From Burkholderia aenigmatica (GTDB lineage: Bacteria > Pseudomonadota > Gammaproteobacteria > Burkholderiales > Burkholderiaceae): a stretch of 64,000 bases of DNA. Position 1 is the first letter of the stretch; each line of letters begins with the position of its first letter. Position numbers and translations under genes: made by a program. The stretch is from the NCBI RefSeq assembly GCF_902499175.1, contig NZ_CABVQC010000014.1, positions 1-64,000 on the forward strand, read 5' to 3'. The notes below the pieces were generated by a model. That model did not search any database and was not told the DNA's origin. It saw only the letters and a program-made list of their open reading frames with translations. This document shows, one piece after another, positions 1 to 64,000 of this stretch.

Positions 1-272
1 AGCGTGCGCGCGAGCGTGGCGCCGACGCCGAACAGCATCGGGTCGCCGCTGGCGAGCACGCAGACCGGCGACGCGCGCCGCGCGAGCACGCCCGCGAGAT
101 CGAATGGCGACGGCCACGCTTCACGCGCGGCCGGCAGCCGCGCGGGCAGCATGTCGAGATGCCGCTTCGCGCCGACGACGAGCGTCGCGTCGAGCAGCGC
201 GCGGCGCGCGCTGCGTCCGAGCCCCGCGTAACCGTCGTCGCCGATGCCCACTACCGTCAGCCACGCCGTCAT
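1..272 (-). CDS. cobL: Precorrin-6Y C5,15-methyltransferase (partial, N-terminal part)
   Basis: Reading leftward from the ATG at 272 gives about 90 residues and runs off the window edge, so only the N-terminus is visible. It begins [18 protein letters not shown] and later has [12 protein letters not shown], the glycine-rich and SGDP motifs of tetrapyrrole methylases of the CbiE/CobL-N type. CobL methylates C5 and C15 of precorrin-6 and decarboxylates the C12 side chain in the oxygen-dependent cobalamin pathway. An AAGGG ribosome-binding site lies just before the start. A CbiE-only protein cannot be ruled out because the CbiT half would lie outside the window. The nearby cobG-H-I-J genes are divergent, which fits a split cobalamin cluster. 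Confidence 0.85.
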
Positions 273-402
273 GCACCCTTCCCCATCGTTCGATTTCCTA
301 CCGTTTGTTGCAATGCGCGGCTGCCGGGCCGCCGCGCGTTGATCCGTTCATGTGCGGTGCGCATCGCCCGCCAGCCGGTGCGATGCGGCTACAACTACGA
401 CG

Positions 403-699
403 TCAGCCGAGCGGCACGCCGACGACAAACGTCAGCAAGGCCAGAATCATGCCGCCGATCGACGCGATCAGCAGCCAGCCGAGCAGCAGCCACATGAGCG
501 AGCGTGCATCGGTTTTCCGGTACAGGAACGTTCCGCCCGCCACGATCGGCATGCCGAGACCGGCGAGCGCGACATTCTTCGGCCACTCGGCCAACGGTGC
601 AAGCGGGATCAGCATGCCCTCGAGCAGCATCCATGCCGGGATGGCCAGCAAGCCCAGTGCAATGCCCATGCCGAACAGCTCCGTCCTGGCGAGTTTCAT
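403..699 (-). CDS. Small integral membrane protein, function unknown
   Basis: Reads as 98 residues from the ATG at 699 (MKLARTELFGMG). An upstream in-frame ATG at 765 would add 22 residues without hydrophobic character and is less likely. Three or more hydrophobic stretches are visible: around residues 8-30, 38-56 and 68-95, the last ending in a Leu/Ile/Val-rich segment, so it is almost certainly an inner-membrane protein. I do not recognise the family. It precedes cobL on the same strand by 130 nt and is divergent from the riboswitch-controlled cobG operon. Nothing in its sequence links it to corrinoids, and its function cannot be assigned. Confidence 0.6.
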   Translation of the reverse strand: MKLARTELFGMGIALGLLAIPAWMLLEGMLIPLAPLAEWPKNVALAGLGMPIVAGGTFLYRKTDARSLMWLLLGWLLIASIGGMILALLTFVVGVPLG

Positions 700-859
700 C
701 GCGAATGCCGGCAGTCGCCGATCTGATGTCGAGCTGCCAATCGTACCATTTGCGAGACAGTGCAAACCCGGCTGCGGCCGTGCTGCGACGCGGTTGCGCG
801 GCGAATTCCCGATGCCGGATCGTCGTGAAAATCGGGTATCCTACGGCCGTTCGTTCGCC

Positions 860-1019
860 GGTGCCCTTCGGGGCCGAAGAGGGAACACAGGGCGCGCCAC
901 GCGCCGCTGTGGCTGCCCCCGCAACTGTAGACAGCGAGCCGATCTCCCCCTCATGCCACTGGTTCCACCGGGAAGGCAGGGAGCCGGCGCGGACCTGTCA
1001 GCCAGGAGACCTGCCGGCC
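860..1019 (+). ncRNA. Cobalamin riboswitch upstream of cobG
   Basis: Contains the ordered landmarks of the AdoCbl aptamer: a GGTGCCC start, GAAGAGGGAACACAGG, the B12-box-like GCTGCCCCCGCAACTGTA (about 913-930), a CACTGG stretch, CGGGAAGGCAGGGAGC and the closing CTGTCAGCCAGGAGACCTGCC. It lies directly in front of the cobG-H-I-J operon, so binding of adenosylcobalamin should lower expression of that operon. A plausible -10 hexamer TATCCT sits at 837-842; no convincing -35 was seen. The rest of the 700-1100 intergenic stretch shows no other gene. Confidence 0.95.
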
Positions 1020-1100
1020 TGAAAGTGCGTGCGTGCCAGTCGGCGTCGGGCGGGGTGTACCGATGCGTTGGCCGCGGCGCGACACTGTCCCGGTACCCCG

Positions 1101-2504
1101 TTGAGTTCCGCCCCCGTTTCGATTCCTGCGTCGCCCGTCGCGCGCCCGTCCGCCTGCCCGGGGCTCGTGCGCGTGGTCGCGGCCGCCGACGGCGGGCTGT
1201 GCCGGATCAAGCTGCCGGGCGGCCGGCTCGATGCGCGCCAGGCGCGTGCGATCGCCGCCGCCGCGCGTGCCTTCGGCTCCGGCACGATCGACGCGACCAA
1301 TCGCGCGAATCTCCAGCTACGCGGCATTCGCGACGGTGCGGCCGACGCGCTGACGCGCGCGTTGCTCGACGCGGGTCTCGGCCCGTCCGTCGATGCAACC
1401 GCAGACGCCGCCGCCGATGCGGTCGCGCTCGCCACGAGCGACGACGTCCGCAACCTGATGCTCAGCCCGCTCGCCGGCCACGACCCCGCCGCGCTCATCG
1501 ACAGCCGCACGCTCGCCGCGCCACTCTTCGACATGCTGGCGCGCGAGCCACGTCGCGGCGAACTGTCGCCGAAATTCTCGATCCAGCTCGACGGCGGCGA
1601 ATCGGTGGCGGCGCTCGATCATCCGCACGACATCTGGCTGGCCGCATGGCGTCGCGGCGACGGCGCAGTGCGCCTCGCAGCCGGGCTGGCCGGCTGCCCG
1701 CCGGTCGCACATGGCGATCCACCCGCTTCGGTCGATGTAGCGCCCGATCAAGGTGTCGCGCTGGTGCGCGCGCTGCTGCTCGCGTTCCTCGATCTTGCGC
1801 CGGCCGACGTCACGCGGATGCGCGCCCTGCTTGCAACATGCGGTGAACGCGCGATGCTCGAACGCGCGCAGCGCTATGCGCCCTTCCCGCTCGCGGCCGA
1901 TCCGGCGCTCGCCGGCTGGCGCCGCTCGCACACCGACGAGGCGCTGCGTTTCGGCGTACGCCCGTCGCTCGATGCGGCGCGCTGCAACATCGGCGCGCAA
2001 TTCGCGCTCGGCCGGCTCGATGCAACCCAACTGGAACGGCTCGCCACGCTGGCCGAAACCGACGGCGACGGCACGCTGTCGATGACGCCCTGGCAAGGCG
2101 TGTTCATGCACGGCGTATCGCGCGAGCGCGCGCCGGCCTCGCTCGATGCGCTTGCGTCGCTCGGCCTCGTCTGCACGCCGTCCGATCCGCTCGCGACGCT
2201 CGTCGCGTGCACCGGCAGCGCGGGCTGCGCGAAAGCGCGCGCCGACACCAAACACGACGCGCTCGTGCTCGCCGCGCGCATCGGCCACGCGGTCGACGTG
2301 CACCTGACCGGCTGCGAACGCCACTGCGCACTGCCGCATCCCGCGACGCACACGCTCGTCGCGGTTGCGCCCGCGCACTACGACCTTTACCGGCGCGACG
2401 CCGCTGCGGGCCTCGGTGCCCCACTCGCGCGCCATCTGACGATTGACCAGGCCGCGGCCCGACTGACGGGCGCGCGGCACAGCCAGGACACCACCGATGC
2501 TTGA
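1101..2504 (+). CDS. cobG: Precorrin-3B synthase
   Basis: CobG is the ferredoxin/sulfite-reductase-like monooxygenase that uses O2 to hydroxylate precorrin-3A at C20 and form the gamma-lactone needed for ring contraction. The protein shows the nitrite/sulfite reductase-like fold sequence with ATNRANLQLRG near the N-terminus. The C-terminal 4Fe-4S and siroheme-type cysteine motif is CTGSAGCAKA followed by GCERHCA. The start is uncertain: an in-frame GTG at 1029 lies too close to the riboswitch, whereas a TTG at 1101 gives a protein of 467 residues starting at SSAPVSIPAS; neither has a strong ribosome-binding site. The stop overlaps cobH by 8 nt, indicating translational coupling. Its presence marks this as the oxygen-dependent branch of the pathway. 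Confidence 0.88.
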   Translation: MSSAPVSIPASPVARPSACPGLVRVVAAADGGLCRIKLPGGRLDARQARAIAAAARAFGSGTIDATNRANLQLRGIRDGAADALTRALLDAGLGPSVDATADAAADAVALATSDDVRNLMLSPLAGHDPAALIDSRTLAAPLFDMLAREPRRGELSPKFSIQLDGGESVAALDHPHDIWLAAWRRGDGAVRLAAGLAGCPPVAHGDPPASVDVAPDQGVALVRALLLAFLDLAPADVTRMRALLATCGERAMLERAQRYAPFPLAADPALAGWRRSHTDEALRFGVRPSLDAARCNIGAQFALGRLDATQLERLATLAETDGDGTLSMTPWQGVFMHGVSRERAPASLDALASLGLVCTPSDPLATLVACTGSAGCAKARADTKHDALVLAARIGHAVDVHLTGCERHCALPHPATHTLVAVAPAHYDLYRRDAAAGLGAPLARHLTIDQAAARLTGARHSQDTTDA

Positions 2505-3123
2505 CTACATTCGCGACGGGCAGGAAATCTACCGCCAGTCGTTCGCGACGATCCGCGCCGAGGCCGACCTGTCGCAGGTTCCGCCCGACCTCGAGAAACT
2601 CGCGGTGCGCGTGATTCATGCGTGCGGGATGGTCGACGTCGTCTACGACCTGCGCTTCTCGGCCGGCGCCGGCACGTCGGGCCGCGCGGCCCTTGCCGCC
2701 GGCGCGCCGATCCTGTGCGACGCGAGGATGGTCGCCGAAGGCATCACGCGCGCGCGGCTGCCGGCCGACAATCGCGTGATCTGCACGCTCGGCGAGCCGG
2801 AGGTGCCCGATCTCGCGCGGCATCTCGGCAACACGCGTTCGGCTGCCGCACTCGAACTGTGGCGTCCGCATCTCGCGGGCAGCGTCGTCGTGATCGGCAA
2901 TGCGCCGACCGCGCTGTTCCACCTGCTCGACATGATCGACGCCGGCGCGCCGCGCCCCGCGCTGATCCTCGGTTTCCCGGTCGGCTTCATCGGTGCGGCC
3001 GAATCGAAGGCGCTGCTCGATGCCGACAGCCGCGGCGTGCCGTACGTCGCGCTGCTCGGCCGGCGCGGCGGCAGCGCGATGGCGGCTGCCGCAGTCAACG
3101 CGCTCGCGACGGAGGTCGAATGA
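2497..3123 (+). CDS. cobH: Precorrin-8X methylmutase
   Basis: CobH moves the C11 methyl group of precorrin-8X to C12, producing hydrogenobyrinic acid. The 208-residue protein has the normal family length and carries the conserved segment [12 protein letters not shown]. Its histidine at about residue 41 corresponds to the catalytic proton donor of the family. Further downstream are [10 protein letters not shown] and the nucleotide-fold-like [14 protein letters not shown] ... ESK segment typical of CbiC/CobH. The ATG overlaps the end of cobG by 8 nt and the stop overlaps cobI by 4 nt, so it is the second gene in the riboswitch-controlled operon. Confidence 0.96.
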
Positions 3124-3854
3124 AGCGCGCACGCGGACGCCTGTTCGGGGTCGGCGTCGGCCCCGGCGATCCTGAACTAATGACGATCAAGGCGCTGCGC
3201 GTGCTGCAGGCCGCGCCGGTGGTCGCGTATTTCGTCGCGAAGGGCAAGAAAGGCAATGCATACGGCATCGTCGAAGCACACCTGCAGGACGGGCAGACGC
3301 AACTGCCGCTCGTCTATCCGGTGACGACCGAGGCACTGCCGCCGCCGCTGTGCTACGAGACGGTGATCGCCGACTTCTACGATACGGCCGCCGAAATCGT
3401 TGCCGCGCACCTCGACGCGGGCCGCGACGTCGCGGTGATCTGCGAAGGCGACCCGTTCTTCTACGGTTCGTACATGTACCTGCACGACCGCCTCGCGCCG
3501 CGCTACGACACCGAGGTAATCCCCGGCGTATGCGCGATGCTCGGCGGCACCGCCGTGCTCGGCCAGCCGCTCGTCTATCGAAACCAGAGCCTGTCGGTGC
3601 TGTCGGGCGTGCTGCCCGAGCACGAACTGCGCGAGCGGCTTGCGCGGGCCGACGCGGCCGTCGTGATGAAGCTCGGCCGCAATTTCGACAAGGTGCGGCG
3701 CGTGCTCGACGAGCTGGGGCTCGCGAAGCGCGCGCTGTATGTCGAGCGCGCGACGATGGCGAGCCAGCGCATCGTGCCGCTCGATGAAGTCGATCCGATG
3801 GCGTCGCCGTATTTCTCGCTGCTCGTCGTACCGGGGGAAAAATGGCAAGGATGA
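3120..3854 (+). CDS. cobI: Precorrin-2 C20-methyltransferase
   Basis: CobI uses S-adenosylmethionine to methylate precorrin-2 at C20. The 244-residue protein begins [20 protein letters not shown], the tetrapyrrole methylase P-loop-like motif. It carries [15 protein letters not shown] (SAM-binding GDP motif) and [11 protein letters not shown] in the middle, as expected for CobI/CbiL. The ATG at 3120 overlaps the cobH stop (ATGA), and the 3' end overlaps cobJ by 13 nt. A longer in-frame extension upstream lies inside cobH and is not supported. Domain content and place in the operon agree. Confidence 0.96.
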
Positions 3855-5566
3855 CGACGCCGCCCGCGATCGTGATTCTCGGCGCGGGCGCGCTCGATAC
3901 CGCGCGGCGCATCCAGGCGCGCTATCCGGGTGCGCTCGTACATGGCCTCGCGTCGCGCGTCGCGGCCGACGTGCCGTTCGACGATCTCGGTGCGCACTTG
4001 CGCGAACTCTATGCCCGCGGCCTGCCGATCGTCGCGCTGTGCGCAGCCGGCATCGTGATCCGCTGCCTCGCCCCCGCGCTGGCCGACAAGGGCGTCGAGC
4101 CGCCCGTGCTCGCGGTGGCGGAAGACGGTTCGGCGGTCGTGCCGCTGCTCGGCGGGCTGACGGGCGTCAACGTGATCGCGCGCGAAATCGCCGCATGCGT
4201 CGGCGTCGCGCCGGCGATCACGACGAGCGGCGAACTGCGCTTCGGCGCGTGCGTGCTCAATCCGCCGGAAGGCTATGCGCTCGCCGATCTCGCCCAGGGC
4301 AAGCGCTTCGTGTCCGATCTGCTCGCGGGTGCGTCGACGCGCATCGATGGCGCGGCGCCGTGGCTCGACGATGTCGCGCTGCCGCGCGACGACGCGGCCG
4401 CGCATGCGATCCGCGTGACACCCGATGCATGGCCCGGCACACGCGACGAACTCGTGATTCATCCGCGCAGCGTGGTGGTCGGTGTCGATGCACCGGCTAT
4501 CCACGGCGATGAAGCGCTCGCCGCGCGCATCGACGCCGCACTCGAAGCGCACGGTCTCGCGCGGCTGGCGCTCGCGGCCATCGTCGCGCCCGCATCGGCA
4601 ATCGGTGATGGCGGGCTGGAAGAAGCGGCGCAAACGCTCGACGTACCGCTGCGCTTTGTCGATACCGACGGTGACGGCGGCGCGACAACCGATGCGGCCG
4701 CACTGCTCGGCCGCGCGTTGCGCGTCGTGCACACGCTGCGCGCGACGACGAACGGCATCGCATGCGCGATCGCGTCGCATCCGGTCGATCCCGCCACGCT
4801 CGGCCGCGCGCGCGGCCGCCTGACGGTGCTCGGGCTCGGCCCGGGCGGCGCCGCGTGGCTCACGCCGGCCGCGCGCGCCGCGCTCGCGGAAGCGACCGAC
4901 ATCCTCGGCTACACGACCTACGTGAACATGGCCGGCCCGTTCCGCGACGACCAGCGCGTGCACGGCACCGACAATCGCGAGGAGATGCAGCGCGCGCGCC
5001 ATGCGTTCGAACTCGCGGCGGAGGGCCGGCGTGTCGCCGTGGTGTCGTCGGGCGATCCGGGTGTGTTCGCGATGGCCGCGGCCGTGCTCGAAGCGCTCGA
5101 CGAAGCGCGCGATCCGCACTGGGCGGCGGTCGACCTGCGCGTGGAGCCCGGCATCTCGGCGTCGCTCGCGACGGCCGCGCAGGCTGGCGCGCCGCTCGGC
5201 CACGATTTCTGCGCGATTTCGCTGTCGGACAACCTGAAGCCGTGGGACGTGATCGAGACGCGGCTGCGGCATGCGGCGCAGGCCGATCTCGTGATGGCGT
5301 TCTACAACCCGATCTCGCGTGCGCGGCCGTGGCAGCTCGATCGCGCGCTCGATGTCGTGCGCGCGCACCGCACGGCCGATACGGTGGTCGTGCTCGGCCG
5401 CGACATCGGCCGGCCGGGTGCGACGCTCACGACGACGACGCTCGGCGCGCTGCGCAGCGACCAGGTCGACATGCGCACGATGGTGATCGTCGGCTCGTCG
5501 ACGACGCGCCGCTTTGCGATCGGCAACGCACGCGAATGGGTCTATACGCCGCGCTGGTATCGCTGA
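3842..5566 (+). CDS. cobJ: CbiG-CobJ fusion; precorrin-3B C17-methyltransferase
   Basis: The 574-residue protein is about twice the size of a stand-alone CobJ. Residues 1-310 resemble CbiG: an N-terminal segment with [17 protein letters not shown] and [17 protein letters not shown], then a weaker CbiG-C/CobE-like region around 215-305. Residues 325-574 are a complete CobJ methylase, with [23 protein letters not shown] and [15 protein letters not shown]. CobJ methylates C17 and completes ring contraction. CbiG opens the lactone in the anaerobic route, so the fusion to CobJ next to an O2-dependent CobG is notable. The start overlaps cobI by 13 nt. The gene ends 6 nt from the convergent MFS gene. 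Confidence 0.92.
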
Positions 5567-5572
5567 ACCCGG

Positions 5573-6781
5573 TCAGCGCGTCGGCGTGACGCTGCGCGTG
5601 CCGGCATCCGCGATGCCGGCCGCGCCACCCGCTCGCCAGAACCGGTACACGAGCACACCGACGATGGCCTGTGCCGCGACCACGAACGCGACGCAGCCGG
5701 CCCATCCCCACCGATGCCAGCCGGGCACCGGCAGGATCGAGCCGAGGCTGCCGCCGAAGTAATAGCAGGACAGGTAGATGCCGATCGCTGTCGAGCGCGC
5801 GCTCGACGCCGCCTGCGAGATGAACGTGTTGGCCGACGCCTGTTCGACGAACACGGCGGTCGAGCTGAGCGCGAGGCCCGCCAGGATCACCGGCACGGTG
5901 TCGGACAGCGTCAGCAACGCCCCGCCGATCGCGAGCGCGGCCGCGGCAAGCCCCGGCGCGCGCGGGCCGCGATGCCGCGCGAGGCGCCCAGCCAGCGGGG
6001 TCACGACCACCGCCACCAGAAACACCGCATAGATCGCGCCGATCCCGACCGTACCGAAGCCGAACGGCGCGCGCGCAAGGCGCAGGCCGACGAACGTGAA
6101 CGTCGCGACCTGCGACGCGAGTACACACGCGCCGATCGCGAACGACGCGAGCAGCGGGCCGCGCGTGACGATGCGCCAAGACGGCCCCGCACCGGCATCC
6201 GCTTCGTGCTCGGCGCGCCGCGCGATCGCACCGGACGCCGGCAGGCTCGCGTAGATCGCGATGCCCGTGACGAGACACAGCGCCGCGACGACGTCGAGCG
6301 CATGCCGCCAGCCCCAGATCGACGTCATCAGGTTGGTCGCGAAGCGGCCGGCGAACCCGCCGAGCGTCGTGCCGGCAACGAACAGCGCACTGATCTCGGC
6401 CGACGTGCCGCGATCGAAGCGCTCGGCGATATAGGCGATCGACAGCGCGAAGACGAACGGCATGACCAGGCCGGCCGCGAAGCGCGCGCCGAGAAACGAC
6501 GCGAAACTGCCCGCATGCGCGGACCACACGACCGGCAGCGCGACCGCCACGGCCGCCAGCGAGATCGCGATGCGTCGCTCGATGCGTGCGGCCAGCACGC
6601 CGACGAACGGCGCGATAATGGCGACGGCCGTCGTGGTGGCGCTCACGCCCTGCCCTGCACGCTCGGCGCTCACGCCGAAGGTGGCCGCGAGTTCGTGCAG
6701 GATGCCCTGTGTCGAATACAGATTGAGAAACGCGGCAAAGCCGCAGAGAAAGAACGCGATGCGCGTGGTCCTGTCGTTCAT
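5573..6781 (-). CDS. MFS transporter, YnfM/arabinose-efflux-like
   Basis: About 402 residues from the ATG at 6781 (MNDRTTRIAFF), with roughly twelve hydrophobic segments and a GVLAARIERR loop between helices 2 and 3, consistent with a major facilitator superfamily drug/metabolite exporter. A longer start at 6850 would overlap the promoter zone of the divergent regulator and adds a non-hydrophobic tail, so 6781 is preferred. It is divergent from a LysR gene 94 nt away, the usual arrangement in which the regulator controls the exporter. It is convergent with cobJ and lacks an obvious connection to corrin synthesis. The substrate cannot be deduced. Confidence 0.85.
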   Translation of the reverse strand: MNDRTTRIAFFLCGFAAFLNLYSTQGILHELAATFGVSAERAGQGVSATTTAVAIIAPFVGVLAARIERRIAISLAAVAVALPVVWSAHAGSFASFLGARFAAGLVMPFVFALSIAYIAERFDRGTSAEISALFVAGTTLGGFAGRFATNLMTSIWGWRHALDVVAALCLVTGIAIYASLPASGAIARRAEHEADAGAGPSWRIVTRGPLLASFAIGACVLASQVATFTFVGLRLARAPFGFGTVGIGAIYAVFLVAVVVTPLAGRLARHRGPRAPGLAAAALAIGGALLTLSDTVPVILAGLALSSTAVFVEQASANTFISQAASSARSTAIGIYLSCYYFGGSLGSILPVPGWHRWGWAGCVAFVVAAQAIVGVLVYRFWRAGGAAGIADAGTRSVTPTR

Positions 6782-6875
6782 CGGAGCGGCCTGGTCGTCG
6801 ATGCCGACAGTCTGACAAGCGCGCCGCATGCACGCCAATACCGTTTTCATCGCGATTGATACCGGAACGACAACA

Positions 6876-7778
6876 ATGCTCGACCTGCGCCGCCTTCGCT
6901 ATTTCGTGGTCGTTGCCGACGAACTGCATTTCGGGCGTGCCGCGCTACGCCTGCGCGTCGCGCAGCCGCCGCTGACCCGCCACATCGCCGCGCTGGAAAG
7001 CGAACTCGGCGTGCGGCTGTTCGAGCGCTCGACCCGTGCGGTGCGGCTGACGCCCGACGGCGAGCGATTCCTCGAGCATGCACGCAACGTGGTCAGCGCG
7101 GCTGCCGAGGCCGAGGCGAGCGCGCGCAAGCTGCCGCAGGGCATCGCCGGGCGCATCGTGATCGGCTACGCGAGCTCGATTCCGATGTCCGACACGTTCC
7201 CGGACATCGTCCGTCAGGCGAGCCGCACGATGCCGGACGTCGAGCTCGCCTTCCGCGAAGCGTCGACCGCCAGTCAGCGCCAGCAGATCGCGGACGGCGC
7301 GATGGACGTCGGGTTCGGCTGGTCGTGGGCGCGTGCGCCCGGTGCAGCGGTGCCGTCGTTCGTCGTCGCCCGCGAACCGCTCGTCGCGGCCGTGCCGGCC
7401 GGCAATCCGCTTTCGGAACGCACGCACGTCGACTTTGCCGCGCTCGCCGGCGAAACCTTCGTGACCTTCCCGCCCGGCTTCGGCTCCGCGCTGACGACGG
7501 CGCTCGACGATCTGTGCGCGCAGGCCGGTTTCGCGCCGCGCATCGGGCCGACCGCATCGCAGATCACGACGCTCGTGTCGCTGGTGGCCGCCGAGCGCGG
7601 CATCGCGATCGTGCCGGGTTTCACCGCGACGCTGCAACGCCCGGGCGTCACCTACGTACCGCTGAACGACACGCGCCGGGTCGAACTGATCGTGTCGTGG
7701 CGCGAGCCGTTTGCATCCGCATGCATCGAACGTTTCGTCGCCCTCGCCCGGTCACTCGAACCGCCTGCGTCGGCCTGA
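6876..7778 (+). CDS. LysR-family transcriptional regulator
   Basis: A 300-residue LysR-type regulator starting at MLDLRRLRYFVVVADELHFG. The N-terminal winged helix contains AALRLRVAQPPLTRHIAALE and LFERSTRAVRLT, the hallmark helix-turn-helix of the family. The rest is a periplasmic-binding-protein-like effector domain starting near GRIVIGY. An upstream ATG at 6828 would add 16 residues but leaves a poor N-terminus. It faces the MFS gene across a short intergenic region, so the likely target is that exporter and its own promoter. The effector is unknown. Confidence 0.92.
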   Translation: MLDLRRLRYFVVVADELHFGRAALRLRVAQPPLTRHIAALESELGVRLFERSTRAVRLTPDGERFLEHARNVVSAAAEAEASARKLPQGIAGRIVIGYASSIPMSDTFPDIVRQASRTMPDVELAFREASTASQRQQIADGAMDVGFGWSWARAPGAAVPSFVVAREPLVAAVPAGNPLSERTHVDFAALAGETFVTFPPGFGSALTTALDDLCAQAGFAPRIGPTASQITTLVSLVAAERGIAIVPGFTATLQRPGVTYVPLNDTRRVELIVSWREPFASACIERFVALARSLEPPASA

Positions 7779-8016
7779 CCGGCGCGCGCGCCGTACATCG
7801 GCACGAGGTGGAAAAATCGCTCGCCCGGCGTTGCGCAACGGTGTCGAATCGGCAAGATCGTTACGTACCGGGAATCAAATAACAAAAAGAACTCCTGACT
7901 ATTCCCTATCGGGCGCGAATCCTCCAAGATGAGCACGCCGTCGGGCCGGCACACCCGGTTGCCTGCCGGGCGGCGATACGCGGGCCAGCGTATCTCTCTT
8001 CCACTTGGAGAGCACC

Positions 8017-9372
8017 ATGCACAACAATGTGTTGCCGTGTTTCATTCCGCGCGCGCTTGCCGCGGGTTGCCTGCTCGCCGTCGCGAGCGTGTCCCAGGGC
8101 GCCGGCGTCTATGCGCCCTATGTCGACGTGACGCTCTATCCGACGCCGCTCGTCGACCAGATCGGCGTCCGGCAAGGCATCCAGCAATTCACGCTCGCGT
8201 TCGTGGTCGCGGGCAGCGGCTGTATGCCGTCATGGGGCGGCGTGCAACCGATTGGCAATGGCGCGAGCGGCGGCCTGCTGACCGCGCTGTCGACGTCGAT
8301 CGCGAGCTATCGCGCGAAAGGCGGCGAAGTCGCCGTGTCGTTCGGCGGCGCGAACGGCACCCCGCTGATGCAGGCGTGCTCGACGGTCCCCGCGCTGGCA
8401 AGCGCGTACCAGACCGTGATCGACACGTACGGCCTTACGCACATCGACTTCGACATCGAAGGCGTGTCGCAACTCGACACGGCCGCAGTCGCGCGCAACT
8501 TCCAGGCGGTCACGCAATTGCAGGCGAGCTATGCGGCGAAAGGCAAGCCGCTGCACGTGACGCTGACGCTGCCGACGATGCCGACCGGGCTTACGCAGGA
8601 CGGCCTGAACATCGTCAATGCGGCGATTTCGAACCAGACCGTGTTCGATGCGGTGAACGTGATGGCGATGGACTACGGCCCCGCGAATCTCGACATGGGC
8701 GCGGCCGCGATCAGCGCCGCGCAGGCGCTCTATTCGCAACTCGATACGGCCTTCAAGTCGGCCGGCCAGCCGAAGACCAATGCCCAGCTCTGGCAGATGG
8801 TCGGCGTCACGCCGATGATCGGCGTGAACGACGTGCAGGGCGAAACCTTCACGCTCGCGAATGCGCAGAGCGTGCTGAACGCGGCGGTCGCCAACGGCTA
8901 CGGCTTCTTCGGCAACTGGTCGGTCGGCCGCGATCAGGCGTGCCCGTCCGGCGGCACCTATGCGTCGCCGACCTGCTCGGGCGTCGCGCAGCAGCCGTAC
9001 GCGTTCGCGACGATCTTCAAGCAGCTCGACGGCAAGTGGGGCACGGGCGTCACGCAGGATCCGAACTACGGCGGCGGCTCAAACGGCGGCACGCCGCAGC
9101 CGGGCGCACCCTGGGCGGCCGGCCAGGTCTATACGGCCGGCGCGACGGTCACCTACCAGGGCACCACGTATCAGGCGCAATGGTGGACGCAGGGCGACGT
9201 GCCCGGTCAGGCTGCGGTGTGGAAGGCGGTCGGAGGCGGCACCGCCACGTGGTCGGCGACCACCGCGTATTCAGGCGGCACCTGCGTGATGTACCAGGGC
9301 GCGAAATACTGCGCGAAATGGTGGACGCAAGGCGACAACCCGAGTGCGGGCGGTGTGTGGGTGAAGTCGTGA
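8017..9372 (+). CDS. Secreted GH18 chitinase with two C-terminal chitin-binding modules
   Basis: 451 residues from the ATG at 8017, preceded by a TGGAG ribosome-binding site; an in-frame TTG at 8005 overlaps that site and is rejected. A signal peptide spans about residues 1-32, ending in ASVSQGAG. The glycosyl hydrolase 18 barrel follows, with THIDFDIEG at 141-149 giving the DxDxE catalytic motif (D144, D146, E148 as acid/base), and later VMAMDYG. After a Gly/Asn/Pro linker near residue 350 come two related carbohydrate-binding modules of the CBM5/12 kind, each with a WWTQGD core (YQAQWWTQGD and YCAKWWTQGD). It probably hydrolyses chitin outside the cell after Sec and type II export. The 238 nt before it hold no other gene. 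Confidence 0.92.
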   Translation: MHNNVLPCFIPRALAAGCLLAVASVSQGAGVYAPYVDVTLYPTPLVDQIGVRQGIQQFTLAFVVAGSGCMPSWGGVQPIGNGASGGLLTALSTSIASYRAKGGEVAVSFGGANGTPLMQACSTVPALASAYQTVIDTYGLTHIDFDIEGVSQLDTAAVARNFQAVTQLQASYAAKGKPLHVTLTLPTMPTGLTQDGLNIVNAAISNQTVFDAVNVMAMDYGPANLDMGAAAISAAQALYSQLDTAFKSAGQPKTNAQLWQMVGVTPMIGVNDVQGETFTLANAQSVLNAAVANGYGFFGNWSVGRDQACPSGGTYASPTCSGVAQQPYAFATIFKQLDGKWGTGVTQDPNYGGGSNGGTPQPGAPWAAGQVYTAGATVTYQGTTYQAQWWTQGDVPGQAAVWKAVGGGTATWSATTAYSGGTCVMYQGAKYCAKWWTQGDNPSAGGVWVKS

Positions 9373-9477
9373 TGCCGCGTAGCGGCCGTCGCTAGGCCAG
9401 CGCGTCAGGGGCCGTTCACGACGATCGCAACCGGATCGCCAGCGGACGGCTCGCAGGCCGGCGCGCCCTGCCCGCCG

Positions 9478-10221
9478 TCAGTCGCGCGCGTGTTCGGCCA
9501 GCAGCCTGGCCTTCGCATCGACGAGCAGCGCCGCATGCGTATCGCGATGCTGGCGGATCCGCTCGGTCGGCCCGACCACCGACAACCCGTACCAGTCGCC
9601 GTCGAGCGTCAGCGCGACCGCGATCGCCGACAGCTCGGGCGCGCTCTCGCCGAAGTTCTCGGCCCAGCCGAGTTCGCGAAACCCGGCGGTTTGCGCGACG
9701 AGCGTGGGCAGGTCTGCCACGGTCGAATCAGTGAAGCGCTCGAACGGCAACTGCGCGCCGAGCGCCTGCTGCGCGTCGCCGGCCAGTTCCGCGAAAATCG
9801 CCTTGCCGATCGAGTTCGCATGCAGCGGGCGCAGCTCGCCCGGCGCACGCGTATAGCGGATCGCCTGCTCCGATTCGACGACGTCGAGGTACGTGACCGA
9901 CACGCCCTGGATCTTGCCGAGCACGGCCGTCTCGCGGCTCGCGTCGCGCAGCGCGACCAGATGCGGATGGACGATGTCGACGACCGGATCCGTCGCGTCG
10001 ATCGCGGCGGCGATCGTCTGCAGGCGGCGCGTCGGGTAGTAGCCGCCGCGCTTGCGCACTTCGTACAGGTAGCCGCGGCTCACGAGCGTGCGCGCCATCG
10101 CGAGGCAGCTCGACGCCGGCACATTGAGCAGGCGCGCGAGTTCGGTGAGCGGCAGCGGCCGCCGTTCGGCGGCGAACAGCTCGAACAGGTCGAGCGTGCG
10201 GGCAACGAGTTTGACGTCCAT
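9478..10221 (-). CDS. IclR-family transcriptional regulator
   Basis: 247 residues with an N-terminal winged helix-turn-helix (LDLFELFAAERRPLPLTELA followed by LLNVPASSCLAMARTLVSRG) and a C-terminal IclR effector domain containing RPLHANSIGKAIFAEL and the usual GWAEN...ISAIAV-like stretch (here ELSAIAVALTL). It is the last gene of a four-gene leftward set with an acyl-CoA dehydrogenase, a CitMHS transporter and a family III CoA-transferase. It therefore most likely controls that catabolic operon in response to the substrate or its CoA ester. Candidate operator sequences lie upstream of the first gene, around 14256-14304. Confidence 0.9.
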   Translation of the reverse strand: MDVKLVARTLDLFELFAAERRPLPLTELARLLNVPASSCLAMARTLVSRGYLYEVRKRGGYYPTRRLQTIAAAIDATDPVVDIVHPHLVALRDASRETAVLGKIQGVSVTYLDVVESEQAIRYTRAPGELRPLHANSIGKAIFAELAGDAQQALGAQLPFERFTDSTVADLPTLVAQTAGFRELGWAENFGESAPELSAIAVALTLDGDWYGLSVVGPTERIRQHRDTHAALLVDAKARLLAEHARD

Positions 10222-10281
10222 GACGAGCGCTTGATTCGGAACGGGAAACCGCGCACCGGGCCGGCCGCCGGGTCGGACCGG

Positions 10282-11448
10282 TCAGTACGACTTCGGCAGC
10301 CCGAGCACCTTCTCCGCGATGTAGCACAGGATCAGTTGCGGGCTCACGGGCGCGAGCCTCGGAATCATACACTCGCGCAGGTAGCGCTCGACATGGTATT
10401 CCTTCGCGTAGCCCATCCCGCCGTGCGTCGCGACCGCCGTCTGACATGCGTGGAACGCGGCTTCCGCGCCGAGGTATTTCGCGGCGTTCGCTTCCGCGCC
10501 GCACGACTGCCCCGCGTCGTAGCGCGTCGCGGCCTTCATCACCATCAGCCACGAGGCCTCGAGCTGCATCCACGCCAGCGCGAGCGGATGCTGGATCGAC
10601 TGGTTCTGCCCGATCGGCCGGCCGAACACAACGCGCTCGCACGCGTACTGCGTCGCGCGGCGCAGCGCGGCCTGCCCGATCCCGATCGCCTCCGCGGCGA
10701 TCAGGATCCGCTCGGGATTCAGCCCGTGCAGCAAATAGCGGAAGCCGTCGCCTTCGTGGCCGATCAGGTCGCCTTCCGGCACGCGCAGGTTGTCGATGAA
10801 CAGCATGTTCGAATCGACCGCCTTGCGGCCCATCTTCTCGATCTCGCGCACCTCGACGCGCGACCGGTCGAGATCCGTATAGAACAGGCTCAGCCCGTCG
10901 GTCGGCTTCGCGACCTGGTCGAGCGGCGTCGTGCGCGCGATGATCAGCATCTTGTTCGCGACCTGCGCGGTCGAGATCCAGATCTTGCGCCCGCTCAGCA
11001 CGTAGTGGTCACCGTCGCGGCGTGCCTGCGTGGTCAGGTGCGTGGTGTCGAGCCCCGCGTCGGGTTCCGTCACCGCGAAGCACGCCTTGTCGCGCCCGGC
11101 GATCAGCGGCGGCAGGAAGCGCGCCTTCTGCGCGTCGTTGCCGAATACCTGCACCGGATTCAGCCCGAAGATGTTCATGTGGACGGCCGACGCACCGGAC
11201 AGGCCGGCACCCGATGCGCTGATCGTGCGCATCATCAGCGCGGCCTCGGTCATCCCGAGCCCGGCGCCGCCGTAAGCCGGATCCATCGCGATGCCGAGCC
11301 AGCCGGCCTCGGCGAGCGCCGCGTGGAAATCGGCCGGAAACCCGCCCGCGCGATCGCGTTCGAGCCAGTAGTCGTCGCCGAAGCGCGCGCAGATTTTCTC
11401 GATCGCGCTTTCGATCGCGCGCTGGTCATCGGTCAGGTCAAACTGCAT
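10282..11448 (-). CDS. Acyl-CoA dehydrogenase
   Basis: 388-residue flavoprotein of normal family length. It shows CFAVTEPDAGLDT (FAD/substrate motif, about 123-135), WISTAQVANKML, and THGGMGYAKEYHVERYLREC near the C-terminus. The position of the MCAD-type catalytic glutamate (usually YEGT) is replaced by LAPVSP around residues 365-370. Instead, NPERILIA puts a glutamate at residue 246, the site used as base by isovaleryl- and long-chain acyl-CoA dehydrogenases. It likely oxidises a short or branched acyl-CoA produced by the neighbouring CoA-transferase. It lies between the transporter and the IclR gene on the same strand. Confidence 0.9.
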   Translation of the reverse strand: MQFDLTDDQRAIESAIEKICARFGDDYWLERDRAGGFPADFHAALAEAGWLGIAMDPAYGGAGLGMTEAALMMRTISASGAGLSGASAVHMNIFGLNPVQVFGNDAQKARFLPPLIAGRDKACFAVTEPDAGLDTTHLTTQARRDGDHYVLSGRKIWISTAQVANKMLIIARTTPLDQVAKPTDGLSLFYTDLDRSRVEVREIEKMGRKAVDSNMLFIDNLRVPEGDLIGHEGDGFRYLLHGLNPERILIAAEAIGIGQAALRRATQYACERVVFGRPIGQNQSIQHPLALAWMQLEASWLMVMKAATRYDAGQSCGAEANAAKYLGAEAAFHACQTAVATHGGMGYAKEYHVERYLRECMIPRLAPVSPQLILCYIAEKVLGLPKSY

Positions 11449-11578
11449 GGAATGCTCTCCCGGAAAAAGCGGAGCGGCCGCGCCGCTCTCAAGGAAACGC
11501 CAGGCGGCGCCAGGGTTTCCGCGCCGACCGACGTCCCCTCGCGGGGCGCGCCGGCACGAAGCGGCAGGCCTGGGCCGC

Positions 11579-12880
11579 TCACAACGGAAATACCCCGACG
11601 ATCACGGCGGCGAACACCATCAGCACCGTGGCGGCAAACAGGAACGGAATCGTGAATTTCTGGTGCTCGGCGAGCTCGACACCGGTCAGGCCGACGATCA
11701 GGAACGTCGCGGGCGTGAGCGGGCTCACCGGGAAACCCGTCGTCATCTGGCCGAGCAGCGCGGCCTGTGCCATCTGGATCGGCGGCACACCCAGCAGCTT
11801 CGCGCTTTCCGCGAGCACCGGCAGCACGCCGAAGTAGAACGAATCGGGGTCGAACAGCAGGCTGAGCGGCATCGACAGCAGCCCGAGCACGAACGGCATG
11901 TGGCGCGCGTGCTCGACCGGCACGTGCGCGACGACCACGTCCGCCATCGCCTTCAGCATCCCGGTGCCGGACATGATGCCGGTGAACGCGCCGGCCGCGA
12001 GCAGCACGCTCGCCATCATCAGCGCGGCCTTGGCATGCGCGTCGATCCGCTCGCGCTGGGCCTGCACGTCCGGGTAATTGATCACGAGCGCGGCGACCGT
12101 GCCGAGCATGAACATCACCATCGGGTCGACGATGCCGGACACGAGCGTGACGAGCACGACGAGCGTCAGCACGAGATTGATCCGGAAGCGTTCCGGCCGG
12201 CGCAATGCGCGCTCGGCATCGGTCAGTGCGCGCGGCGCGATCGCGAGCGACGCCGCACCGGCACGATCGAGCCCGAGCCGCTTCGCCTCGCGCACGCCGA
12301 GCACGTATGCGGTGCCGAACACGAACACGAGCCCGACGATCTGCACCGGAATCATCGGCATGAAGATCGCGGAACCGGGAATATGCAGCGCCGCCGACGC
12401 GCGCAGCATCGGCCCGACCCACGGCAGGAAATTGACGCCGGCCGCCATCGATGCGACGCACGCGAGGATGCGGCGATCCATCCCGAGCCGCGTATAGAGC
12501 GGCATCATCGCGGGCAGCGTGACGAGAAACGTGACGGCGCCCGAACCGTCGAGATGAATCAGCAGCGCGAGCAGCGCCGAGCCCATCACGATCCGCGGCG
12601 GATGGCAGCCGATCACGCGCAGCACGCCCGCGATGATCGGGTCGAGCATGCCGGCGTCCGTGAGGATTCCGAAAAAAAGAATCGCAAAAACGAACATCCC
12701 GGCGATCGGGCCGATGTTCTGGACGCCGTGCACGATGAACTTGCCGGTCGCAAGCCCGAAACCGGCTGCGAGCGACGCGGCCACCGGCACGACGATCAGC
12801 GCAACGAGCGGCGACAGCCGCTTCGTGATGATCAGGCCGAACAGCGCGACGATGGCGATCGCGCCGATCCATGCAAGCAT
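11579..12880 (-). CDS. CitMHS-family divalent-metal citrate/tricarboxylate transporter
   Basis: 433 residues with many hydrophobic helices and the family signature HLDGSGAVTFLVTLPAMMPL around residues 110-130, followed by RLGMDRR. CitMHS proteins import citrate or related carboxylates as a metal complex in symport with protons. A stretch of DPDSFYFGVLPVL is also typical of this family. Its location between a CoA-transferase and an acyl-CoA dehydrogenase suggests uptake of a di- or tricarboxylate that is then activated to a CoA ester. The actual substrate is not determined by the sequence. Confidence 0.88.
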   Translation of the reverse strand: MLAWIGAIAIVALFGLIITKRLSPLVALIVVPVAASLAAGFGLATGKFIVHGVQNIGPIAGMFVFAILFFGILTDAGMLDPIIAGVLRVIGCHPPRIVMGSALLALLIHLDGSGAVTFLVTLPAMMPLYTRLGMDRRILACVASMAAGVNFLPWVGPMLRASAALHIPGSAIFMPMIPVQIVGLVFVFGTAYVLGVREAKRLGLDRAGAASLAIAPRALTDAERALRRPERFRINLVLTLVVLVTLVSGIVDPMVMFMLGTVAALVINYPDVQAQRERIDAHAKAALMMASVLLAAGAFTGIMSGTGMLKAMADVVVAHVPVEHARHMPFVLGLLSMPLSLLFDPDSFYFGVLPVLAESAKLLGVPPIQMAQAALLGQMTTGFPVSPLTPATFLIVGLTGVELAEHQKFTIPFLFAATVLMVFAAVIVGVFPL

Positions 12881-13004
12881 GATGCGTCTCCTCTTCAGCC
12901 GATGCGCCCGTGCGGGGCCCGGCGTGGGGTTCGAAGGGGCGTGCGGTACGCTTGGCCGTGCGGCGCCGTCGGGCGCGCGGCACGGCCGGCGGCCGCGATG
13001 CCGG

Positions 13005-14171
13005 TCAGTCCCGGTGTGTGTCGTGGTCGTGGTTGTCTGCGTCGGCGAACACCTGCGCCGCGTGCTCGTTCAGCGCAGGCGGCGGCCGCCGGTACGTGGC
13101 TGGCGTACGGCCGAGCTTGATCGGCGACGCGATGCCGCGATGCCGGCCCAGTTCGACTTTCATCTCCCGATGCGCGACATGCGGATGGTCGAGCGCGGCA
13201 TCGAGCCCGAGCACCGGCGCGCACGGCACGCCGCGGCGCATCAGCTGCTCGGCGAGTGCCGCGCCGTCGTGTCCGGCCAGCGCCGTCTCGAGCAGCGTGC
13301 GCAGCGCGGCGCGATTCGCGCTGCGCGCGCGGTTGTCCGCGAAGCGCGGATCGTCGAGCCAGTCGCGCGTGCCAAGCACGGCGCACAGCCCCGCGAACTG
13401 CCCGTTGTTGCCCACCGCCAGAAAGATGTCGACGCTCGCCGTCGGAAAGCTGTCGTACGGCGTGATGTTCGGATGCGCGTTGCCAGTGCGCACGGGGGCA
13501 TTCCCCGAATGGAAGAAGTTCGGCGTATGCGGATGCAGGATCGACAGCGCGCAGTCGAACAGCGTCGATTCGACGAACTGGCCGCAGCCGCTCGCGTCGC
13601 GCTCGCGCAGCGCCATCAGCACGCCGAGCGCCGCATTCAGCCCGGTGACGAGATCGACGATCGGCACGCCGACCCGCAGCGGCGCGCCGCCGGCTTCGCC
13701 ATTGACGCTCATCAGCCCCGCGAGCGCCTGCACGGCCGCGTCGTAGCCGGGCAGCCCGCCGAGCGGGCCGTCCGCGCCGAAGCCCGATACCCGGCAATGG
13801 ACGAGGCGCGGAAAGCGCGCGTGCAGCGCGTCGAAGCCGAGCCCCCAGCGCTCCATCGTGCCGATCTTGAAGTTCTCGACGATGGCGTCCGCATGTTCGA
13901 GCAGGCCGAGCAGCCGCTCGCGGTCGGCGGCCTGCGTCAGGTCGAGCGCAATGCCGAGCTTGTTGCGGTTCACGCCGAGGAAGTACGACGCGGTATCGCC
14001 GTCGAACGGCGGGCCCCACGTGCGCGTTTCGTCGCCGGACGGCGGTTCGACCTTGATCACCTCCGCGCCGTGGTCGGCCAGGATCTGCGTCGCATACGGG
14101 CCGCCCAGCACCCGCGACAGATCGATGATGCGCAATCCCGCCAGCGCGCCCTGCTGCTCGTGTTCCGCCAT
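13005..14171 (-). CDS. CaiB/BaiF (family III) CoA-transferase
   Basis: 388 residues beginning with GLRIIDLSRVLGGPYATQIL and EVIKVEPPSGDETRTWGPPF, the N-terminal hallmark of family III CoA-transferases. GYDAAVQALAGLMSVNGEAG and PNITPYDSFPTASVDIFLAV follow. The conserved catalytic aspartate is expected in the VGVPIVDLVTGLNAALG region. It transfers CoA from a donor such as succinyl-CoA to a free carboxylic acid. As the first gene of the leftward operon it would activate the acid imported by the CitMHS transporter. Donor and acceptor are not predictable from sequence alone. Confidence 0.92.
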   Translation of the reverse strand: MAEHEQQGALAGLRIIDLSRVLGGPYATQILADHGAEVIKVEPPSGDETRTWGPPFDGDTASYFLGVNRNKLGIALDLTQAADRERLLGLLEHADAIVENFKIGTMERWGLGFDALHARFPRLVHCRVSGFGADGPLGGLPGYDAAVQALAGLMSVNGEAGGAPLRVGVPIVDLVTGLNAALGVLMALRERDASGCGQFVESTLFDCALSILHPHTPNFFHSGNAPVRTGNAHPNITPYDSFPTASVDIFLAVGNNGQFAGLCAVLGTRDWLDDPRFADNRARSANRAALRTLLETALAGHDGAALAEQLMRRGVPCAPVLGLDAALDHPHVAHREMKVELGRHRGIASPIKLGRTPATYRRPPPALNEHAAQVFADADNHDHDTHRD

Positions 14172-14255
14172 GCGTCCCGCTCCTGGTTCCGGTTGATCGG
14201 ACTGCCGGCTCCGGCGGCCCGGCGCCTGCGGCGCGACCTTCCGGATTGGGCAAAT

Positions 14256-14304
14256 AATTCTTGTGTGTGAATTTATGTTCCCACTCAGGAATTATGTTGT
14301 CAAC
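14256..14304 (-). promoter_or_regulatory. Candidate promoter/operator of the CoA-transferase operon
   Basis: This AT-rich patch in GC-rich surroundings contains the palindrome AATTC-N8-GAATT (14256-14273), near-direct repeats GAATTTATGTT and GAATTATGTT, and on the minus strand a perfect TTGACA (14303 to 14298). No -10 with ideal spacing is clear; CATAAA at 14277-14272 would need a 20-nt spacer. It is a reasonable IclR-family operator region, but this is inference. Confidence 0.35.
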
Positions 14305-14447
14305 CCCGGCGGCACCCTGAGTCCGGGCGGATGACGCCGCCGCGCGCAAGTGGGGGCGACCCCGAACACGGGCCGGTTGCGGTAGCGCCCCGCCTTTCGC
14401 TAAGCTGGCGGAAAACCTTCATCTCGAAAAAATAAGGCGGATTATTC

Positions 14448-14693
14448 ATGAAACGGATGCTGCTGGCGGCCTTCATGCTGGCGTCGACGCTGGGCGTCGG
14501 ACATGCGCAAACCCAGACGTTCCATTTCGGCGAAGGACAGACCGGGATGCCGGGCGCAGCGCCGACCGCACGGCCCGCGCCCGCGCGCCGGCACGTCACG
14601 CCGCCGCCGTCCCACCATCGGCGTGCCGTTCACAAGCGCCGCCATCCGAGCCACGTGAAGCCGACGCGCAACGGGATCTATACGCACGCGTGA
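14448..14693 (+). CDS. Small secreted basic protein, function unknown
   Basis: 81 residues from an ATG preceded by AAGGCGG. The N-terminus MKRMLLAAFMLASTLGVGHA is a clear Sec signal peptide with cleavage after the final Ala (HA|QTQ). The mature part is short and rich in Pro, Arg and His, with clusters such as HHRRAVHKRRHPSH, and has no recognisable domain. It is probably periplasmic and could bind metal or polyanions through its His/Arg clusters, but that is speculation. It stands alone between two divergent or unrelated genes. Confidence 0.6.
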   Translation: MKRMLLAAFMLASTLGVGHAQTQTFHFGEGQTGMPGAAPTARPAPARRHVTPPPSHHRRAVHKRRHPSHVKPTRNGIYTHA

Positions 14694-14843
14694 TGCGTCA
14701 GCGGTCCTGCAACGCCGTGCACGGAACTGTCACGAACCGCCGGTAGCATCGTTGCGGCTGCCTGTACGCCGTCGCGGCCGGCTGCCGAATGACGCGCCGC
14801 CGACGCGCATTTTCTCCACGATTCAGCACCTGTTTTGCCGAAC

Positions 14844-15266
14844 ATGAGTACCGGGCCGGACACACTCGCCGTCATCAAGGAACGCGCCACGATCGTGTGC
14901 CGTCAGCGCAGCAGCGTGCTGCTGGTCTCCCGCACCGCGTCGCGCTGGTCGCTGCCGGGCGGCACGATCCGGCGTGGCGAGACGCCGCTCGATGCGGCAC
15001 TGCGGGAGCTCGCCGAGGAAACGCGGCTGGAGGGGCTCGCGCTCGATTACGCGGTGCAGTTCGGCGGGCTGACGAAGCTCCATCACGTGTTCGTGGCCGA
15101 CGTGCCGGCGCACCTGACGCCGCGCGCGAGCAATGAGATCGCCCGCTGCAAGTGGTTCACCGTCGACCGCCTCGACACGCTGCGTGCAAGCGTGCCGACG
15201 CGCAAGATCATCGAGTTGCTGCGGCTCGACGGTTTTTCGGCGATCGCGAACGGCCGGCTGCGCTGA
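14844..15266 (+). CDS. Nudix hydrolase
   Basis: 140 residues starting at MSTGPDTLAVIKERATIV. It has a complete Nudix box, GGTIRRG followed by ETPLDAALRELAEET, with the REL-EE metal-binding glutamates. Such enzymes hydrolyse nucleoside diphosphates linked to another moiety. The substrate is unknown. The TTG at 14835 in frame is less likely than the ATG at 14844. It is convergent with the following phosphatase-like gene, 21 nt apart. Confidence 0.85.
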   Translation: MSTGPDTLAVIKERATIVCRQRSSVLLVSRTASRWSLPGGTIRRGETPLDAALRELAEETRLEGLALDYAVQFGGLTKLHHVFVADVPAHLTPRASNEIARCKWFTVDRLDTLRASVPTRKIIELLRLDGFSAIANGRLR

Positions 15267-15287
15267 CGTCCACCTCGCCCGTGCCGG

Positions 15288-15614
15288 TCACCCGTGCAGG
15301 AACGGGCCGGCCTTGCGCTCGAGCAACGTGACGAGTTCGGGCTGCATGTACACGTAACGGTCGGGAATGTCGAGGCACACGATCTTCTTGTGCCGTAGCT
15401 GCGCGCCGAATTGCGCCGCCAGCCTCGCCTTGTGCGCCCGCTCCATCACGAACACGACGTCGGCCCAGTCGAGCTGCTCGGCGGACACGCGCGTGTCCGC
15501 ATCGGGCGCGAGGCCCGCCGAGTCGGTGTCGACACCCGGCCACGCGGCGAATACCGCTTCGGCCGTCGGGCTGCGCAGCCGGTTGCGGCTGCAGATGAAA
15601 AGTGCCCGCGTCAT
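15288..15614 (-). CDS. Low-molecular-weight protein-tyrosine-phosphatase-like protein
   Basis: 108 residues, shorter than the usual 150 of the family. The N-terminus carries CSRNRLRSPT at residues 8-17, a variant of the CxxNxCRS phosphate-binding loop with the nucleophilic Cys8 and the Arg retained. A DIPDRY segment near the C-terminus could supply the general acid aspartate. Small proteins of this kind are common in proteobacteria and lie near arsenate reductases and phosphatases in family trees. The true substrate is unknown. It is 31 nt upstream of the DUF1993 stop on the same strand, so they may be unlinked. Confidence 0.75.
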   Translation of the reverse strand: MTRALFICSRNRLRSPTAEAVFAAWPGVDTDSAGLAPDADTRVSAEQLDWADVVFVMERAHKARLAAQFGAQLRHKKIVCLDIPDRYVYMQPELVTLLERKAGPFLHG

Positions 15615-15645
15615 GTCGTTTCGACGGTGCCCGGCGCCTGCCGGC

Positions 15646-16218
15646 TCACCCCTGCGGAATCGTGCCCGGCCGGACGTACGCGAGCATGTGCGGCACGTAG
15701 TCGGCCTTGCCGAGTTCGACGCCGTGGTGGCGCAGGATCGCGTACGCGGCGATCGCGTGGAAGTAGAACTGCGGCAGCGCCCAGTCGCGCGCGTACTGTT
15801 CGCCCGTCATGTCGAACGCGATCCCGTTCGGCATTTCGAGCGCGATCGGCAGCGAGGCACCGCCATCGAGCGCATCCGGCGCGAGTTCGTCGAGAAAGGC
15901 GAGCGTGCCGGCGATGATCGCCTGCGCGTCGGCCAGCGTGCCGGGCTGCGCATCGGCATTCCATCCCGCTTCGCGCAAGGCCAGCAGCGCAGCCGGCAAC
16001 GGTTCGCCACGCAGCCGGTGGACGGGCTCCATCGCCTGGAAGCACGAGAAGCGCACCTGTGCGGCAAGCGGATACATGTCGGGCGCCAGCTTCAGCGACA
16101 TCGCCGCGTCGGGCGCGTCGCCCGCGGCCTGCCGGTGTGCGACGGCCTTGTCGAGCCACGCGGTCTGCGCGCGCAGCATCTGGGTGAAGGTCGGAACGAG
16201 AAGTTGAGTCGGTGACAC
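15646..16218 (-). CDS. DUF1993 family protein
   Basis: 190 residues from a GTG at 16218 preceded by AGGAG eight bases upstream. The sequence starts MSPTQLLVPTFTQMLRAQTAWLD and includes FSCFQAMEPVHRLRGEPLP, LEMPNGIAFDMTG and WALPQFYFHAIAAYAILRHH, matching the DUF1993 group, a DinB-like helical bundle family. Function is unknown. The family is widespread in proteobacteria and fungi as a soluble protein. No neighbour gives a functional clue. Confidence 0.8.
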   Translation of the reverse strand: MSPTQLLVPTFTQMLRAQTAWLDKAVAHRQAAGDAPDAAMSLKLAPDMYPLAAQVRFSCFQAMEPVHRLRGEPLPAALLALREAGWNADAQPGTLADAQAIIAGTLAFLDELAPDALDGGASLPIALEMPNGIAFDMTGEQYARDWALPQFYFHAIAAYAILRHHGVELGKADYVPHMLAYVRPGTIPQG

Positions 16219-16397
16219 GCGTGCGCTCCTGTGTTGTGGTTTGCGCCACGATAGCAGTGTCGGCGCGAACCTGCATCCCGGCCTGCGCGATGAGCGCGAT
16301 TAAATGCGGATCCGGTGATGTGGCGCATGGTACGTGCAGGTGTTCGTCCACGCATCCACGCAGGATGATCGCCGTACGCGGCTGGCGCAACGCACCC

Positions 16398-16850
16398 TCA
16401 GGGCTTGCCGTGTCGCGCGAGGAACCGGTCGAGCTGCGAGGCGAACGCCTTGCCGTCGCGCGCGCTGAACGGCGCCGGCCCGCCCGTGTCGATGCCCGCG
16501 CTGCGCAACTGATCCATCATCGCGCGCGTCGACAGGCGTTCCTCGATGTTCTCGCGGCTGAACCAGTTGCCGCGCGGGTCGAGCGCATGCGCGCCCTTGT
16601 CGAGCACGGCGGCGGCCAGCGGGATGTCGGCGGTGATCACGAGATCCCCCGCTTCCACCAGCTCGACGATGCGCGCATCGGCCACGTCGAAGCCGGCCGG
16701 CACCTGCACAGCCTTGATGAACGGCGATGGCGGCGTGCGCAGAAACTGGTTCGCGACCAGCGTCACGCTGATTTCGGCACGACGCGCGGCGCGAAACAGC
16801 ATGTCCTTGATGACGGCCGGACACGCGTCGGCATCGACCAGTACTTGCAT
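16398..16850 (-). CDS. UPF0178 (YaiI/YqxD) family protein
   Basis: 150 residues from the ATG at 16850 (MQVLVDADACPAVIKDMLFR). The VDADACP start, the DLVITADIPLAAAVLDKGA stretch and NIEERL ... GPAPFSARDGKAFASQLDRF are typical of the UPF0178 family, which has a PIN-like fold. The longer in-frame reading from 16895 has no support. The biochemical role of the family is not established as far as I know. It is separated by about 60 nt from the VWA gene behind it on the same strand. Confidence 0.9.
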   Translation of the reverse strand: MQVLVDADACPAVIKDMLFRAARRAEISVTLVANQFLRTPPSPFIKAVQVPAGFDVADARIVELVEAGDLVITADIPLAAAVLDKGAHALDPRGNWFSRENIEERLSTRAMMDQLRSAGIDTGGPAPFSARDGKAFASQLDRFLARHGKP

Positions 16851-16908
16851 GGCGGGTGTTTCCAGAGAGCAGCAGAAGCGGCGATCATAACGCACCGCTG
16901 GCCGCCCA

Positions 16909-17517
16909 TCAGCCGGCGCGGCCCGTGTACAGCGCGTCGGCCGTCACCCACTGCGCGCCCCAGGCCGCGGCCAGCCGCGCGCCCTGCCCGATCCGCACGG
17001 CCGCATCGTCGAAGTCGACGAACACGACGTGATCGGCCGCCGCGGGTTTCGCGGGTATCTCGCGCGTGCGTCCGTCGGACAGCACCCACAGCCAGCGCTG
17101 CTTGCCGGGCTCGCGCCGCGCCGCGTGCGCGAGCAATTGCGCGGCGGCCGCGATGCCGTCCGCGAGCGGCGTGCCGCCGCCACCTTCGACGGGTTCGAGC
17201 CAGCGCGCATTCCACCAGCGCGGCACGGCCGGGCCGAAGCGGCGCGCGGCGCCATTGCCGCCGAAACAGATCAGCGCGGTTTCGACACGGTCGCGCGCGG
17301 CCTGGTCGAAATACGCGACGATCAGCCCCTTCGCCAGTGCGAGCCGCTCGTGCGACAGCATCGACGCCGAACAATCGAGCACGAAGCAATGCAGCGCGTC
17401 CGGCGTGCCGGCCCGTTTCCGGAAGCGCAGATGGCCGCGATGCAGCGGGCCGCCGCGTTTCGCGGCAAGCGTTGCCGGCCATGCAACGGTGGTGCCGGCA
17501 CGTGCCGTGCCCGGCAC
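16909..17517 (-). CDS. VWA-domain part of the cobaltochelatase ChlD-like subunit, probably expressed by -1 frameshift
   Basis: 202 residues from the GTG at 17517, but this start has no ribosome-binding site. The frame is open upstream all the way into the ATPase gene, with no other start codon between them. The domain shows a complete MIDAS metal site: DCSAS, GGGTPLADG and VLSDGRTR. It is the von Willebrand A domain normally found at the C-terminus of BchD/ChlD or CobT. A -1 shift at the A7 run at 17598-17592 would fuse it to the ATPase and give a protein of about 584 residues, close to ChlD length. It would then act with CobN to insert cobalt. Independent initiation at GTG remains possible. 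Confidence 0.75.
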   Translation of the reverse strand: MPGTARAGTTVAWPATLAAKRGGPLHRGHLRFRKRAGTPDALHCFVLDCSASMLSHERLALAKGLIVAYFDQAARDRVETALICFGGNGAARRFGPAVPRWWNARWLEPVEGGGGTPLADGIAAAAQLLAHAARREPGKQRWLWVLSDGRTREIPAKPAAADHVVFVDFDDAAVRIGQGARLAAAWGAQWVTADALYTGRAG

Positions 17518-17537
17518 GCGCGCGGCTGCGCCTGATT

Positions 17538-17598
17538 GCCATCGAGGACCGCGAACGGTGTTCGCAGCGGCGCCGGCTCGATGGCTCAGCGTTTTTTT
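17538..17598 (-). other. Predicted programmed -1 ribosomal frameshift element (slippery A7 plus stem-loop)
   Basis: On the minus strand the ATPase ends CTA AAA AAA CGC TGA, so the heptamer A AAA AAA (17598-17592) is in the X XXY YYZ phase. Six nt later a perfect 9-bp stem begins: GCCATCGAG (17585-17577) pairs with CTCGATGGC (17546-17538). It encloses a second hairpin, GCGAAC-ACC-GTTCGC (17565-17551). After a -1 slip the next codons are ACG CTG AGC, exactly the frame of the VWA domain. Slippery site, spacer and stem have textbook geometry. A similar scheme has been described for chlD-type cobalt chelatase genes; expression here is inferred. Confidence 0.75.
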
Positions 17599-18662
17599 AG
17601 CGGCAGCGGCACCACGCCTTTCACGTCGTGCAGCCCGGCCGGTTCGGGCGGCAGGTAGCCCCAGTCGCCCTGCGCTGCCGCGGCATCGTTCTGCGCGGCG
17701 CCCGATGGATCGTCGGGGCGCTCGCGCGCATCGGGCGGCGTGTGACCGTCGCGTTCGTCGTTTTTCTGCGGCGCTCGGGACGATGGCGGCGTCCCCGCAT
17801 GACGCCGGTGCCGCAGCACCGCATCGGCCACGCGCTCCACATGCGACACCGTCACCGCATCGGCCTGCTCCAGTGCGGCGAGCGCGCGCGCCGCGCGCAG
17901 CATCACGAGATCGGCACGCAGCCCGTCAACGGCCGCGTCGATGCACAGCGCGCTGACGCGCGCATGGACGGCATCGTCGAAATCGAGCGCCGCCAGCCGT
18001 GCACGCGCCGCGTGAATCCGGTCGCCGAGTTCGCGCTGTGCGGATACATGGCCTGCGCGGAACGCGTCCGGATCGAGATCGAACGCGAGCCGCGCCTTCA
18101 CGATCCGCTCGCGCTGTGCGGCGTCGAAGCAATTCTCCAGTTCGACCATCAACCCGAAGCGGTCGAGCAACTGCGGACGCAGCTCGCCCTCCTCCGGATT
18201 CATCGTCCCGATCAGCACGAAGCGCGCATCGTGCGCGTGCGACACGCCATCGCGCTCGACGATGTTCACGCCGCTCGCGGCGACGTCGAGCAGCGTATCG
18301 ACGAGCCCGTCGGCGAGCAGGTTCACTTCGTCGACATACAGCACGCCGAGATGCGCCCTCGCGAGCAGGCCCGGCCGGAAGCGCACGCCATTTTCAGCGA
18401 GGGCATGCGCGAGATCGAGCGTACCGGTCACCTGCTCGTCGCTCGCCGACAGCGGCAGCGTGACGAACTGCCCTTCGGGCAACAGCTCCGCGAGGCCGCG
18501 CGCCGCGGTCGATTTCGCGGTGCCGCGCGGCCCGCTGACGAGCACGCCGCCGAGCGACGGGTCGATCGCGGCGAGCAGCAGCGCCTGCTGCAATGCGTCC
18601 TGCGCAACGAGCGCCGCAAACGGAAACACCGCGCGGGCGCGGTGCAGCGTCGGATCGGTCAT
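17586..18662 (-). CDS. Magnesium/cobalt-chelatase ATPase subunit (ChlI/BchI-like), small subunit
   Basis: 358 residues from the ATG at 18662 (MTDPTLHRARAVFPF), overlapping the cobN stop as ATGA. AAA+ motifs are present: Walker A GPRGTAKSTAARGL, Walker B GVLYVDEVNLL, and IGTMNPEEGELRPQLLDRFG (sensor 1 and arginine finger region). After residue 300 comes a Pro/Asp-rich acidic linker, the type found between AAA+ and VWA domains in ChlD. It ends LPLKKR at a slippery A7, suggesting that a fraction of ribosomes continue into the VWA frame. It powers cobalt insertion by CobN. Genes for CobS/CobT are not seen here. Confidence 0.88.
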   Translation of the reverse strand: MTDPTLHRARAVFPFAALVAQDALQQALLLAAIDPSLGGVLVSGPRGTAKSTAARGLAELLPEGQFVTLPLSASDEQVTGTLDLAHALAENGVRFRPGLLARAHLGVLYVDEVNLLADGLVDTLLDVAASGVNIVERDGVSHAHDARFVLIGTMNPEEGELRPQLLDRFGLMVELENCFDAAQRERIVKARLAFDLDPDAFRAGHVSAQRELGDRIHAARARLAALDFDDAVHARVSALCIDAAVDGLRADLVMLRAARALAALEQADAVTVSHVERVADAVLRHRRHAGTPPSSRAPQKNDERDGHTPPDARERPDDPSGAAQNDAAAAQGDWGYLPPEPAGLHDVKGVVPLPLKKR

Positions 18663-21600
18663 CGCCGTCCCCCTTCCTGGAGTTGTTCGCTCGCGAGCCA
18701 GACCGCTTCGATCCGTTCGCGATAGTCGCCCGGCTGTTGCCACAGGCCGCGCTGCATCGCCTCGACGAAGCGTTCGCAGATGCCGTGCAGCGCCTTCGGA
18801 TTGTGCCGTTCGAGGAACGCGCGGGTGGCGTCGTCGAACAGGTACGCGTCGGCGACGAGCGCGTACTGGTGGTCGGACAGCACGCGCGCGGTCGCGTCAT
18901 AGCCGTACAGGTAGTCGACGGTCGCGGCCAGCTCGGCCGCGCCCTTGTAACCATGGCGCTTCACGCCGTCGAGCCATTTCGGGTTGACGACGCGCGAGCG
19001 GATCACGCGCGCAATTTCCTCGCGCAGCGTGCGCATCTTCGGCGCGACCGGGTTCGCGTGGTCGCCGTGGTAGATGCTCGGCTGCTGCCCGGACAGGTGC
19101 CGCACGGCTGCGGTCATCCCGCCCTGGAACTGGTAGTAGTCGTTCGAATCGAGGATGTCGTGTTCGCGGCTGTCCTGGTTCTGCACGACGACGTCGATCG
19201 TCGCGAGCCGCTCGCCGAACACGTCGGCCGCCGCGTCGCCCGCGCTGTTCTGCGCATACGCATGGCCGCCCCACTGGCGGTAGGCATCGGCGAGATCGGC
19301 GTCGGTCTGCCAGCGGCGCTGGTCGATCAGGTCCTGCAGGCCCGCGCCGTAGCTGCCCGGCCGTGCGCCGAACACACGCCAGCCGGCGCGGCGCCGCGCT
19401 TCGTCCGGTGCCACGCCCTGCGCGACCCACTTCGCGCGCTCGCGCTCGATGCGCGCGCGGATCGGGTTCAGCTCCTCGGGCTCGTCGAGTGCGGCCACCG
19501 CCTGCACGGCCGCGTCGAACAGGTGCATCAGGTTCGGGAACGCGTCTCGGAAGAAGCCCGACACGCGCAGCGTCACGTCGATGCGCGGCCGGTCGAAGAT
19601 CTCGATCGGCAGGATCTCGAAGTCGGTCACGCGGTGGCTGCCGTGCGCCCATTTCGGCCGCACGCCGAGCAGCGCGAACGCCTGCGCGATGTCGTCGCCG
19701 CCCGTGCGCATCGTCGCCGTGCCCCAGACCGACAGGCCGATCGCGCGCGGATAGTCGCCATGATCCTGCAGATGGCGTTCGATCAGTTGCTGTGCGGATT
19801 TCAGGCCGAGCGACCACGCCGCCTGCGTCGGTACCGCGCGCGTGTCGACCGAGTAGAAATTGCGACCGGTCGGCAGCACGTCGGGCCGGCCGCGCGATGG
19901 CGAGCCGCTCGGCCCCGGCGGCACGAAGCGGCCGTCGAGCCCGCGCAGCAGCTGACGCATTTCCTCGCCGCCACACGCGTCGAGCGCGGGCAGCAGCATC
20001 TCACGGACACGCTCGATCACGGCGAGCGTGTGCGGCCAGTCGCCGGGAGGCGTCGCATCGGTACCTGCGTTACCGCCGTCGGCTGCGCACAGTCCGTCCA
20101 GCCACTGCTGCGCAAGCCGTTCGAGCCGCTCGCGCGTATCGCCCGCATGGCGCCACGGCGATGCGTCGAGCGCCTGCAGGATCGCCGGGCGCGGGCCGAC
20201 CCACGGCGCGGCCCAGTCGGCCGCGAGCGGATCGAAGTCATCGCCGAGTGCGAGATCGCGCGCGAGCGCGCCGATCAGTCCTGCGCGTGCTCCCTTGCCG
20301 TCGCCGACCGGAAAGCGCGCGAGCGCGAGCAGCGTGTCGCGCCGCTGACGATCGGCCGGCGACGCGCCGAACACGTGCAGCCCGTCGCGGATCTGCGCTT
20401 CCTTCAATTCGCACAGCCACGCATCGACACGCGTGAGCAGCGCATCCTCGTCGCCCGTATCGCGCGGCGGCGACACGCTCAGTTCGTCGTGCAACCGGTG
20501 TTCGGCGATCGTCGCGAGGATCGTCTTGCGCAGCAGCTTCGCGCGCCGCCCGTCGACCATCAGCGCTTCGTAGTATTCGTCGACCTGCCGCTCGAGATCC
20601 TGCAGCGGGCCGTAGTTTTCCGCGCGCGTGAGCGGCGGCATCAGGTGATCGATGATCACCGCCTGCGCGCGACGCTTCGCCTGGCTGCCCTCGCCCGGAT
20701 CGTTGACAATGAACGGATACAGGTGCGGCAGCGGCCCGAGCGTCAGGTCGGGCCAGCACGCGTCGGACAGCGCGACGCTCTTGCCTGGCAGCCATTCCAG
20801 GTTGCCGTGCTTGCCGAGGTGGATCACCGCGTCGATGCGATACGCGTCGCGCAGCCAGAAATAGAACGCGAGATACGCGTGCGGCGGCACGAGATCCGCA
20901 TCGTGGTAGCTCGCGTAGTCGTTCTCGCCGCGCGAGCGCGACGGCTGGATGCCGACGAACACGTTGCCGGCACGCCAGCCGGCGATCGTGAAGCGCCCTT
21001 GCCGCAGCGTCGGATCGGCTTCGGGCGGACCCCAGCGCTCGTTCAGCGCGTCGCGCACGGCCGCCGGCAGCCGCGCGAAACGGGCGACGTAGTCGGCCAG
21101 CGGGAAGCTCTGGAATGCGGGGCGCAACGCATGCACGGCCGCGTCGTTGGTCACGCCTTCGGTGAGCCGCGCGATCAGCGCGTCACCGTCGGGCGGCAGG
21201 TCGGCCACCGCGTAGCCCGCGTCGCGCAGCGCCGCGAGCACGCGCAGCGCGGACGCCGGCGTGTCGAGCCCGACGCCGTTGCCGATCCGACCTTCGCTTT
21301 GCGGATAGTTCGCGAGAATCAGCGCGACGCGCTTGTCGGCGTTGTCGAGCGTGCGCAGCCGGCACCAGCCGTGCGCGAGCGCCGCGACGAACGCGATCCG
21401 CTCGGCGTCCGGCTGGTAGCGCACGACGTCGACCTCGGTATGCGGGCAGCGGTACGCGAGCCCCTTGAAGCTCACCGCGCGCGTGACAATGCGCCCGTCG
21501 ACCTCGGGCAGCGCGATGTGCATCGCGATATCGCGCGCATGCAGGCCCTGGTTGTCGGCCACCCACGCGTCGCGATTGCCGCCGGACAGGATCACCTGCA

Positions 21601-22468
21601 GGACCGGCGCGTCGCCGGCGAGCACGTCGTGCTCGGGGCTGTCGATCGCGCCGGCCGCGAACGCGGTCGTGTTCAGCACGAGCGCGACGTCGTGCGTGTC
21701 GCAGAGCTGCGTGATGACTTCGCGGCTCACCGCGTCCTTCAGCGACGTGACCGCGATCGGCAGCGGATTCAGCCCTTCGGCGACGAGCGCATCGGCCAGC
21801 GCGTCGAACACGGCCGTGTTCGCGGCCTGCCAGTGCGCACGATAGAACAGGATCGCGACGACGGGCGCGCCGGGCGTCCAGCGCGGCCGCCAGTCGTCGA
21901 CGCTCGCGCGGTCGCGCGCCAGGTGATACAGCGCGGCGGCCGGCAGCGGGCGCGGCAGTTCGGGCTCTTCGCCGAACCCGAGCGTATGGAATGCAATGCT
22001 GCGCAGCAGCGCCTCGGCGTTGTGCACGCCGCCTTCACGCAGGTAGCGCCACCACAGCCGGCACAGGTCGGGCGCGATCGTGCTCTTCGCGACGAGGTTC
22101 GGGTCTTCCTGCAGGTCGCCCGAGAACATCGCGAGCTGCTGCTTGCGTTTCGACGCGAGCGACACGGCCTGCTCGATCCCGTACGGCCAGTACGCCTCGC
22201 CGCCGAGATGATCGATCACGACCGACTTCGCATGCTGCAGCACGTCGTCGACGTAGAAGTCGACCGACGCCGGTTGCCGCAGGAACGTGACGTTCGCGAG
22301 CCGCACGCTCGGGAAGCCGGCCGGCAGGTGCGGCACGACGCTCGCCAGCAGCGACAGTGTCGTGTCGGCCGAGCTCAGGATCACGATGTCGGCCGGCTGC
22401 TGGTCGATCCGGACGACGCCCTGCGTGTCGTCGACGAAGCCGCCCGGCGTGGTGCGCAGCAAATGCAT
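18659..22468 (-). CDS. cobN: Cobaltochelatase large subunit CobN
   Basis: 1269 residues, the usual length for CobN/BchH-type subunits, starting MHLLRTTPGGFVDD. It carries characteristic segments such as ILFYRAHWQAANTAVFDALA near residue 210, HLGKHGNLEWLPGKSVALS around 550 (metal/tetrapyrrole binding region) and IGLSVWGTATMRTGGDDIAQ around 910. CobN binds hydrogenobyrinic acid a,c-diamide and inserts cobalt with ATP supplied by the adjacent AAA+/VWA subunit. It follows cobW by 6 nt and overlaps the ATPase gene by 4 nt, so cobW-cobN-ATPase-VWA are one transcript controlled by the riboswitch at 23911-24142. Confidence 0.97.
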   Translation of the reverse strand: MHLLRTTPGGFVDDTQGVVRIDQQPADIVILSSADTTLSLLASVVPHLPAGFPSVRLANVTFLRQPASVDFYVDDVLQHAKSVVIDHLGGEAYWPYGIEQAVSLASKRKQQLAMFSGDLQEDPNLVAKSTIAPDLCRLWWRYLREGGVHNAEALLRSIAFHTLGFGEEPELPRPLPAAALYHLARDRASVDDWRPRWTPGAPVVAILFYRAHWQAANTAVFDALADALVAEGLNPLPIAVTSLKDAVSREVITQLCDTHDVALVLNTTAFAAGAIDSPEHDVLAGDAPVLQVILSGGNRDAWVADNQGLHARDIAMHIALPEVDGRIVTRAVSFKGLAYRCPHTEVDVVRYQPDAERIAFVAALAHGWCRLRTLDNADKRVALILANYPQSEGRIGNGVGLDTPASALRVLAALRDAGYAVADLPPDGDALIARLTEGVTNDAAVHALRPAFQSFPLADYVARFARLPAAVRDALNERWGPPEADPTLRQGRFTIAGWRAGNVFVGIQPSRSRGENDYASYHDADLVPPHAYLAFYFWLRDAYRIDAVIHLGKHGNLEWLPGKSVALSDACWPDLTLGPLPHLYPFIVNDPGEGSQAKRRAQAVIIDHLMPPLTRAENYGPLQDLERQVDEYYEALMVDGRRAKLLRKTILATIAEHRLHDELSVSPPRDTGDEDALLTRVDAWLCELKEAQIRDGLHVFGASPADRQRRDTLLALARFPVGDGKGARAGLIGALARDLALGDDFDPLAADWAAPWVGPRPAILQALDASPWRHAGDTRERLERLAQQWLDGLCAADGGNAGTDATPPGDWPHTLAVIERVREMLLPALDACGGEEMRQLLRGLDGRFVPPGPSGSPSRGRPDVLPTGRNFYSVDTRAVPTQAAWSLGLKSAQQLIERHLQDHGDYPRAIGLSVWGTATMRTGGDDIAQAFALLGVRPKWAHGSHRVTDFEILPIEIFDRPRIDVTLRVSGFFRDAFPNLMHLFDAAVQAVAALDEPEELNPIRARIERERAKWVAQGVAPDEARRRAGWRVFGARPGSYGAGLQDLIDQRRWQTDADLADAYRQWGGHAYAQNSAGDAAADVFGERLATIDVVVQNQDSREHDILDSNDYYQFQGGMTAAVRHLSGQQPSIYHGDHANPVAPKMRTLREEIARVIRSRVVNPKWLDGVKRHGYKGAAELAATVDYLYGYDATARVLSDHQYALVADAYLFDDATRAFLERHNPKALHGICERFVEAMQRGLWQQPGDYRERIEAVWLASEQLQEGGRR

Positions 22469-22474
22469 CGTGCG

Positions 22475-23563
22475 TTACGCCTGTTGCGGTTCGGCCGCGC
22501 ACGCGGCGTCGAACGCGCGTTGCAGCGCGGCCGCGTCGAGATCCTCGCCGATCAGCACGAAGCGGCTCGCGCGCGTTTCGCCGTCCTGCCAGCGACGGTC
22601 GAAATAGCTGTCGAAGCGGCGGCCGACGCCCTGGATCACGAGGCGCATCGGCGCGCCGGGCAGCGCGGCGAAGCCTTTCGCGCGATAGATCGTGTGCGCT
22701 TCGACGACACGCTGCAGCGCGGCGATCGTCGCTTCGCGCGTGCCGGCGTCGCCCGACACGACGACCGAGTCGAAATCGTCGTGATGGTGATCGTGATCAC
22801 CGTCGTCGGCCGAGCCGTGATGGTCGTGACGCAGGTGGATCGTTTCTTCCGATGCCGATTCGAGACCGAGCAGCATCGCGAGATCGAGCTCGCCGCGCGT
22901 CGCGCGCACGATCTTCACCTGCGGCGGGATTTCGTCGCGAATCGCGGTTTCGATCTGCGCGAACGCTGCGTCGCCGACGAGATCGGCCTTGTTCACGATC
23001 ACGAGATCGGCGGACGACAGTTGATCGGCGAACAGCTCGTGCAGCGGCGATTCATGATCGAGGTTCGGATCGGCGCGGCGCTGCGCGTCGACGGCCTGCG
23101 GGTTTTCCGCGAACTGGCCGCTTGCGGCGGCCGGCCCGTCGACCACGGTCACGACCGCGTCGACTGTGAAGCTGTTGCGGATCGTCGGCCAGTTGAACGC
23201 CTGCACGAGCGGCTTCGGCAGCGCGAGGCCCGAGGTTTCGATCAGCACGTGGTCGATGTCCGCACGCCGCTCGACGAGCGCTTCCATCACCGGATAGAAC
23301 TCTTCCTGCACGGTGCAGCACAGGCAGCCGTTCGCGAGTTCGTAGAGCTGGCCCGACGCTTCGCCCTGCGCCCCCTCGGCATCCTCGCAGCCGATGCCGC
23401 AGCCCTTGAGGATTTCGCCGTCGATGCCGAGCTCGCCGAATTCGTTGACGATCACCGCGATGCGGCGGCCTTCGGCGTGCTGCAGGATGTGGCGCATCAG
23501 CGTCGTCTTGCCGCTGCCGAGAAAGCCCGTGACGATCGTGACGGGAAGCTTGCGCATGGTCAT
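22475..23563 (-). CDS. cobW: CobW GTPase, cobalt-handling protein
   Basis: 362 residues with GFLGSGKTT (residues 13-21, P-loop), the CLCC metal-binding motif at about 80-83, IETSGLALP and NKADLV (guanine specificity). The His/Asp-rich stretch near residues 243-263 contains HDHH and HDHHHDD. This is the COG0523 metallochaperone family; CobW is thought to deliver Co(II) to the CobN chelatase. The ATG at 23563 follows GTAGGTCC-type weak ribosome-binding sequence. Its place directly before cobN and after a cobalamin riboswitch supports CobW rather than a zinc-related paralogue. Confidence 0.95.
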   Translation of the reverse strand: MTMRKLPVTIVTGFLGSGKTTLMRHILQHAEGRRIAVIVNEFGELGIDGEILKGCGIGCEDAEGAQGEASGQLYELANGCLCCTVQEEFYPVMEALVERRADIDHVLIETSGLALPKPLVQAFNWPTIRNSFTVDAVVTVVDGPAAASGQFAENPQAVDAQRRADPNLDHESPLHELFADQLSSADLVIVNKADLVGDAAFAQIETAIRDEIPPQVKIVRATRGELDLAMLLGLESASEETIHLRHDHHGSADDGDHDHHHDDFDSVVVSGDAGTREATIAALQRVVEAHTIYRAKGFAALPGAPMRLVIQGVGRRFDSYFDRRWQDGETRASRFVLIGEDLDAAALQRAFDAACAAEPQQA

Positions 23564-23588
23564 GGTAGGTCCTGTGTCGAAAATGGAA

Positions 23589-23705
23589 TCAGCCCGGGAT
23601 CGTCGCGTCGATGGCGGCGTGGCAGTTCATCTGGCGGATCGCGGGCATGCCGCCGCGCGATCCGGACGGACAGTCGCGGGACGGGCGGAACGACGAAGCG
23701 GACAT
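23589..23705 (-). CDS. Possible 38-residue small protein between riboswitch and cobW
   Basis: An ATG at 23705 preceded by AAGGA opens a 38-codon frame (starts MSASSFRPSRDCPSGSRGG) ending 25 nt before cobW. Almost every codon ends in G or C, as in the neighbouring real genes. Two Cys and a Met-rich segment (GMPAIRQMNCH) are present. It could be a leader or small metal-related protein translated ahead of cobW. I do not recognise a family, and random occurrence cannot be excluded in such GC-rich DNA. Confidence 0.45.
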   Translation of the reverse strand: MSASSFRPSRDCPSGSRGGMPAIRQMNCHAAIDATIPG

Positions 23706-23910
23706 GGTGCTTCCTTGCGAACGGTCGACATCGTGAATGCCAACACGGCTGCCGCCGGCCCGGTGCGCACCGCCTGCCGTTCGCCACGCCGGCCGGCGCG
23801 GGTTGGCGCGACGGCGGATCGGCGGAGGAAGCGGGCAACACGCGGGCGTCGGGCCTGCTGCGGCCGTGGACGATGCGCCGCCTCCCCGCGGCGCTGAACC
23901 CCAACGTTTA

Positions 23911-24142
23911 GGCCGGTATCCGGGCTGACGAACACACCGCTTCGCCTTCCCGGATGCACGCGGCATCCAGTGGCGGTCGTCCGCATGCGCGCGGCATGCG
24001 GCGAAGCGGCGTTGCGTGGCGCTTCTTGCGCGACGCGTTCGCTTACCGTTGCGGGGGCAGCACAGGTTGGCTCGACTGCGGCGCAGGCAGGCTCCCTGTT
24101 TCCCGTTTAACTGCGCGCGCCGGAGCGGCGCGCGCGAGCACC
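23911..24142 (-). ncRNA. Cobalamin riboswitch upstream of cobW-cobN
   Basis: On the minus strand the segment starts GGTGCTCGCG and continues with AAACGGGAAACAGGGAGCC and the B12 box CTGCCCCCGCAACGGTAAGC. It closes with GCCACTGG, CCGGGAAGGCGAAGC and GTCAGCCCGGATACCGGCC. These are the ordered conserved blocks of the AdoCbl aptamer. About 200 nt of leader separate it from the small ORF and cobW. It is arranged back to back with the rightward riboswitch at 24293. Confidence 0.95.
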
Positions 24143-24154
24143 AAAACGCGTGCG

Positions 24155-24184
24155 AGTGTAGGCGGCGCGGGCGGGGAGCGTCAA
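24155..24184 (-). promoter_or_regulatory. Candidate sigma-70 promoter for the cobW-cobN riboswitch transcript
   Basis: On the minus strand TTGACG (24184-24179) and TACACT (24160-24155) are separated by 18 nt. Transcription would begin around 24148, just before the first aptamer bases at 24142. Good position and good hexamers. Confidence 0.5.
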
Positions 24185-24292
24185 GGCGGAGCGGGCCACC
24201 GGGCCCGGTTCCGGATGGCCGGCGCACGTGGCCGAACGCCGTGCGCAGTGGTTCGCGCGGGTGGATCGCTGTGCTATCGTAGCGCCGCGTTC

Positions 24293-24494
24293 GGTGCTCG
24301 CATGCGCATTCCGTGCATGCAGTTAAACGGGAAACAGGAGGCGGACCACCGCCCGGCCTGTGCTGTCCCCGCAACGGTACGCCGCCCGCGCGACGCGCTT
24401 CCCCGCGCACGCGCCCAGGCCGCCCACGATGCCACTGCCCTTCAGCCGGGCGGGAAGGCCGCGGCCTGGCAAGCGGCCAGCCCGGATACCGGCC
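24293..24494 (+). ncRNA. Cobalamin riboswitch upstream of cobA-cobE-cobO-cobB
   Basis: Begins GGTGCTCGCATGCG and has TTAAACGGGAAACAGGAGGC, the B12 box CTGTCCCCGCAACGGTA, then GATGCCACTG, GCGGGAAGGCCGCGGC and the closing CAGCCCGGATACCGGCC. It is an AdoCbl-type aptamer. A possible extended -10 (TGC TATCGT, 24272-24280) lies just upstream. It controls the rightward cobalamin genes. Its AAACGGGAAACAGG block is shared with the divergent copy at 23911-24142. Confidence 0.95.
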
Positions 24495-24503
24495 GACGCA
24501 AGG

Positions 24504-24522
24504 GGCGAGCCCGAGGCTCGCC
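24504..24522 (+). other. Hairpin in the expression platform of the cobA riboswitch
   Basis: GGCGAGCC-CGA-GGCTCGCC forms a perfect 8-bp stem with a 3-nt loop, ten nt after the aptamer ends. There is no U-tract, so it is not a simple intrinsic terminator. It may be part of the switching region. No gene is seen in 24523-24681. Confidence 0.4.
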
Positions 24523-24681
24523 GAACGCCCGATCCGCGGGGGACGGATGGGGTGCGCATTCCGCCCGCGTCCGCGCGGGCTTCGTTAGATCCGTCATGCG
24601 TTTCCTGTCTGCTGGCCGCCGCCGTGCCGCCCGCCTGCCCTGTTCCACTGTTTCGACACGGTGCGCACCGTGCCGCGCCCG

Positions 24682-25431
24682 ATGAGCCGCGCCTGGCTCA
24701 TCGGCGCCGGCCCCGGCGACGCCGACCTGCTGACGCTCAAGGCCGTCCGTGCGATCGGCGCGGCGGACGTGCTGCTCGTCGACGATCTCGTGAATCCCGA
24801 CGTGTTGCGCCATGCGCGTGCCGATGCGCAGATCGAGCACGTCGGCAAGCGTGGCGGCCATGCATCGACGCCGCAGGAGACGATCGTCGCCGCGATGCTC
24901 GCGCATCTGCGCGCGGGCCGCAGCGTCGCGCGGCTCAAGGGCGGCGATCCGTTCGTGTTCGGCCGCGGCGGCGAGGAACTGGCCGCACTCGGCGCGGCGG
25001 GATTCGCGGTCGAGGTCGTGAACGGCGTCACCGCGGGCATCGCCGCGCCGGCCGCGCTCGGCATTCCGGTCACGCAACGCGGCGACGCCCAGGGCGTGAT
25101 CTTCGTCACGGGCCACGGCGCGGGCGCCGGCGAACCCGACTGGCGCGCGCTCGCGGCCACGCGCATGACGATCGTCATCTACATGGGCATTCGCCGCCTC
25201 GACACGATTGCAGCCGCGCTGCGTGAAGGCGGCCTGCCCGGCGATACGCCGTGCGCGGCGATCGAGAACGCGACGCGCCCCGAACAACGGCACGTGCTCG
25301 CGACGCTCGACACCCTCGTCGAACGCATCGGTGCGACTGGCATCGGCTCGCCGGCCATCGTCGTAATCGGCCGCGTCGCGGCGTTCGCCGGCGATCCCGC
25401 GGTACGTGCCGCGCTCGGCAGCGGCGCATGA
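24682..25431 (+). CDS. cobA: Uroporphyrinogen-III C-methyltransferase
   Basis: 249 residues from the ATG at 24682 (MSRAWLIGAGPGDADLLTL); an in-frame GTG at 24661 adds only 7 residues. It contains DVLLVDDLVN, RLKGGDPFVFGRGGEE and VVNGVTAGIAAPAALGIPVT, the SAM-binding and substrate motifs of SUMT. CobA adds two methyl groups to uroporphyrinogen III to give precorrin-2, the branch point to cobalamin and siroheme. It lacks the CysG dehydrogenase/ferrochelatase half, as expected for a dedicated cobalamin enzyme. The stop overlaps cobE. Confidence 0.95.
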   Translation: MSRAWLIGAGPGDADLLTLKAVRAIGAADVLLVDDLVNPDVLRHARADAQIEHVGKRGGHASTPQETIVAAMLAHLRAGRSVARLKGGDPFVFGRGGEELAALGAAGFAVEVVNGVTAGIAAPAALGIPVTQRGDAQGVIFVTGHGAGAGEPDWRALAATRMTIVIYMGIRRLDTIAAALREGGLPGDTPCAAIENATRPEQRHVLATLDTLVERIGATGIGSPAIVVIGRVAAFAGDPAVRAALGSGA

Positions 25432-25805
25432 TGCGCGTCGCGCTCGGCGTCGGTTTCCGCGCGGGCGTGACGGCCGCGCAACTCGATACCGCGATCCGCG
25501 CGGCGCTGACCCTGTACCCGGGCGCCGAACCGGCGCTCGTTGCGACGCTCGCCGACAAGGCGCGTGCCCGCGCGCTGCGCACGCTGTGCGCGCGCCGCGG
25601 CTGGCCGCTCGTCGTGTTCGACGCGGCACGGCTCGCGCGCCGCCCGGAACTGGCCGCAAGCGGCCCGTCGGATGCCGCGCTCGCCCGCTTTGGCGTCGCG
25701 GGCGTAGCCGAGCCGTGCGCGCAGCTGGCGGCGCCGCACGGCCGGCTGCTGGGCCCCAAATCGATCCGGGACGGCGTGACGGTCGCGCTCGCCGGCCCGC
25801 TCTGA
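25428..25805 (+). CDS. cobE: CobE / CbiG C-terminal-like cobalamin biosynthesis protein
   Basis: 125 residues starting MMRVALGVGFRAGVTAAQLD, with a second ATG one codon later. GVGFRAG, LATLADKARARAL, WPLVVFDAARLA, GVAGVAEPCAQLAA and GRLLGPKSIRDGVTVALA match the CbiG C-terminal domain family to which CobE belongs. CobE's exact role in the oxygen-dependent pathway is not settled. A degenerate copy of this domain appears inside the CbiG-CobJ fusion at 3842-5566. It overlaps the cobA stop and precedes cobO by 37 nt. Confidence 0.85.
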   Translation: MMRVALGVGFRAGVTAAQLDTAIRAALTLYPGAEPALVATLADKARARALRTLCARRGWPLVVFDAARLARRPELAASGPSDAALARFGVAGVAEPCAQLAAPHGRLLGPKSIRDGVTVALAGPL

Positions 25806-25842
25806 ACCCTTTGTTTCGCTTTCTTTCGACAGGACCAATCCG

Positions 25843-26445
25843 ATGAAAACCGACGCCGAATCCCATCAACGGATGACCGAACGCCGCCGTGCCGGCCATG
25901 AGAAGAAGCAGGCCGCCGCCGTCAACGAAAAGGGCCTGCTGATCGTCAATACCGGCAATGGCAAGGGCAAGAGCACGGCCGCGTTCGGCATGGCCGTGCG
26001 CGTGCTCGGCCACGGCATGCGGCTCGGCGTCGTACAGTTCATCAAGGGCGCGCTGCACACGTCCGAGCGCGACTTCCTCGGCGCGGTAGCCGAATGCGAT
26101 TTCGTGACGATGGGCGATGGCTATACGTGGAACACGCAGAACCGCGACGCCGACATCGCGACCGCGCGCAAGGGCTGGGACGAGGCGCGCCGGATGATCG
26201 AGAGCGGCGACTACCGGATGGTGATCCTCGACGAACTGAACACGGTGCTGAAGTACGAATACCTGCCGCTCGACGAAGTGCTCGCGACGCTGGCCGCGCG
26301 CCCTGATTCGGTGCACGTCGTCGTGACCGGGCGGCACGCGCCCGATGCGCTGATCGACGCGGCCGACCTCGTTACCGAAATGCGGCTCGTCAAGCATCCG
26401 TACAAGGAACAAGGCGTGAAGGCGCAACGCGGCGTGGAGTTCTGA
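25843..26445 (+). CDS. cobO: Cob(I)yrinic acid a,c-diamide adenosyltransferase
   Basis: 200 residues with the P-loop TGNGKGKSTAAFGMA at about 37-51, VVQFIKGALHTSERDFL, MGDGYTWNTQN and VILDELNTVLKYEYLP. The C-terminus is VKHPYKEQGVKAQRGVEF, all typical of CobO/BtuR. The enzyme transfers the 5'-deoxyadenosyl group from ATP to reduced cobalt in cobyrinic acid a,c-diamide. The N-terminal 30 residues are charged and helical, as usual. It lies 2 nt before cobB. Confidence is high. Confidence 0.97.
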   Translation: MKTDAESHQRMTERRRAGHEKKQAAAVNEKGLLIVNTGNGKGKSTAAFGMAVRVLGHGMRLGVVQFIKGALHTSERDFLGAVAECDFVTMGDGYTWNTQNRDADIATARKGWDEARRMIESGDYRMVILDELNTVLKYEYLPLDEVLATLAARPDSVHVVVTGRHAPDALIDAADLVTEMRLVKHPYKEQGVKAQRGVEF

Positions 26446-26447
26446 GC

Positions 26448-27752
26448 GTGCCGGCCTGCCCCGCGCTGTTCGTCAGCGCGCCCGCGTCGGGCCAGGGCAA
26501 GACGTCGGTGACGGCCGGCCTGGCGCGGCTGCACCGCCGGCTCGGCCGGCGCGTGCGCGTGTTCAAGACCGGGCCCGACTTTCTCGATCCGATGCTGCTC
26601 GAACGTGCGAGCGGCGCGCCCGTACATGCGCTCGACCTCGGGATGGTCGGCGAGGCCGGCTGCCGCGCGCTGCTGGCCGACGCCGCGCGCGAGGCCGACC
26701 TGATCCTGATCGAAGGCGTGATGGGGCTGTTCGACGGCACACCGAGCAGTGCCGATCTCGCGGCCGCGTTCGGCGTGCCGGTCGTCGCGGTGATTTCCGC
26801 GAAGTCGATGGCGCAGACGTTCGCGGCGATCGCATTCGGGCTCGCGCGGTTCCGGCCGGGGCTGCCGTTTCACGGCGTGCTGGCGAATCGCGTCGGCTCG
26901 GCCCGGCACGCGGAACTGCTGCAACAGGCGCTGCCCGACGACCTGCGCTGGCTCGGGCACGTGCCGGCCGATGCGGGCATCGCGCTGCCGGAGCGGCATC
27001 TCGGCCTGTACCAGCCGGCCGACATCGACGATCTCGACGCACGGCTCGATCGCGCGGCCGACGTGCTCGCGCAGACGGCGCTTGCCGAGTTGCCGCCGGC
27101 CGTCGCGTTCGCGGAACCGGACCTGGCCGCACCGCTGCCGCGCGCGCTTGCCGGCAAGCGGATCGCGGTCGCGCGCGATACAGCGTTTTCGTTCGTCTAT
27201 CCGGCGAATCTCGCGTTGCTGGATACGCTCGGTGCGGAACTGCGGTGCTTCTCGCCGCTTGCCGACGAACCCGTGCCCGACGATTGCGACGCGCTGTTTT
27301 TGCCGGGCGGCTATCCGGAACTGCATGCGGCGACGCTGGCGGCGAATGTCGTGGCCGCGCAGACGATTCGCGCGCATGCGGCGGCCGGCCGGCCGATCGT
27401 CGCGGAATGCGGGGGGATGGTGTATCTGTGTGAATCGCTGACCGATGTGGACGGCGTGACGACGCCGATGCTTGGGCTGTTGCCGGGTCAGGCGACGATG
27501 CAGCGCCGGTTCGCGGCGCTCGGCATGCAGCAGATCGATACGCGCACCGGGCCGATGCGCGGACATACGTTTCATTATTCGCGGCTCGCGACGCCGCTGG
27601 AACCCATCGCGCACGCCGCGCGCCCCGACGGCGCGCCGGGCAGTGGCGAAGCCGTGTATCGCCACGGCGCGATCGTCGCGACGTACATGCACATGTACTG
27701 GCCGTCGAATCCGGATGCGGCGGCGGCGCTGTTCAGCGGGGAAGCGTGGTGA
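26448..27752 (+). CDS. cobB: Cobyrinic acid / hydrogenobyrinic acid a,c-diamide synthase
   Basis: 434 residues from a GTG start. The N-terminal dethiobiotin-synthetase-like ATP-binding half has VSAPASGQGKTSVTAGLARL (9-28), FKTGPDFLDP and LILIEGVMGLFDG. The C-terminal class I glutamine amidotransferase half has DALFLPGGYPELHA and the nucleophile Cys321 in IVAECGGMVYL. It amidates the a and c carboxylates using glutamine and ATP before cobalt insertion. It is the last gene of the cobA-cobE-cobO-cobB run. CobQ, CobC, CobD and CobU are not in this window. Confidence 0.96.
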   Translation: MPACPALFVSAPASGQGKTSVTAGLARLHRRLGRRVRVFKTGPDFLDPMLLERASGAPVHALDLGMVGEAGCRALLADAAREADLILIEGVMGLFDGTPSSADLAAAFGVPVVAVISAKSMAQTFAAIAFGLARFRPGLPFHGVLANRVGSARHAELLQQALPDDLRWLGHVPADAGIALPERHLGLYQPADIDDLDARLDRAADVLAQTALAELPPAVAFAEPDLAAPLPRALAGKRIAVARDTAFSFVYPANLALLDTLGAELRCFSPLADEPVPDDCDALFLPGGYPELHAATLAANVVAAQTIRAHAAAGRPIVAECGGMVYLCESLTDVDGVTTPMLGLLPGQATMQRRFAALGMQQIDTRTGPMRGHTFHYSRLATPLEPIAHAARPDGAPGSGEAVYRHGAIVATYMHMYWPSNPDAAAALFSGEAW

Positions 27753-27791
27753 CTTGCGGCGACGGAATGACGCGGCCGGGCAGGCCCGCCG

Positions 27792-28331
27792 TCACGGCTT
27801 CTCCCGTCCGGGCGCTTCCGATCTCGATGTCCGGATCACGATCCCGTCCGGCGAAAAATGTGCATTGAACATCGCGTCGCCCGATACGCCACCTTCAGCC
27901 CAGTGCCAGCTCCAGACTTCTTCGTGGCTCAACGCGTATTGCGAGACCGACGTCGGCTTGCCGAGCAGTTGCCGCACGTCGTCCTTCGTCATCCCCGGCA
28001 CGACCTTCGCGATGTTTTCCGCGCTCAGCGCCTGCGTGATCGACATGAGCCTGCCGTCCGGCCCGAAGTCGAGCATGTACGTGCTCGTCCCGAACGGGCC
28101 GCGCGGATACTCGTACCGCTGCGAGCCGTCTTCGTTCTGCCTGACCATCTCGGGCTTGCCCGCGGCGCGGAGCACGTCGTCGACCGTCGACACGCCCCGC
28201 TGCAGACTGCCGAACGCCACGTTGTCCGGCTTGATCGCGTTGACCGCATCGGCCATCTTCTGATCGTCGCATCCGGTCAGGAGGAAGCCGAACGCGCAGG
28301 CCGTCAGCGCGATGAGGATAGGTTTTCGCAT
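27792..28331 (-). CDS. Lipoprotein with BamE/SmpA-OmlA-like repeats
   Basis: 179 residues. A lipoprotein signal MRKPILIALTACAFGFLLTGC ends in the lipobox LTGC, followed by DDQ. The rest has two similar segments, VSTVDDVLRAAGKPEMV...STYMLDFGPDGRL and VPGMTKDDVRQLLGKPTSV...VWSWHW, resembling the BamE/OmlA fold. It is likely anchored to the inner leaflet of the outer membrane, though Asp after the lipid cysteine could favour inner-membrane retention. It is not the BamE of the main assembly complex by sequence length. It is convergent with cobB and has no obvious operon partner. Confidence 0.8.
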   Translation of the reverse strand: MRKPILIALTACAFGFLLTGCDDQKMADAVNAIKPDNVAFGSLQRGVSTVDDVLRAAGKPEMVRQNEDGSQRYEYPRGPFGTSTYMLDFGPDGRLMSITQALSAENIAKVVPGMTKDDVRQLLGKPTSVSQYALSHEEVWSWHWAEGGVSGDAMFNAHFSPDGIVIRTSRSEAPGREKP

Positions 28332-28664
28332 GTCGTAGGGGCGGTATCGATTGAGCAGGGCCGGCGCCCATGGCCAAGAGGCAGTGCGAGCCCGGGTGTG
28401 AGCGGTCGAGCGACGCGTGCCCGGCCGTGCAGGCCGGAAAACACCGTTCGTTCAGCGAGCGGCGCAGCCGAATTCTCGTTGCTGCCGGCGCCCGGCACGG
28501 ATCGCGCCGTGCGGGCCGTCCGCGTGTGCCGACGACCGGTCCGACGCGAAACGGAGCGTAGCACGCGGCCTTGCAACGCCATGTCAAGGACCGTCAAATC
28601 CTGATCCCGCCGGGGCGATGCGATGCCGATGGACCATGCGGGCGCCGCGCGCGGGCCGCAACCG
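28332..28664. other. Intergenic region without a supported gene
   Basis: 333 nt between the lipoprotein start and the amidohydrolase stop. On the minus strand a TTGACA near 28590 and a TGCTACGCT near 28560 lie upstream of the lipoprotein, but the 21-nt spacing is too long for a convincing promoter. Nothing else recognised. Confidence 0.4.
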
Positions 28665-29828
28665 TCACACCAGAAACGCCTCCGCCAGCTTCACCCAGTA
28701 CGACGCGCCGGTGGGCAACGCCGCATCGTTGAAGTCGTAGCCCGGGTTGTGCACCATGCAGCCACCCTCCCCGTCGCCGTTGCCGATGATCAGGTAGCAG
28801 CCGGGCCGCTTCTCGAGCAGGAACGCAAAATCCTCGCTGCCGGTGAGCGGCACCATCCCGTCGATCAGGTTCGCGTCGCCCACCCATTCGCGTGCGACGT
28901 TGCGCGCGAAGGCCGTCATCTCCGCATCGTTGACGAGCACCGGGTAGCGGCGCTGGTAGTCGATCGTCGCGGTCGCGCCGAACACGGCCGCCTGCGCATG
29001 CACGACTTCCTTGATACGCGTCTCGAGCAGGTCACGCACCTCCGGCTTCAGCGCGCGCACCGACAGGCGCATCTGCGCACGATCGGGAATCACGTTCGGC
29101 GCCTCGCCCGCGTGGATCGCGCCGACCGTGACGATCGCCATGTCGAGCGGCGACACGTTGCGCGACACGATCGTCTGCAGCGCGATGACGATCTGCGCAC
29201 AGACGACCACCGAGTCGACGGCCTTGTGCGGCACCGCGCCGTGGCCGCCACGGCCCTGTACGTCGACGATCACCGTATCCGACGACGCCATGAACGGCCC
29301 CGGCAGGAAACCGAACTTGCCCGTCGGGAACCCGGGCATGTTGTGCATCGCGAAGATCGCGTCGCACGGGAACTGCTCGAACAGCCCTTCGTCGAGCATC
29401 TTCTTCGCGCCGCCGAGCCCTTCCTCCGCCGGCTGGAAAATCAGGTTCAGCGTGCCCGAGAAGCAGCGCTCGCGCGCGAGATGCTTCGCGGCCGCGAGCA
29501 GCATCGCCGTGTGGCCGTCGTGGCCGCACGCGTGCATCTTGCCGGCGATCTTGCTCTCGTACGGCAGGCCCGTCGACTCGTGGATCGGCAGCGCGTCCAT
29601 GTCGGCGCGCAGGCCGAGGCGCTGCGTGCCGTTGCCGACCTTCAACTGCCCGACGACGCCCGTCCCGCCGAGCCCGCGATGCACCGTGTAGCCCCACGAC
29701 TGCAGTTGCGCCGCGACGAGGTCGCTCGTCGCGAATTCCTCGAAACCGAGCTCGGGGTGGGCATGGATGCGGTGCCGGATCTCGATCATTTCGTCGGCGA
29801 GGCCTGCGGGAATCACGCTGTGCGTCAC
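28665..29828 (-). CDS. M20-family amidohydrolase (hippurate hydrolase/N-acyl-amino-acid hydrolase-like)
   Basis: 387 residues from the GTG at 29828, which has AGGAG nine nt upstream. An extension upstream to 30086 lacks support. It contains IRHRIHAHPELGFEE, LRADMDALPIHE, MHACGHDGHTAML and FQPAEEGLGGAKKML, the metal ligands (His, Asp, Glu, His) and catalytic Glu of M20 peptidases. GRGGHGAVPHKAVD in the lid domain and a C-terminal TGSEDFAFLLEKRPG follow. It probably cleaves the amide bond of an N-acylated amino acid. The protein is cytoplasmic. It is divergent from the AbiEi gene with 327 nt between them. Confidence 0.92.
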   Translation of the reverse strand: MTHSVIPAGLADEMIEIRHRIHAHPELGFEEFATSDLVAAQLQSWGYTVHRGLGGTGVVGQLKVGNGTQRLGLRADMDALPIHESTGLPYESKIAGKMHACGHDGHTAMLLAAAKHLARERCFSGTLNLIFQPAEEGLGGAKKMLDEGLFEQFPCDAIFAMHNMPGFPTGKFGFLPGPFMASSDTVIVDVQGRGGHGAVPHKAVDSVVVCAQIVIALQTIVSRNVSPLDMAIVTVGAIHAGEAPNVIPDRAQMRLSVRALKPEVRDLLETRIKEVVHAQAAVFGATATIDYQRRYPVLVNDAEMTAFARNVAREWVGDANLIDGMVPLTGSEDFAFLLEKRPGCYLIIGNGDGEGGCMVHNPGYDFNDAALPTGASYWVKLAEAFLV

Positions 29829-30102
29829 GGTGTCGTCTCCTGTCCTTTGGGGAATATGCAGGCAAGGATAGTCAGTTCGATGGCAACCCGGAAGACCGAG
29901 AGTCGTCGTGGTAGCAACCGATGGTTGCCATAGGGGAATGCGATGCGCGACGAGCGCAAGCCCGGCCATCCGGACGACTGCCGCATGAGATCCGAGCGCG
30001 CGAAACTGTACGCCACCCGCCCATTTCCTGCGTATGAGAGCCCGATGACTATCGCCTGACACCCTGAAATAGCCCATACATATCAAAGGCTTGTGAATTA
30101 TT

Positions 30103-30155
30103 GTTCACTTTTTGACGTTCGTACATTTTTTGTGTACGCTGACAAAAAAGTGAAC
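30103..30155 (+). promoter_or_regulatory. Concentric palindromic operator and promoter of the AbiE-type locus
   Basis: Perfect 11-bp inverted repeats GTTCACTTTTT (30103-30113) and AAAAAGTGAAC (30145-30155) share their centre with an inner repeat CGTACA (30120-30125) and TGTACG (30133-30138). Inside lies TTGACG (30112-30117) and TACGCT (30135-30140) with a 17-nt spacer, a good sigma-70 promoter. A regulator bound to the repeats would block it. The antitoxin start follows at 30156. The remaining 29829-30102 shows no gene. Confidence 0.7.
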
Positions 30156-31241
30156 ATGCGATTCCCTTCGATGCCCGCGAACCCTTCCCTCTCCCTGCCG
30201 GAACAGCACGTGCTCGACGAAGCCTGCGCCGCGTTCGAACGCGCGACCCGGCGCTTTCGCGCGCGGCCCGTGCGCGTGCCGGCCGCCTACAAGGCACGCG
30301 CCGACGCCATGATCCGCTTCGACGTTGCGGGGCAGGTATTCGAGATGCCGGTCGCGGTGCGCCTGCACGTCGAATCGCTGGCGGGCACGCTCGCGGCATT
30401 GCGCCGCGGCGGCGGCAACGCAGCGCCCGGCGAGCGCCCGTTGATGCTGGTCGCGCCGCATCTGTCGGCCGAACTGGCCGCCGGCCTGATCGACCAGGGC
30501 ATCCCGTTTCTCGATACCGCCGGCAACGCATGCCTGATTCAGCCGGAGGCAACCGTGATGATCGCGGGCCGGCCGAAGCCCGCACGGGCACCGCGCCGGC
30601 AGTCGTCGCGCGCGACGACGCCGAAGGGGCTGGCCGTGATGTTCGCGCTCGCGACGCAGCCCGGCCTCGTCGCGCAACCGTATCGGGCGATCGCGGCCGC
30701 GTCGGATGTCGCGCTCGGCACGGTCAATCTGGCGATGGACGATCTGATCGCGCGCGGCCTCGTCGGGCAGCGCCGCAACGGCGAGCGCCTGCTTCCCGAC
30801 TGGCCTCGCTTCGTGCAGGAATGGGTCGCGCTGTACCCGAGCCGCTTGCGCGCGAAGCTGCCGAGCCGCCGGTTTGCCAGCCTCGCGCCCGACTGGTGGC
30901 GCGGTTTCGATTTCGCGGCATTCGATGCGCGGCTCGGCGGCGAGCCGGCGGCCGACCTGCTGACGCACGACCTGAAGCCGGCCACGATCACCGTCTATAC
31001 GCACGGCACCGCGTCGAACCGGCTGCTGCTCCAGGGACGCCTGCGTCCGGACGAGCGCGGCGAGGTCGAACTCGTCGAAGCGTTCTGGCCGCCGTCTGCC
31101 GCGCTCGACTGGCGCGAGCAGGAAGGACCGGTCGTGCCGCCGCTGTTGATCTACGCGGATCTCGTCTCGTCCGGCGACAGCCGCAATCTCGCCATCGCGG
31201 ATCGCATCCATGACCGATATCTCGCCCACCCGCCCGCTTGA
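30156..31241 (+). CDS. AbiEi-type antitoxin/transcriptional repressor (type IV toxin-antitoxin)
   Basis: 361 residues from the ATG at 30156. The N-terminal half has ADAMIRFDVAGQVFEMPVAV, PLMLVAPHLSAELAAGLIDQ and GIPFLDTAGNACLI, the latter a hallmark of the AbiEi_2 group. A winged helix-turn-helix is seen at about 165-220 (LVAQPYRAIAAASDVALGTV). A conserved C-terminal domain follows. Such antitoxins repress their own promoter and counter a nucleotidyltransferase toxin. The gene overlaps the toxin gene by 32 nt. A palindromic operator overlaps its promoter, consistent with autoregulation. Confidence 0.78.
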   Translation: MRFPSMPANPSLSLPEQHVLDEACAAFERATRRFRARPVRVPAAYKARADAMIRFDVAGQVFEMPVAVRLHVESLAGTLAALRRGGGNAAPGERPLMLVAPHLSAELAAGLIDQGIPFLDTAGNACLIQPEATVMIAGRPKPARAPRRQSSRATTPKGLAVMFALATQPGLVAQPYRAIAAASDVALGTVNLAMDDLIARGLVGQRRNGERLLPDWPRFVQEWVALYPSRLRAKLPSRRFASLAPDWWRGFDFAAFDARLGGEPAADLLTHDLKPATITVYTHGTASNRLLLQGRLRPDERGEVELVEAFWPPSAALDWREQEGPVVPPLLIYADLVSSGDSRNLAIADRIHDRYLAHPPA

Positions 31242-32115
31242 AGTCGACGCACGCCGGCCGCTGGAGCCTGCGGCGGTCGCGTTGCTGCAGGCCGTTAGCT
31301 CGGCCTGCGCAAACCTCGACGCGGCGTTCGTGGTCGCCGGCGCTACCGCGCGCGACATCCTGATGTGGCACGTGCACGGCATCCGGCCGGTGCGTGCAAC
31401 GCGCGACGTCGACGTTGCCGTGTGCGCGGTGAGCTGGCCATTTCACGCGCAACTCGTCGAGGCACTCGTCGCCACCGGGCAATTCACGCGCGCATCGAAA
31501 CAGCAGCAGAAACTGCTGTTCGACAGCGGCGCGCACGGTTTTCGCACGGAGCTGGACCTCGTGCCGTTCGGGCCGCTCGAAACGCCGCCGGGCGAGATTG
31601 CGTGGCCGCCCGGCGGTGAATTCGTGCTGAACGTACTCGGGTTCCAGGAAGCGGTGGACACCGCACAGCCGGTGTCGATCGACGCGCATACCCTGGTGCC
31701 GGTGGCCAGCCTGCCGGCGCTGACGCTGCTGAAGCTGCTCGCGTGGAAGGACCGGCGTGCGCGCCAGAACAGTGACGCGTACGACCTGCTGTTCCTGCTG
31801 CGGAATTTCCACGACGCCGGCAATCGCGAACGTATCTGGGATGATGCGCCGGACCTGCTCGAGACCCATGCGTTCCAGCCGGGACTCGCCGCGGCCGCGC
31901 TGCTCGCGCGCGAGGCGCAGCAAATTGCTTCGCCGCCAACGCGCGACGCGATCCGCGCGCTGTTGTCGGACGCAGCGACCTATGCCGCGCTCGGCCAGGA
32001 TCTGCTGGCACGCGCTTTCGCACTGTTGCCCGGTGAATTCAGCGACGACGTCGACCGGTATCTCGATGCGTTCCGTACCGCCTTTCTCGTCGATCAACCC
32101 GCGCCACGCACGTGA
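31210..32115 (+). CDS. AbiEii/AbiGii-type nucleotidyltransferase toxin
   Basis: 301 residues with FVVAGATARDILMWHVHGI and ATRDVDVAVCAVSW, the glycine-rich loop and DxD motif of a DNA polymerase beta-like nucleotidyltransferase. LPALTLLKLLAWKDRRARQN followed by DAYDLLFLL is the C-terminal helical motif seen in AbiEii proteins. These toxins act by NTP transfer and are bacteriostatic; the target here is unknown. Its start lies inside the antitoxin gene, so translation is coupled. The locus could serve in phage defence or plasmid-like stability, which the sequence does not decide. Confidence 0.78.
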   Translation: MTDISPTRPLEVDARRPLEPAAVALLQAVSSACANLDAAFVVAGATARDILMWHVHGIRPVRATRDVDVAVCAVSWPFHAQLVEALVATGQFTRASKQQQKLLFDSGAHGFRTELDLVPFGPLETPPGEIAWPPGGEFVLNVLGFQEAVDTAQPVSIDAHTLVPVASLPALTLLKLLAWKDRRARQNSDAYDLLFLLRNFHDAGNRERIWDDAPDLLETHAFQPGLAAAALLAREAQQIASPPTRDAIRALLSDAATYAALGQDLLARAFALLPGEFSDDVDRYLDAFRTAFLVDQPAPRT

Positions 32116-32163
32116 CGCGTCGCTGCGGAACAGCAGCGTGCGCGTACGGATACGAAGCTGCGC

Positions 32164-32580
32164 TCAGGCCGCCCAGTCTTCGAGCGCCAACCCGGCGACA
32201 CGGCCGAACTCGCGGCTGTTGTGCGTGACGAGCACCGCACCGGCCGCGATCGCATGCCCGGCGATCGACGCGTCGTTCGCGCCGATCGGCGTGCCGCGCG
32301 CGGCAAGATCGGCACGAATCGCGGCCGTTGCATCGACGGCCGCGGTATCCCACGACAGCACGCCATCCAGCCGCGAAACAAAGGCTGTCACGAGTTCCGC
32401 ATGCTTCGGTGACGCCTTCCTGCCAACCGCGCCGAACCGCATTTCGGCGTACGTAATCGCCGAGACGACGATCCGGTGTTGCGCATTGACGCACGATTGC
32501 AGCCGCGACAGCACCACGGGAGGCCGCTCGCGCATGATGAACGAGCAGATGTTCGTATCGAGCATGTAGAGCGTGGTCAC
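32164..32580 (-). CDS. vapC: VapC-type PIN-domain ribonuclease toxin
   Basis: 138 residues from a GTG at 32580, overlapping the antitoxin stop as GTGA. MLDTNICSFIM carries the first acidic residue of the PIN domain, VSAITYAEMRFGA the second, and GANDASIAGHAIAAG the third, with LVTHNSREF at the end. These residues bind Mg2+ for cleavage of RNA, often initiator tRNA in this family. An internal ATG (MLDTN) is an alternative start. The 48 nt between this stop and the AbiEii stop contain a small hairpin without a U-tract. Confidence 0.93.
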   Translation of the reverse strand: MTTLYMLDTNICSFIMRERPPVVLSRLQSCVNAQHRIVVSAITYAEMRFGAVGRKASPKHAELVTAFVSRLDGVLSWDTAAVDATAAIRADLAARGTPIGANDASIAGHAIAAGAVLVTHNSREFGRVAGLALEDWAA

Positions 32581-32840
32581 TGGCCGGACTCCGTCGGCGC
32601 GGCGCCACCACCGGACAGGTCGAAGCGGCCGGACTCGATGACGGCCGGACGTTCGGCGAGGAAGTCGGCGTCGGCCAGCGGTTCGCTCGCGAACGAGAGC
32701 CACGTGGGCCGCACCGGCCGCAGCAACAGTGTGTCGCCCTCGCGGCGGATCTCGAGTTCCGTCACCCCCTCGAACTCCATGTCCTTCGGGATGCGGATCG
32801 CCTGATTACGGGCGTTCTTGAAAATGGAAACGGTGCGCAT
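32577..32840 (-). CDS. vapB: VapB-type antitoxin
   Basis: 87 residues from the ATG at 32840 (MRTVSIFKNARNQAIRIPKD). The N-terminus is an AbrB/SpoVT-type swapped-hairpin DNA-binding domain (EFEGVTELEIRREGDTLLLR). The C-terminal part, with ADADFLAERPAVIESGRFDL, would wrap the toxin. It precedes vapC with a 4-nt overlap. A longer reading to 32990 passes through the promoter and is rejected. It probably represses the tandem-repeat promoter at 32870-32897 together with VapC. Confidence 0.92.
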   Translation of the reverse strand: MRTVSIFKNARNQAIRIPKDMEFEGVTELEIRREGDTLLLRPVRPTWLSFASEPLADADFLAERPAVIESGRFDLSGGGAAPTESGQ

Positions 32841-32869
32841 GAGCCACTCCATGGGAGATCGATGCGTCC

Positions 32870-32897
32870 ATTCTAGGCATATGTCGGCATATGTCAA
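32870..32897 (-). promoter_or_regulatory. vapBC promoter with two 10-bp tandem repeats
   Basis: Minus-strand TTGACA (32897-32892), 16-nt spacer and TAGAAT (32875-32870). Two exact copies of GGCATATGTC (32876-32885 and 32886-32895) fill the spacer and overlap the -35, each with a CATATG palindrome core. They are one helical turn apart, well suited for VapBC binding. Confidence 0.7.
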
Positions 32898-33090
32898 TTT
32901 GACGGGGTGCGAATCGGACGTCGCGCCCCACGCTGTCGAGGGTGTCGGGTTCATGTTGCCGGCCTGTCGTGGATGAGAAGAGCGATCCATTCTTCATGAC
33001 GCAGGCCGGGCGGTCCATATCCCGGACGGCCGATGCACGCGCATCGCAAGGCCGCACGCAACGTCGCACCGACGCTGCGCGCCCGCACCG

Positions 33091-34107
33091 TCACGGCAAC
33101 CGGAAAGTGTCGAAGAATGTATCGCGCTCGATCACGGTGAGCGCCGCGCGCTTGTGCGGGAAATCGAATTCCTTCAGCGTGTAGAACCCGAGCCGGTGCA
33201 TGTACGCGATGTGCCGCACGTGATCGACGCGCGGCTCGCCGACGAGCCGCTGCGTGCGCGGTTCGTCGACGAACATGTAGTGCAGCACCCCGCTCCACCA
33301 TGCATGCAGCTTGCCGGCGCTCTGGAAGCGCGAGTCGCCGATCAGCAGGTGCAGCCCGCGGTCGTAGTCGTGCGCCTCGTAGAACGGCGCGAGACGGTCC
33401 TCCTTCGCCCAGTAGAACTCGAAATAGCCGAACGGCGTGTCGTCGAAATAGCCGATCATCGGGTGCATGTGCGGATCGGCGAGCCGCTCCGCGAGATACG
33501 CCGCGTGCTCGTCGCGCGTGCCGCGCTGGTCCCAGAAGTGCGCGACGCGATCGAGGTTCATCCAGTCGCTGAACAATTGCGCATGTTCGTCGATGTCGAC
33601 GGTGCGCAGGCTGAACGTCATCCCGACCTGCGGCATGTCGCGCGCATAGATCTCGCCGGCCGGCGACGGCGGCCGCACCGGGTGCCGGTGGCCGTTCGTG
33701 ATCGTGTAACGCAGCGGCATCCCGCCCGACGCAGGCGCCTTCAGCCACGGCCGCGGGTTCTGCCAGAACGTCGCGCGCGACACGGTGAGGCGCAGCGTGT
33801 CGCCGGCAACCTGTGCACCGTCGATCACACCCTCGCGCACCGCGCGTGCGACGTACGACGCAACGGCCGCCGCATCGGCGCCGCCGAGCGGCACCGTGAC
33901 CGTCGCCGCGTCGTAGCGCGTGTCGGTGTTGAACAGCGCGACGAACGCCGCGAGCAATCCGTCCGGCGCATCGTCGGGCCGCCACGCGTCGAGCGTGTGC
34001 TCGGCGACTGCCCTCGCCGGCCCGTGTGCGGCGCCGTCGAGCGCGGCGGCCACGTCCCCTTCGACGGCGTCGGCCGTGCCGGCCGGTTTCGTCAGCGTGT
34101 CTTCCAT
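33091..34107 (-). CDS. orbL: N5-hydroxyornithine acyltransferase (IucB/PvdY-like)
   Basis: 338 residues from the ATG at 34107, which shares a base with the pvdF stop. The C-terminal acyltransferase of the siderophore GNAT type has GEIYARDMPQVGMTFSLRTV, FGYFEFYWAKEDRLAPFY, DYDRGLHLLIGDSRFQSAGK and YMFVDEPRTQRLVGEPRVD. It is thought to acylate N5-hydroxyornithine at position 1 of ornibactin with a hydroxy fatty acid. It is a paralogue of OrbK. It is the last gene of the leftward orbI operon, with nothing obvious between it and vapB. Confidence 0.88.
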   Translation of the reverse strand: MEDTLTKPAGTADAVEGDVAAALDGAAHGPARAVAEHTLDAWRPDDAPDGLLAAFVALFNTDTRYDAATVTVPLGGADAAAVASYVARAVREGVIDGAQVAGDTLRLTVSRATFWQNPRPWLKAPASGGMPLRYTITNGHRHPVRPPSPAGEIYARDMPQVGMTFSLRTVDIDEHAQLFSDWMNLDRVAHFWDQRGTRDEHAAYLAERLADPHMHPMIGYFDDTPFGYFEFYWAKEDRLAPFYEAHDYDRGLHLLIGDSRFQSAGKLHAWWSGVLHYMFVDEPRTQRLVGEPRVDHVRHIAYMHRLGFYTLKEFDFPHKRAALTVIERDTFFDTFRLP

Positions 34108-34946
34108 CACAGTGCTCCCGCGTCGTGGCGGTCGGCGAGGACGTGCAGCCCCCGCTCGAGCGCCGGAAACAGGCTGCGCTGGAAGTTGTTCCAGCGCAGT
34201 TCGAGAATCGTGTCGTCCGGCGCGATCGACGTGTCGAGCACGTCGCAGATCACCTCGCCGGAATCGATACCGTTGTCGACGTAGTGGAACGACGCGCCCG
34301 TCATCATCACGGGCTCGACGGTCGACGTCGCGCCGCTCGCCCAGTCGACCCGTTCGCCGCGCGCGCCGTGCAGCGCGTCGAGCGTCGCCCATGCGCCGCG
34401 CCGCTGGTACGGCGAACCGTCGGCGGTGATGCCCGGATGAATGTTGGCGATGCGCCGGTGAAAGCGCGCGCCGGGCCGCACGAGTTCGTCGAGGATCACG
34501 AGCAGCCCGTCGAGCACGACGACGTCGGCTTCGAGTTCGAGCAGGCGTTCGAGCAGGCGGCGCTCGAACGCCTGCTTGGCCGCAGCGCGCTCGCGCGCGT
34601 CGCGCGGCAGCCGCCGGTACGTCGACGGAATCGAGCAGAACAGTTCGTCGACCGGCCGGCCCTGCACCGCCAACCCTTCCGGCAGGATCCACGGGCGGCC
34701 CGGCGTGCGGGCGAAGCCGTAGTCGGCGACTTTCGCGCGGTCGGCCGGCGACCCGTCGTCGTCGTCGACGATCACGCCCTTCAGCGTGTAGCGCTCGCCG
34801 AGTGGCGAGTCGTTCAGGCGTTCGACGAGAAATTCGAGCGGTGCCTTCATGTAGCGCGTGCCGCCCTGATAGGCGACCGGCTGCCCGGCACGATCGGCCG
34901 CGCCGTTGCGCAGCGACTGGATGTAGACGAGATTTTTCTTCGGCAT
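34107..34946 (-). CDS. pvdF: N5-hydroxyornithine formyltransferase
   Basis: 279 residues from the ATG at 34946 (MPKKNLVYIQSLRNGAADRA). Motifs of N10-formyltetrahydrofolate-dependent formyltransferases are visible: RRIANIHPGITADGSPYQRR with the conserved Asn and His, and HYVDNGIDSGEVICD with the Asp. It formylates the hydroxamate nitrogen of ornithine at position 4 of ornibactin. A longer in-frame start at 35105 would overlap orbA and is rejected. It lies between orbA and orbL. Confidence 0.92.
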   Translation of the reverse strand: MPKKNLVYIQSLRNGAADRAGQPVAYQGGTRYMKAPLEFLVERLNDSPLGERYTLKGVIVDDDDGSPADRAKVADYGFARTPGRPWILPEGLAVQGRPVDELFCSIPSTYRRLPRDARERAAAKQAFERRLLERLLELEADVVVLDGLLVILDELVRPGARFHRRIANIHPGITADGSPYQRRGAWATLDALHGARGERVDWASGATSTVEPVMMTGASFHYVDNGIDSGEVICDVLDTSIAPDDTILELRWNNFQRSLFPALERGLHVLADRHDAGAL

Positions 34947-35032
34947 GGATGCGTCGTGGAAAAGCGGACGAAGGCGCCGCAGCCGGCCCGCGCCAGCCAT
35001 GAAGGCCGGCCGGCGGGCCGCGGCGCGCATCG

Positions 35033-37273
35033 TCACCAGTTGTATTTCGCGGTCGCGATCACCGTGCGGTCGGTACCGAAAATGCAGACGTTCATCGACT
35101 GGCAACCGCTGACGTAATGGCGGTTGAAGAGGTTCGTCCCGTTCACGGCGAAGCGCCAGTTACGCGTGTCGTAGTGCAGGCCCGCGTCGAACAGCGTGAC
35201 GCTCGATACCGTCAGCGAGTTGTCGGCCGCACCGGCCGAGGCGCTCTGGTAGCGAATGCCGCCGCCGAGGCCGAAGCCCTCGAGCGGCCCCGTATGCCAC
35301 GTCCAGTCGGTCCACAGCGACGCGATCTGGCGCGGACGCGGCACGTCGACCGGCCAGTTGTTCAGCGACACGTCGTTGGCCTTCACGTTCTTCACGTCCT
35401 GATACACGTACGACGCGATCACCGACAGGTTGCGCGTGACCTTGCCGGTCGCGCTCAGCTCGATCCCGCGCGAACGCACTTCGCCGGTCTGCACCGACTT
35501 CGTGATATCGGTCGGCGCCGGCGTGAGCACGTTGGTCTGGTTGATCTGGTAGATCGCCGCGTTCAGCATCAGGTTCTTGCCAGGCGGCTGCCAGCGCAGC
35601 CCGGCCTCGATCTGCTTGCCGCGCGTCGGCTGCGCCAGCCCGCCGCCGAGCATGCTCACGCCGATCATCGGATTGAACGACGTCGCGTAGCTGATGTACG
35701 GCGACAGCCCGTAATCGCCCTGATACGTCAGACCCACGCGGCCGGTGAACGCGGTGACGTCGGCCTTCGACTGCGTGCCGCTGGCGCGGTCGTCCATCCG
35801 CATGTTGACCCAGTCCTCGCGGCCGCCAAGCGTCAGCGTCCAGCGGTTCCACTTGACCTGGTCCTGCGCGTACAGGCCGAACGTGTTCATCGTCGTGTAC
35901 GTGTTGGTACGGGACGTCGCGTCGGGATCCGCGAACACGCCCATCGTGACCGGCAGGTAGACCGGGTTGTACAGGTTCAGCGGCGGCGCCGCGGCCAGCC
36001 ATTCGCTGTCGGTCGCCGTCTGCCGGTTGTACTGGAACCCGAGCAGCAGCGTGTGCTCGAGCGGGCCGGTGCCGAAGCGCGCCTGCGCGTTGTTGTCGAT
36101 GTCGAAACGACTGTAGTTCATCTGGAACAGGCCGGCCCAGCGCGACACGTCGGTCGTGCTGCCGTCGACGAAGCCGTTCCCGAACACCGACGCGTTGTCG
36201 AGCGACAGGTGCATCCAGCGTACGTTCTGGCGCAGCGTCCACATCGAATTCAGATTGTGCTCGAACTGATAGCCGAGCGACCACTGCTTCTTGCGGTAAT
36301 AGTTGAAGTTCCCGTCGCCTTCGTAGATATCCTTATTGATCTGCCCGTTCGGGTTCGGCAGCACCGTGCCCTGCGCGGGCAGGAAGTTCGACGAGATGTC
36401 GCCCCAGTCCTGCAGGTAGGTCGCGGAAACCGTCAGCGACGTATCCGCGTTCGGGCGCCAGCGGAACGACGGCGCGAGCGCAATGCGCTGGTCGTTGTTC
36501 GGGCCGGTCACCGCGTTGCCGTCGCGCGCGACGCCGACGAACCGGTACGCGTACTTGCCGTCCGGGTCGAGCTTGTCGCCGACGTCGATCATGAACTGCT
36601 TGCGCGCATAGTTGCCGATCTGCACACCGGCCTCGCGCACGCGCTCGCCGTCGGCGAGCTTGGTCTGCACGTCGATGATCGCGCCGGGATCGCCCGCGCC
36701 GTACAGCACCGAGGTCGGTCCGCGCAGCACGCTGATGCTGTCGATCATGTACGGATCGACGCGCCAGCTCGCCAGGTTCAGCGTGTTCGGCACCTGCAGC
36801 CCGTTCACATACGCGGTCGGCGTGAAGCCGCGCAGCGCCGCGTACCAGTCCGAACGGTTATCCGAGCCGTACGACGAGAAACCCGGCACGTAGCGTAGCG
36901 CCGCGTTCACGTCGGTCGCGCCCGTCATCTCGATCTGCTGCGCGGTGACGATGTTGATCGTCTGCGGAATCTCGTTGATCGGCGTATCGGTTTTGGTGCC
37001 GGTCCGGCTGCGCTTCGCGACGAGCCCGACCGTCCCGTCCCCTGCCGAGGCCGCGTTGACGTTGATCGTCGGCAGCGTGCCGGCCGCCGCACTGGCCGCC
37101 CCACCGTTCTGCGCACTGCTGGCCGACGCCGCGGCGCCCGCGTTCACGGCCGGCGCCGTCTGGGCATACGCGTGCCCTGCCGCCGCACCGAACGCCACGC
37201 TCGCCGCGGCTGCGATCGCACGCAAACGCGTGCCTGTTGCCCACTCCATCTTTCTCTGCTCCAGTTTTTTCAT
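35033..37273 (-). CDS. orbA: Outer-membrane TonB-dependent ornibactin receptor
   Basis: 746 residues. A signal peptide spans about 1-37 (ends GHAYAQ). A TonB plug domain follows, with KTDTPINEIPQTINIVTAQQ, DVNAALRYVPGFSSYG and VLRGPTSVLYGAGDPGAIID. It is followed by a 22-strand barrel-like region and ends in an aromatic residue (ATAKYNW), as outer-membrane porins and receptors do. A second ATG at codon 9 is possible. It binds ferric ornibactin and passes it to the periplasm with TonB energy. The gene lies within the biosynthetic operon, directly after pvdA. Confidence 0.95.
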   Translation of the reverse strand: MKKLEQRKMEWATGTRLRAIAAAASVAFGAAAGHAYAQTAPAVNAGAAASASSAQNGGAASAAAGTLPTINVNAASAGDGTVGLVAKRSRTGTKTDTPINEIPQTINIVTAQQIEMTGATDVNAALRYVPGFSSYGSDNRSDWYAALRGFTPTAYVNGLQVPNTLNLASWRVDPYMIDSISVLRGPTSVLYGAGDPGAIIDVQTKLADGERVREAGVQIGNYARKQFMIDVGDKLDPDGKYAYRFVGVARDGNAVTGPNNDQRIALAPSFRWRPNADTSLTVSATYLQDWGDISSNFLPAQGTVLPNPNGQINKDIYEGDGNFNYYRKKQWSLGYQFEHNLNSMWTLRQNVRWMHLSLDNASVFGNGFVDGSTTDVSRWAGLFQMNYSRFDIDNNAQARFGTGPLEHTLLLGFQYNRQTATDSEWLAAAPPLNLYNPVYLPVTMGVFADPDATSRTNTYTTMNTFGLYAQDQVKWNRWTLTLGGREDWVNMRMDDRASGTQSKADVTAFTGRVGLTYQGDYGLSPYISYATSFNPMIGVSMLGGGLAQPTRGKQIEAGLRWQPPGKNLMLNAAIYQINQTNVLTPAPTDITKSVQTGEVRSRGIELSATGKVTRNLSVIASYVYQDVKNVKANDVSLNNWPVDVPRPRQIASLWTDWTWHTGPLEGFGLGGGIRYQSASAGAADNSLTVSSVTLFDAGLHYDTRNWRFAVNGTNLFNRHYVSGCQSMNVCIFGTDRTVIATAKYNW

Positions 37274-37295
37274 GCGGTCTCCGACCGCGCCTTTG

Positions 37296-38672
37296 TCAAA
37301 GAGCGAAAGCCATCCGGCTTGCGCTCACCCCGTTGTCCTGTCGTTTGTCATGCGGTGCCCGGGCCGCGCCTTCGTCATGGGCGGGTGCGGTTCCGTGTTC
37401 GAGCGATGCGCAGATTTCGTCCGCGCGGCGCGCCAGTACCGACAGCAGCGTGTCGGACAGGCCGTGGCTGTCTTCGCAGCAGCCTTGCAGGTAGATGCGC
37501 GGCGCGAAGTGCTCGGGCGTCGCGAGCAGGTAGTCGCGCGCGACGTCGCCGCGCACCAGCGCATCGCCCAGGTGCGGCGCGAGCCCTTCGAGCAGCGCGG
37601 AATGCGTGTCGCGGCGGTAGCCCGTTGCCAGCACGAGCGCGTCGAAGCGCTCGACGCGCGTGGCGCCGCTCATCCGGTCGCGCAGCGTCAGCTCGATGCG
37701 GCCGTCGGCGCCGCGCACCGCAGCCTCGATCGCGCGGTTCGCGAGCAGTGCATGACGCGGCGTCCCGTCGATGCGCTGCAGGTACAGCATTTCGTAGATC
37801 TGTTCGATCAGCGGGCGGTCGACCACCGCGTAGTTCGTGTCGCGATAGCGCTCGAGCAGCGCACGGCGCGCGTCGTGCGGCTGCGCATAGACGACATCGG
37901 TGAACTCGGGGCTGAAGATCTCGTTGACGAACGGGCTGTCGTCCGCGGGCTTCAGTGCGCCTGCGCGCATCACGAGGCTCGCGTCGACATGCGGGAAGCG
38001 GCGCGCGAGATCGATGAACACCTCGGCTGCGCTCTGCCCCGCGCCGATCACCGCGACGCGGCGGCGCTCGCCGTCCGGCGATGCGACGAGCCGGTCGATG
38101 TCGGTCAGGTACGACGACGAGTGGATCACGCGGTCGCGGCCGAGCGTGGCGAACGCGTCCGGAATCGCCGGCGTGCCGCCGACGCCGACCGACAGCGCGC
38201 GCGTGACGCGCTGGCGCTCGTGGCCCGCGGCGTCGCGCGACAGCACCCGCAGCGCATCGATCTTCGCGCCATCGCCACGCACGGGCTCGATCGCGAGGAC
38301 GGTCTCGCTGTAATGGACGCGATCGTCGAACGCCTCGGCCACCCAGCTCAGGTAGTCGTGGAACTCGACGCGGGTCGGATAGAAGTTCTTCAGGTTGACG
38401 AATTCGTTCAGCCGGCCGCGTTCGAACAGGTAGTTGATGAACGTGTAGGGGCTTTTCGGATCGCGCATCGTGACGAGATCCTTCAGAAACGAGATCTGCA
38501 TCCGGCAGTCGTCGAGCAGCATCCCGCGATGCCAGCCGAATTCAGGCTGGCGCTCGACGAAGCAATGGGCAAACGTCCGCGCGCCGCTGCGCTCCGCGAG
38601 GCGCACGGCCAGCGCCAGATTCGACGGCCCGAAGCCGACGCCGATCAGGTCGAATACGGTTTCTCTCTGCAT
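37296..38672 (-). CDS. pvdA: L-ornithine N5-monooxygenase
   Basis: 458 residues with the FAD-binding GVGFGPSNLALAVRLAERSG at the N-terminus, the NADPH-binding VAVIGAGQSAAEVFIDLARR near residue 200 and the late ATGYRRDTH segment, as in PvdA/IucD hydroxylases. It hydroxylates the side-chain nitrogen of ornithine, the first step for both hydroxamates of ornibactin. It follows orbK by 32 nt and precedes orbA by 22 nt on the same transcript. Confidence 0.96.
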   Translation of the reverse strand: MQRETVFDLIGVGFGPSNLALAVRLAERSGARTFAHCFVERQPEFGWHRGMLLDDCRMQISFLKDLVTMRDPKSPYTFINYLFERGRLNEFVNLKNFYPTRVEFHDYLSWVAEAFDDRVHYSETVLAIEPVRGDGAKIDALRVLSRDAAGHERQRVTRALSVGVGGTPAIPDAFATLGRDRVIHSSSYLTDIDRLVASPDGERRRVAVIGAGQSAAEVFIDLARRFPHVDASLVMRAGALKPADDSPFVNEIFSPEFTDVVYAQPHDARRALLERYRDTNYAVVDRPLIEQIYEMLYLQRIDGTPRHALLANRAIEAAVRGADGRIELTLRDRMSGATRVERFDALVLATGYRRDTHSALLEGLAPHLGDALVRGDVARDYLLATPEHFAPRIYLQGCCEDSHGLSDTLLSVLARRADEICASLEHGTAPAHDEGAARAPHDKRQDNGVSASRMAFAL

Positions 38673-38704
38673 GTCTCAGCTCCCTTGTCGGTTAATCCGG
38701 CGCG

Positions 38705-39769
38705 TCAGACGTGACGGCCGGAGAAGAACGTCTCGCGCAGCGCGCGCATCCACAGCGGCTGCGCGTCGGCCAGCGCGAGACGGCGCTGCCGCGCGAAGCC
38801 ATGCCGCGCGAGATGGTCGGCAACCCGCGCGTGGCCGGCCGGAACGGCACAGCCGACCGCTTCGGTACGCGGGTCGTCGAGAAACAGGTAATGCACGACG
38901 GACGGCAGCCAGCCGGCCACGCAATGCGGGCCGCGCCAGCGCGATGCGCCGACCAGCATCCGCAGTCCGCGGTCGTAGTCGCGCGCCGCGACGTGCGGCG
39001 CGAGCGCGTCTTCCTTCAACCAGTACGCTTCGAAAAACGCGAACGGTTCGCCGTCGAAGCAGCCGACGAGTGGAATCACGTGCGGATCGGTGCCGGGCGC
39101 GGTGCCGGGCGCGGTGCCTTGCGCGCCGTCCGTGCCGGATTGCGCGGGTTGCATGGGTTGCGCGCCCGGCCAGCCGTCGCGCACGCGCGGTTCGCCGAAC
39201 CAGCGCGCGAGTCGCTCGGTGTCCTCGGCGGGCTGCCAGCCGCGCAGCGCGAAACGCACGCCGAGCGCCGGCAGGTCGCGCGCGTAGACCTCGCCGCGCG
39301 GCGCGGGCGGCCGACGCGGATGGCGGCGGCCGTCGGTGAGCATCGGCAACGTCGCGCATGGCAGATGCGGGCCGACGAGCCACAGATCGGCCTGCTGCGC
39401 CCAGCCTTCACGCATGCAGCGGCCGCCGTCGGCGAGCACGCCACTCGCGCGCAGCGCGTCGAGCGCGACCGCCGGCCACGCGGCCGGGTCGAGCCCGATC
39501 GCCGCGTGGCGCGCGCTGTCCGAAAACGCCGCGGCCAGCACGGCCAGCAGCGCGCGCCGCTGGTCGGCCGGCGCCGCGCGATGGTTGTACGCGACGAGGC
39601 GCAGCGCGCCGTCGTCGCCGAGTTGGGCGCGCAGCAACTGCGCGCCGATGCCGTCACCCTGCGCGACGCGGATCTCCGCACCGTCGCGCACGGCGAACAG
39701 ACCGTCCGCGAACGCGAGGCGGTAGGTATCGAGCATCGTGAATCCGTCCGGACGTACTTCAGCCAGCAT
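38705..39769 (-). CDS. orbK: Siderophore acyltransferase (GNAT, OrbK)
   Basis: 354 residues from the ATG at 39769 (MLAEVRPDGFTMLDTYRLAF), overlapping the orbJ stop by 11 nt. The C-terminal half has GEVYARDLPALGVRFALRGW, FAFFEAYWLKEDALAPHVAA, RDYDRGLRMLVGASRWRGPH and YLFLDDPRTEAVGC, paralogous to OrbL. A short repeat in the middle (TAPGTAPGTD, DNA 39090-39118) comes from a 12-bp unit and may vary among strains. It probably acetylates or acylates a hydroxyornithine. Substrate is inferred from context. Confidence 0.86.
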   Translation of the reverse strand: MLAEVRPDGFTMLDTYRLAFADGLFAVRDGAEIRVAQGDGIGAQLLRAQLGDDGALRLVAYNHRAAPADQRRALLAVLAAAFSDSARHAAIGLDPAAWPAVALDALRASGVLADGGRCMREGWAQQADLWLVGPHLPCATLPMLTDGRRHPRRPPAPRGEVYARDLPALGVRFALRGWQPAEDTERLARWFGEPRVRDGWPGAQPMQPAQSGTDGAQGTAPGTAPGTDPHVIPLVGCFDGEPFAFFEAYWLKEDALAPHVAARDYDRGLRMLVGASRWRGPHCVAGWLPSVVHYLFLDDPRTEAVGCAVPAGHARVADHLARHGFARQRRLALADAQPLWMRALRETFFSGRHV

Positions 39770-42700
39770 GGCGTGCCTCCTGTCCCGTTTCCGTGAGCGC
39801 ATCGAGTCGCGCGCCGAGCGCCGCGAGCGTCGGCGACGCGAATACGTCGGCAACCGTCAGCGTGTGACCGGCGCGGCTGGCCGCATCGACGAAACGCACG
39901 ACGTCGAACGAGGTCGCGCCGGCTTCGAACAGGTCGGCGTCGGGTTCGGGCGCGGCCGTCGCGAACGTGTCCGACCACAGCGCCGCGAGCACGGCAGCCG
40001 CATGCGGCGTACGTGACGGCGTTGCCGCGCATGAACGGCCTTGCGCCTGTGCGCGACGCGGCGCTCGTGCAACGGCACGCTCGTCGGGCACGCCGAGCGC
40101 AGCTTCCGACGCGCCCGCGAAGCGCGCGACTTCGTCGTGATAGAGATCGACGAGTACATCGACGAAGTCGCGCTCGAGCAGTTCGTCCGCATACGAGAAC
40201 GCGGCGCTCACGCGACCGTCCGGATGCTCGACGACGTCCAGCTCCAGCGTGAACACGACGCGATGGCGCACGTCGTCGAATCCGGCCAGCGACAGGCCGG
40301 CCCAGTCGCGCGCCGCGGCACCGGCCGGGCGCAGGTAGTTGAACATCACCTGGAACAGCGGATTGGCCTGCGCGGCACGCGGCGCGCGCAGCGCCGCGAC
40401 GACGTCCGCGAACGGCACGTCGGCGTGCGCGTAGGCCGCGAGCGCCGTGTCGCGCACTTGGGCGAGCAGGTCCGTCCGGCGCGCGGCCGGGTCGATCTGC
40501 GTGCGCACGACGACCGAATTGATGAAGAGGCCGAGCGCGTCGCGGGCCGCGTCGCCCGTCAGCTCGCGCGTCGACGCGAGCACGCCGACCGGCTGGTCGG
40601 CCGCCCCCGTCGCGCGGAACAGTGCGGCGTTGAGCGCCGCGTGCAGCAGCATCGGCAGCGTCGCGTGCGCGGCCGACGCCGCATCGCGCGCCGCGCGGAT
40701 CAGCGGGCCGTCGAATTCGAACGCGATGCGTGCCGCGCGCCATTGCGGCACGGCCGGCGCGTCCGCGCGCTGCGGCAGCACGCGCGCCGGCAGATCGGCG
40801 AGCGCATCGCGCCAGTAGGTGACGCGGGATGGATGGCACGGCGCGGGTAGCACGAGTGGCACGGCCAGTTGGATGGCCGCTTCGGCCGGCACGGCGGCGC
40901 CCTTTATGCGGGCGACATAGCGCGCACGAACCGCATCGAGCCACAGCTCGATCGATTCGCCATCCGACACGATGTGATGAATCGTCACCGACAACACGTG
41001 ATCGTCTACACCGAGCCGCAGTACCCGCGCGCGCCACAGCGGCGCATCGGCTGCGAGGTCGAATGGCGTGAGTGCATCCTCGTCGGTCGACGCCGCGGCG
41101 CGAGCCAGCACGTCGGTTTGCGCCGACAGGTCGATCACCGGCAGTTCGACAGCCACGTCTGCGTCGATCCGCTGGCCCGGCAGCGCGCCGTCACGCGCAA
41201 CAAGCCGCGCGCGCAGCGCGGGATGCACGGCCGCGACATCCGAGAAGGCGGCACGCAGCGCATCGACGTCGAGCGGGCCGCGCACACGCAACGCGACCGG
41301 AATGTTGTATGCGGCGCTGTCCGGCTGCGCACGCCACAGGAACCACAGGCCGAGCTGCGCCGGCGACAACGGCCACACGCCGTGTGCGTCCGGTTTGGCT
41401 ACCGCGACACCTGGCGCCGCAGCACCGGCATGCGCGGCGCGCGGCGCATCGGCCACCTGCAACGCGTACTGCGCGAGCACCGGCGCCTCGAACAGCGCGC
41501 GCACCGGCACGTCGCGGCCGAGCCGCTCGGCCACGCGCGTCGCGACGCGCACGGCGGCGAGCGAATGGCCGCCGAGATCGAAGAAGTGATCGCCACGGCC
41601 CACGCGCTCGAGATTCAGCACGTCGCACCAGATCGCCGCGAGCGCGGCTTCGTCGCCGTCGTGCGGCGCTTCGTACGCGCGTTCGAGACGCACCGGCGCC
41701 GGCAGCCGGGCGCGGTCGACCTTGCTGTTCGCGTTGCGCGGCAGCGCGTCGAGCACGATCAGTTGCGCCGGCACCATGTAGTCGGGCAGCGTCCGGCGCA
41801 GGTGCGCGTCGAGCGTCGCGGCTTCGACCGGCTGCGCGGCTGCCCGTGCGTCGGCGGTCAGTTCGACATACGCGACGAGCTGCGCGAGTGCGCACCGCCC
41901 GTGCACGATCGCGCACGCTTCGCGCACCGCGTCGTGCGCGGCAAGCTGCGCCTCGATCTCGCCGAGTTCGATGCGCAGCCCGCGCAGCTTCACCTGATGA
42001 TCGACGCGGCCGATGAAGTCGAACACGCCATCCGCGCGACGCCGTACGAGGTCGCCCGTGCGGTACAGCCGCGCGCCCGGCGCGCCGTACGGATCGGGCA
42101 CGAAGCGCTCGGCCGTCAGCGCCGGGCGGTCGAGATAGCCGCGCGCGACGCCGATCCCCTCGCCGCCCAGGTACAGTTCGCCGATCACGCCCACCGGCAG
42201 CGGATGCAGCCGCTCGTCGAGCACATGCGCGGTGCGTGCGCCGACCAGCGTGCCGATCGGCAGGTACGCGGCGTCGCCGAGCTTCGCGAGATCGTCGCCG
42301 GGCCGGAACATCCACAGCGTCGGTGTGATGACCGTCTCGGTCGGGCCGTAGCCGTTGACCACGCGCACGTTCGGCAGCGCGCGGCGCAGCATCGCGAACG
42401 CCTCGCGCGACGTCGCCTCGCCGCCGACCGTCAGCGAACGCAGCGTCGGCGGCGCACCGTGCGCGAGCGCCCATTCGGCGAGCTGCGCGGCGCAGCCGGG
42501 CGGCACGTAGGTCATCGTCACGCCGTCGCGGACCATCATCGCGCAGGTCTGCGCGGGCGGCCACAGCACGTCGGCCGTCACCGACACGGCGGCACCCGAC
42601 ATGTATTGCGAAAACCAGCCTTCGTGCGCGCCGTCGAAGTTGACCGACTGGAACAGCAGGAATACGTCCTGCTCGCCCGCGCCGTAGCGCTCGGCGATCG

Positions 42701-44750
42701 CCGCGCAATGCAGCGCGAACGACGCATGGTCGACGATCACGCCCTTCGGCTTGCCGGTCGAACCCGACGTGTAGATCGCATAGGCCGCATGGCCCGGCAG
42801 CACGTCAGGCAGCACGACGTGCGCGGCTGCGTCGAGTGCATCGACCTCATCGGCGCGCCACACGCGCAGATCCGGCAGCTCGGGCAGCGACGCGGCGCTC
42901 GCGCCGTCGGTCAGCACGTGCTCGATGTGCGCGTCGCCGACGATCTGCGCGAGCCGTTCGCGCGGATGCGCCGGATCGAGCGGCACGAACGCGGCGCCCG
43001 ACTTCAGCACCGCGATCAGCGCGACGAGCAGGTCGACCGAGCGCTGCAGCGCCACACCGACGCGCATTTCCGGGCGGACGCCGGCCGCCACCAGTTGGCG
43101 TGCCAGGCGGGCCGCACGTGCGTCGACTTCGCCGCGCGTCAGCGCGCGATCGATGTCGGCCACGCCGCGCGCGTCGGGTCGTGCTTGCGCATGCGCAGCG
43201 ATGCGGGCATGCACAGGCACGAACGGTTCAGCGTCGGCCGCGCCTGCGGGTGCGTTCCATGCCAAGAGCTGCGCGCGCTCGTCGGCTGGCAGCCAGTCGA
43301 GATCGCCGACCGGCATGTCGGGGCGCGCAAGCGCATCGGCCAGCAGCGTGACGAAACGCGCGGCCAGCCGGGCGATCGCGTCCGCATCGAACAGGTCGAG
43401 CGCGTAGATGAATGCGGCGTCGAACGTACCTTCAGGCGTCGCTTCGACGGACAGCGTCAGGTCGAATTTCGCGGACGGCGTGCCCGACGGCAGCAACGCG
43501 GCCGACGCCGTGCCGAGCGCAGGCAGCGCGCGGCGCTCGCCATACGCGGCCATCACCTGGAACAGAGGATGGTGGCTTGCGCTGCGCGGCACGCCGAGCG
43601 CGTCGACCACCTGCTCGAACGGCACGTCCTGGTGCATCTGCGCGTCGACCAGCGCACGCTGCGTGCGGGCGACCAGCGACGAGAAATCGCCGTGCGCGGG
43701 CACGTCGACGTCGATCGCCAGCGTGTTGACGAAGAAGCCGATCAGGCCGGCGACTTCCGCACGTTCGCGGTTCGCGGCCGGCACGCCGACGCAGATGCGC
43801 GCGTCGCCGGTCGCGCGCGCCAGCAGCGCATCGAGCGCGGCGAGCAACACCGCGAACGGCGTGGCACCCGATGCGGCCGCGAATGCGCGCAGTTGCGCGC
43901 CGATGCGCGCGTCGAGCGAAAACACATGGCGTGCGCCGCGCGCACTGCGGCGGGCGGGTCGTGCGGTCGCGCCCGGCAGCGTCAGCACGCCGCGTTGCGG
44001 ATTGAGCCGTTCGCGCCAGAACGCGAGCTGGCGGTCGCGTTCGCCGGCGTCGAGCCAGCGGCGCTGCCACAGCGCGTAGTCGGCGTACTGGATCGGCAGC
44101 GGCGCAAGCGGCACCGGCCGGTCGGACGCATACGCGCGATAGAACGCCGCGAGTTCCTCGAGCATCACGCCCGACGACCAGCCGTCCGACACGATGTGAT
44201 GCACGGTCAGCGCGAGCCAGTGATGGGTCGCGTCGAAGCGCACCAAGTGGGCACGGACGAGCGGCGCCGCGCCGAGATCGAACGGCTCGGCTTCATCGGC
44301 CGTCGCGACGGCTTCCGCGCGCGCCGTGCGCTGCGCGTCCGGCAGCGCTTCGAGATCGGCTTCGCGCCACGGGCAGCGCAACGGCGCGTGGATCGTTTGC
44401 GCGACGCCGTCCTGCGCTTCGTCGAAGGTCGTGCGCAGCGCTTCGTGGCGCGCGATCAGCGCGTCGCACGCAAGGCGCAGCGCATGCGCGTCGAGCGGGC
44501 CTGTCAGCGCCAGGCGCTCGGTGATGTGATACGCGTCGGGCGCATCGATCAGCCGCGCATGCAGCCACAGCCGCGTCTGTGCAAACGACGCCGGCACCCG
44601 GTCGCTGCGCGGCGTGCGCGGAGGGATCGGCAGCACGCGAAAATCGATGCCGGCCGCGCCGAGCTTGTCGATGAAGACCGCGCGCTGCGCGTCGGGCAGT
44701 TGCGAGAAACGCGTCGCGAGCGCGAGCCAGTCGGGTTGAACCTTCGTCAT
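39759..44750 (-). CDS. orbJ: Ornibactin NRPS OrbJ, C-A-T-C-T
   Basis: 1663 residues. Domains by motif: condensation with HHIVSDGWS near residue 183; adenylation with YTSGSTGKPKG near 660, NGYGPTETVITP and YRTGDLVRRRADG; carrier with FFDLGGHSL near 1057; a second condensation with HHIVSDGES near 1258; and a final carrier with LFEAGATSF near 1609, whose Ser is in the right place. It should add N5-hydroxy-N5-formylornithine, the fourth residue. There is no thioesterase. The terminal C-T pair lacks an adenylation domain and could take part in release as the putrescine amide. It follows orbI by 9 nt. Confidence 0.94.
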   Translation of the reverse strand: MTKVQPDWLALATRFSQLPDAQRAVFIDKLGAAGIDFRVLPIPPRTPRSDRVPASFAQTRLWLHARLIDAPDAYHITERLALTGPLDAHALRLACDALIARHEALRTTFDEAQDGVAQTIHAPLRCPWREADLEALPDAQRTARAEAVATADEAEPFDLGAAPLVRAHLVRFDATHHWLALTVHHIVSDGWSSGVMLEELAAFYRAYASDRPVPLAPLPIQYADYALWQRRWLDAGERDRQLAFWRERLNPQRGVLTLPGATARPARRSARGARHVFSLDARIGAQLRAFAAASGATPFAVLLAALDALLARATGDARICVGVPAANRERAEVAGLIGFFVNTLAIDVDVPAHGDFSSLVARTQRALVDAQMHQDVPFEQVVDALGVPRSASHHPLFQVMAAYGERRALPALGTASAALLPSGTPSAKFDLTLSVEATPEGTFDAAFIYALDLFDADAIARLAARFVTLLADALARPDMPVGDLDWLPADERAQLLAWNAPAGAADAEPFVPVHARIAAHAQARPDARGVADIDRALTRGEVDARAARLARQLVAAGVRPEMRVGVALQRSVDLLVALIAVLKSGAAFVPLDPAHPRERLAQIVGDAHIEHVLTDGASAASLPELPDLRVWRADEVDALDAAAHVVLPDVLPGHAAYAIYTSGSTGKPKGVIVDHASFALHCAAIAERYGAGEQDVFLLFQSVNFDGAHEGWFSQYMSGAAVSVTADVLWPPAQTCAMMVRDGVTMTYVPPGCAAQLAEWALAHGAPPTLRSLTVGGEATSREAFAMLRRALPNVRVVNGYGPTETVITPTLWMFRPGDDLAKLGDAAYLPIGTLVGARTAHVLDERLHPLPVGVIGELYLGGEGIGVARGYLDRPALTAERFVPDPYGAPGARLYRTGDLVRRRADGVFDFIGRVDHQVKLRGLRIELGEIEAQLAAHDAVREACAIVHGRCALAQLVAYVELTADARAAAQPVEAATLDAHLRRTLPDYMVPAQLIVLDALPRNANSKVDRARLPAPVRLERAYEAPHDGDEAALAAIWCDVLNLERVGRGDHFFDLGGHSLAAVRVATRVAERLGRDVPVRALFEAPVLAQYALQVADAPRAAHAGAAAPGVAVAKPDAHGVWPLSPAQLGLWFLWRAQPDSAAYNIPVALRVRGPLDVDALRAAFSDVAAVHPALRARLVARDGALPGQRIDADVAVELPVIDLSAQTDVLARAAASTDEDALTPFDLAADAPLWRARVLRLGVDDHVLSVTIHHIVSDGESIELWLDAVRARYVARIKGAAVPAEAAIQLAVPLVLPAPCHPSRVTYWRDALADLPARVLPQRADAPAVPQWRAARIAFEFDGPLIRAARDAASAAHATLPMLLHAALNAALFRATGAADQPVGVLASTRELTGDAARDALGLFINSVVVRTQIDPAARRTDLLAQVRDTALAAYAHADVPFADVVAALRAPRAAQANPLFQVMFNYLRPAGAAARDWAGLSLAGFDDVRHRVVFTLELDVVEHPDGRVSAAFSYADELLERDFVDVLVDLYHDEVARFAGASEAALGVPDERAVARAPRRAQAQGRSCAATPSRTPHAAAVLAALWSDTFATAAPEPDADLFEAGATSFDVVRFVDAASRAGHTLTVADVFASPTLAALGARLDALTETGQEARHAG

Positions 44751-44759
44751 CCGTCGTCC

Positions 44760-47700
44760 TTATTGGGTTTCCAGTTCGCCGAGCAGCGCGTCGATCGCGC
44801 TTGCCGCATCGGTCGCGCCGCATGCCGCACAGGCCGCGTCGATCGCCTCCGCGCAGCGCGCCAGCGTGCGCGTGTCGAACAGCGTGCGCAGCGGCAACGC
44901 GAGCCCCCAGTGCAGGTTTGCCTGCGCATGGGCCTGCGTCGCGAGCAGCGAATGGCCGCCGAGCAGGAAGAAGTCGCCGTCGCGGCCGATCGCGTCCACG
45001 TGCAGCACGCGTTGCCAGATCTCGGCGAGCGCGCGTTCCGTGTCGGTCGCGAGCGCGACGTCGGCTGCCGTTTCGCGTACCGGTGCGGGCAGCGCATGGC
45101 GATCGCACTTGCCGTTCGGCGTGACGGGCAATGCATCGAGTTCGATCAGTTGCGACGGCACCATGTAGGCCGGCAATTGCGCGCGCAGCGCGTCGAGCAG
45201 CGCCGCACGGTCGAGCGGGCCCGCGTCGCCGCATGCGACATAGCCGATCAGTTGCTCGTCGCGCACGATCACGACTGCATCGTTCACGCCGGGCGCCGCA
45301 CGCAGCAGCGCCTCGATTTCGCCCGGTTCGATCCGCTGGCCGCGCAGCTTCACCTGCGTGTCGACGCGGCCGAGGTAGTCGAGCGCACCGTCGGCGCGCC
45401 GGCGCGCGAGGTCGCCGGTGCGGTACATGCGCGCCCCCGGCACGAACGGATCGGGCACGAAGCGCTCGGCGGTCAGCGCCGGACGGCCGAGATAGCCGCG
45501 CGCGAGGCCTGCGCCGGCGAGATACAGTTCGCCGGTCGCGCCGGCCGGCACCGGCTGCCATGCGGCATCGAGCACATGAAGTTGCAGGTTCGCGATCGGA
45601 TGGCCGATCGGCACCGCGACCGCATTTGCGTCGTCGGGGCCGCAGGTCCAGTGCGACACGTCGATCGCGGCTTCAGTCGGCCCGTACAGGTTCACGAGCA
45701 TCGCGTTCGGCAGCAGCCGCGCCATCTTTGCGACGAGTTCGGGCGCGAGTGCCTCGCCGCTCGCGACGATCAGGCGCACGCTGTCGCACTGCGCGGCGGC
45801 CGAAAAATCGTCGAGATACGCGGCGAACGCCGCGAGCATCGACGGCACGAAGTGCAGCACCGTCACGCCGTGTGCATGGATCGCCGCGGCCAGACGCGCC
45901 GGATCGCGATGGTCGCCAGGCGCGGCAATCGCGAGCTTCGCGCCGATCGCCAGCGGCCACACGAATTCCCACACGGAGACGTCGAAACCGAACGGCGTCT
46001 TGTGCAGCACGACGTCGTCGCGCGTCAGCCGGTAGGCGTGCTGCATCCACGCGATCCGGTTCGCGAGCGCGCCGTGCGTGTTGCCGGCGCCCTTCGGCTT
46101 GCCGGTCGAGCCGGACGTGTAGATCAGGTACGCGAGTTGGGCGTCGTCGATCGTGGCAGGCGCGCTGGCAGCGTCGCTTTCGCTTTCATCGGCGAGCAGA
46201 TCCGCGACCGTCAGCAGCTGCGTCGTCGCACCGTCGCCGAGCGCAGCTTCGACTGGTTCACGCAGATGCGCCTGAGTAATCGCGACGGCCGGCCGCGCGT
46301 CGCGCAGCAGGTACGCGATGCGCTCGGCCGGATAGTCGGGATCGACCGGCAAGTAGGCCGCGCCGGCCTTCAGTACGCCGACCAGCGCCATCACCATGTC
46401 GAACGAACGCTCGACACACAGCGCGACCGGCGTGTCGGGCTGCACGCCGCGCCGGCGTAGCGCGGCCGCGATCCGCGACGTGCTGACGTCGAGTTCGCGA
46501 TAGGTTGCGCGATGCACGCCGCCGTGAATGTCCGCGTATTCGAGCGCGATCGCGTCGGGCGTCGCCCGCGCCGCATCGGTGAATTGAAGGTGCAGCGGCT
46601 GCTGTTGCGATGCCGGCCACTCGCGCGCGGTGTCTTGCGCCAGCGCCAGCGCATCGCGGGTTGCGTCGTCTGCGATCGACAGCGCGCCGAGCAGCGCGTC
46701 CGGCGTGCGGGCCAGCGCATCGAGCGCACACGCGAATGCACGGTGCCAGGTTTCAACCTGCCGCGCGTCGACGCGCGCGGTGTCGTAGCCGTAGTCGATC
46801 GTCAGCTCGGCGCCGCTCTCGATCACGAGCGTCAACGCAAAATCGGTCGCTTCGATGCTGCGCACGTCGCTCAACGCGAGCGCGCGCGGATCCGCGTCGC
46901 GCGCCGTGTCTTCGACCGGGTAGTTCTCGAACACGACCAGCGTGTCGAACAATGCACCACCCGCACCACGCGCCCAGCGCTGGATGTCGGCAAGCGGCGT
47001 GTGCGCGTGCTCGGCGGCGGCCGCGTTGTCGCGTTGCAGCGTTTGCAGCCAGTCGGCCGCACGCTGCTGCGGCGCCGGTGCGGTGATGACCGGCAGCGTG
47101 TTGATGAAGAGACCGAGCACCGAGTCGACGTCCGCCAGCGCGTCGGGACGCCCCGCGACGGTCGCGCCGAACGCGACGGCCGGCTGGTGCGTCATCCGCT
47201 GCAGCGCAAGTGCCCAAGCGCCCTGCACCAGCGTGTTGACGGTCAGCTTCAGTGCCCGCGCGGTCCGTGCGACACGCGTCATCGTGCAGGCGTCGAGCGT
47301 CGCGCGCCACGTGACCATCTCGGCATCCGCCCGGTCGGCCGTGCGTTCCGCGATCAGCGTCGGTGTGTCGAGCCGTGCGAGGCGTTCCGTCCAGAAGCGT
47401 TCGTCGGCGTCGAGGTCGCGCGTGCCGAGCCATGCGATGAAGTCGCGATAGCGCAGTGCCGGGCGGCTCGCGAACGGCGACACGGCGTCCGGGTCGCGAT
47501 AGTCGCGCAGCACGTCCGCGAGCAGGCGCGCGGTGCTCCAGCCGTCGAGCAGCACATGGTGGCGCGTCCAAACGACACGCCATGCGTCGTCGGTCACGCG
47601 GATCAGCGTGAGCCGCATCAGCGGCGGTTCGCGCCAGTCGAAACCGCGGGCGCGGTCGGCCGCAAGCCATGCGTCGAAGTCGGCGTCTAGCGTGTCGCCG

Positions 47701-50700
47701 CGTGTGCGCCAGTCGAACTGTTCGACCGGCATTGGCGCATGGCGATGCACGCACTGCAGCGGCGCGGCTTCGTCCGGCATCACGCTCGTGCGCAGGATGT
47801 CGTGGCGCGCGATCGACGCTTCGAATGCGGCGGCGAGACGATCGGCGTCGAGCGCGGTCGCTGTCGCGACGAGCTGGTTCACGTAGCTCGCGTGACCGGG
47901 CGCGAACAGCGCGTGGAACAGGATGCCCTGCTGCATCGGCGACAGCGGATACACGTCGTCGATCGTGCGCCAGTCGAGCGGCGCGCGTTCGATCGCGGCC
48001 TGCGTGAGACCGGCGGCCCGGGCGAGCGGGAAATCGCCCGGCGTCGCGCCACCGCCGCGATGCGCCACGCGCGACGCACACGCGTCGACGAGTTCGCGCA
48101 GCGCAGCCGCGAAGCGTTCGGCGAATGCGTCGATCGTCGCGCGCTCGAATTGCGGTGCGCCGTAGACCCAATGCACTTTCAGCGTGCGTGCGCCGTCGCG
48201 ATCCGTGTCGAGGTAGGCGTGGATCGCGAGCGTATTGCCGAGCGGTCCCAACGGATCGCGTTCGACACCGGTGCCGCCGAAGCGCGGCACGAGCATCGCA
48301 TCGCGCGGCGCGTCGAACTGGCCGAGGTAGTTGAACGTGACGCGCGGGCGCGGCACGGCGGCCAGCGTCGCGCGCGTCGCCGCATCGCCGTAGTGTGCGA
48401 GCACGCCGAAGCCGAGCCCCTTGTGTGGCACCGCGCCCAGCGTGTCCTTGACCGCGCAGAGCGTGTCGCGCGCGGTGGCCGCGACCGGCAGCGTCACCGG
48501 GTAATGACTCGTCAGCCAGCCGATCGTGCGGCTGGCATCGGCATCGTCGAACAGCGCCTCGCGGCCATGCCCTTCCAGTTCAACCCGGCACGATGCGGCA
48601 CCGCTCACGCCGGCCAGTGCCAGCGCGAGCGCCGCGCCCAGCAGTTCAATCGTCTGCGTGCGATAGGCGGCATGCGCATCGGTCAACGCCGCGCGGGTCA
48701 ATGCCGCGTCGATCGTCTGCACGACGACGGCGGCATCGGCGTTCGTCGCCGTTGCGTCGGGATGATCGGGCACGACGTCGTCGCCCAGCGCCATGCCGGC
48801 CCAGTACGCGGCTTCGCCCGCAAACGGCGATGCCGGTTCCGTTGCCGCACGCGCGAGTCGCGACGCCCATGCATCCGCGCGCGGGCCCGGCTGCGACAGC
48901 CGGATCGGCGCGCGCTCGCATGCGGCGCGGTACGCGGTGTCCAGGTCGTCGAGCAGGATGCGCCACGACACGCCGTCGACGATCGCATGGTGAATCGCGA
49001 GACAGAGCTGCGTCGAGCCGTCCGGCAAGCGTGCCGCGCATGCGCAGGCAAGCGGCCCGCGGCCGAGGTCGAGACGGCGCTGCAACGCGTCGAAGCGCGC
49101 GCGCGCGTCGGTTTCGTCGCGGGCAGAGACTTCGACGAACGGCAGTGCGTCGTACGGCTTCGCGGCATCGTTGGCTTGCCACGTGCCGTCCGCGCCGCGC
49201 GCAAAGCGCTGGCGGAATGCGTCGTGATGCGTCAGCAATGCGTCGAATGCCCGTGCGAATGCGTCGGCGTCGAAAGGTCCGTGCACGTCGAATGCAACCG
49301 ACTGGTTCCAGTGGCCCGGATGCGGGATACCGAGCGCGAAGAAGCGCTGCTGTGCGGGCGTCAGGACCTGCGCCGCCACGGGCGCGCTGGCAACGGCCGC
49401 GACCGCAGGCTGCGCGGCAGCCACGTCCTCCGTCTTCGCGATGCGTGCGAGTTCGGCCACCGTCGGGCCATCGAACAGTTGCTTCGGCGTGAAGCGCACC
49501 CCGCGCTTGCGTGCACGGGCGATCACCTGCAGCACGAGGATCGAATCGCCACCGAGTTCGAAGAAGTTGTCGTCGCGACCGACTTGCGGCGCCTTCAGCA
49601 CGGCTTGCCAAACTTCCGCGAGTACCGTTTCGACCGGGCCCTGCGGCGCATTGCCGGTCGCGCTCGCGACCGGCGCGGCCGCCTGTTCACGCAACGCGGC
49701 GCGATCGATCTTGCCGTTCGCGGTCACCGGCAGGCGCGCGAGCGCAACGAACTGCGCGGGCACCATGTAGTCGGGCAGCTTCGCGGCAAGCGCTGCGCGC
49801 ACGGCGGCCTCGTCGAAGTTCGCGCCGTCGCGCATCACGACGAACGTCGCGAGCCGCAGCCGGCCGTCGTGTTCGATCGCAAGTGTTTCCGCCTGCGCAA
49901 CCGGGCCGGCCGCACGCACAGCCGCACTCACCTCGCCCGGTTCGACGCGGTAGCCGCGAATCTTCACCTGGTCGTCGATGCGTCCGAGGAACGCAAGACG
50001 GCCATCCGCGCGCAACCGTACGCGGTCGCCCGTACGATACAGCCGCGCACCGGGCGCGAACGGATCGGGTACGAAGCGCTCGGCGGTCTGCGCCGGGCGA
50101 CCCAGATAGCCGCGCGCGACGCCCGGCCCGCCCAGATACAACTCGCCCGTCGCGCCAGCCGGCACGCACGCGCCGAACGCATCGAGCACCAGCGCACGCG
50201 CATTCGGCAGCGGCAGGCCGAGCGGCACACCGCTCGCGGGATCGCGCGCATCGGCGGCAATCGACGCCGTGTCGCATGCGATCGCGCCGACCGTCGCTTC
50301 GGTCGGCCCGTAGTGGTTGATCACGCGGCAGGCGGGCGCAAGCGCGGCCAGTCGCGTGACGAGCGCCCACGTGAGCGTTTCGCCGCCCGTCACGAGCGCG
50401 TGGCGCGGCAGCACGTCGGCCGGCACACGTGCATCGAGCAGCGCCTGCAGGTGGCTCGGCACGATCTTCAGCACGCCGACGCCGCGGCGGCGCATTTCCT
50501 CGGCGAACAGGTCCGGATCGAACGCGCACGCGGCCGGCAGCAGGTGCAGCGTGCGGCCCGCGCACAGCGCGCCGAACAACGTCGTGTGGCCGAGATCGGC
50601 CGCGACGGTCGATACCATCGCGAACGACGCGTCCGGTGCGAACGCGAGTTCGTCGAGCATCCCCTGCACGTAGTCGGCTAGCGCGCCGTGCGACACGACG

Positions 50701-53700
50701 ACGCCCTTCGGCGTACCGGTCGAGCCCGACGTATAGATCAGGTACGCGCCCTGTTCCGGATGCGGTGCGATACGCACGCCGGCTGCGTGCGCGAGCGTCG
50801 CGTCCTGCGCGAGCGTGTCCACGTCGAGCGGCCGTGCATCGATGTCGGCCGGCCAGGCGGCCGACTCCGCGACGAGCGCCCAGCGCGCGCCGCAGTCGGC
50901 GGCTGCCGCGGCGAGTCGCGCGGCCGGCTGTGCCGGGTCAAGCAATACCGCGAGCGCACCGGCCTTCAGCGCACCGAGCAGGCCGACGACGAACCGCGCC
51001 GAGCGTTCGATACAGACGATGACGGCCGCTTCGGCAGCCACGCCGCGCTGGGTCAGCGCGCGTGCGATGCGGTTCGATGCGTCGTCGAGTTCGGCGAACG
51101 TCAGCGATGCCGACGCATCGGCGAGCGCGACGCGATGCGGATACGCGGCCGCCTGTCGCGCGAATGCGGCGACGATGTCCGCATGTTCGACGCGCAGCGC
51201 ACGGCCGTCGCGCGGCTGGCGCGAAGCGGCCGACGCGTCGCACGGCAGTACAGCCGTCGTTTGGTGCGGGTCGCGCGCGGCCGCACCGACGAACGCCGCA
51301 TAGCTGTCGAGCCATGCGCGCGCGGTGTCCGCATCGACGCAGTCGGTCGCATAGGCCGCAACCAGTGCGATGCCGTTCGCATCGTCGGTGAAATCCACTG
51401 CGAAGTCGAAGCGCGCAGCGAGATCGGGGCCCGGTGTTGCAACGGCCGTCGCACCCGGCAGCACGCTGTCGTGCCGCGCGTCGAACTGCTGCGCGAATTT
51501 CACGCGCAGCCATTCGTCGCCGCGCTTGACCGGCGGTTTCACCGCATCGACGACGCGCTCGAACGGCACGTCCTGGTGCGCGACCGCGTCGAGCGCCGCC
51601 GTGCGCGCCGCATCGACGAGCGCGCGGAACGGTAGCGTCGGCGCCACGCGCACGCGCAGCGCGACGGTATTCAGGAACAGCCCGAGCAGCGCACGGGTTT
51701 CGGGGCGCTGACGATGCGCGACCGGCACCGCAACGACGATATCCGTCGTGCCGGTCAGGCGCGACAGCCACGCGTCGAGCGCGGCCAGCAGCACCGTGAA
51801 GGTGGTTGCCTGTGCGTCGCGCGCAAGTTGCCGCACGTCGGCCGCGACCGCGTCGGGCAGCCGCACCGACACGCGCGCCCCCTGCAGCGTGCGTACCGCC
51901 CCCGGCTGACGATCGACCGGCAGCGCGAGCGGGCCCGGCACGTCGCGCAATGCGCCGCGCCAGTAGTCGAGCTGACGTTCGCCCTCTCCGCCGGCCAGCA
52001 TGTCGCGTTGCCAGTCCGCATAGTCGGCGTACTGGATCGGCAGATCGGGCAACGACGGTTCGCGGCCTTCGGCATACGCGCGATAGGCAGCCGACAATTC
52101 GTCGAACGCACAGCGCGAGCTCCAGCCGTCGGTAATCGCGTGATGCGCGGTCAGCAGCAGGCGGTGACAGTCGTCGGCGAGTGCGACCAGCGTCGCGCGC
52201 AGCAGCGGGCCGCGCGCGAGGTCGAACGGTTCGGCCGCATCGCGCTCGGCGAGACGCGCAGCCTGCGCGTCACGTGCGGCGGGCGGCTGGTCGCGCAGGT
52301 CGATGTCGGCGATCGACACCGGCAGATGCGCATGAATCCGCTGCATCACGACGCCGTCGTCGTTGTCGACGAGCGTCGTGCGCCACGCTTCGTGCCGCCC
52401 GATCACGTGATCGAGTGCGCGCTGCAGCGCGTCGCGGTCGAGCACGCCATCGATCGTCCAGTGCGCGGCGATGTGATACGCGGCGCTCGCGTCGCGCGTT
52501 TGCGCGAGCACCCAGAAACGTTGTTGCGCGAGCGACGCGGCGCGGTCGACATACGGTGCGCCCGATACGGCCGCTTCTGCCGGCAAACGGCGAGCGGTAA
52601 TGGCGGCTAGCGGCTCGCCGGTTTCTCGTTCCGAACGGTCGACCGCTTCAGCCAGTTCGAAGAGCACCGGATCGGCGAACAGCGTATCGAGCCGCAGGTT
52701 CACGCGCGATGCGGCACGGATCGCCGCCTGCAACTGCATCGCGGCGAGCGAATCGGCGCCCAGCGCGAAGAAACGGTCATCGCGCGACGGCGTGACATCG
52801 AGGCCGAGCAGCGTCTGCCAGAGGCCGGCGAGTTGCCGTTCGGTCGGCGTGCGCGGTGCGTCGCCGTTGCCTTGCGCGGTGTCGCGCGCGGCAGCAATCT
52901 TCTCGCGCAGTGCGGCCCGGTCGATCTTGCCGTTCAGCGTATACGGCAGCGCATCGCACCGCACGAACCGGTGCGGCTGCCATGCGGCCGGCAGTTGCGC
53001 GGCCACGTGTGCTTTCAGCGCCGCATCGTCGGCTGCCGCGCGCAGTGCGACGCACGCGATCAGCCGCGTCGGCCCGTTGCCGGTTTCGGCGACCACGGCA
53101 GCGTCGGCCACGGCCGGATGCGAACGCAGGCACGCGGCGATTTCAGCGGGCTCCACGCGCACGCCGCGCACCTGGACCTGGTCGTCGAGGCGGCCGAGAT
53201 AGTCGAATGCGCCGTCGTCGCGCAGCCGTGCGAGGTCGCCCGTGCGGTACACGCGCGCACCGGGTTCGCCATCGGCATCGGGAATGAAACGTTCGGCCGT
53301 CAGCGCCGGACGGCCGTGATAGCCGCGCGCGATGCAGACGCCGCCCAGCAGCAGTTCGCCCACGCCGTCGGCCTCGCCGCCGTCGACGCGCGCGACGCGT
53401 GGGCCGATCACGCGGCCGATCGGCAACGACGCATACGCATCGTCGGCGGCCAGCGCGGGCGTCTCGCCCGGCTCGACCGGCCACAGCATCGGCGAGATCA
53501 CGGCCTCGGTCGGCCCGTAGCCGTTGATCAGGCGTACCGACGGGAACGTGCTGCGCACGAATTCGAACGCCTGCTGCGGCAACGCTTCGCCACCGAATGC
53601 GAGCACGCGCAACGCCGGCGGCACGCCATCGCGCGCGGCCACCGCCGCGAATTCGCGCAGGTATGCAGGCGGGAACGCGGCCACGTTGACCGCTTCATTC

Positions 53701-54416
53701 ACCATCAGCGCATGTGCGGCATCCGGCGCGAACGGCTGCGGCGGCGCCACGACGATGCTGGCACCGGTCGCGAGCGGCGCGAGCCAGCATTCATGCGCGG
53801 CGTCGAAATTGACCGACGCGAAATGCAGCAGGCGATCGCCGGCCTCGATCGGCAGCGCGGCCGCGAGCGCGTCGCAGTGCGCGGCCAGCGGCCCGTGTTC
53901 GACGACGACCGCCTTTGGCGTGCCGGTCGAACCCGACGTATAGATCATGTACGCGGCCGAACGCGGGTGGGCGGACGCTTCTTCGTCATCGGCGGCGGTC
54001 TCGTGCCCGTCCGACGCGTCGACTGCCGCGTCAAACGCATGTTCGAACGGCTGGCCGAGCGCCGCACGGCCGGCCGCGTCGACGATCCCGTGCCGCAATT
54101 GCGCATCCTGGACGATCCAGTCAAGGCGCGCGGCCGGATGACGCGGATCGAGCGGCACGAACACACCGCCCGCCTTCAGCACGGCCAGCAGCGCGACGAA
54201 CAGCTCGCACGAACGCTCGACGCACACGCCCACCCGCACTTCCGCGCCGACGCCGGCCGCGCGCAGCTGCCGGGCCAGCCGCGACGCCCGCGCATCGAGC
54301 GCGCCGCGCGACAGGCGCAAGCCATACTGGAAAGGGATCGCGATCGCGGGTGCGTCGGGCGCGATGCGCGCCAGTTCGCGGATTCGGTGATGCAGCGCAG
54401 TCGGGAAACTCGTCAT
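44760..54416 (-). CDS. orbI: Ornibactin NRPS OrbI, A-T-C-A-T-E-C-A-T
   Basis: 3218 residues from the ATG at 54416 (MTSFPTALHHRIREL), which has GAAGGA upstream; a longer start at 54452 is less good. Order by motif: A1 (YTSGSTGTPKA near 160), T1 (LGADSL near 554), C (HHAITDGWS near 759), A2 (YTSGSTGTPKG near 1227), T2 (LGGDSI near 1623), E (HHAIVDGVSWRIL near 1810, with GWLTSHYPV and FNYLGQF), C (MQQGILFHAL and HHVLLDGWS near 2289), A3 (YTSGSTGKPKG near 2767) and T3 (LGGHSL near 3153). This fits modules for hydroxyornithine, Asp (epimerised to D) and Ser of ornibactin. No starter condensation domain is present. Confidence 0.96.
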   Translation of the reverse strand: MTSFPTALHHRIRELARIAPDAPAIAIPFQYGLRLSRGALDARASRLARQLRAAGVGAEVRVGVCVERSCELFVALLAVLKAGGVFVPLDPRHPAARLDWIVQDAQLRHGIVDAAGRAALGQPFEHAFDAAVDASDGHETAADDEEASAHPRSAAYMIYTSGSTGTPKAVVVEHGPLAAHCDALAAALPIEAGDRLLHFASVNFDAAHECWLAPLATGASIVVAPPQPFAPDAAHALMVNEAVNVAAFPPAYLREFAAVAARDGVPPALRVLAFGGEALPQQAFEFVRSTFPSVRLINGYGPTEAVISPMLWPVEPGETPALAADDAYASLPIGRVIGPRVARVDGGEADGVGELLLGGVCIARGYHGRPALTAERFIPDADGEPGARVYRTGDLARLRDDGAFDYLGRLDDQVQVRGVRVEPAEIAACLRSHPAVADAAVVAETGNGPTRLIACVALRAAADDAALKAHVAAQLPAAWQPHRFVRCDALPYTLNGKIDRAALREKIAAARDTAQGNGDAPRTPTERQLAGLWQTLLGLDVTPSRDDRFFALGADSLAAMQLQAAIRAASRVNLRLDTLFADPVLFELAEAVDRSERETGEPLAAITARRLPAEAAVSGAPYVDRAASLAQQRFWVLAQTRDASAAYHIAAHWTIDGVLDRDALQRALDHVIGRHEAWRTTLVDNDDGVVMQRIHAHLPVSIADIDLRDQPPAARDAQAARLAERDAAEPFDLARGPLLRATLVALADDCHRLLLTAHHAITDGWSSRCAFDELSAAYRAYAEGREPSLPDLPIQYADYADWQRDMLAGGEGERQLDYWRGALRDVPGPLALPVDRQPGAVRTLQGARVSVRLPDAVAADVRQLARDAQATTFTVLLAALDAWLSRLTGTTDIVVAVPVAHRQRPETRALLGLFLNTVALRVRVAPTLPFRALVDAARTAALDAVAHQDVPFERVVDAVKPPVKRGDEWLRVKFAQQFDARHDSVLPGATAVATPGPDLAARFDFAVDFTDDANGIALVAAYATDCVDADTARAWLDSYAAFVGAAARDPHQTTAVLPCDASAASRQPRDGRALRVEHADIVAAFARQAAAYPHRVALADASASLTFAELDDASNRIARALTQRGVAAEAAVIVCIERSARFVVGLLGALKAGALAVLLDPAQPAARLAAAAADCGARWALVAESAAWPADIDARPLDVDTLAQDATLAHAAGVRIAPHPEQGAYLIYTSGSTGTPKGVVVSHGALADYVQGMLDELAFAPDASFAMVSTVAADLGHTTLFGALCAGRTLHLLPAACAFDPDLFAEEMRRRGVGVLKIVPSHLQALLDARVPADVLPRHALVTGGETLTWALVTRLAALAPACRVINHYGPTEATVGAIACDTASIAADARDPASGVPLGLPLPNARALVLDAFGACVPAGATGELYLGGPGVARGYLGRPAQTAERFVPDPFAPGARLYRTGDRVRLRADGRLAFLGRIDDQVKIRGYRVEPGEVSAAVRAAGPVAQAETLAIEHDGRLRLATFVVMRDGANFDEAAVRAALAAKLPDYMVPAQFVALARLPVTANGKIDRAALREQAAAPVASATGNAPQGPVETVLAEVWQAVLKAPQVGRDDNFFELGGDSILVLQVIARARKRGVRFTPKQLFDGPTVAELARIAKTEDVAAAQPAVAAVASAPVAAQVLTPAQQRFFALGIPHPGHWNQSVAFDVHGPFDADAFARAFDALLTHHDAFRQRFARGADGTWQANDAAKPYDALPFVEVSARDETDARARFDALQRRLDLGRGPLACACAARLPDGSTQLCLAIHHAIVDGVSWRILLDDLDTAYRAACERAPIRLSQPGPRADAWASRLARAATEPASPFAGEAAYWAGMALGDDVVPDHPDATATNADAAVVVQTIDAALTRAALTDAHAAYRTQTIELLGAALALALAGVSGAASCRVELEGHGREALFDDADASRTIGWLTSHYPVTLPVAATARDTLCAVKDTLGAVPHKGLGFGVLAHYGDAATRATLAAVPRPRVTFNYLGQFDAPRDAMLVPRFGGTGVERDPLGPLGNTLAIHAYLDTDRDGARTLKVHWVYGAPQFERATIDAFAERFAAALRELVDACASRVAHRGGGATPGDFPLARAAGLTQAAIERAPLDWRTIDDVYPLSPMQQGILFHALFAPGHASYVNQLVATATALDADRLAAAFEASIARHDILRTSVMPDEAAPLQCVHRHAPMPVEQFDWRTRGDTLDADFDAWLAADRARGFDWREPPLMRLTLIRVTDDAWRVVWTRHHVLLDGWSTARLLADVLRDYRDPDAVSPFASRPALRYRDFIAWLGTRDLDADERFWTERLARLDTPTLIAERTADRADAEMVTWRATLDACTMTRVARTARALKLTVNTLVQGAWALALQRMTHQPAVAFGATVAGRPDALADVDSVLGLFINTLPVITAPAPQQRAADWLQTLQRDNAAAAEHAHTPLADIQRWARGAGGALFDTLVVFENYPVEDTARDADPRALALSDVRSIEATDFALTLVIESGAELTIDYGYDTARVDARQVETWHRAFACALDALARTPDALLGALSIADDATRDALALAQDTAREWPASQQQPLHLQFTDAARATPDAIALEYADIHGGVHRATYRELDVSTSRIAAALRRRGVQPDTPVALCVERSFDMVMALVGVLKAGAAYLPVDPDYPAERIAYLLRDARPAVAITQAHLREPVEAALGDGATTQLLTVADLLADESESDAASAPATIDDAQLAYLIYTSGSTGKPKGAGNTHGALANRIAWMQHAYRLTRDDVVLHKTPFGFDVSVWEFVWPLAIGAKLAIAAPGDHRDPARLAAAIHAHGVTVLHFVPSMLAAFAAYLDDFSAAAQCDSVRLIVASGEALAPELVAKMARLLPNAMLVNLYGPTEAAIDVSHWTCGPDDANAVAVPIGHPIANLQLHVLDAAWQPVPAGATGELYLAGAGLARGYLGRPALTAERFVPDPFVPGARMYRTGDLARRRADGALDYLGRVDTQVKLRGQRIEPGEIEALLRAAPGVNDAVVIVRDEQLIGYVACGDAGPLDRAALLDALRAQLPAYMVPSQLIELDALPVTPNGKCDRHALPAPVRETAADVALATDTERALAEIWQRVLHVDAIGRDGDFFLLGGHSLLATQAHAQANLHWGLALPLRTLFDTRTLARCAEAIDAACAACGATDAASAIDALLGELETQ

Positions 54417-54486
54417 GTGCGTGAAGTCCTTCGGTCCGGCCGCTTCGGCCAAGTCTCGGGGCCGCTTGGGGCGGCTTCACTGATGT

Positions 54487-54511
54487 GACGAACGGCGCGG
54501 CCGATTTTTTA
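54487..54511 (-). promoter_or_regulatory. OrbS-dependent promoter of orbI operon
   Basis: Minus-strand TAAA (54511-54508), 17 nt including a GC-rich block, and CGTC (54490-54487), followed by ACATC. The layout is the same as in front of orbE and orbH. It would yield a leader of roughly 60 nt before the orbI start at 54416. Confidence 0.85.
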
Positions 54512-54558
54512 CCGTTTTGTATCCAAAGCACGTGCGAACGCTTTTTTGAACACGCCGC

Positions 54559-54583
54559 TAAATATTTGCGCGGCCCATTCGTC
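54559..54583 (+). promoter_or_regulatory. OrbS-dependent promoter of orbE
   Basis: TAAA (54559-54562), 17 nt with GCGCGGCCC and CGTC (54580-54583), followed by TATCAGG, the same downstream bases as in the orbH promoter. It is divergent from the orbI promoter, with 47 nt between the two -35 elements. Confidence 0.85.
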
Positions 54584-54667
54584 TATCAGGGAGGAAAGCC
54601 GGAACGGGGCCCCGCCTCGCCCGCTGCTTTCGCGTTTTCGCCTGCCCTCCCTTTACCGACGTTGCCG

Positions 54668-56413
54668 ATGACAGCTGCCCACGAGCCTTCTTCCCCGCCG
54701 TCCCTCGACGCTTCCCCCGGCCGCCCCGCGGCGCGCCTGATCCTCGCGCTGTTGCGCGAAAGCCGCGCGTCACTCGTGCTGGCGCTCACCGCGTGCGTGC
54801 TGAACGGCGTCGCGAGCGTGCTGCTCGTCGCGACGCTGAACCGCGCGCTCTCGCAGCCGGGCGCCGCCGACGCGTCGCTCGCGTGGCGCTTCGCGCTGTG
54901 CGCGGTAATCGCACTCGTCACGCGGATCGTGTCGGGCACGCTGTTCGCGCGCCTGTCACAGGACACGATGGCGCGGCTGCGCGTGCATCTCGCGCGGCGC
55001 GTCGGCGCGGCCGAGCTGCGCGACATCGAGCGGATCGGCGCGGCGCCCGTGCAGTCGGTGTTGACCGATGACGCGACCAACGTGTCGATGCTCTTTTTCG
55101 CGCTGCCGAACCTGGTCATGCACGGCTCGATCGTGTTCGGCTGCCTCGGCTATCTCGCGTGGCTGTCGTGGCCGGTGTGCCTGCTGGCGCTGGCCGCGAT
55201 CGTCGCGGGTTCGCTCGGCTATCACACCGGCGACCGCCGCGCGATCGCATCGCTCGAAGCGGCCGGCCAGGCGCAGGACCGGCTGTTCGGCTATCTCGGT
55301 TCGCTGTTTTCCGGCGCGAAGGAGCTGAAGCTGCACGATGAACGCGCCCGCCAGTTCGTCGACGGCCAGCTCGGCGCCGCGATCGGCGAAGTGCGCGACC
55401 ACCGCCGCCGCGCGTTCAGCGCGTATGCGGTCGGCGTCGGCTGGATCATCTTCCTGTTCTATGCGTTCCTCGGCGTCGCGTCGTTCTGGCCGCAGCTCGG
55501 CGTGCATGCCGATCCGGCCGCAGCCGCCGGCTACGTCGTCGTGTTCCTGTTCATGCTCGTGCCGCTCGACGGGCTACTGAACAACCTGCCGACCGTCAAC
55601 GCGGCACGCGTGTCGCTCACGCGGATCGAAGGCGTGATGGCCGAATTCGGCGCGCTGCGCACGGTGCCGCCCGCGTCGGACGCTCCCGACGTGCCGCCGG
55701 CCGGCGCCGTCACGCTGCGCGGTGTCACGCATGCGTACTTCCACGAACGCGACGAACGGATGTTCAGCATCGGGCCGATCGACCTGACGATCCAGCCGGG
55801 CGAGCTGGTGTTCATCGTTGGCGGCAACGGCAGCGGCAAGACGACGCTCGCGAAGGTGCTGACGGGGCTCTACGAGCCCGAGGAAGGCACGATCGAGGTC
55901 GATGGCCGCACGATCGGCTGGCGCGAGCGCGCCGCGTACCGGCAGCGCTTCAGCGCGGTGTTCAACGATTTCCACCTGTTCGATGCGCTGCTCGGCATCG
56001 TCGATCCCGACGATCCGTCCCGCGCGCAGGCCGACGCGCGCGCAAACGCGCTCGTCGCGAAGCTCGCACTCGATCACAAGGTGAAGGTGGTCGACGGCGC
56101 GTTCTCGACCCGCGCGCTGTCGACCGGGCAGCGCAAGCGGCTCGCGCTCGTCGTCGCGTACCTGGAGGACCGGCCGTTCTACCTGTTCGACGAATGGGCG
56201 GCCGATCAGGATCCGTCGTTCAAGGCCGTGTTCTACGAGCAATTGCTGCCCGAGCTGCGCGCGCGCGGCAAGGCCGTGATCGTGATCACGCACGACGACC
56301 GCTACTTCGATCTTGCCGACCGCTTGCTGAAGCTCGACAACGGGCGCATCGTCAGCGACACGACGCCGGCGCGGTCACGTGCGCAGGATGGCGTCGATGC
56401 GCTGAGCGCGTAA
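54668..56413 (+). CDS. orbE: ABC-type siderophore peptide exporter (PvdE/SyrD-like)
   Basis: 581 residues from the ATG at 54668, chosen because the promoter lies at 54559; the earlier in-frame ATG at 54485 lies upstream of that promoter. The N-terminal half has about six hydrophobic helices (e.g. SLVLALTACVLNGVASVLLV). The ATPase half contains FIVGGNGSGKTTLAKVL (Walker A), LSTGQRKRLALV (signature), FYLFDEWAADQD (Walker B) and VIVITHDD (switch His). It is a fused half-transporter of the cyclic-peptide exporter family. It probably moves ornibactin or its precursor to the periplasm. It is the only rightward gene of the locus. Confidence 0.94.
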   Translation: MTAAHEPSSPPSLDASPGRPAARLILALLRESRASLVLALTACVLNGVASVLLVATLNRALSQPGAADASLAWRFALCAVIALVTRIVSGTLFARLSQDTMARLRVHLARRVGAAELRDIERIGAAPVQSVLTDDATNVSMLFFALPNLVMHGSIVFGCLGYLAWLSWPVCLLALAAIVAGSLGYHTGDRRAIASLEAAGQAQDRLFGYLGSLFSGAKELKLHDERARQFVDGQLGAAIGEVRDHRRRAFSAYAVGVGWIIFLFYAFLGVASFWPQLGVHADPAAAAGYVVVFLFMLVPLDGLLNNLPTVNAARVSLTRIEGVMAEFGALRTVPPASDAPDVPPAGAVTLRGVTHAYFHERDERMFSIGPIDLTIQPGELVFIVGGNGSGKTTLAKVLTGLYEPEEGTIEVDGRTIGWRERAAYRQRFSAVFNDFHLFDALLGIVDPDDPSRAQADARANALVAKLALDHKVKVVDGAFSTRALSTGQRKRLALVVAYLEDRPFYLFDEWAADQDPSFKAVFYEQLLPELRARGKAVIVITHDDRYFDLADRLLKLDNGRIVSDTTPARSRAQDGVDALSA

Positions 56414-56428
56414 CACGTCAGTCGATAA

Positions 56429-56470
56429 AAAATCGCCGACGCGCTGCAGCGGCAGTGCGTCGGCGATTTT
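56429..56470. terminator. Bidirectional terminator between orbE and orbB
   Basis: Perfect 14-bp inverted repeat AAAATCGCCGACGC (56429-56442) and GCGTCGGCGATTTT (56457-56470), with a 14-nt loop. The stem ends in A/T runs in both directions, so it can stop transcription of the convergent orbE and orbB transcripts. Confidence 0.88.
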
Positions 56471-56606
56471 CGCTTCAGGAAGAAAGATTGGCGGCGCGCG
56501 GTGCGTTCGTGTAAAGGCTCGCGCCGTTCACCGCCAGTCAGGCCAACCGAAACGCCCTGCCCATGGAAATCCAGGCGGCATCCTCCGCCGATCGACCGCC
56601 GCGCAC

Positions 56607-57644
56607 TCAGCGCGTGGCCGGCAGCTTCAGCATCGTCTCGGTCATCACGTCGGCCAGCTTCAGCGCCGACATCGGCCCGCCGAACCCCCAGATATTGCGT
56701 TCGATGAGCGCGATCCGGTGTTCCCGCATCGCGGGCACGAAGCGCCACACCGGCGAATCGAGTTTCTCGGACAGCGGCACGTCCATTCCCGATGCGGTCA
56801 CGAACAGCACGGCCAGGTCGCGCTGCCGGAGCAGGTCGGCCGACGTCACGTACAGCGTGCCTTCCCGCGTCGGCTTCTTCGGCCACGGATCGAGGCCGAG
56901 CGCCCGCGCGAGGCCAGCCGACGTGCTGTTGCCCGTATAGGCCCAGTAGCGGTCGGGCAAGCCGAGATCCTGCAGCAGCGCGATGCGCTCGCCCTTGCGT
57001 CCGGCGGCCGCGAGCCGCGCTGCATTGCGTGCAATGCCCGCGTCGAGTTGCGCATCGATCGCCTGCGCGCGCGCGTCGCGCCCCGTGACCGTACCGATCG
57101 TCCGGAAGATCTGCCGCATCCAGTCGAGCTGCGTGACCGGCACACCACCGTCCGACACGTTCGGACTGAACTGGAACAGGATCGTCGGCGCGATCCGGTC
57201 GAGCGCATCGAAAATCGGCGCATGCCGGAAACCGACGCCGATGATCAAATCGGGTTTGACCGCCGCGATCGCTTCCAGGCCCGGCTCCTGGCGCGAACCG
57301 ATGTCGGTCACGTTCGCGAGCCGCTCGCTTTGATAGCCGAGCCAGCCCGGATAGAACGCCGTATCGGCCATCCCGACCGGCACGAGGTCGAGCGCGATCA
57401 CGCTTTCCGCGAACATGAAGTCGAGCGCGACCACGCGTTGCGGGCGCACCGGCATCGTCGCGCTCGCCTGCGACACGACGGGATTGCCGGCCACCGACAC
57501 GGCACCCGGCGCACGCACGCCCTGAGCACGATGGGCATCGAGGTTCGCGGCAACGGCGCCGGACGACGCGAAAAACGCGCCGCAGCACGCGGCGCCGAGC
57601 GCTGCGAGTGCGCGGAGCGCGTCCCGGCGGCCGGCATCCGTCAC
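56607..57644 (-). CDS. orbB: Periplasmic ferric-ornibactin-binding protein
   Basis: 345 residues from the GTG at 57644, overlapping the orbF stop (GTGA). The N-terminus has [20 protein letters not shown], a twin-arginine-like signal, followed by SSGAVAAN. The body is a class III solute-binding protein with [39 protein letters not shown] and [20 protein letters not shown], similar to FhuD/FecB-type proteins. It delivers ferric ornibactin to OrbC-OrbD. It is the last gene of the orbH transcript and ends before the bidirectional terminator. Confidence 0.9.
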
Positions 57645-58441
57645 CGGATCGCGACCTGCTCGGCCAGCGCCGTGTCGTCCATCGTCAGTAGCAGGGGGCA
57701 GCTTCCACACAGTTGCGTTTCTCCAGGAATTTCATAGCGCAGGCAGCACACGCGGCGCGCGCGAAACGGCGTCGGCAGCAGCGCCGAGCGCGGCACGGCA
57801 TCACGCACGGGCACACGCAGCGGATTCGGTTCGCCGTGAACGCAGCTCGAACCGAACAGCCAGTCCGCATCGCGGACGGGATCGGCGGCGCATGGCAGCG
57901 AACGATACGTATCGAGCAGATAGTCGAGCAGGTTGCCCGCGTTGCTCCACAGCACGCGCGGCGTGACGCGGCCCATCGCCGCGAGCAGGTCGATCACCGC
58001 GCCGAGATGCGCGACGAGCCCCGCATAGCGGGGCGCCGGGTCGTCGCACGGTTCGCCGAGTGCATCGTGCGTGAAGTACAGCGCCGCGGGCATCCCGTCG
58101 TCGAGCGCGACGAACGTGCGCTCGGGTGTCATGTCGAGCGGCCGGCCGAGCGTCAGCGCGGCGACGACGCCGGCCGGCGCCGCGCGGCCGAAATAGTATT
58201 TGCTCCATTGCGACATCAGCGCGCGCGCATGCTGCGCCGGATCGCCGCCGTAATGGCGGACCATCGCGTCGAGCACGATGTCGCGGTGTGCGGGCAACGC
58301 GCTGACCGGCACGATGAGGCGGCCCGGCGCGTGCGCGTCGTCGGGCATGCCGAGCCAGACGACGTCGAGGTGTTCGGCGAACGGTTCGGGCGCGAACGCC
58401 GAGAAGCGCGTGGCGCGCGCGCCGTCGAGCGCGGGCGTCAT
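57641..58441 (-). CDS. orbF: Siderophore-iron reductase, FhuF-like
   Basis: 266 residues from the ATG at 58441, overlapping the orbD stop by 4 nt. The C-terminal motif [20 protein letters not shown] gives the CC-x10-C-x2-C pattern that binds a 2Fe-2S cluster in FhuF-family reductases. The middle has [20 protein letters not shown] and LLWSN-like segments (here [14 protein letters not shown]) typical for the family. It likely reduces Fe(III) in imported ornibactin to release iron in the cytoplasm. It overlaps orbB downstream. Confidence 0.9.
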
Positions 58442-60528
58442 CGCCCTGCGCGCCGGGCGCGGCGCCCCTCGAGGATCAGCAGCCCGAGCAGGTACGGTGC
58501 GCCGATCAGCGCGGTCAGCACGCCGGCCGGTACTTCTCGCGGCGCGACGACGGTTCGTGCCGCGAGATCCGCCACACCGAGGATCAGCGCGCCGCACGCG
58601 GCCGCGAGCCACAGCCGCGTCCGGTGCCGGCGCGCGCCGAGCATCGTCGCGACGTGCGGCGCCATCAACCCGATGAAGCCGACCGGCCCGACCGCCGCGA
58701 CGGCCGCGCACGCGGCGAGCGTCGCGATCGTCAGCGCAAGCGGCCGCAGCGCGGCTACCGGCAGGCCGAGCGCGGCCGCCTGGTCGTCGCCGAGCGCGAG
58801 CATGTCGAGCGGTTTCGCGAGCCACGCGAACACGGGCACCGCGAGCACACACCACGGCAGCAGCATCGACACCTCGCCCCAGCTCCGGCCATAGGTGCCG
58901 CCGACGAGCCACACGACGAAGCGCGCGGGCTGCACGCTTTCCTGCGTGATCAGCCATTGCGCGAGCGTGGTCCACAGCGCGCCGATCACGATGCCCGTCA
59001 GCGCCACCGCGAGCGGCGCGTAACGATGCCGGTGATTCAGCGCAAGCGTGATCGCGAGCGACAGCCCGCCGCCGATCAGTGCGGCGGCCGCGAGCGTCAC
59101 GTGGCCCATCAGCGGCCACGTCGACAGCGCAAACAGCGTGACGAGCCCCGCGCCTTGCGTGACGCCGAGCACTTCGGGGCCCGCGAGCGGATTACGCACG
59201 ACGCTCTGCATCGCGACGCCGCTGACCGCCAGCAGCGCGCCGGCAAGAAGCGCGCACAACAGGCGCGGCATGCGCAGGTCGATCAGCATCCGCGCGAGCG
59301 CATCGTGGCCGGACAACGCGGCCGACCAGCGCGCGATCGACAGCCACTCGGAGCCGGCCGACACGCCGACGAACACGACCAGTACGCCTGCCACGACGAA
59401 CAGGACGGTGCGCAGCGGCCAGCCGAGCCGTTCGAGCCAGCCGACGAGCCGCGTCGAGCCGCCGCCCGCCGCGCGTTCGGCATCCGCGTGCAGCACGCCC
59501 GACCACGCGGCCCCGCGCCGGATCATCGCCAGCATCAGCGGCGTACCGACCAGCGCGATCGCGACGCCGGTCGACAGCGTGGCGTCGAGACCCGACGCGA
59601 GCACCGCGCTGTCGGTGACGAGGACGAGCGCCCCGCCCGCGAGCGCCGACAGCGGCACCAGCACACCGAGCCGAGCCGCGCGCGCGCCGCGCACCTGGCG
59701 CAGCAGGTTCGGCGCGACGAGGCCGACATACGACAGCGGGCCCGCGATACTGACGGCCACGCTCGTGAACGCGACCGCGACGATCGTCGCGGCGAACCGC
59801 GTCGCGTCGACGCGCACGCCGGCCGCGGCCGCCGCATCGTCACCGAGCGTGAGCGGATTCAGCGGCCGGATCACGAACGGCAATGCGATGAGCGGCACGA
59901 CGAGCCAGCGTGCGGCGAGCGCGAGGCCCGTCGCGCCCGGCTGATAGAGGCTGCCGTTGGTCCACAGCGCGGCCCCCGCGATGTTCTGCTCGAAGAATGC
60001 GAGCACGAGCGTCGACAGCGCGGCGAACAGCAGCATGCACACGCTGCCGGCGAGCACGAGGCGCAACGGCGTCGCACGCCAGCCGCCGGCCGCGACGATC
60101 GCGCAGGCGGCCGCGGCCAGCCCGCACACGAACAGCAGCGGCACCGACGCGACGCCCGCCAGCGCCGGCACGAGCATCGCCGCGAGCAGGCCGAGCTGGG
60201 CGCCGCCCGTCACGCCGAGCAGGTCGGGCGACGCGAGCGGATTGCGCGTGAGCGACTGGAACAGCGCACCCGCGATGCCGAGGCACCCGCCCGCGACGAG
60301 CGCCGCCGCGACACGCGGCAGGTTGAGGTCGAACAGGAACACGTGCGCGAGCGCGGCGGCATCGCTGCCGGGCACCGCGCCCCACCACACGCGCAGATCG
60401 GGGGCGACGCGCAGCGCCGCGAGTAGCGCGATCAACGTGACGAGGCCGATCGCGATCGTACCGGCCCGGCCCGTTGCCGCGCCCTTCCCCGCCGCCACGA
60501 GGCGCTTGCGCGTCGCGAGCGTCGTCAT
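58438..60528 (-). CDS. orbD: FecCD-type double permease for ferric ornibactin
   Basis: 696 residues from the ATG at 60528, overlapping the orbC stop by 4 nt. It contains two fused FecCD permease halves, as in FhuB, each ending with a VGLVAPNLLR- or FIGLMAPHVATML-like coupling segment and each containing a GxxxPRxxxA-like motif (LNLPRVAAALVAGG and LRMPRLLCALLAGA). About 20 transmembrane helices are expected. It works with the OrbC ATPase and OrbB to import ferric ornibactin across the inner membrane. The longer open frame upstream to 61260 is antisense-like noise within orbC. Confidence 0.94.
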   Translation of the reverse strand: MTTLATRKRLVAAGKGAATGRAGTIAIGLVTLIALLAALRVAPDLRVWWGAVPGSDAAALAHVFLFDLNLPRVAAALVAGGCLGIAGALFQSLTRNPLASPDLLGVTGGAQLGLLAAMLVPALAGVASVPLLFVCGLAAAACAIVAAGGWRATPLRLVLAGSVCMLLFAALSTLVLAFFEQNIAGAALWTNGSLYQPGATGLALAARWLVVPLIALPFVIRPLNPLTLGDDAAAAAGVRVDATRFAATIVAVAFTSVAVSIAGPLSYVGLVAPNLLRQVRGARAARLGVLVPLSALAGGALVLVTDSAVLASGLDATLSTGVAIALVGTPLMLAMIRRGAAWSGVLHADAERAAGGGSTRLVGWLERLGWPLRTVLFVVAGVLVVFVGVSAGSEWLSIARWSAALSGHDALARMLIDLRMPRLLCALLAGALLAVSGVAMQSVVRNPLAGPEVLGVTQGAGLVTLFALSTWPLMGHVTLAAAALIGGGLSLAITLALNHRHRYAPLAVALTGIVIGALWTTLAQWLITQESVQPARFVVWLVGGTYGRSWGEVSMLLPWCVLAVPVFAWLAKPLDMLALGDDQAAALGLPVAALRPLALTIATLAACAAVAAVGPVGFIGLMAPHVATMLGARRHRTRLWLAAACGALILGVADLAARTVVAPREVPAGVLTALIGAPYLLGLLILEGRRARRAGR

Positions 60529-61376
60529 ACGGCGAGATCCCGGTCGAAGACGCCGGCCGCCTGCGGCGCGCCGTCGGTCGACGGCCCGTAGGCTGGCACG
60601 CACATCGGTGCGCCCGTCTGCGGATGCGCGATCTTCAGCATCTCGACGCCGAACGCCGCGCGCAGCCGCGCCGGTTCGAGCATCGCATCGGGCGAGCCCT
60701 GCGCGACGAGGCGCCCCGCGCGCATCAGCACGATCTCGTCGCTGTACGCGGCCGCCTGGTTCAGGTCGTGCAGCACCCACACGATCGTCAGCCCGCGTGC
60801 GCGGTTCAGCGCACGCAGCGCATCGAGGATGTCGAGCTGGTGATGGATGTCGAGATAGGTCGTCGGTTCGTCGAGCAGCACGATCGGCGCCTGCTGCGCG
60901 AGCGCCATCGCGATCCACGCGCGCTGGCGCTCGCCGCCCGACAGCGCGCCGACGTCGCGGCCCGCGTCGTCGGCGAGGCCGCTCGTCTCGAGTGCCTCGT
61001 CGATCGCTGCATGGTCGGCCCGCGACAGGCCGCGCAGGAAGCCGCCGTACGCATAGCGCCCGTACGCGACGAGCTCGCGCACCGTGAGGCCCGACGGAAT
61101 CTGGTTGAACTGCGCGAGCATCGTCAGCTCGCGCGCGAGCGCTCGACGGCGAAACGACGCGAGCGGCTGGCCGTTGACTTCGACATGGCCGGCACGCGCG
61201 GGCTGCAGGCCCGCGAGCGTGCGCAGCAGCGTGCTCTTGCCGCAGCCGTTCGGTCCGCACAGCGCGGTTACGCGGCCGGCCGCGATCGACAGGTCCAGCC
61301 CGTCGATCACGACATGGTCGCGATACCCTACCGACAGCCCGCGCGCGGCAAGCGCGGCGGTACTACGCGTCATCAA
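60525..61376 (-). CDS. orbC: ABC transporter ATPase for ferric ornibactin
   Basis: 283 residues with Walker A GPNGCGKSTLLRTLAGL, Q-loop LAQFNQIPSGLTV, signature LSGGERQRAWIAMALAQQ, Walker B IVLLDEPTTYLD and the switch VLHDLNQAA. It is of the FepC/FhuC type. It starts with an overlap of 4 nt onto the orbG stop and ends overlapping orbD. It drives import of the ferric siderophore through OrbD. Confidence 0.95.
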   Translation of the reverse strand: MMTRSTAALAARGLSVGYRDHVVIDGLDLSIAAGRVTALCGPNGCGKSTLLRTLAGLQPARAGHVEVNGQPLASFRRRALARELTMLAQFNQIPSGLTVRELVAYGRYAYGGFLRGLSRADHAAIDEALETSGLADDAGRDVGALSGGERQRAWIAMALAQQAPIVLLDEPTTYLDIHHQLDILDALRALNRARGLTIVWVLHDLNQAAAYSDEIVLMRAGRLVAQGSPDAMLEPARLRAAFGVEMLKIAHPQTGAPMCVPAYGPSTDGAPQAAGVFDRDLAV

Positions 61377-62380
61377 TCCTCCGTTCGGTCACGCGGGACC
61401 GTGTAACTCTGCGCCATCGCGACGACGACCTTGCGCGGCCCCTCGAACGGGTCGCGCGCATGTGCGGTCAGCATGTTGTCGAGCATCAGCACGTCGCCCG
61501 TGCGCCACGGGAACACGATGCGCTGCTGGTCGAGCACGCCGCGGATCTCCGCGAGCGCGTCCGCTTCGAGCGGTTCGCCGTCGCCGTAATACACGTTGCG
61601 CGGCACGTTCTCGAGCCCGACCGCGTCGACGAGCGCTTCCTGCATGTCGTCGTCAAGCGCCGACAGGTGAAACAGGTTCGCCTGGTTGAACCACACGCGG
61701 TCGCCCGTGCGCGGATGGCGCGCGACGGCCTGGCAGCGTTCGCGGGTGCGCAGCAGCAGCTCGCCGTCGTCATCGGTGCGCCACGCGCATTCGATGCCGC
61801 GCGCCGCGCACATCCGTTCGACCTCGGCCGGCTCGTCGGTGCCGAACGACTGCTGCCACGGCAGGTCGAGCCCCTGCCCGAAATTGCGCACGTACAGCAG
61901 CTCGCGCTTCTCGAAACGCGCAATCAGCGCCGGATCGAGCGCACGATAGACCGCGCGGCTGTCCGCGATCGGCGTCGCCCCGCCGTGCGGCGCCGCGAGC
62001 GCGCAGTGGAACCAGATCCGCAGCGGCCATTCGCGCGTGTACGACTGCTCGTTGTGCAGCGGAATCGCGCGGTGCGGCGGGTATTCGGTCGACGTATAGA
62101 CCGCGCCTTCCACCTGGCTGCGCGGCGTCGATGCGTATTCATAGCCGATCAGCGGATCGCCGAACGACGCCGCGAACTGCTGGAACGCGTCGATCGACGG
62201 CACGTGAAAACCCGTGAACAGCACGCCGCCCGCCCGTTCGAGCGTGTCGGCCGCGATCTCGCGCGCGAGCGGCGCGACGTCGTCGATCGACATCCCGTCG
62301 CTGCCGCGCGGCGACACGACGGTGGGCAGCCCCGGCTCGATACGCAGGTCGTCGAGCGTCGGCAACGTAAGCAGGGTCAT
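61373..62380 (-). CDS. orbG: TauD/SyrP-like Fe(II)/2-oxoglutarate aspartate beta-hydroxylase
   Basis: 335 residues. IPLHNEQSYTREWP holds the HxE/D iron-binding pair and MLTAHARDPFEGPRKVVVAM the distal His and the 2-oxoglutarate-binding Arg of the TauD fold. SyrP/AsbX-like relatives hydroxylate aspartate on a carrier domain. It should make the beta-hydroxyaspartate of ornibactin, acting on the second module of OrbI. It lies 44 nt after orbH and overlaps orbC. Confidence 0.93.
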   Translation of the reverse strand: MTLLTLPTLDDLRIEPGLPTVVSPRGSDGMSIDDVAPLAREIAADTLERAGGVLFTGFHVPSIDAFQQFAASFGDPLIGYEYASTPRSQVEGAVYTSTEYPPHRAIPLHNEQSYTREWPLRIWFHCALAAPHGGATPIADSRAVYRALDPALIARFEKRELLYVRNFGQGLDLPWQQSFGTDEPAEVERMCAARGIECAWRTDDDGELLLRTRERCQAVARHPRTGDRVWFNQANLFHLSALDDDMQEALVDAVGLENVPRNVYYGDGEPLEADALAEIRGVLDQQRIVFPWRTGDVLMLDNMLTAHARDPFEGPRKVVVAMAQSYTVPRDRTED

Positions 62381-62424
62381 GCAACGTCCTCTTCAGGTGA
62401 CGCGCCGGATCACGGCGCAGCGGG

Positions 62425-62667
62425 TCACGACGCGCGCGATGCGCGCTCGCCGTCCATCGCGCGGCGCAGGCTCGCGGGGCGCATGTCGGTCCAGACTGTC
62501 TCGATGTGCGCGAGACAGTCGGCTTTCGGGCCGCTCACGCCGACTTCGCGCCAGCCGGCCGGCACGGGCCGGAACGTCGGCCAGATCGAATACTGTTCTT
62601 CGTCGTTGATGACGACCGTATAGACGAGGTCGTCGGTGTCGGCGGAAGGCGTCGTGGCTTGCGTCAT
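62425..62667 (-). CDS. orbH: MbtH-like protein
   Basis: 80 residues from the ATG at 62667 ([20 protein letters not shown]). [20 protein letters not shown] and the following [18 protein letters not shown], together with DMRPASLRR, match the MbtH signature (NxExQxSxWP and the tryptophans). MbtH proteins bind and activate NRPS adenylation domains. It is the first gene of the OrbS-dependent leftward transcript, 65 nt after the promoter. The longer reading to 62823 overlaps orbS and is rejected. Confidence 0.95.
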
Positions 62668-62731
62668 GATCGGAAATCGCTGAGGCGGTTGAAGGTGGCG
62701 AAGCGGCGGAGTCGGCCGCTCCTGTCTGATA

Positions 62732-62756
62732 GACGATTGGCCGGCGCGGTTTTTTA
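62732..62756 (-). promoter_or_regulatory. OrbS-dependent promoter of orbH operon
   Basis: Minus-strand TAAA (62756-62753), 17 nt with CCGCGCCGGCC, and CGTC (62735-62732), followed by TATCAG. The first three bases of the -35 element are the TAA stop codon of orbS itself, so the sigma-factor gene ends in the promoter it recognises. Confidence 0.85.
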
Positions 62757-63410
62757 CCGGCGCCGGGCGCGACCGCCCAGGAACACCGGGCACGCGACGC
62801 CGCGATGGCACGCGTCGAGGCATTCCGCGCAGTGGCGCTCCGCGTCGCGCACCATGAAATGCACGAGCGTCTGCGACACGTTCAGCGCGCGCGCCGCGGT
62901 CTGCAGCGTCTCCTCGCGCAGCCGCACCATCTCGAATGCCGCGCGGCTGCGCGCCGGCAGGTCATCGAGGGCGGCCCACACACGCCGCAGCGTGTCGCGC
63001 GTCAGCAGCGCGGCTTCCGGCGTCGGCTCGGGCGACGGCACGTCGAAGCCGTCGTCCTCTTCCGTGTGATAGACGTTCTCGAGGCTTTGCCGGCGGCACG
63101 CGTCGATCGACGCATTGCGCACCATTCGCGTCACGTACGCGACCGGCTGGCGCACCGCGTCCTGGTTCGGGAATTCGACGAGCTTCACGAACACGTCGTG
63201 GACGACATCCTCGGCGCGGCTCGCGCAGCCGACGAAGCCGCGCGCGACATTGACGAGCATCGCGCGATGCGAGATCAGCACGTCGAGCAACGCCCCCTGC
63301 GCACGGGGCTCCGCGGCACGGCACGCACGCAGCGGCCGATCGGAATGACGGCCGAGGAACGGGTTCGCCGCTGCCGCCGCCGGTCGGTCGAGCACTTCCG
63401 CCATCGCCAT
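62754..63410 (-). CDS. orbS: ECF sigma factor for the ornibactin locus
   Basis: 218 residues from the ATG at 63410, with GGAG seven nt upstream; another ATG two codons later is less well placed. Region 2 has [17 protein letters not shown] and [16 protein letters not shown], and region 4 [20 protein letters not shown] with [20 protein letters not shown], as in PvdS/FpvI-type iron-starvation sigma factors. The C-terminus is an extension with [15 protein letters not shown], four clustered Cys that could bind iron. It directs transcription from the TAAA-N17-CGTC promoters. Its own promoter carries a Fur site. Confidence 0.95.
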
Positions 63411-63442
63411 CGATCTGCTCCGTCAAATTCCGAGATAGCGCA

Positions 63443-63471
63443 ATTTAACGTAAACGCAAATCATTCTCAAT
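63443..63471 (-). promoter_or_regulatory. orbS promoter with overlapping Fur box
   Basis: Minus-strand TTGAGA (63470-63465), 16-nt spacer and TTAAAT (63448-63443). An alternative pair, TTTGCG and TATCTC with a 17-nt spacer, lies slightly downstream. The stretch GAGAATGATTTGCGTTTAC overlaps the -35 and resembles a Fur box, fitting iron repression of orbS. Confidence 0.65.
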
Positions 63472-63735
63472 CCGATTACGGGATGACCCTTTCGACTACC
63501 AGGATTTGTCTGAATAATCGCCGGAATCGTTGCATGAACAGACGGGACGCGCGCGGCCGGTCGCGGCACGCGGCCACCCGCGCGTCCGTCCGGCGCGCAT
63601 GGCTGGCGTCGCGCCGACACGATCTTTCACGAGTCTGACGAAACGCCTGCGCCTGTCATGCGCGGTAGCAACTTATTACCACGTGAAATTTTGAGGGCTC
63701 GTACGATCGACTTGCCGTTTCCAAGGGAGAACAAC

Positions 63736-63963
63736 ATGAAATCCATCGTGTTATCCGCTGTCATGGTGGGCGCGCTGTCGAGCGTGATGCTCACCGGTTG
63801 CGTTGCCTATCCTGCCCCGGCCGAAGTCACGATCGGCTGGCATGGCGATCGCTACTGGGACGGCAATCGCTACTGGGAGCGCCACGACTGGGAGGCTCAG
63901 CATCCGGGCGGGCATGACGACCGCCGCGACGATCGCCGGGACGACCAGCGGCCGCAGTGGTAA
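63736..63963 (+). CDS. Small lipoprotein, function unknown
   Basis: 75 residues from the ATG at 63736, preceded by AAGGGAGAA. MKSIVLSAVMVGALSSVMLT leads into a lipobox ending LTGC, then VAYPAPAEVTIGW. The mature part is short and very hydrophilic, with RYWDGNRYWERHDWE and a C-terminal run of repeated RRDD units. I do not know a function for it. It is divergent from orbS; the 325 nt between them hold the orbS promoter, and the stretch 63480-63735 shows no other gene. Confidence 0.75.
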   Translation: MKSIVLSAVMVGALSSVMLTGCVAYPAPAEVTIGWHGDRYWDGNRYWERHDWEAQHPGGHDDRRDDRRDDQRPQW

Positions 63964-64000
63964 GGCCCCGCCGCTCCCGTGACCCGCTATTCAACGACCG

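Follow-up and report, generated by a model that had tools for sequence, protein, structure and literature searches.

The window analysed here, a stretch of 64,000 nucleotides of Burkholderia aenigmatica DNA, contains a chlD-type cobaltochelatase gene in which, as judged from comparative sequence analysis, a programmed -1 ribosomal frameshift very probably gives rise to two predicted subunits of 358 and 584 residues that would work together with CobN. In the mechanism we propose, ribosomes that stay in frame would stop at the TGA codon at 17588-17586 and release a 358-residue ChlI-like AAA+ ATPase as the small subunit. A fraction of the ribosomes would pause at a stem 6 nt past the heptamer A AAA AAA, move back one base on it and enter the VWA frame, which would yield a 584-residue ATPase-linker-VWA protein as the medium subunit. 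Together with CobN as the large subunit, both would then insert cobalt during aerobic B12 synthesis. We infer that the slip takes place in B. aenigmatica with some efficiency, that two proteins are made and that they act jointly with CobN. Genes of the predicted kind have been described before, Burkholderia being one of the genera named for them. It is a clear and well-conserved case, in which the reading as two genes conceals one gene with two products, and its covarying stems and fixed distance between heptamer and stop codon could recommend it as a clean model system for -1 frameshifting in bacteria.

Organisation of the locus and identity of the encoded proteins

The genes and RNA elements of the locus lie on the minus strand. 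The frame coding for the ATPase (17589..18662, 358 codons, start codon ATG, stop codon TGA at 17586-17588) is directly preceded by cobN (18659..22468), which codes for the large cobaltochelatase subunit (TIGR02257, 1581 bits) and whose stop codon overlaps the ATPase start as ATGA; cobW (22475..23563) lies upstream of cobN. The ATPase frame ends with CTA AAA AAA CGC TGA, and the heptamer A AAA AAA within it (17592..17598), 3 nt 5' of the stop codon, is in phase for -1 slippage when read from 17598 to 17592. A slip by one base leads into the VWA frame, which is open from 17592 to 16912 (227 codons, stop codon at 16909-16911), so that the predicted product has 357+227 = 584 residues. The phase of the heptamer, the entry into the VWA frame and the sizes of the two products had been claimed in a sequence-only reading of this DNA and were confirmed; its boundary at 16909 is right as to the region where the VWA part ends and takes in the VWA stop codon.

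The ATPase half matched Mg_chelatase, AAA_5 and AAA_lid_2, with TIGR02442 ('putative cobaltochelatase') and BchI/ChlI as the closest models, and an AAA+ core was recognised with both Pfam and NCBIfam. It carries GPRGTAKS at position 44 and YVDEVN at position 109, which we take to be Walker A and B. The VWA half matched VWA_2 with 30.9 bits (cut-off 27) and also TIGR02442 and BchD/ChlD in their C-terminal parts. It contains DCSAS at 73, GGGGTP at 137 and LSDGR at 171, presumably the MIDAS residues, in agreement with the intact MIDAS that had been noted before. Scored separately against TIGR02442, the ATPase half reached 375.8 bits over part of the model and the VWA half 67.7 bits, the cut-off of 779.45 being that for the whole protein. 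The two products had been likened to CobS/CobT or ChlI/ChlD subunits. The models matched and the position beside cobN bear out the ChlI/ChlD type; the CobS/CobT type is not borne out, as no CobS_N, CobT or CobT_C domain was found among the matches of either half. The linker, described earlier as acidic, is only mildly so (10 D/E versus 6 K/R/H in a 49-residue stretch).

CobN, whose presence and linkage are expected of an aerobic cobaltochelatase, accompanies the gene closely. The VWA half and CobN were found in the same 63 of 65 genomes of the genus, both being absent from G015 and from the 82%-complete G057. When the flanks of 143 loci (duplicates included) were inspected, CobN was present in 134, in 133 of these upstream on the same strand, and in 90 of the 134 its stop codon overlaps the ATPase start; the nine loci lacking a flanking CobN are eight in-frame fusions, discussed below, and one locus on a short contig (L060). 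A second ChlI-type place was not found in the B. aenigmatica genome with TIGR02030.

Conservation of the slippery heptamer

The window holds two A7 runs where 0.22 would be expected, the one at the junction (17592-17598, minus strand) and a plus-strand one at 12672-12678, and 4 of 100 shuffled windows contain at least two such runs. By these counts the heptamer alone is not decisive, and it is its conservation in the right phase that decides. We compared 143 loci, namely 80 named relatives and 63 loci of the genus (window included). The named set comprises the best 80 of at least 546 relatives and is therefore biased towards close relatives, the closest named among these 80 including B. arboris with 92% in the ATPase half. 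Both halves are present in 141 of the 143 loci. They stand in the -1 relation in 133, are fused in frame in eight and are in no case in the +1 relation; the remaining two have no VWA match (for the named set alone, 70, eight and two, respectively). Six named loci duplicate genomes of the genus set, which leaves 127 distinct junctions among the 133. Of the two loci with no VWA match, L077 lies on a contig that stops short of the junction. The other, L022 from Cupriavidus basilensis, has the A7 site, and in the 9 kb examined no VWA match lies downstream of it.

In every one of the 133 loci with the -1 relation, the ATPase frame ends with A AAA AAA NNN stop (87 loci) or A AAA AAG NNN stop (46 loci), and hence with an X XXY YYZ heptamer as known for programmed -1 frameshifting (17598-17592 in the window). 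Conservation of the A7 run in relatives had been suggested as a check on the sequence-only reading, and the heptamer class is indeed kept throughout. A7 predominates in the genus (61 loci, with A6G in two), and the named set contains 26 A7 and 44 A6G sites. The site occurs in Burkholderia, Paraburkholderia, Caballeronia, Trinickia, Pandoraea and Cupriavidus and also in Variovorax, Hydrogenophaga, Rhodoferax, Denitromonas and Pseudomonas, among others.

A covarying RNA structure follows the heptamer

As had been claimed, a perfect 9-bp stem begins 6 nt past the heptamer, formed by GCCATCGAG (17577..17585, read from 17585) and CTCGATGGC (17538..17546, read from 17546), and it encloses a second hairpin with arms at 17560..17568 and 17548..17556. 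The segment 17600-17530 folds with -29.7 kcal/mol (z -3.35), and 2 of 200 shuffled sequences were at least as stable. Among the loci listed, many of the Burkholderia type rank only in the middle of 25 control windows when the 85 nt that follow the heptamer are compared by fold energy. Fold energy fails to discriminate in these G+C-rich genes, and the evidence for a structure comes from register and covariation. A search of 17300-17800 against Rfam gave no match at E values up to 1.

Across the 73 distinct, ungapped segments of the A7 class, 585 of 657 cells of the outer stem are paired in a fixed register; the 72 unpaired cells belong chiefly to loci with another loop length. Sliding one arm by 1 to 3 positions reduced the number of paired cells to 173-324 of 657, and none of 500 shuffles reached 585, a count that is not a probability, as the sequences are related. 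Double-sided changes were seen at four of the nine outer pairs, for example from GCCATCGAG/CTCGATGGC to GCCACCGGG/CCCGGTGGC, and at eight of the nine pairs of the inner hairpin, in which 531 of 650 cells are paired. Loci of the A6G class, mostly Pseudomonas, have a different hairpin of up to 14 bp, which starts 5 nt after the heptamer and shows 529 of 644 cells paired and double-sided changes at 8 of 14 pairs. Within the genus, nine pairs in register are found in 57 of 63 loci; five retain the stem around a longer loop and one is masked by N. Conservation of the stem, which had been proposed as a further check, thus holds, with compensatory changes, and both classes have a covarying structure a few nucleotides after the site.

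Alternative explanations for the arrangement

One might argue that the locus consists of two separate genes, with the VWA protein starting on its own, for example at the GTG codon at 17515..17517, by translational coupling to the ATPase stop codon. A GTG is found at the same place in 37 of the 63 genus loci, and the available text of Antonov et al. (2013; PMC3711429) names initiation at the downstream gene, next to frameshifting, for some of the experiments. Against this, 8 of the 63 genus loci and 5 of 64 others (127 loci in this part of the analysis, window included) have no ATG, GTG or TTG in the VWA frame between the heptamer and the VWA match. In the window, GTG 17517 is the only such codon from 60 nt upstream of the slip site to the VWA match, and its best Shine-Dalgarno match is AGG, which agrees with the earlier claim that this sole local start has no ribosome-binding site. 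With the motifs tried, Shine-Dalgarno matches of at least 4 bases precede some of the VWA starts outside the genus and none of those within it. A start for internal initiation is not a constant feature of the genus. A bias towards third codon positions of the -1 frame, right behind the heptamer, also speaks against a separate start. No -1-frame stop codon lies between the heptamer and the VWA match in any of the 63 genus loci or the 64 others, whereas the other two frames have stops over the same stretch in 6 and 1 of the 63 and in 26 and 41 of the 64, respectively; as these frames are nearly as open in the genus, the contrast rests on the wider set. Over the 57 nt that directly follow the slip and precede the commonest start positions, 50 ungapped genus loci show 247 differences to the window, distributed as 73, 30 and 144 over -1-frame codon positions 1, 2 and 3; from 57 to 75 nt there is little such bias (44, 39 and 54). 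Two independent genes would moreover leave the invariant heptamer and the covarying stem unexplained, and we give this reading a very small chance.

A general concern is that the gene is broken or that the homopolymer was sequenced wrongly, since single-base errors are common in such runs. The same -1 arrangement is, however, seen in 133 loci, which come from several genera and many assemblies, with none in the +1 relation, and third-position bias is found in both halves, which leaves this explanation practically no chance. Slippage of RNA polymerase on the A7 run could instead produce a fraction of mRNAs with a changed number of A residues, making ribosomal frameshifting unnecessary. In favour of this, the A7 run is a homopolymer, and the transcription of poly-A runs is open to slippage. 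However, the heptamer is A AAA AAG in 46 of the 133 loci, with just six consecutive A residues and as a classic ribosomal -1 site, and in most loci the stem begins 5-6 nt past the heptamer, as for a ribosome stimulator. The efficiency increased with run length in the cassettes described in the available parts of PMC3711429, which would also fit polymerase slippage; we regard this explanation as very unlikely and favour programmed -1 ribosomal frameshifting.

Relation to known frameshifted genes

The -1 frameshift site of E. coli dnaX likewise has an A AAA AAG heptamer with a downstream stem; the slip there leads to a shorter product, whereas the slip proposed here leads to a longer one. An article by Antonov in MBE from 2020 is said to treat fs-chlD of the aerobic cobalt chelatase and to tie frameshifted chelatase genes to cobalt chelatase. 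The accessible portions of Antonov et al. (2013, NAR; PMC3711429) describe a cluster of 23 -1 frameshifted magnesium chelatase genes from six genera, including Pseudomonas, Burkholderia and Delftia, and state that such genes are annotated as two adjacent genes. The earlier remark that similar frameshifting has been described in chlD-type genes is therefore correct. In E. coli, frameshifting amounted to 63, 40 and 10% with three chelatase cassettes, the value for A_AAA_AAA being 10%. The gene described here resembles these in the -1 slip at poly-A, including A_AAA_AAA, and no difference is apparent from those portions of the paper. Likewise, in the sections available of Kuznetsov et al. (2022; PMC9227772), a single fs-chlD gene provides the small as well as the medium subunit of cobalt chelatase and has slippery sites with downstream RNA structures; the gene in the window, with its slippery site and stem, is predicted to do the same. 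In stage 8 of that work, as far as its available text goes, fs-chlD is the source of both subunits, whereas in the genus the 63 genomes with the frameshifted gene include 18 that also carry a CobS-CobT-like pair.

A CobS-CobT-like pair and in-frame fusions

The B. aenigmatica genome itself encodes such a pair on another contig (L191, about 7524-9202; for locus L192, the coordinates of the pair are 7796-10581), and the frameshifted gene is therefore not the sole possible source of a small subunit. On one side, the pair is flanked by genes coding for an IclR regulator, a DMSO-reductase-like molybdopterin enzyme, and iron-sulfur and DmsC proteins, and on the other side by genes for a TPP enzyme and a phosphotransacetylase. 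The TPP enzyme of G015 was identified as Xsc, sulfoacetaldehyde acetyltransferase (1079.7 bits). The pair is present in 19 of the 65 genus genomes, with CobS matches of 531.8-540 bits; the NCBI cut-off of 558.55 is passed in none of the 65. The CobT of G015 scores 277 against an NCBI cut-off of 759, and the Pfam domains CobS_N, CobT and CobT_C exceed their cut-offs wherever they were scanned. The TPP enzyme (E values up to 1e-150) occurs in 20 of the 65 genomes, which are the 19 with the pair and G057, where Xsc was found and the pair was not. The molybdopterin enzyme occurs in 26 genomes, all 19 pair-bearing ones among them. Conversely, G015 has the pair and neither CobN nor the frameshifted gene. 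By its co-occurrence with Xsc and by the situation in G015, the pair tracks the sulfonate genes and not cobN, which favours the frameshifted gene as the partner of CobN, with exchange between the two systems still conceivable. We tentatively speculate, at somewhat less than even probability, that CobN is served by the frameshifted chlD and that the CobS-CobT-type pair has been taken over by sulfoacetaldehyde (taurine-type) degradation as an AAA+/VWA machine, perhaps activating the molybdopterin oxidoreductase. In the excerpts of the literature available to us, CobS and CobT together with sulfoacetaldehyde came up only in work on methanogens. If the pair has indeed been taken over in this way, a CobS-CobT pair should not automatically be taken for a B12 enzyme, and its link to CobN would need to be checked first.

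In three genomes of the genus (G024, G025 and G063), cobN matches fall into two separate pieces, and cobN may be interrupted or misassembled there.

The eight in-frame ATPase-VWA fusions (L026, L030, L033, L054, L065, L072, L074 and L075) come from two Neptuniibacter, two Psychromonas, a Motiliproteus, a Marinomonas, an alphaproteobacterial MAG and a Granulosicoccus MAG. A reverse frameshift of the dnaX kind, giving the short product from the fused gene, was looked for, and no site is common to the set; the junction of L074 contains an A9 run, followed after 3 codons by a stop in the -1 frame, and the linker of L026 contains CCCTTTT, followed by such a stop after 8 codons. A separate ChlI, which might have been expected in these genomes, was not found; no second ChlI-type place scores above 33 bits in any of the eight. 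None of the fused genes has CobN in its flank; CobN is present elsewhere in seven of the eight genomes, six of which have it on the same contig as the fusion, and a strong CobS match is found in three of the eight. By these counts, a separate small subunit may be dispensable in some cases.
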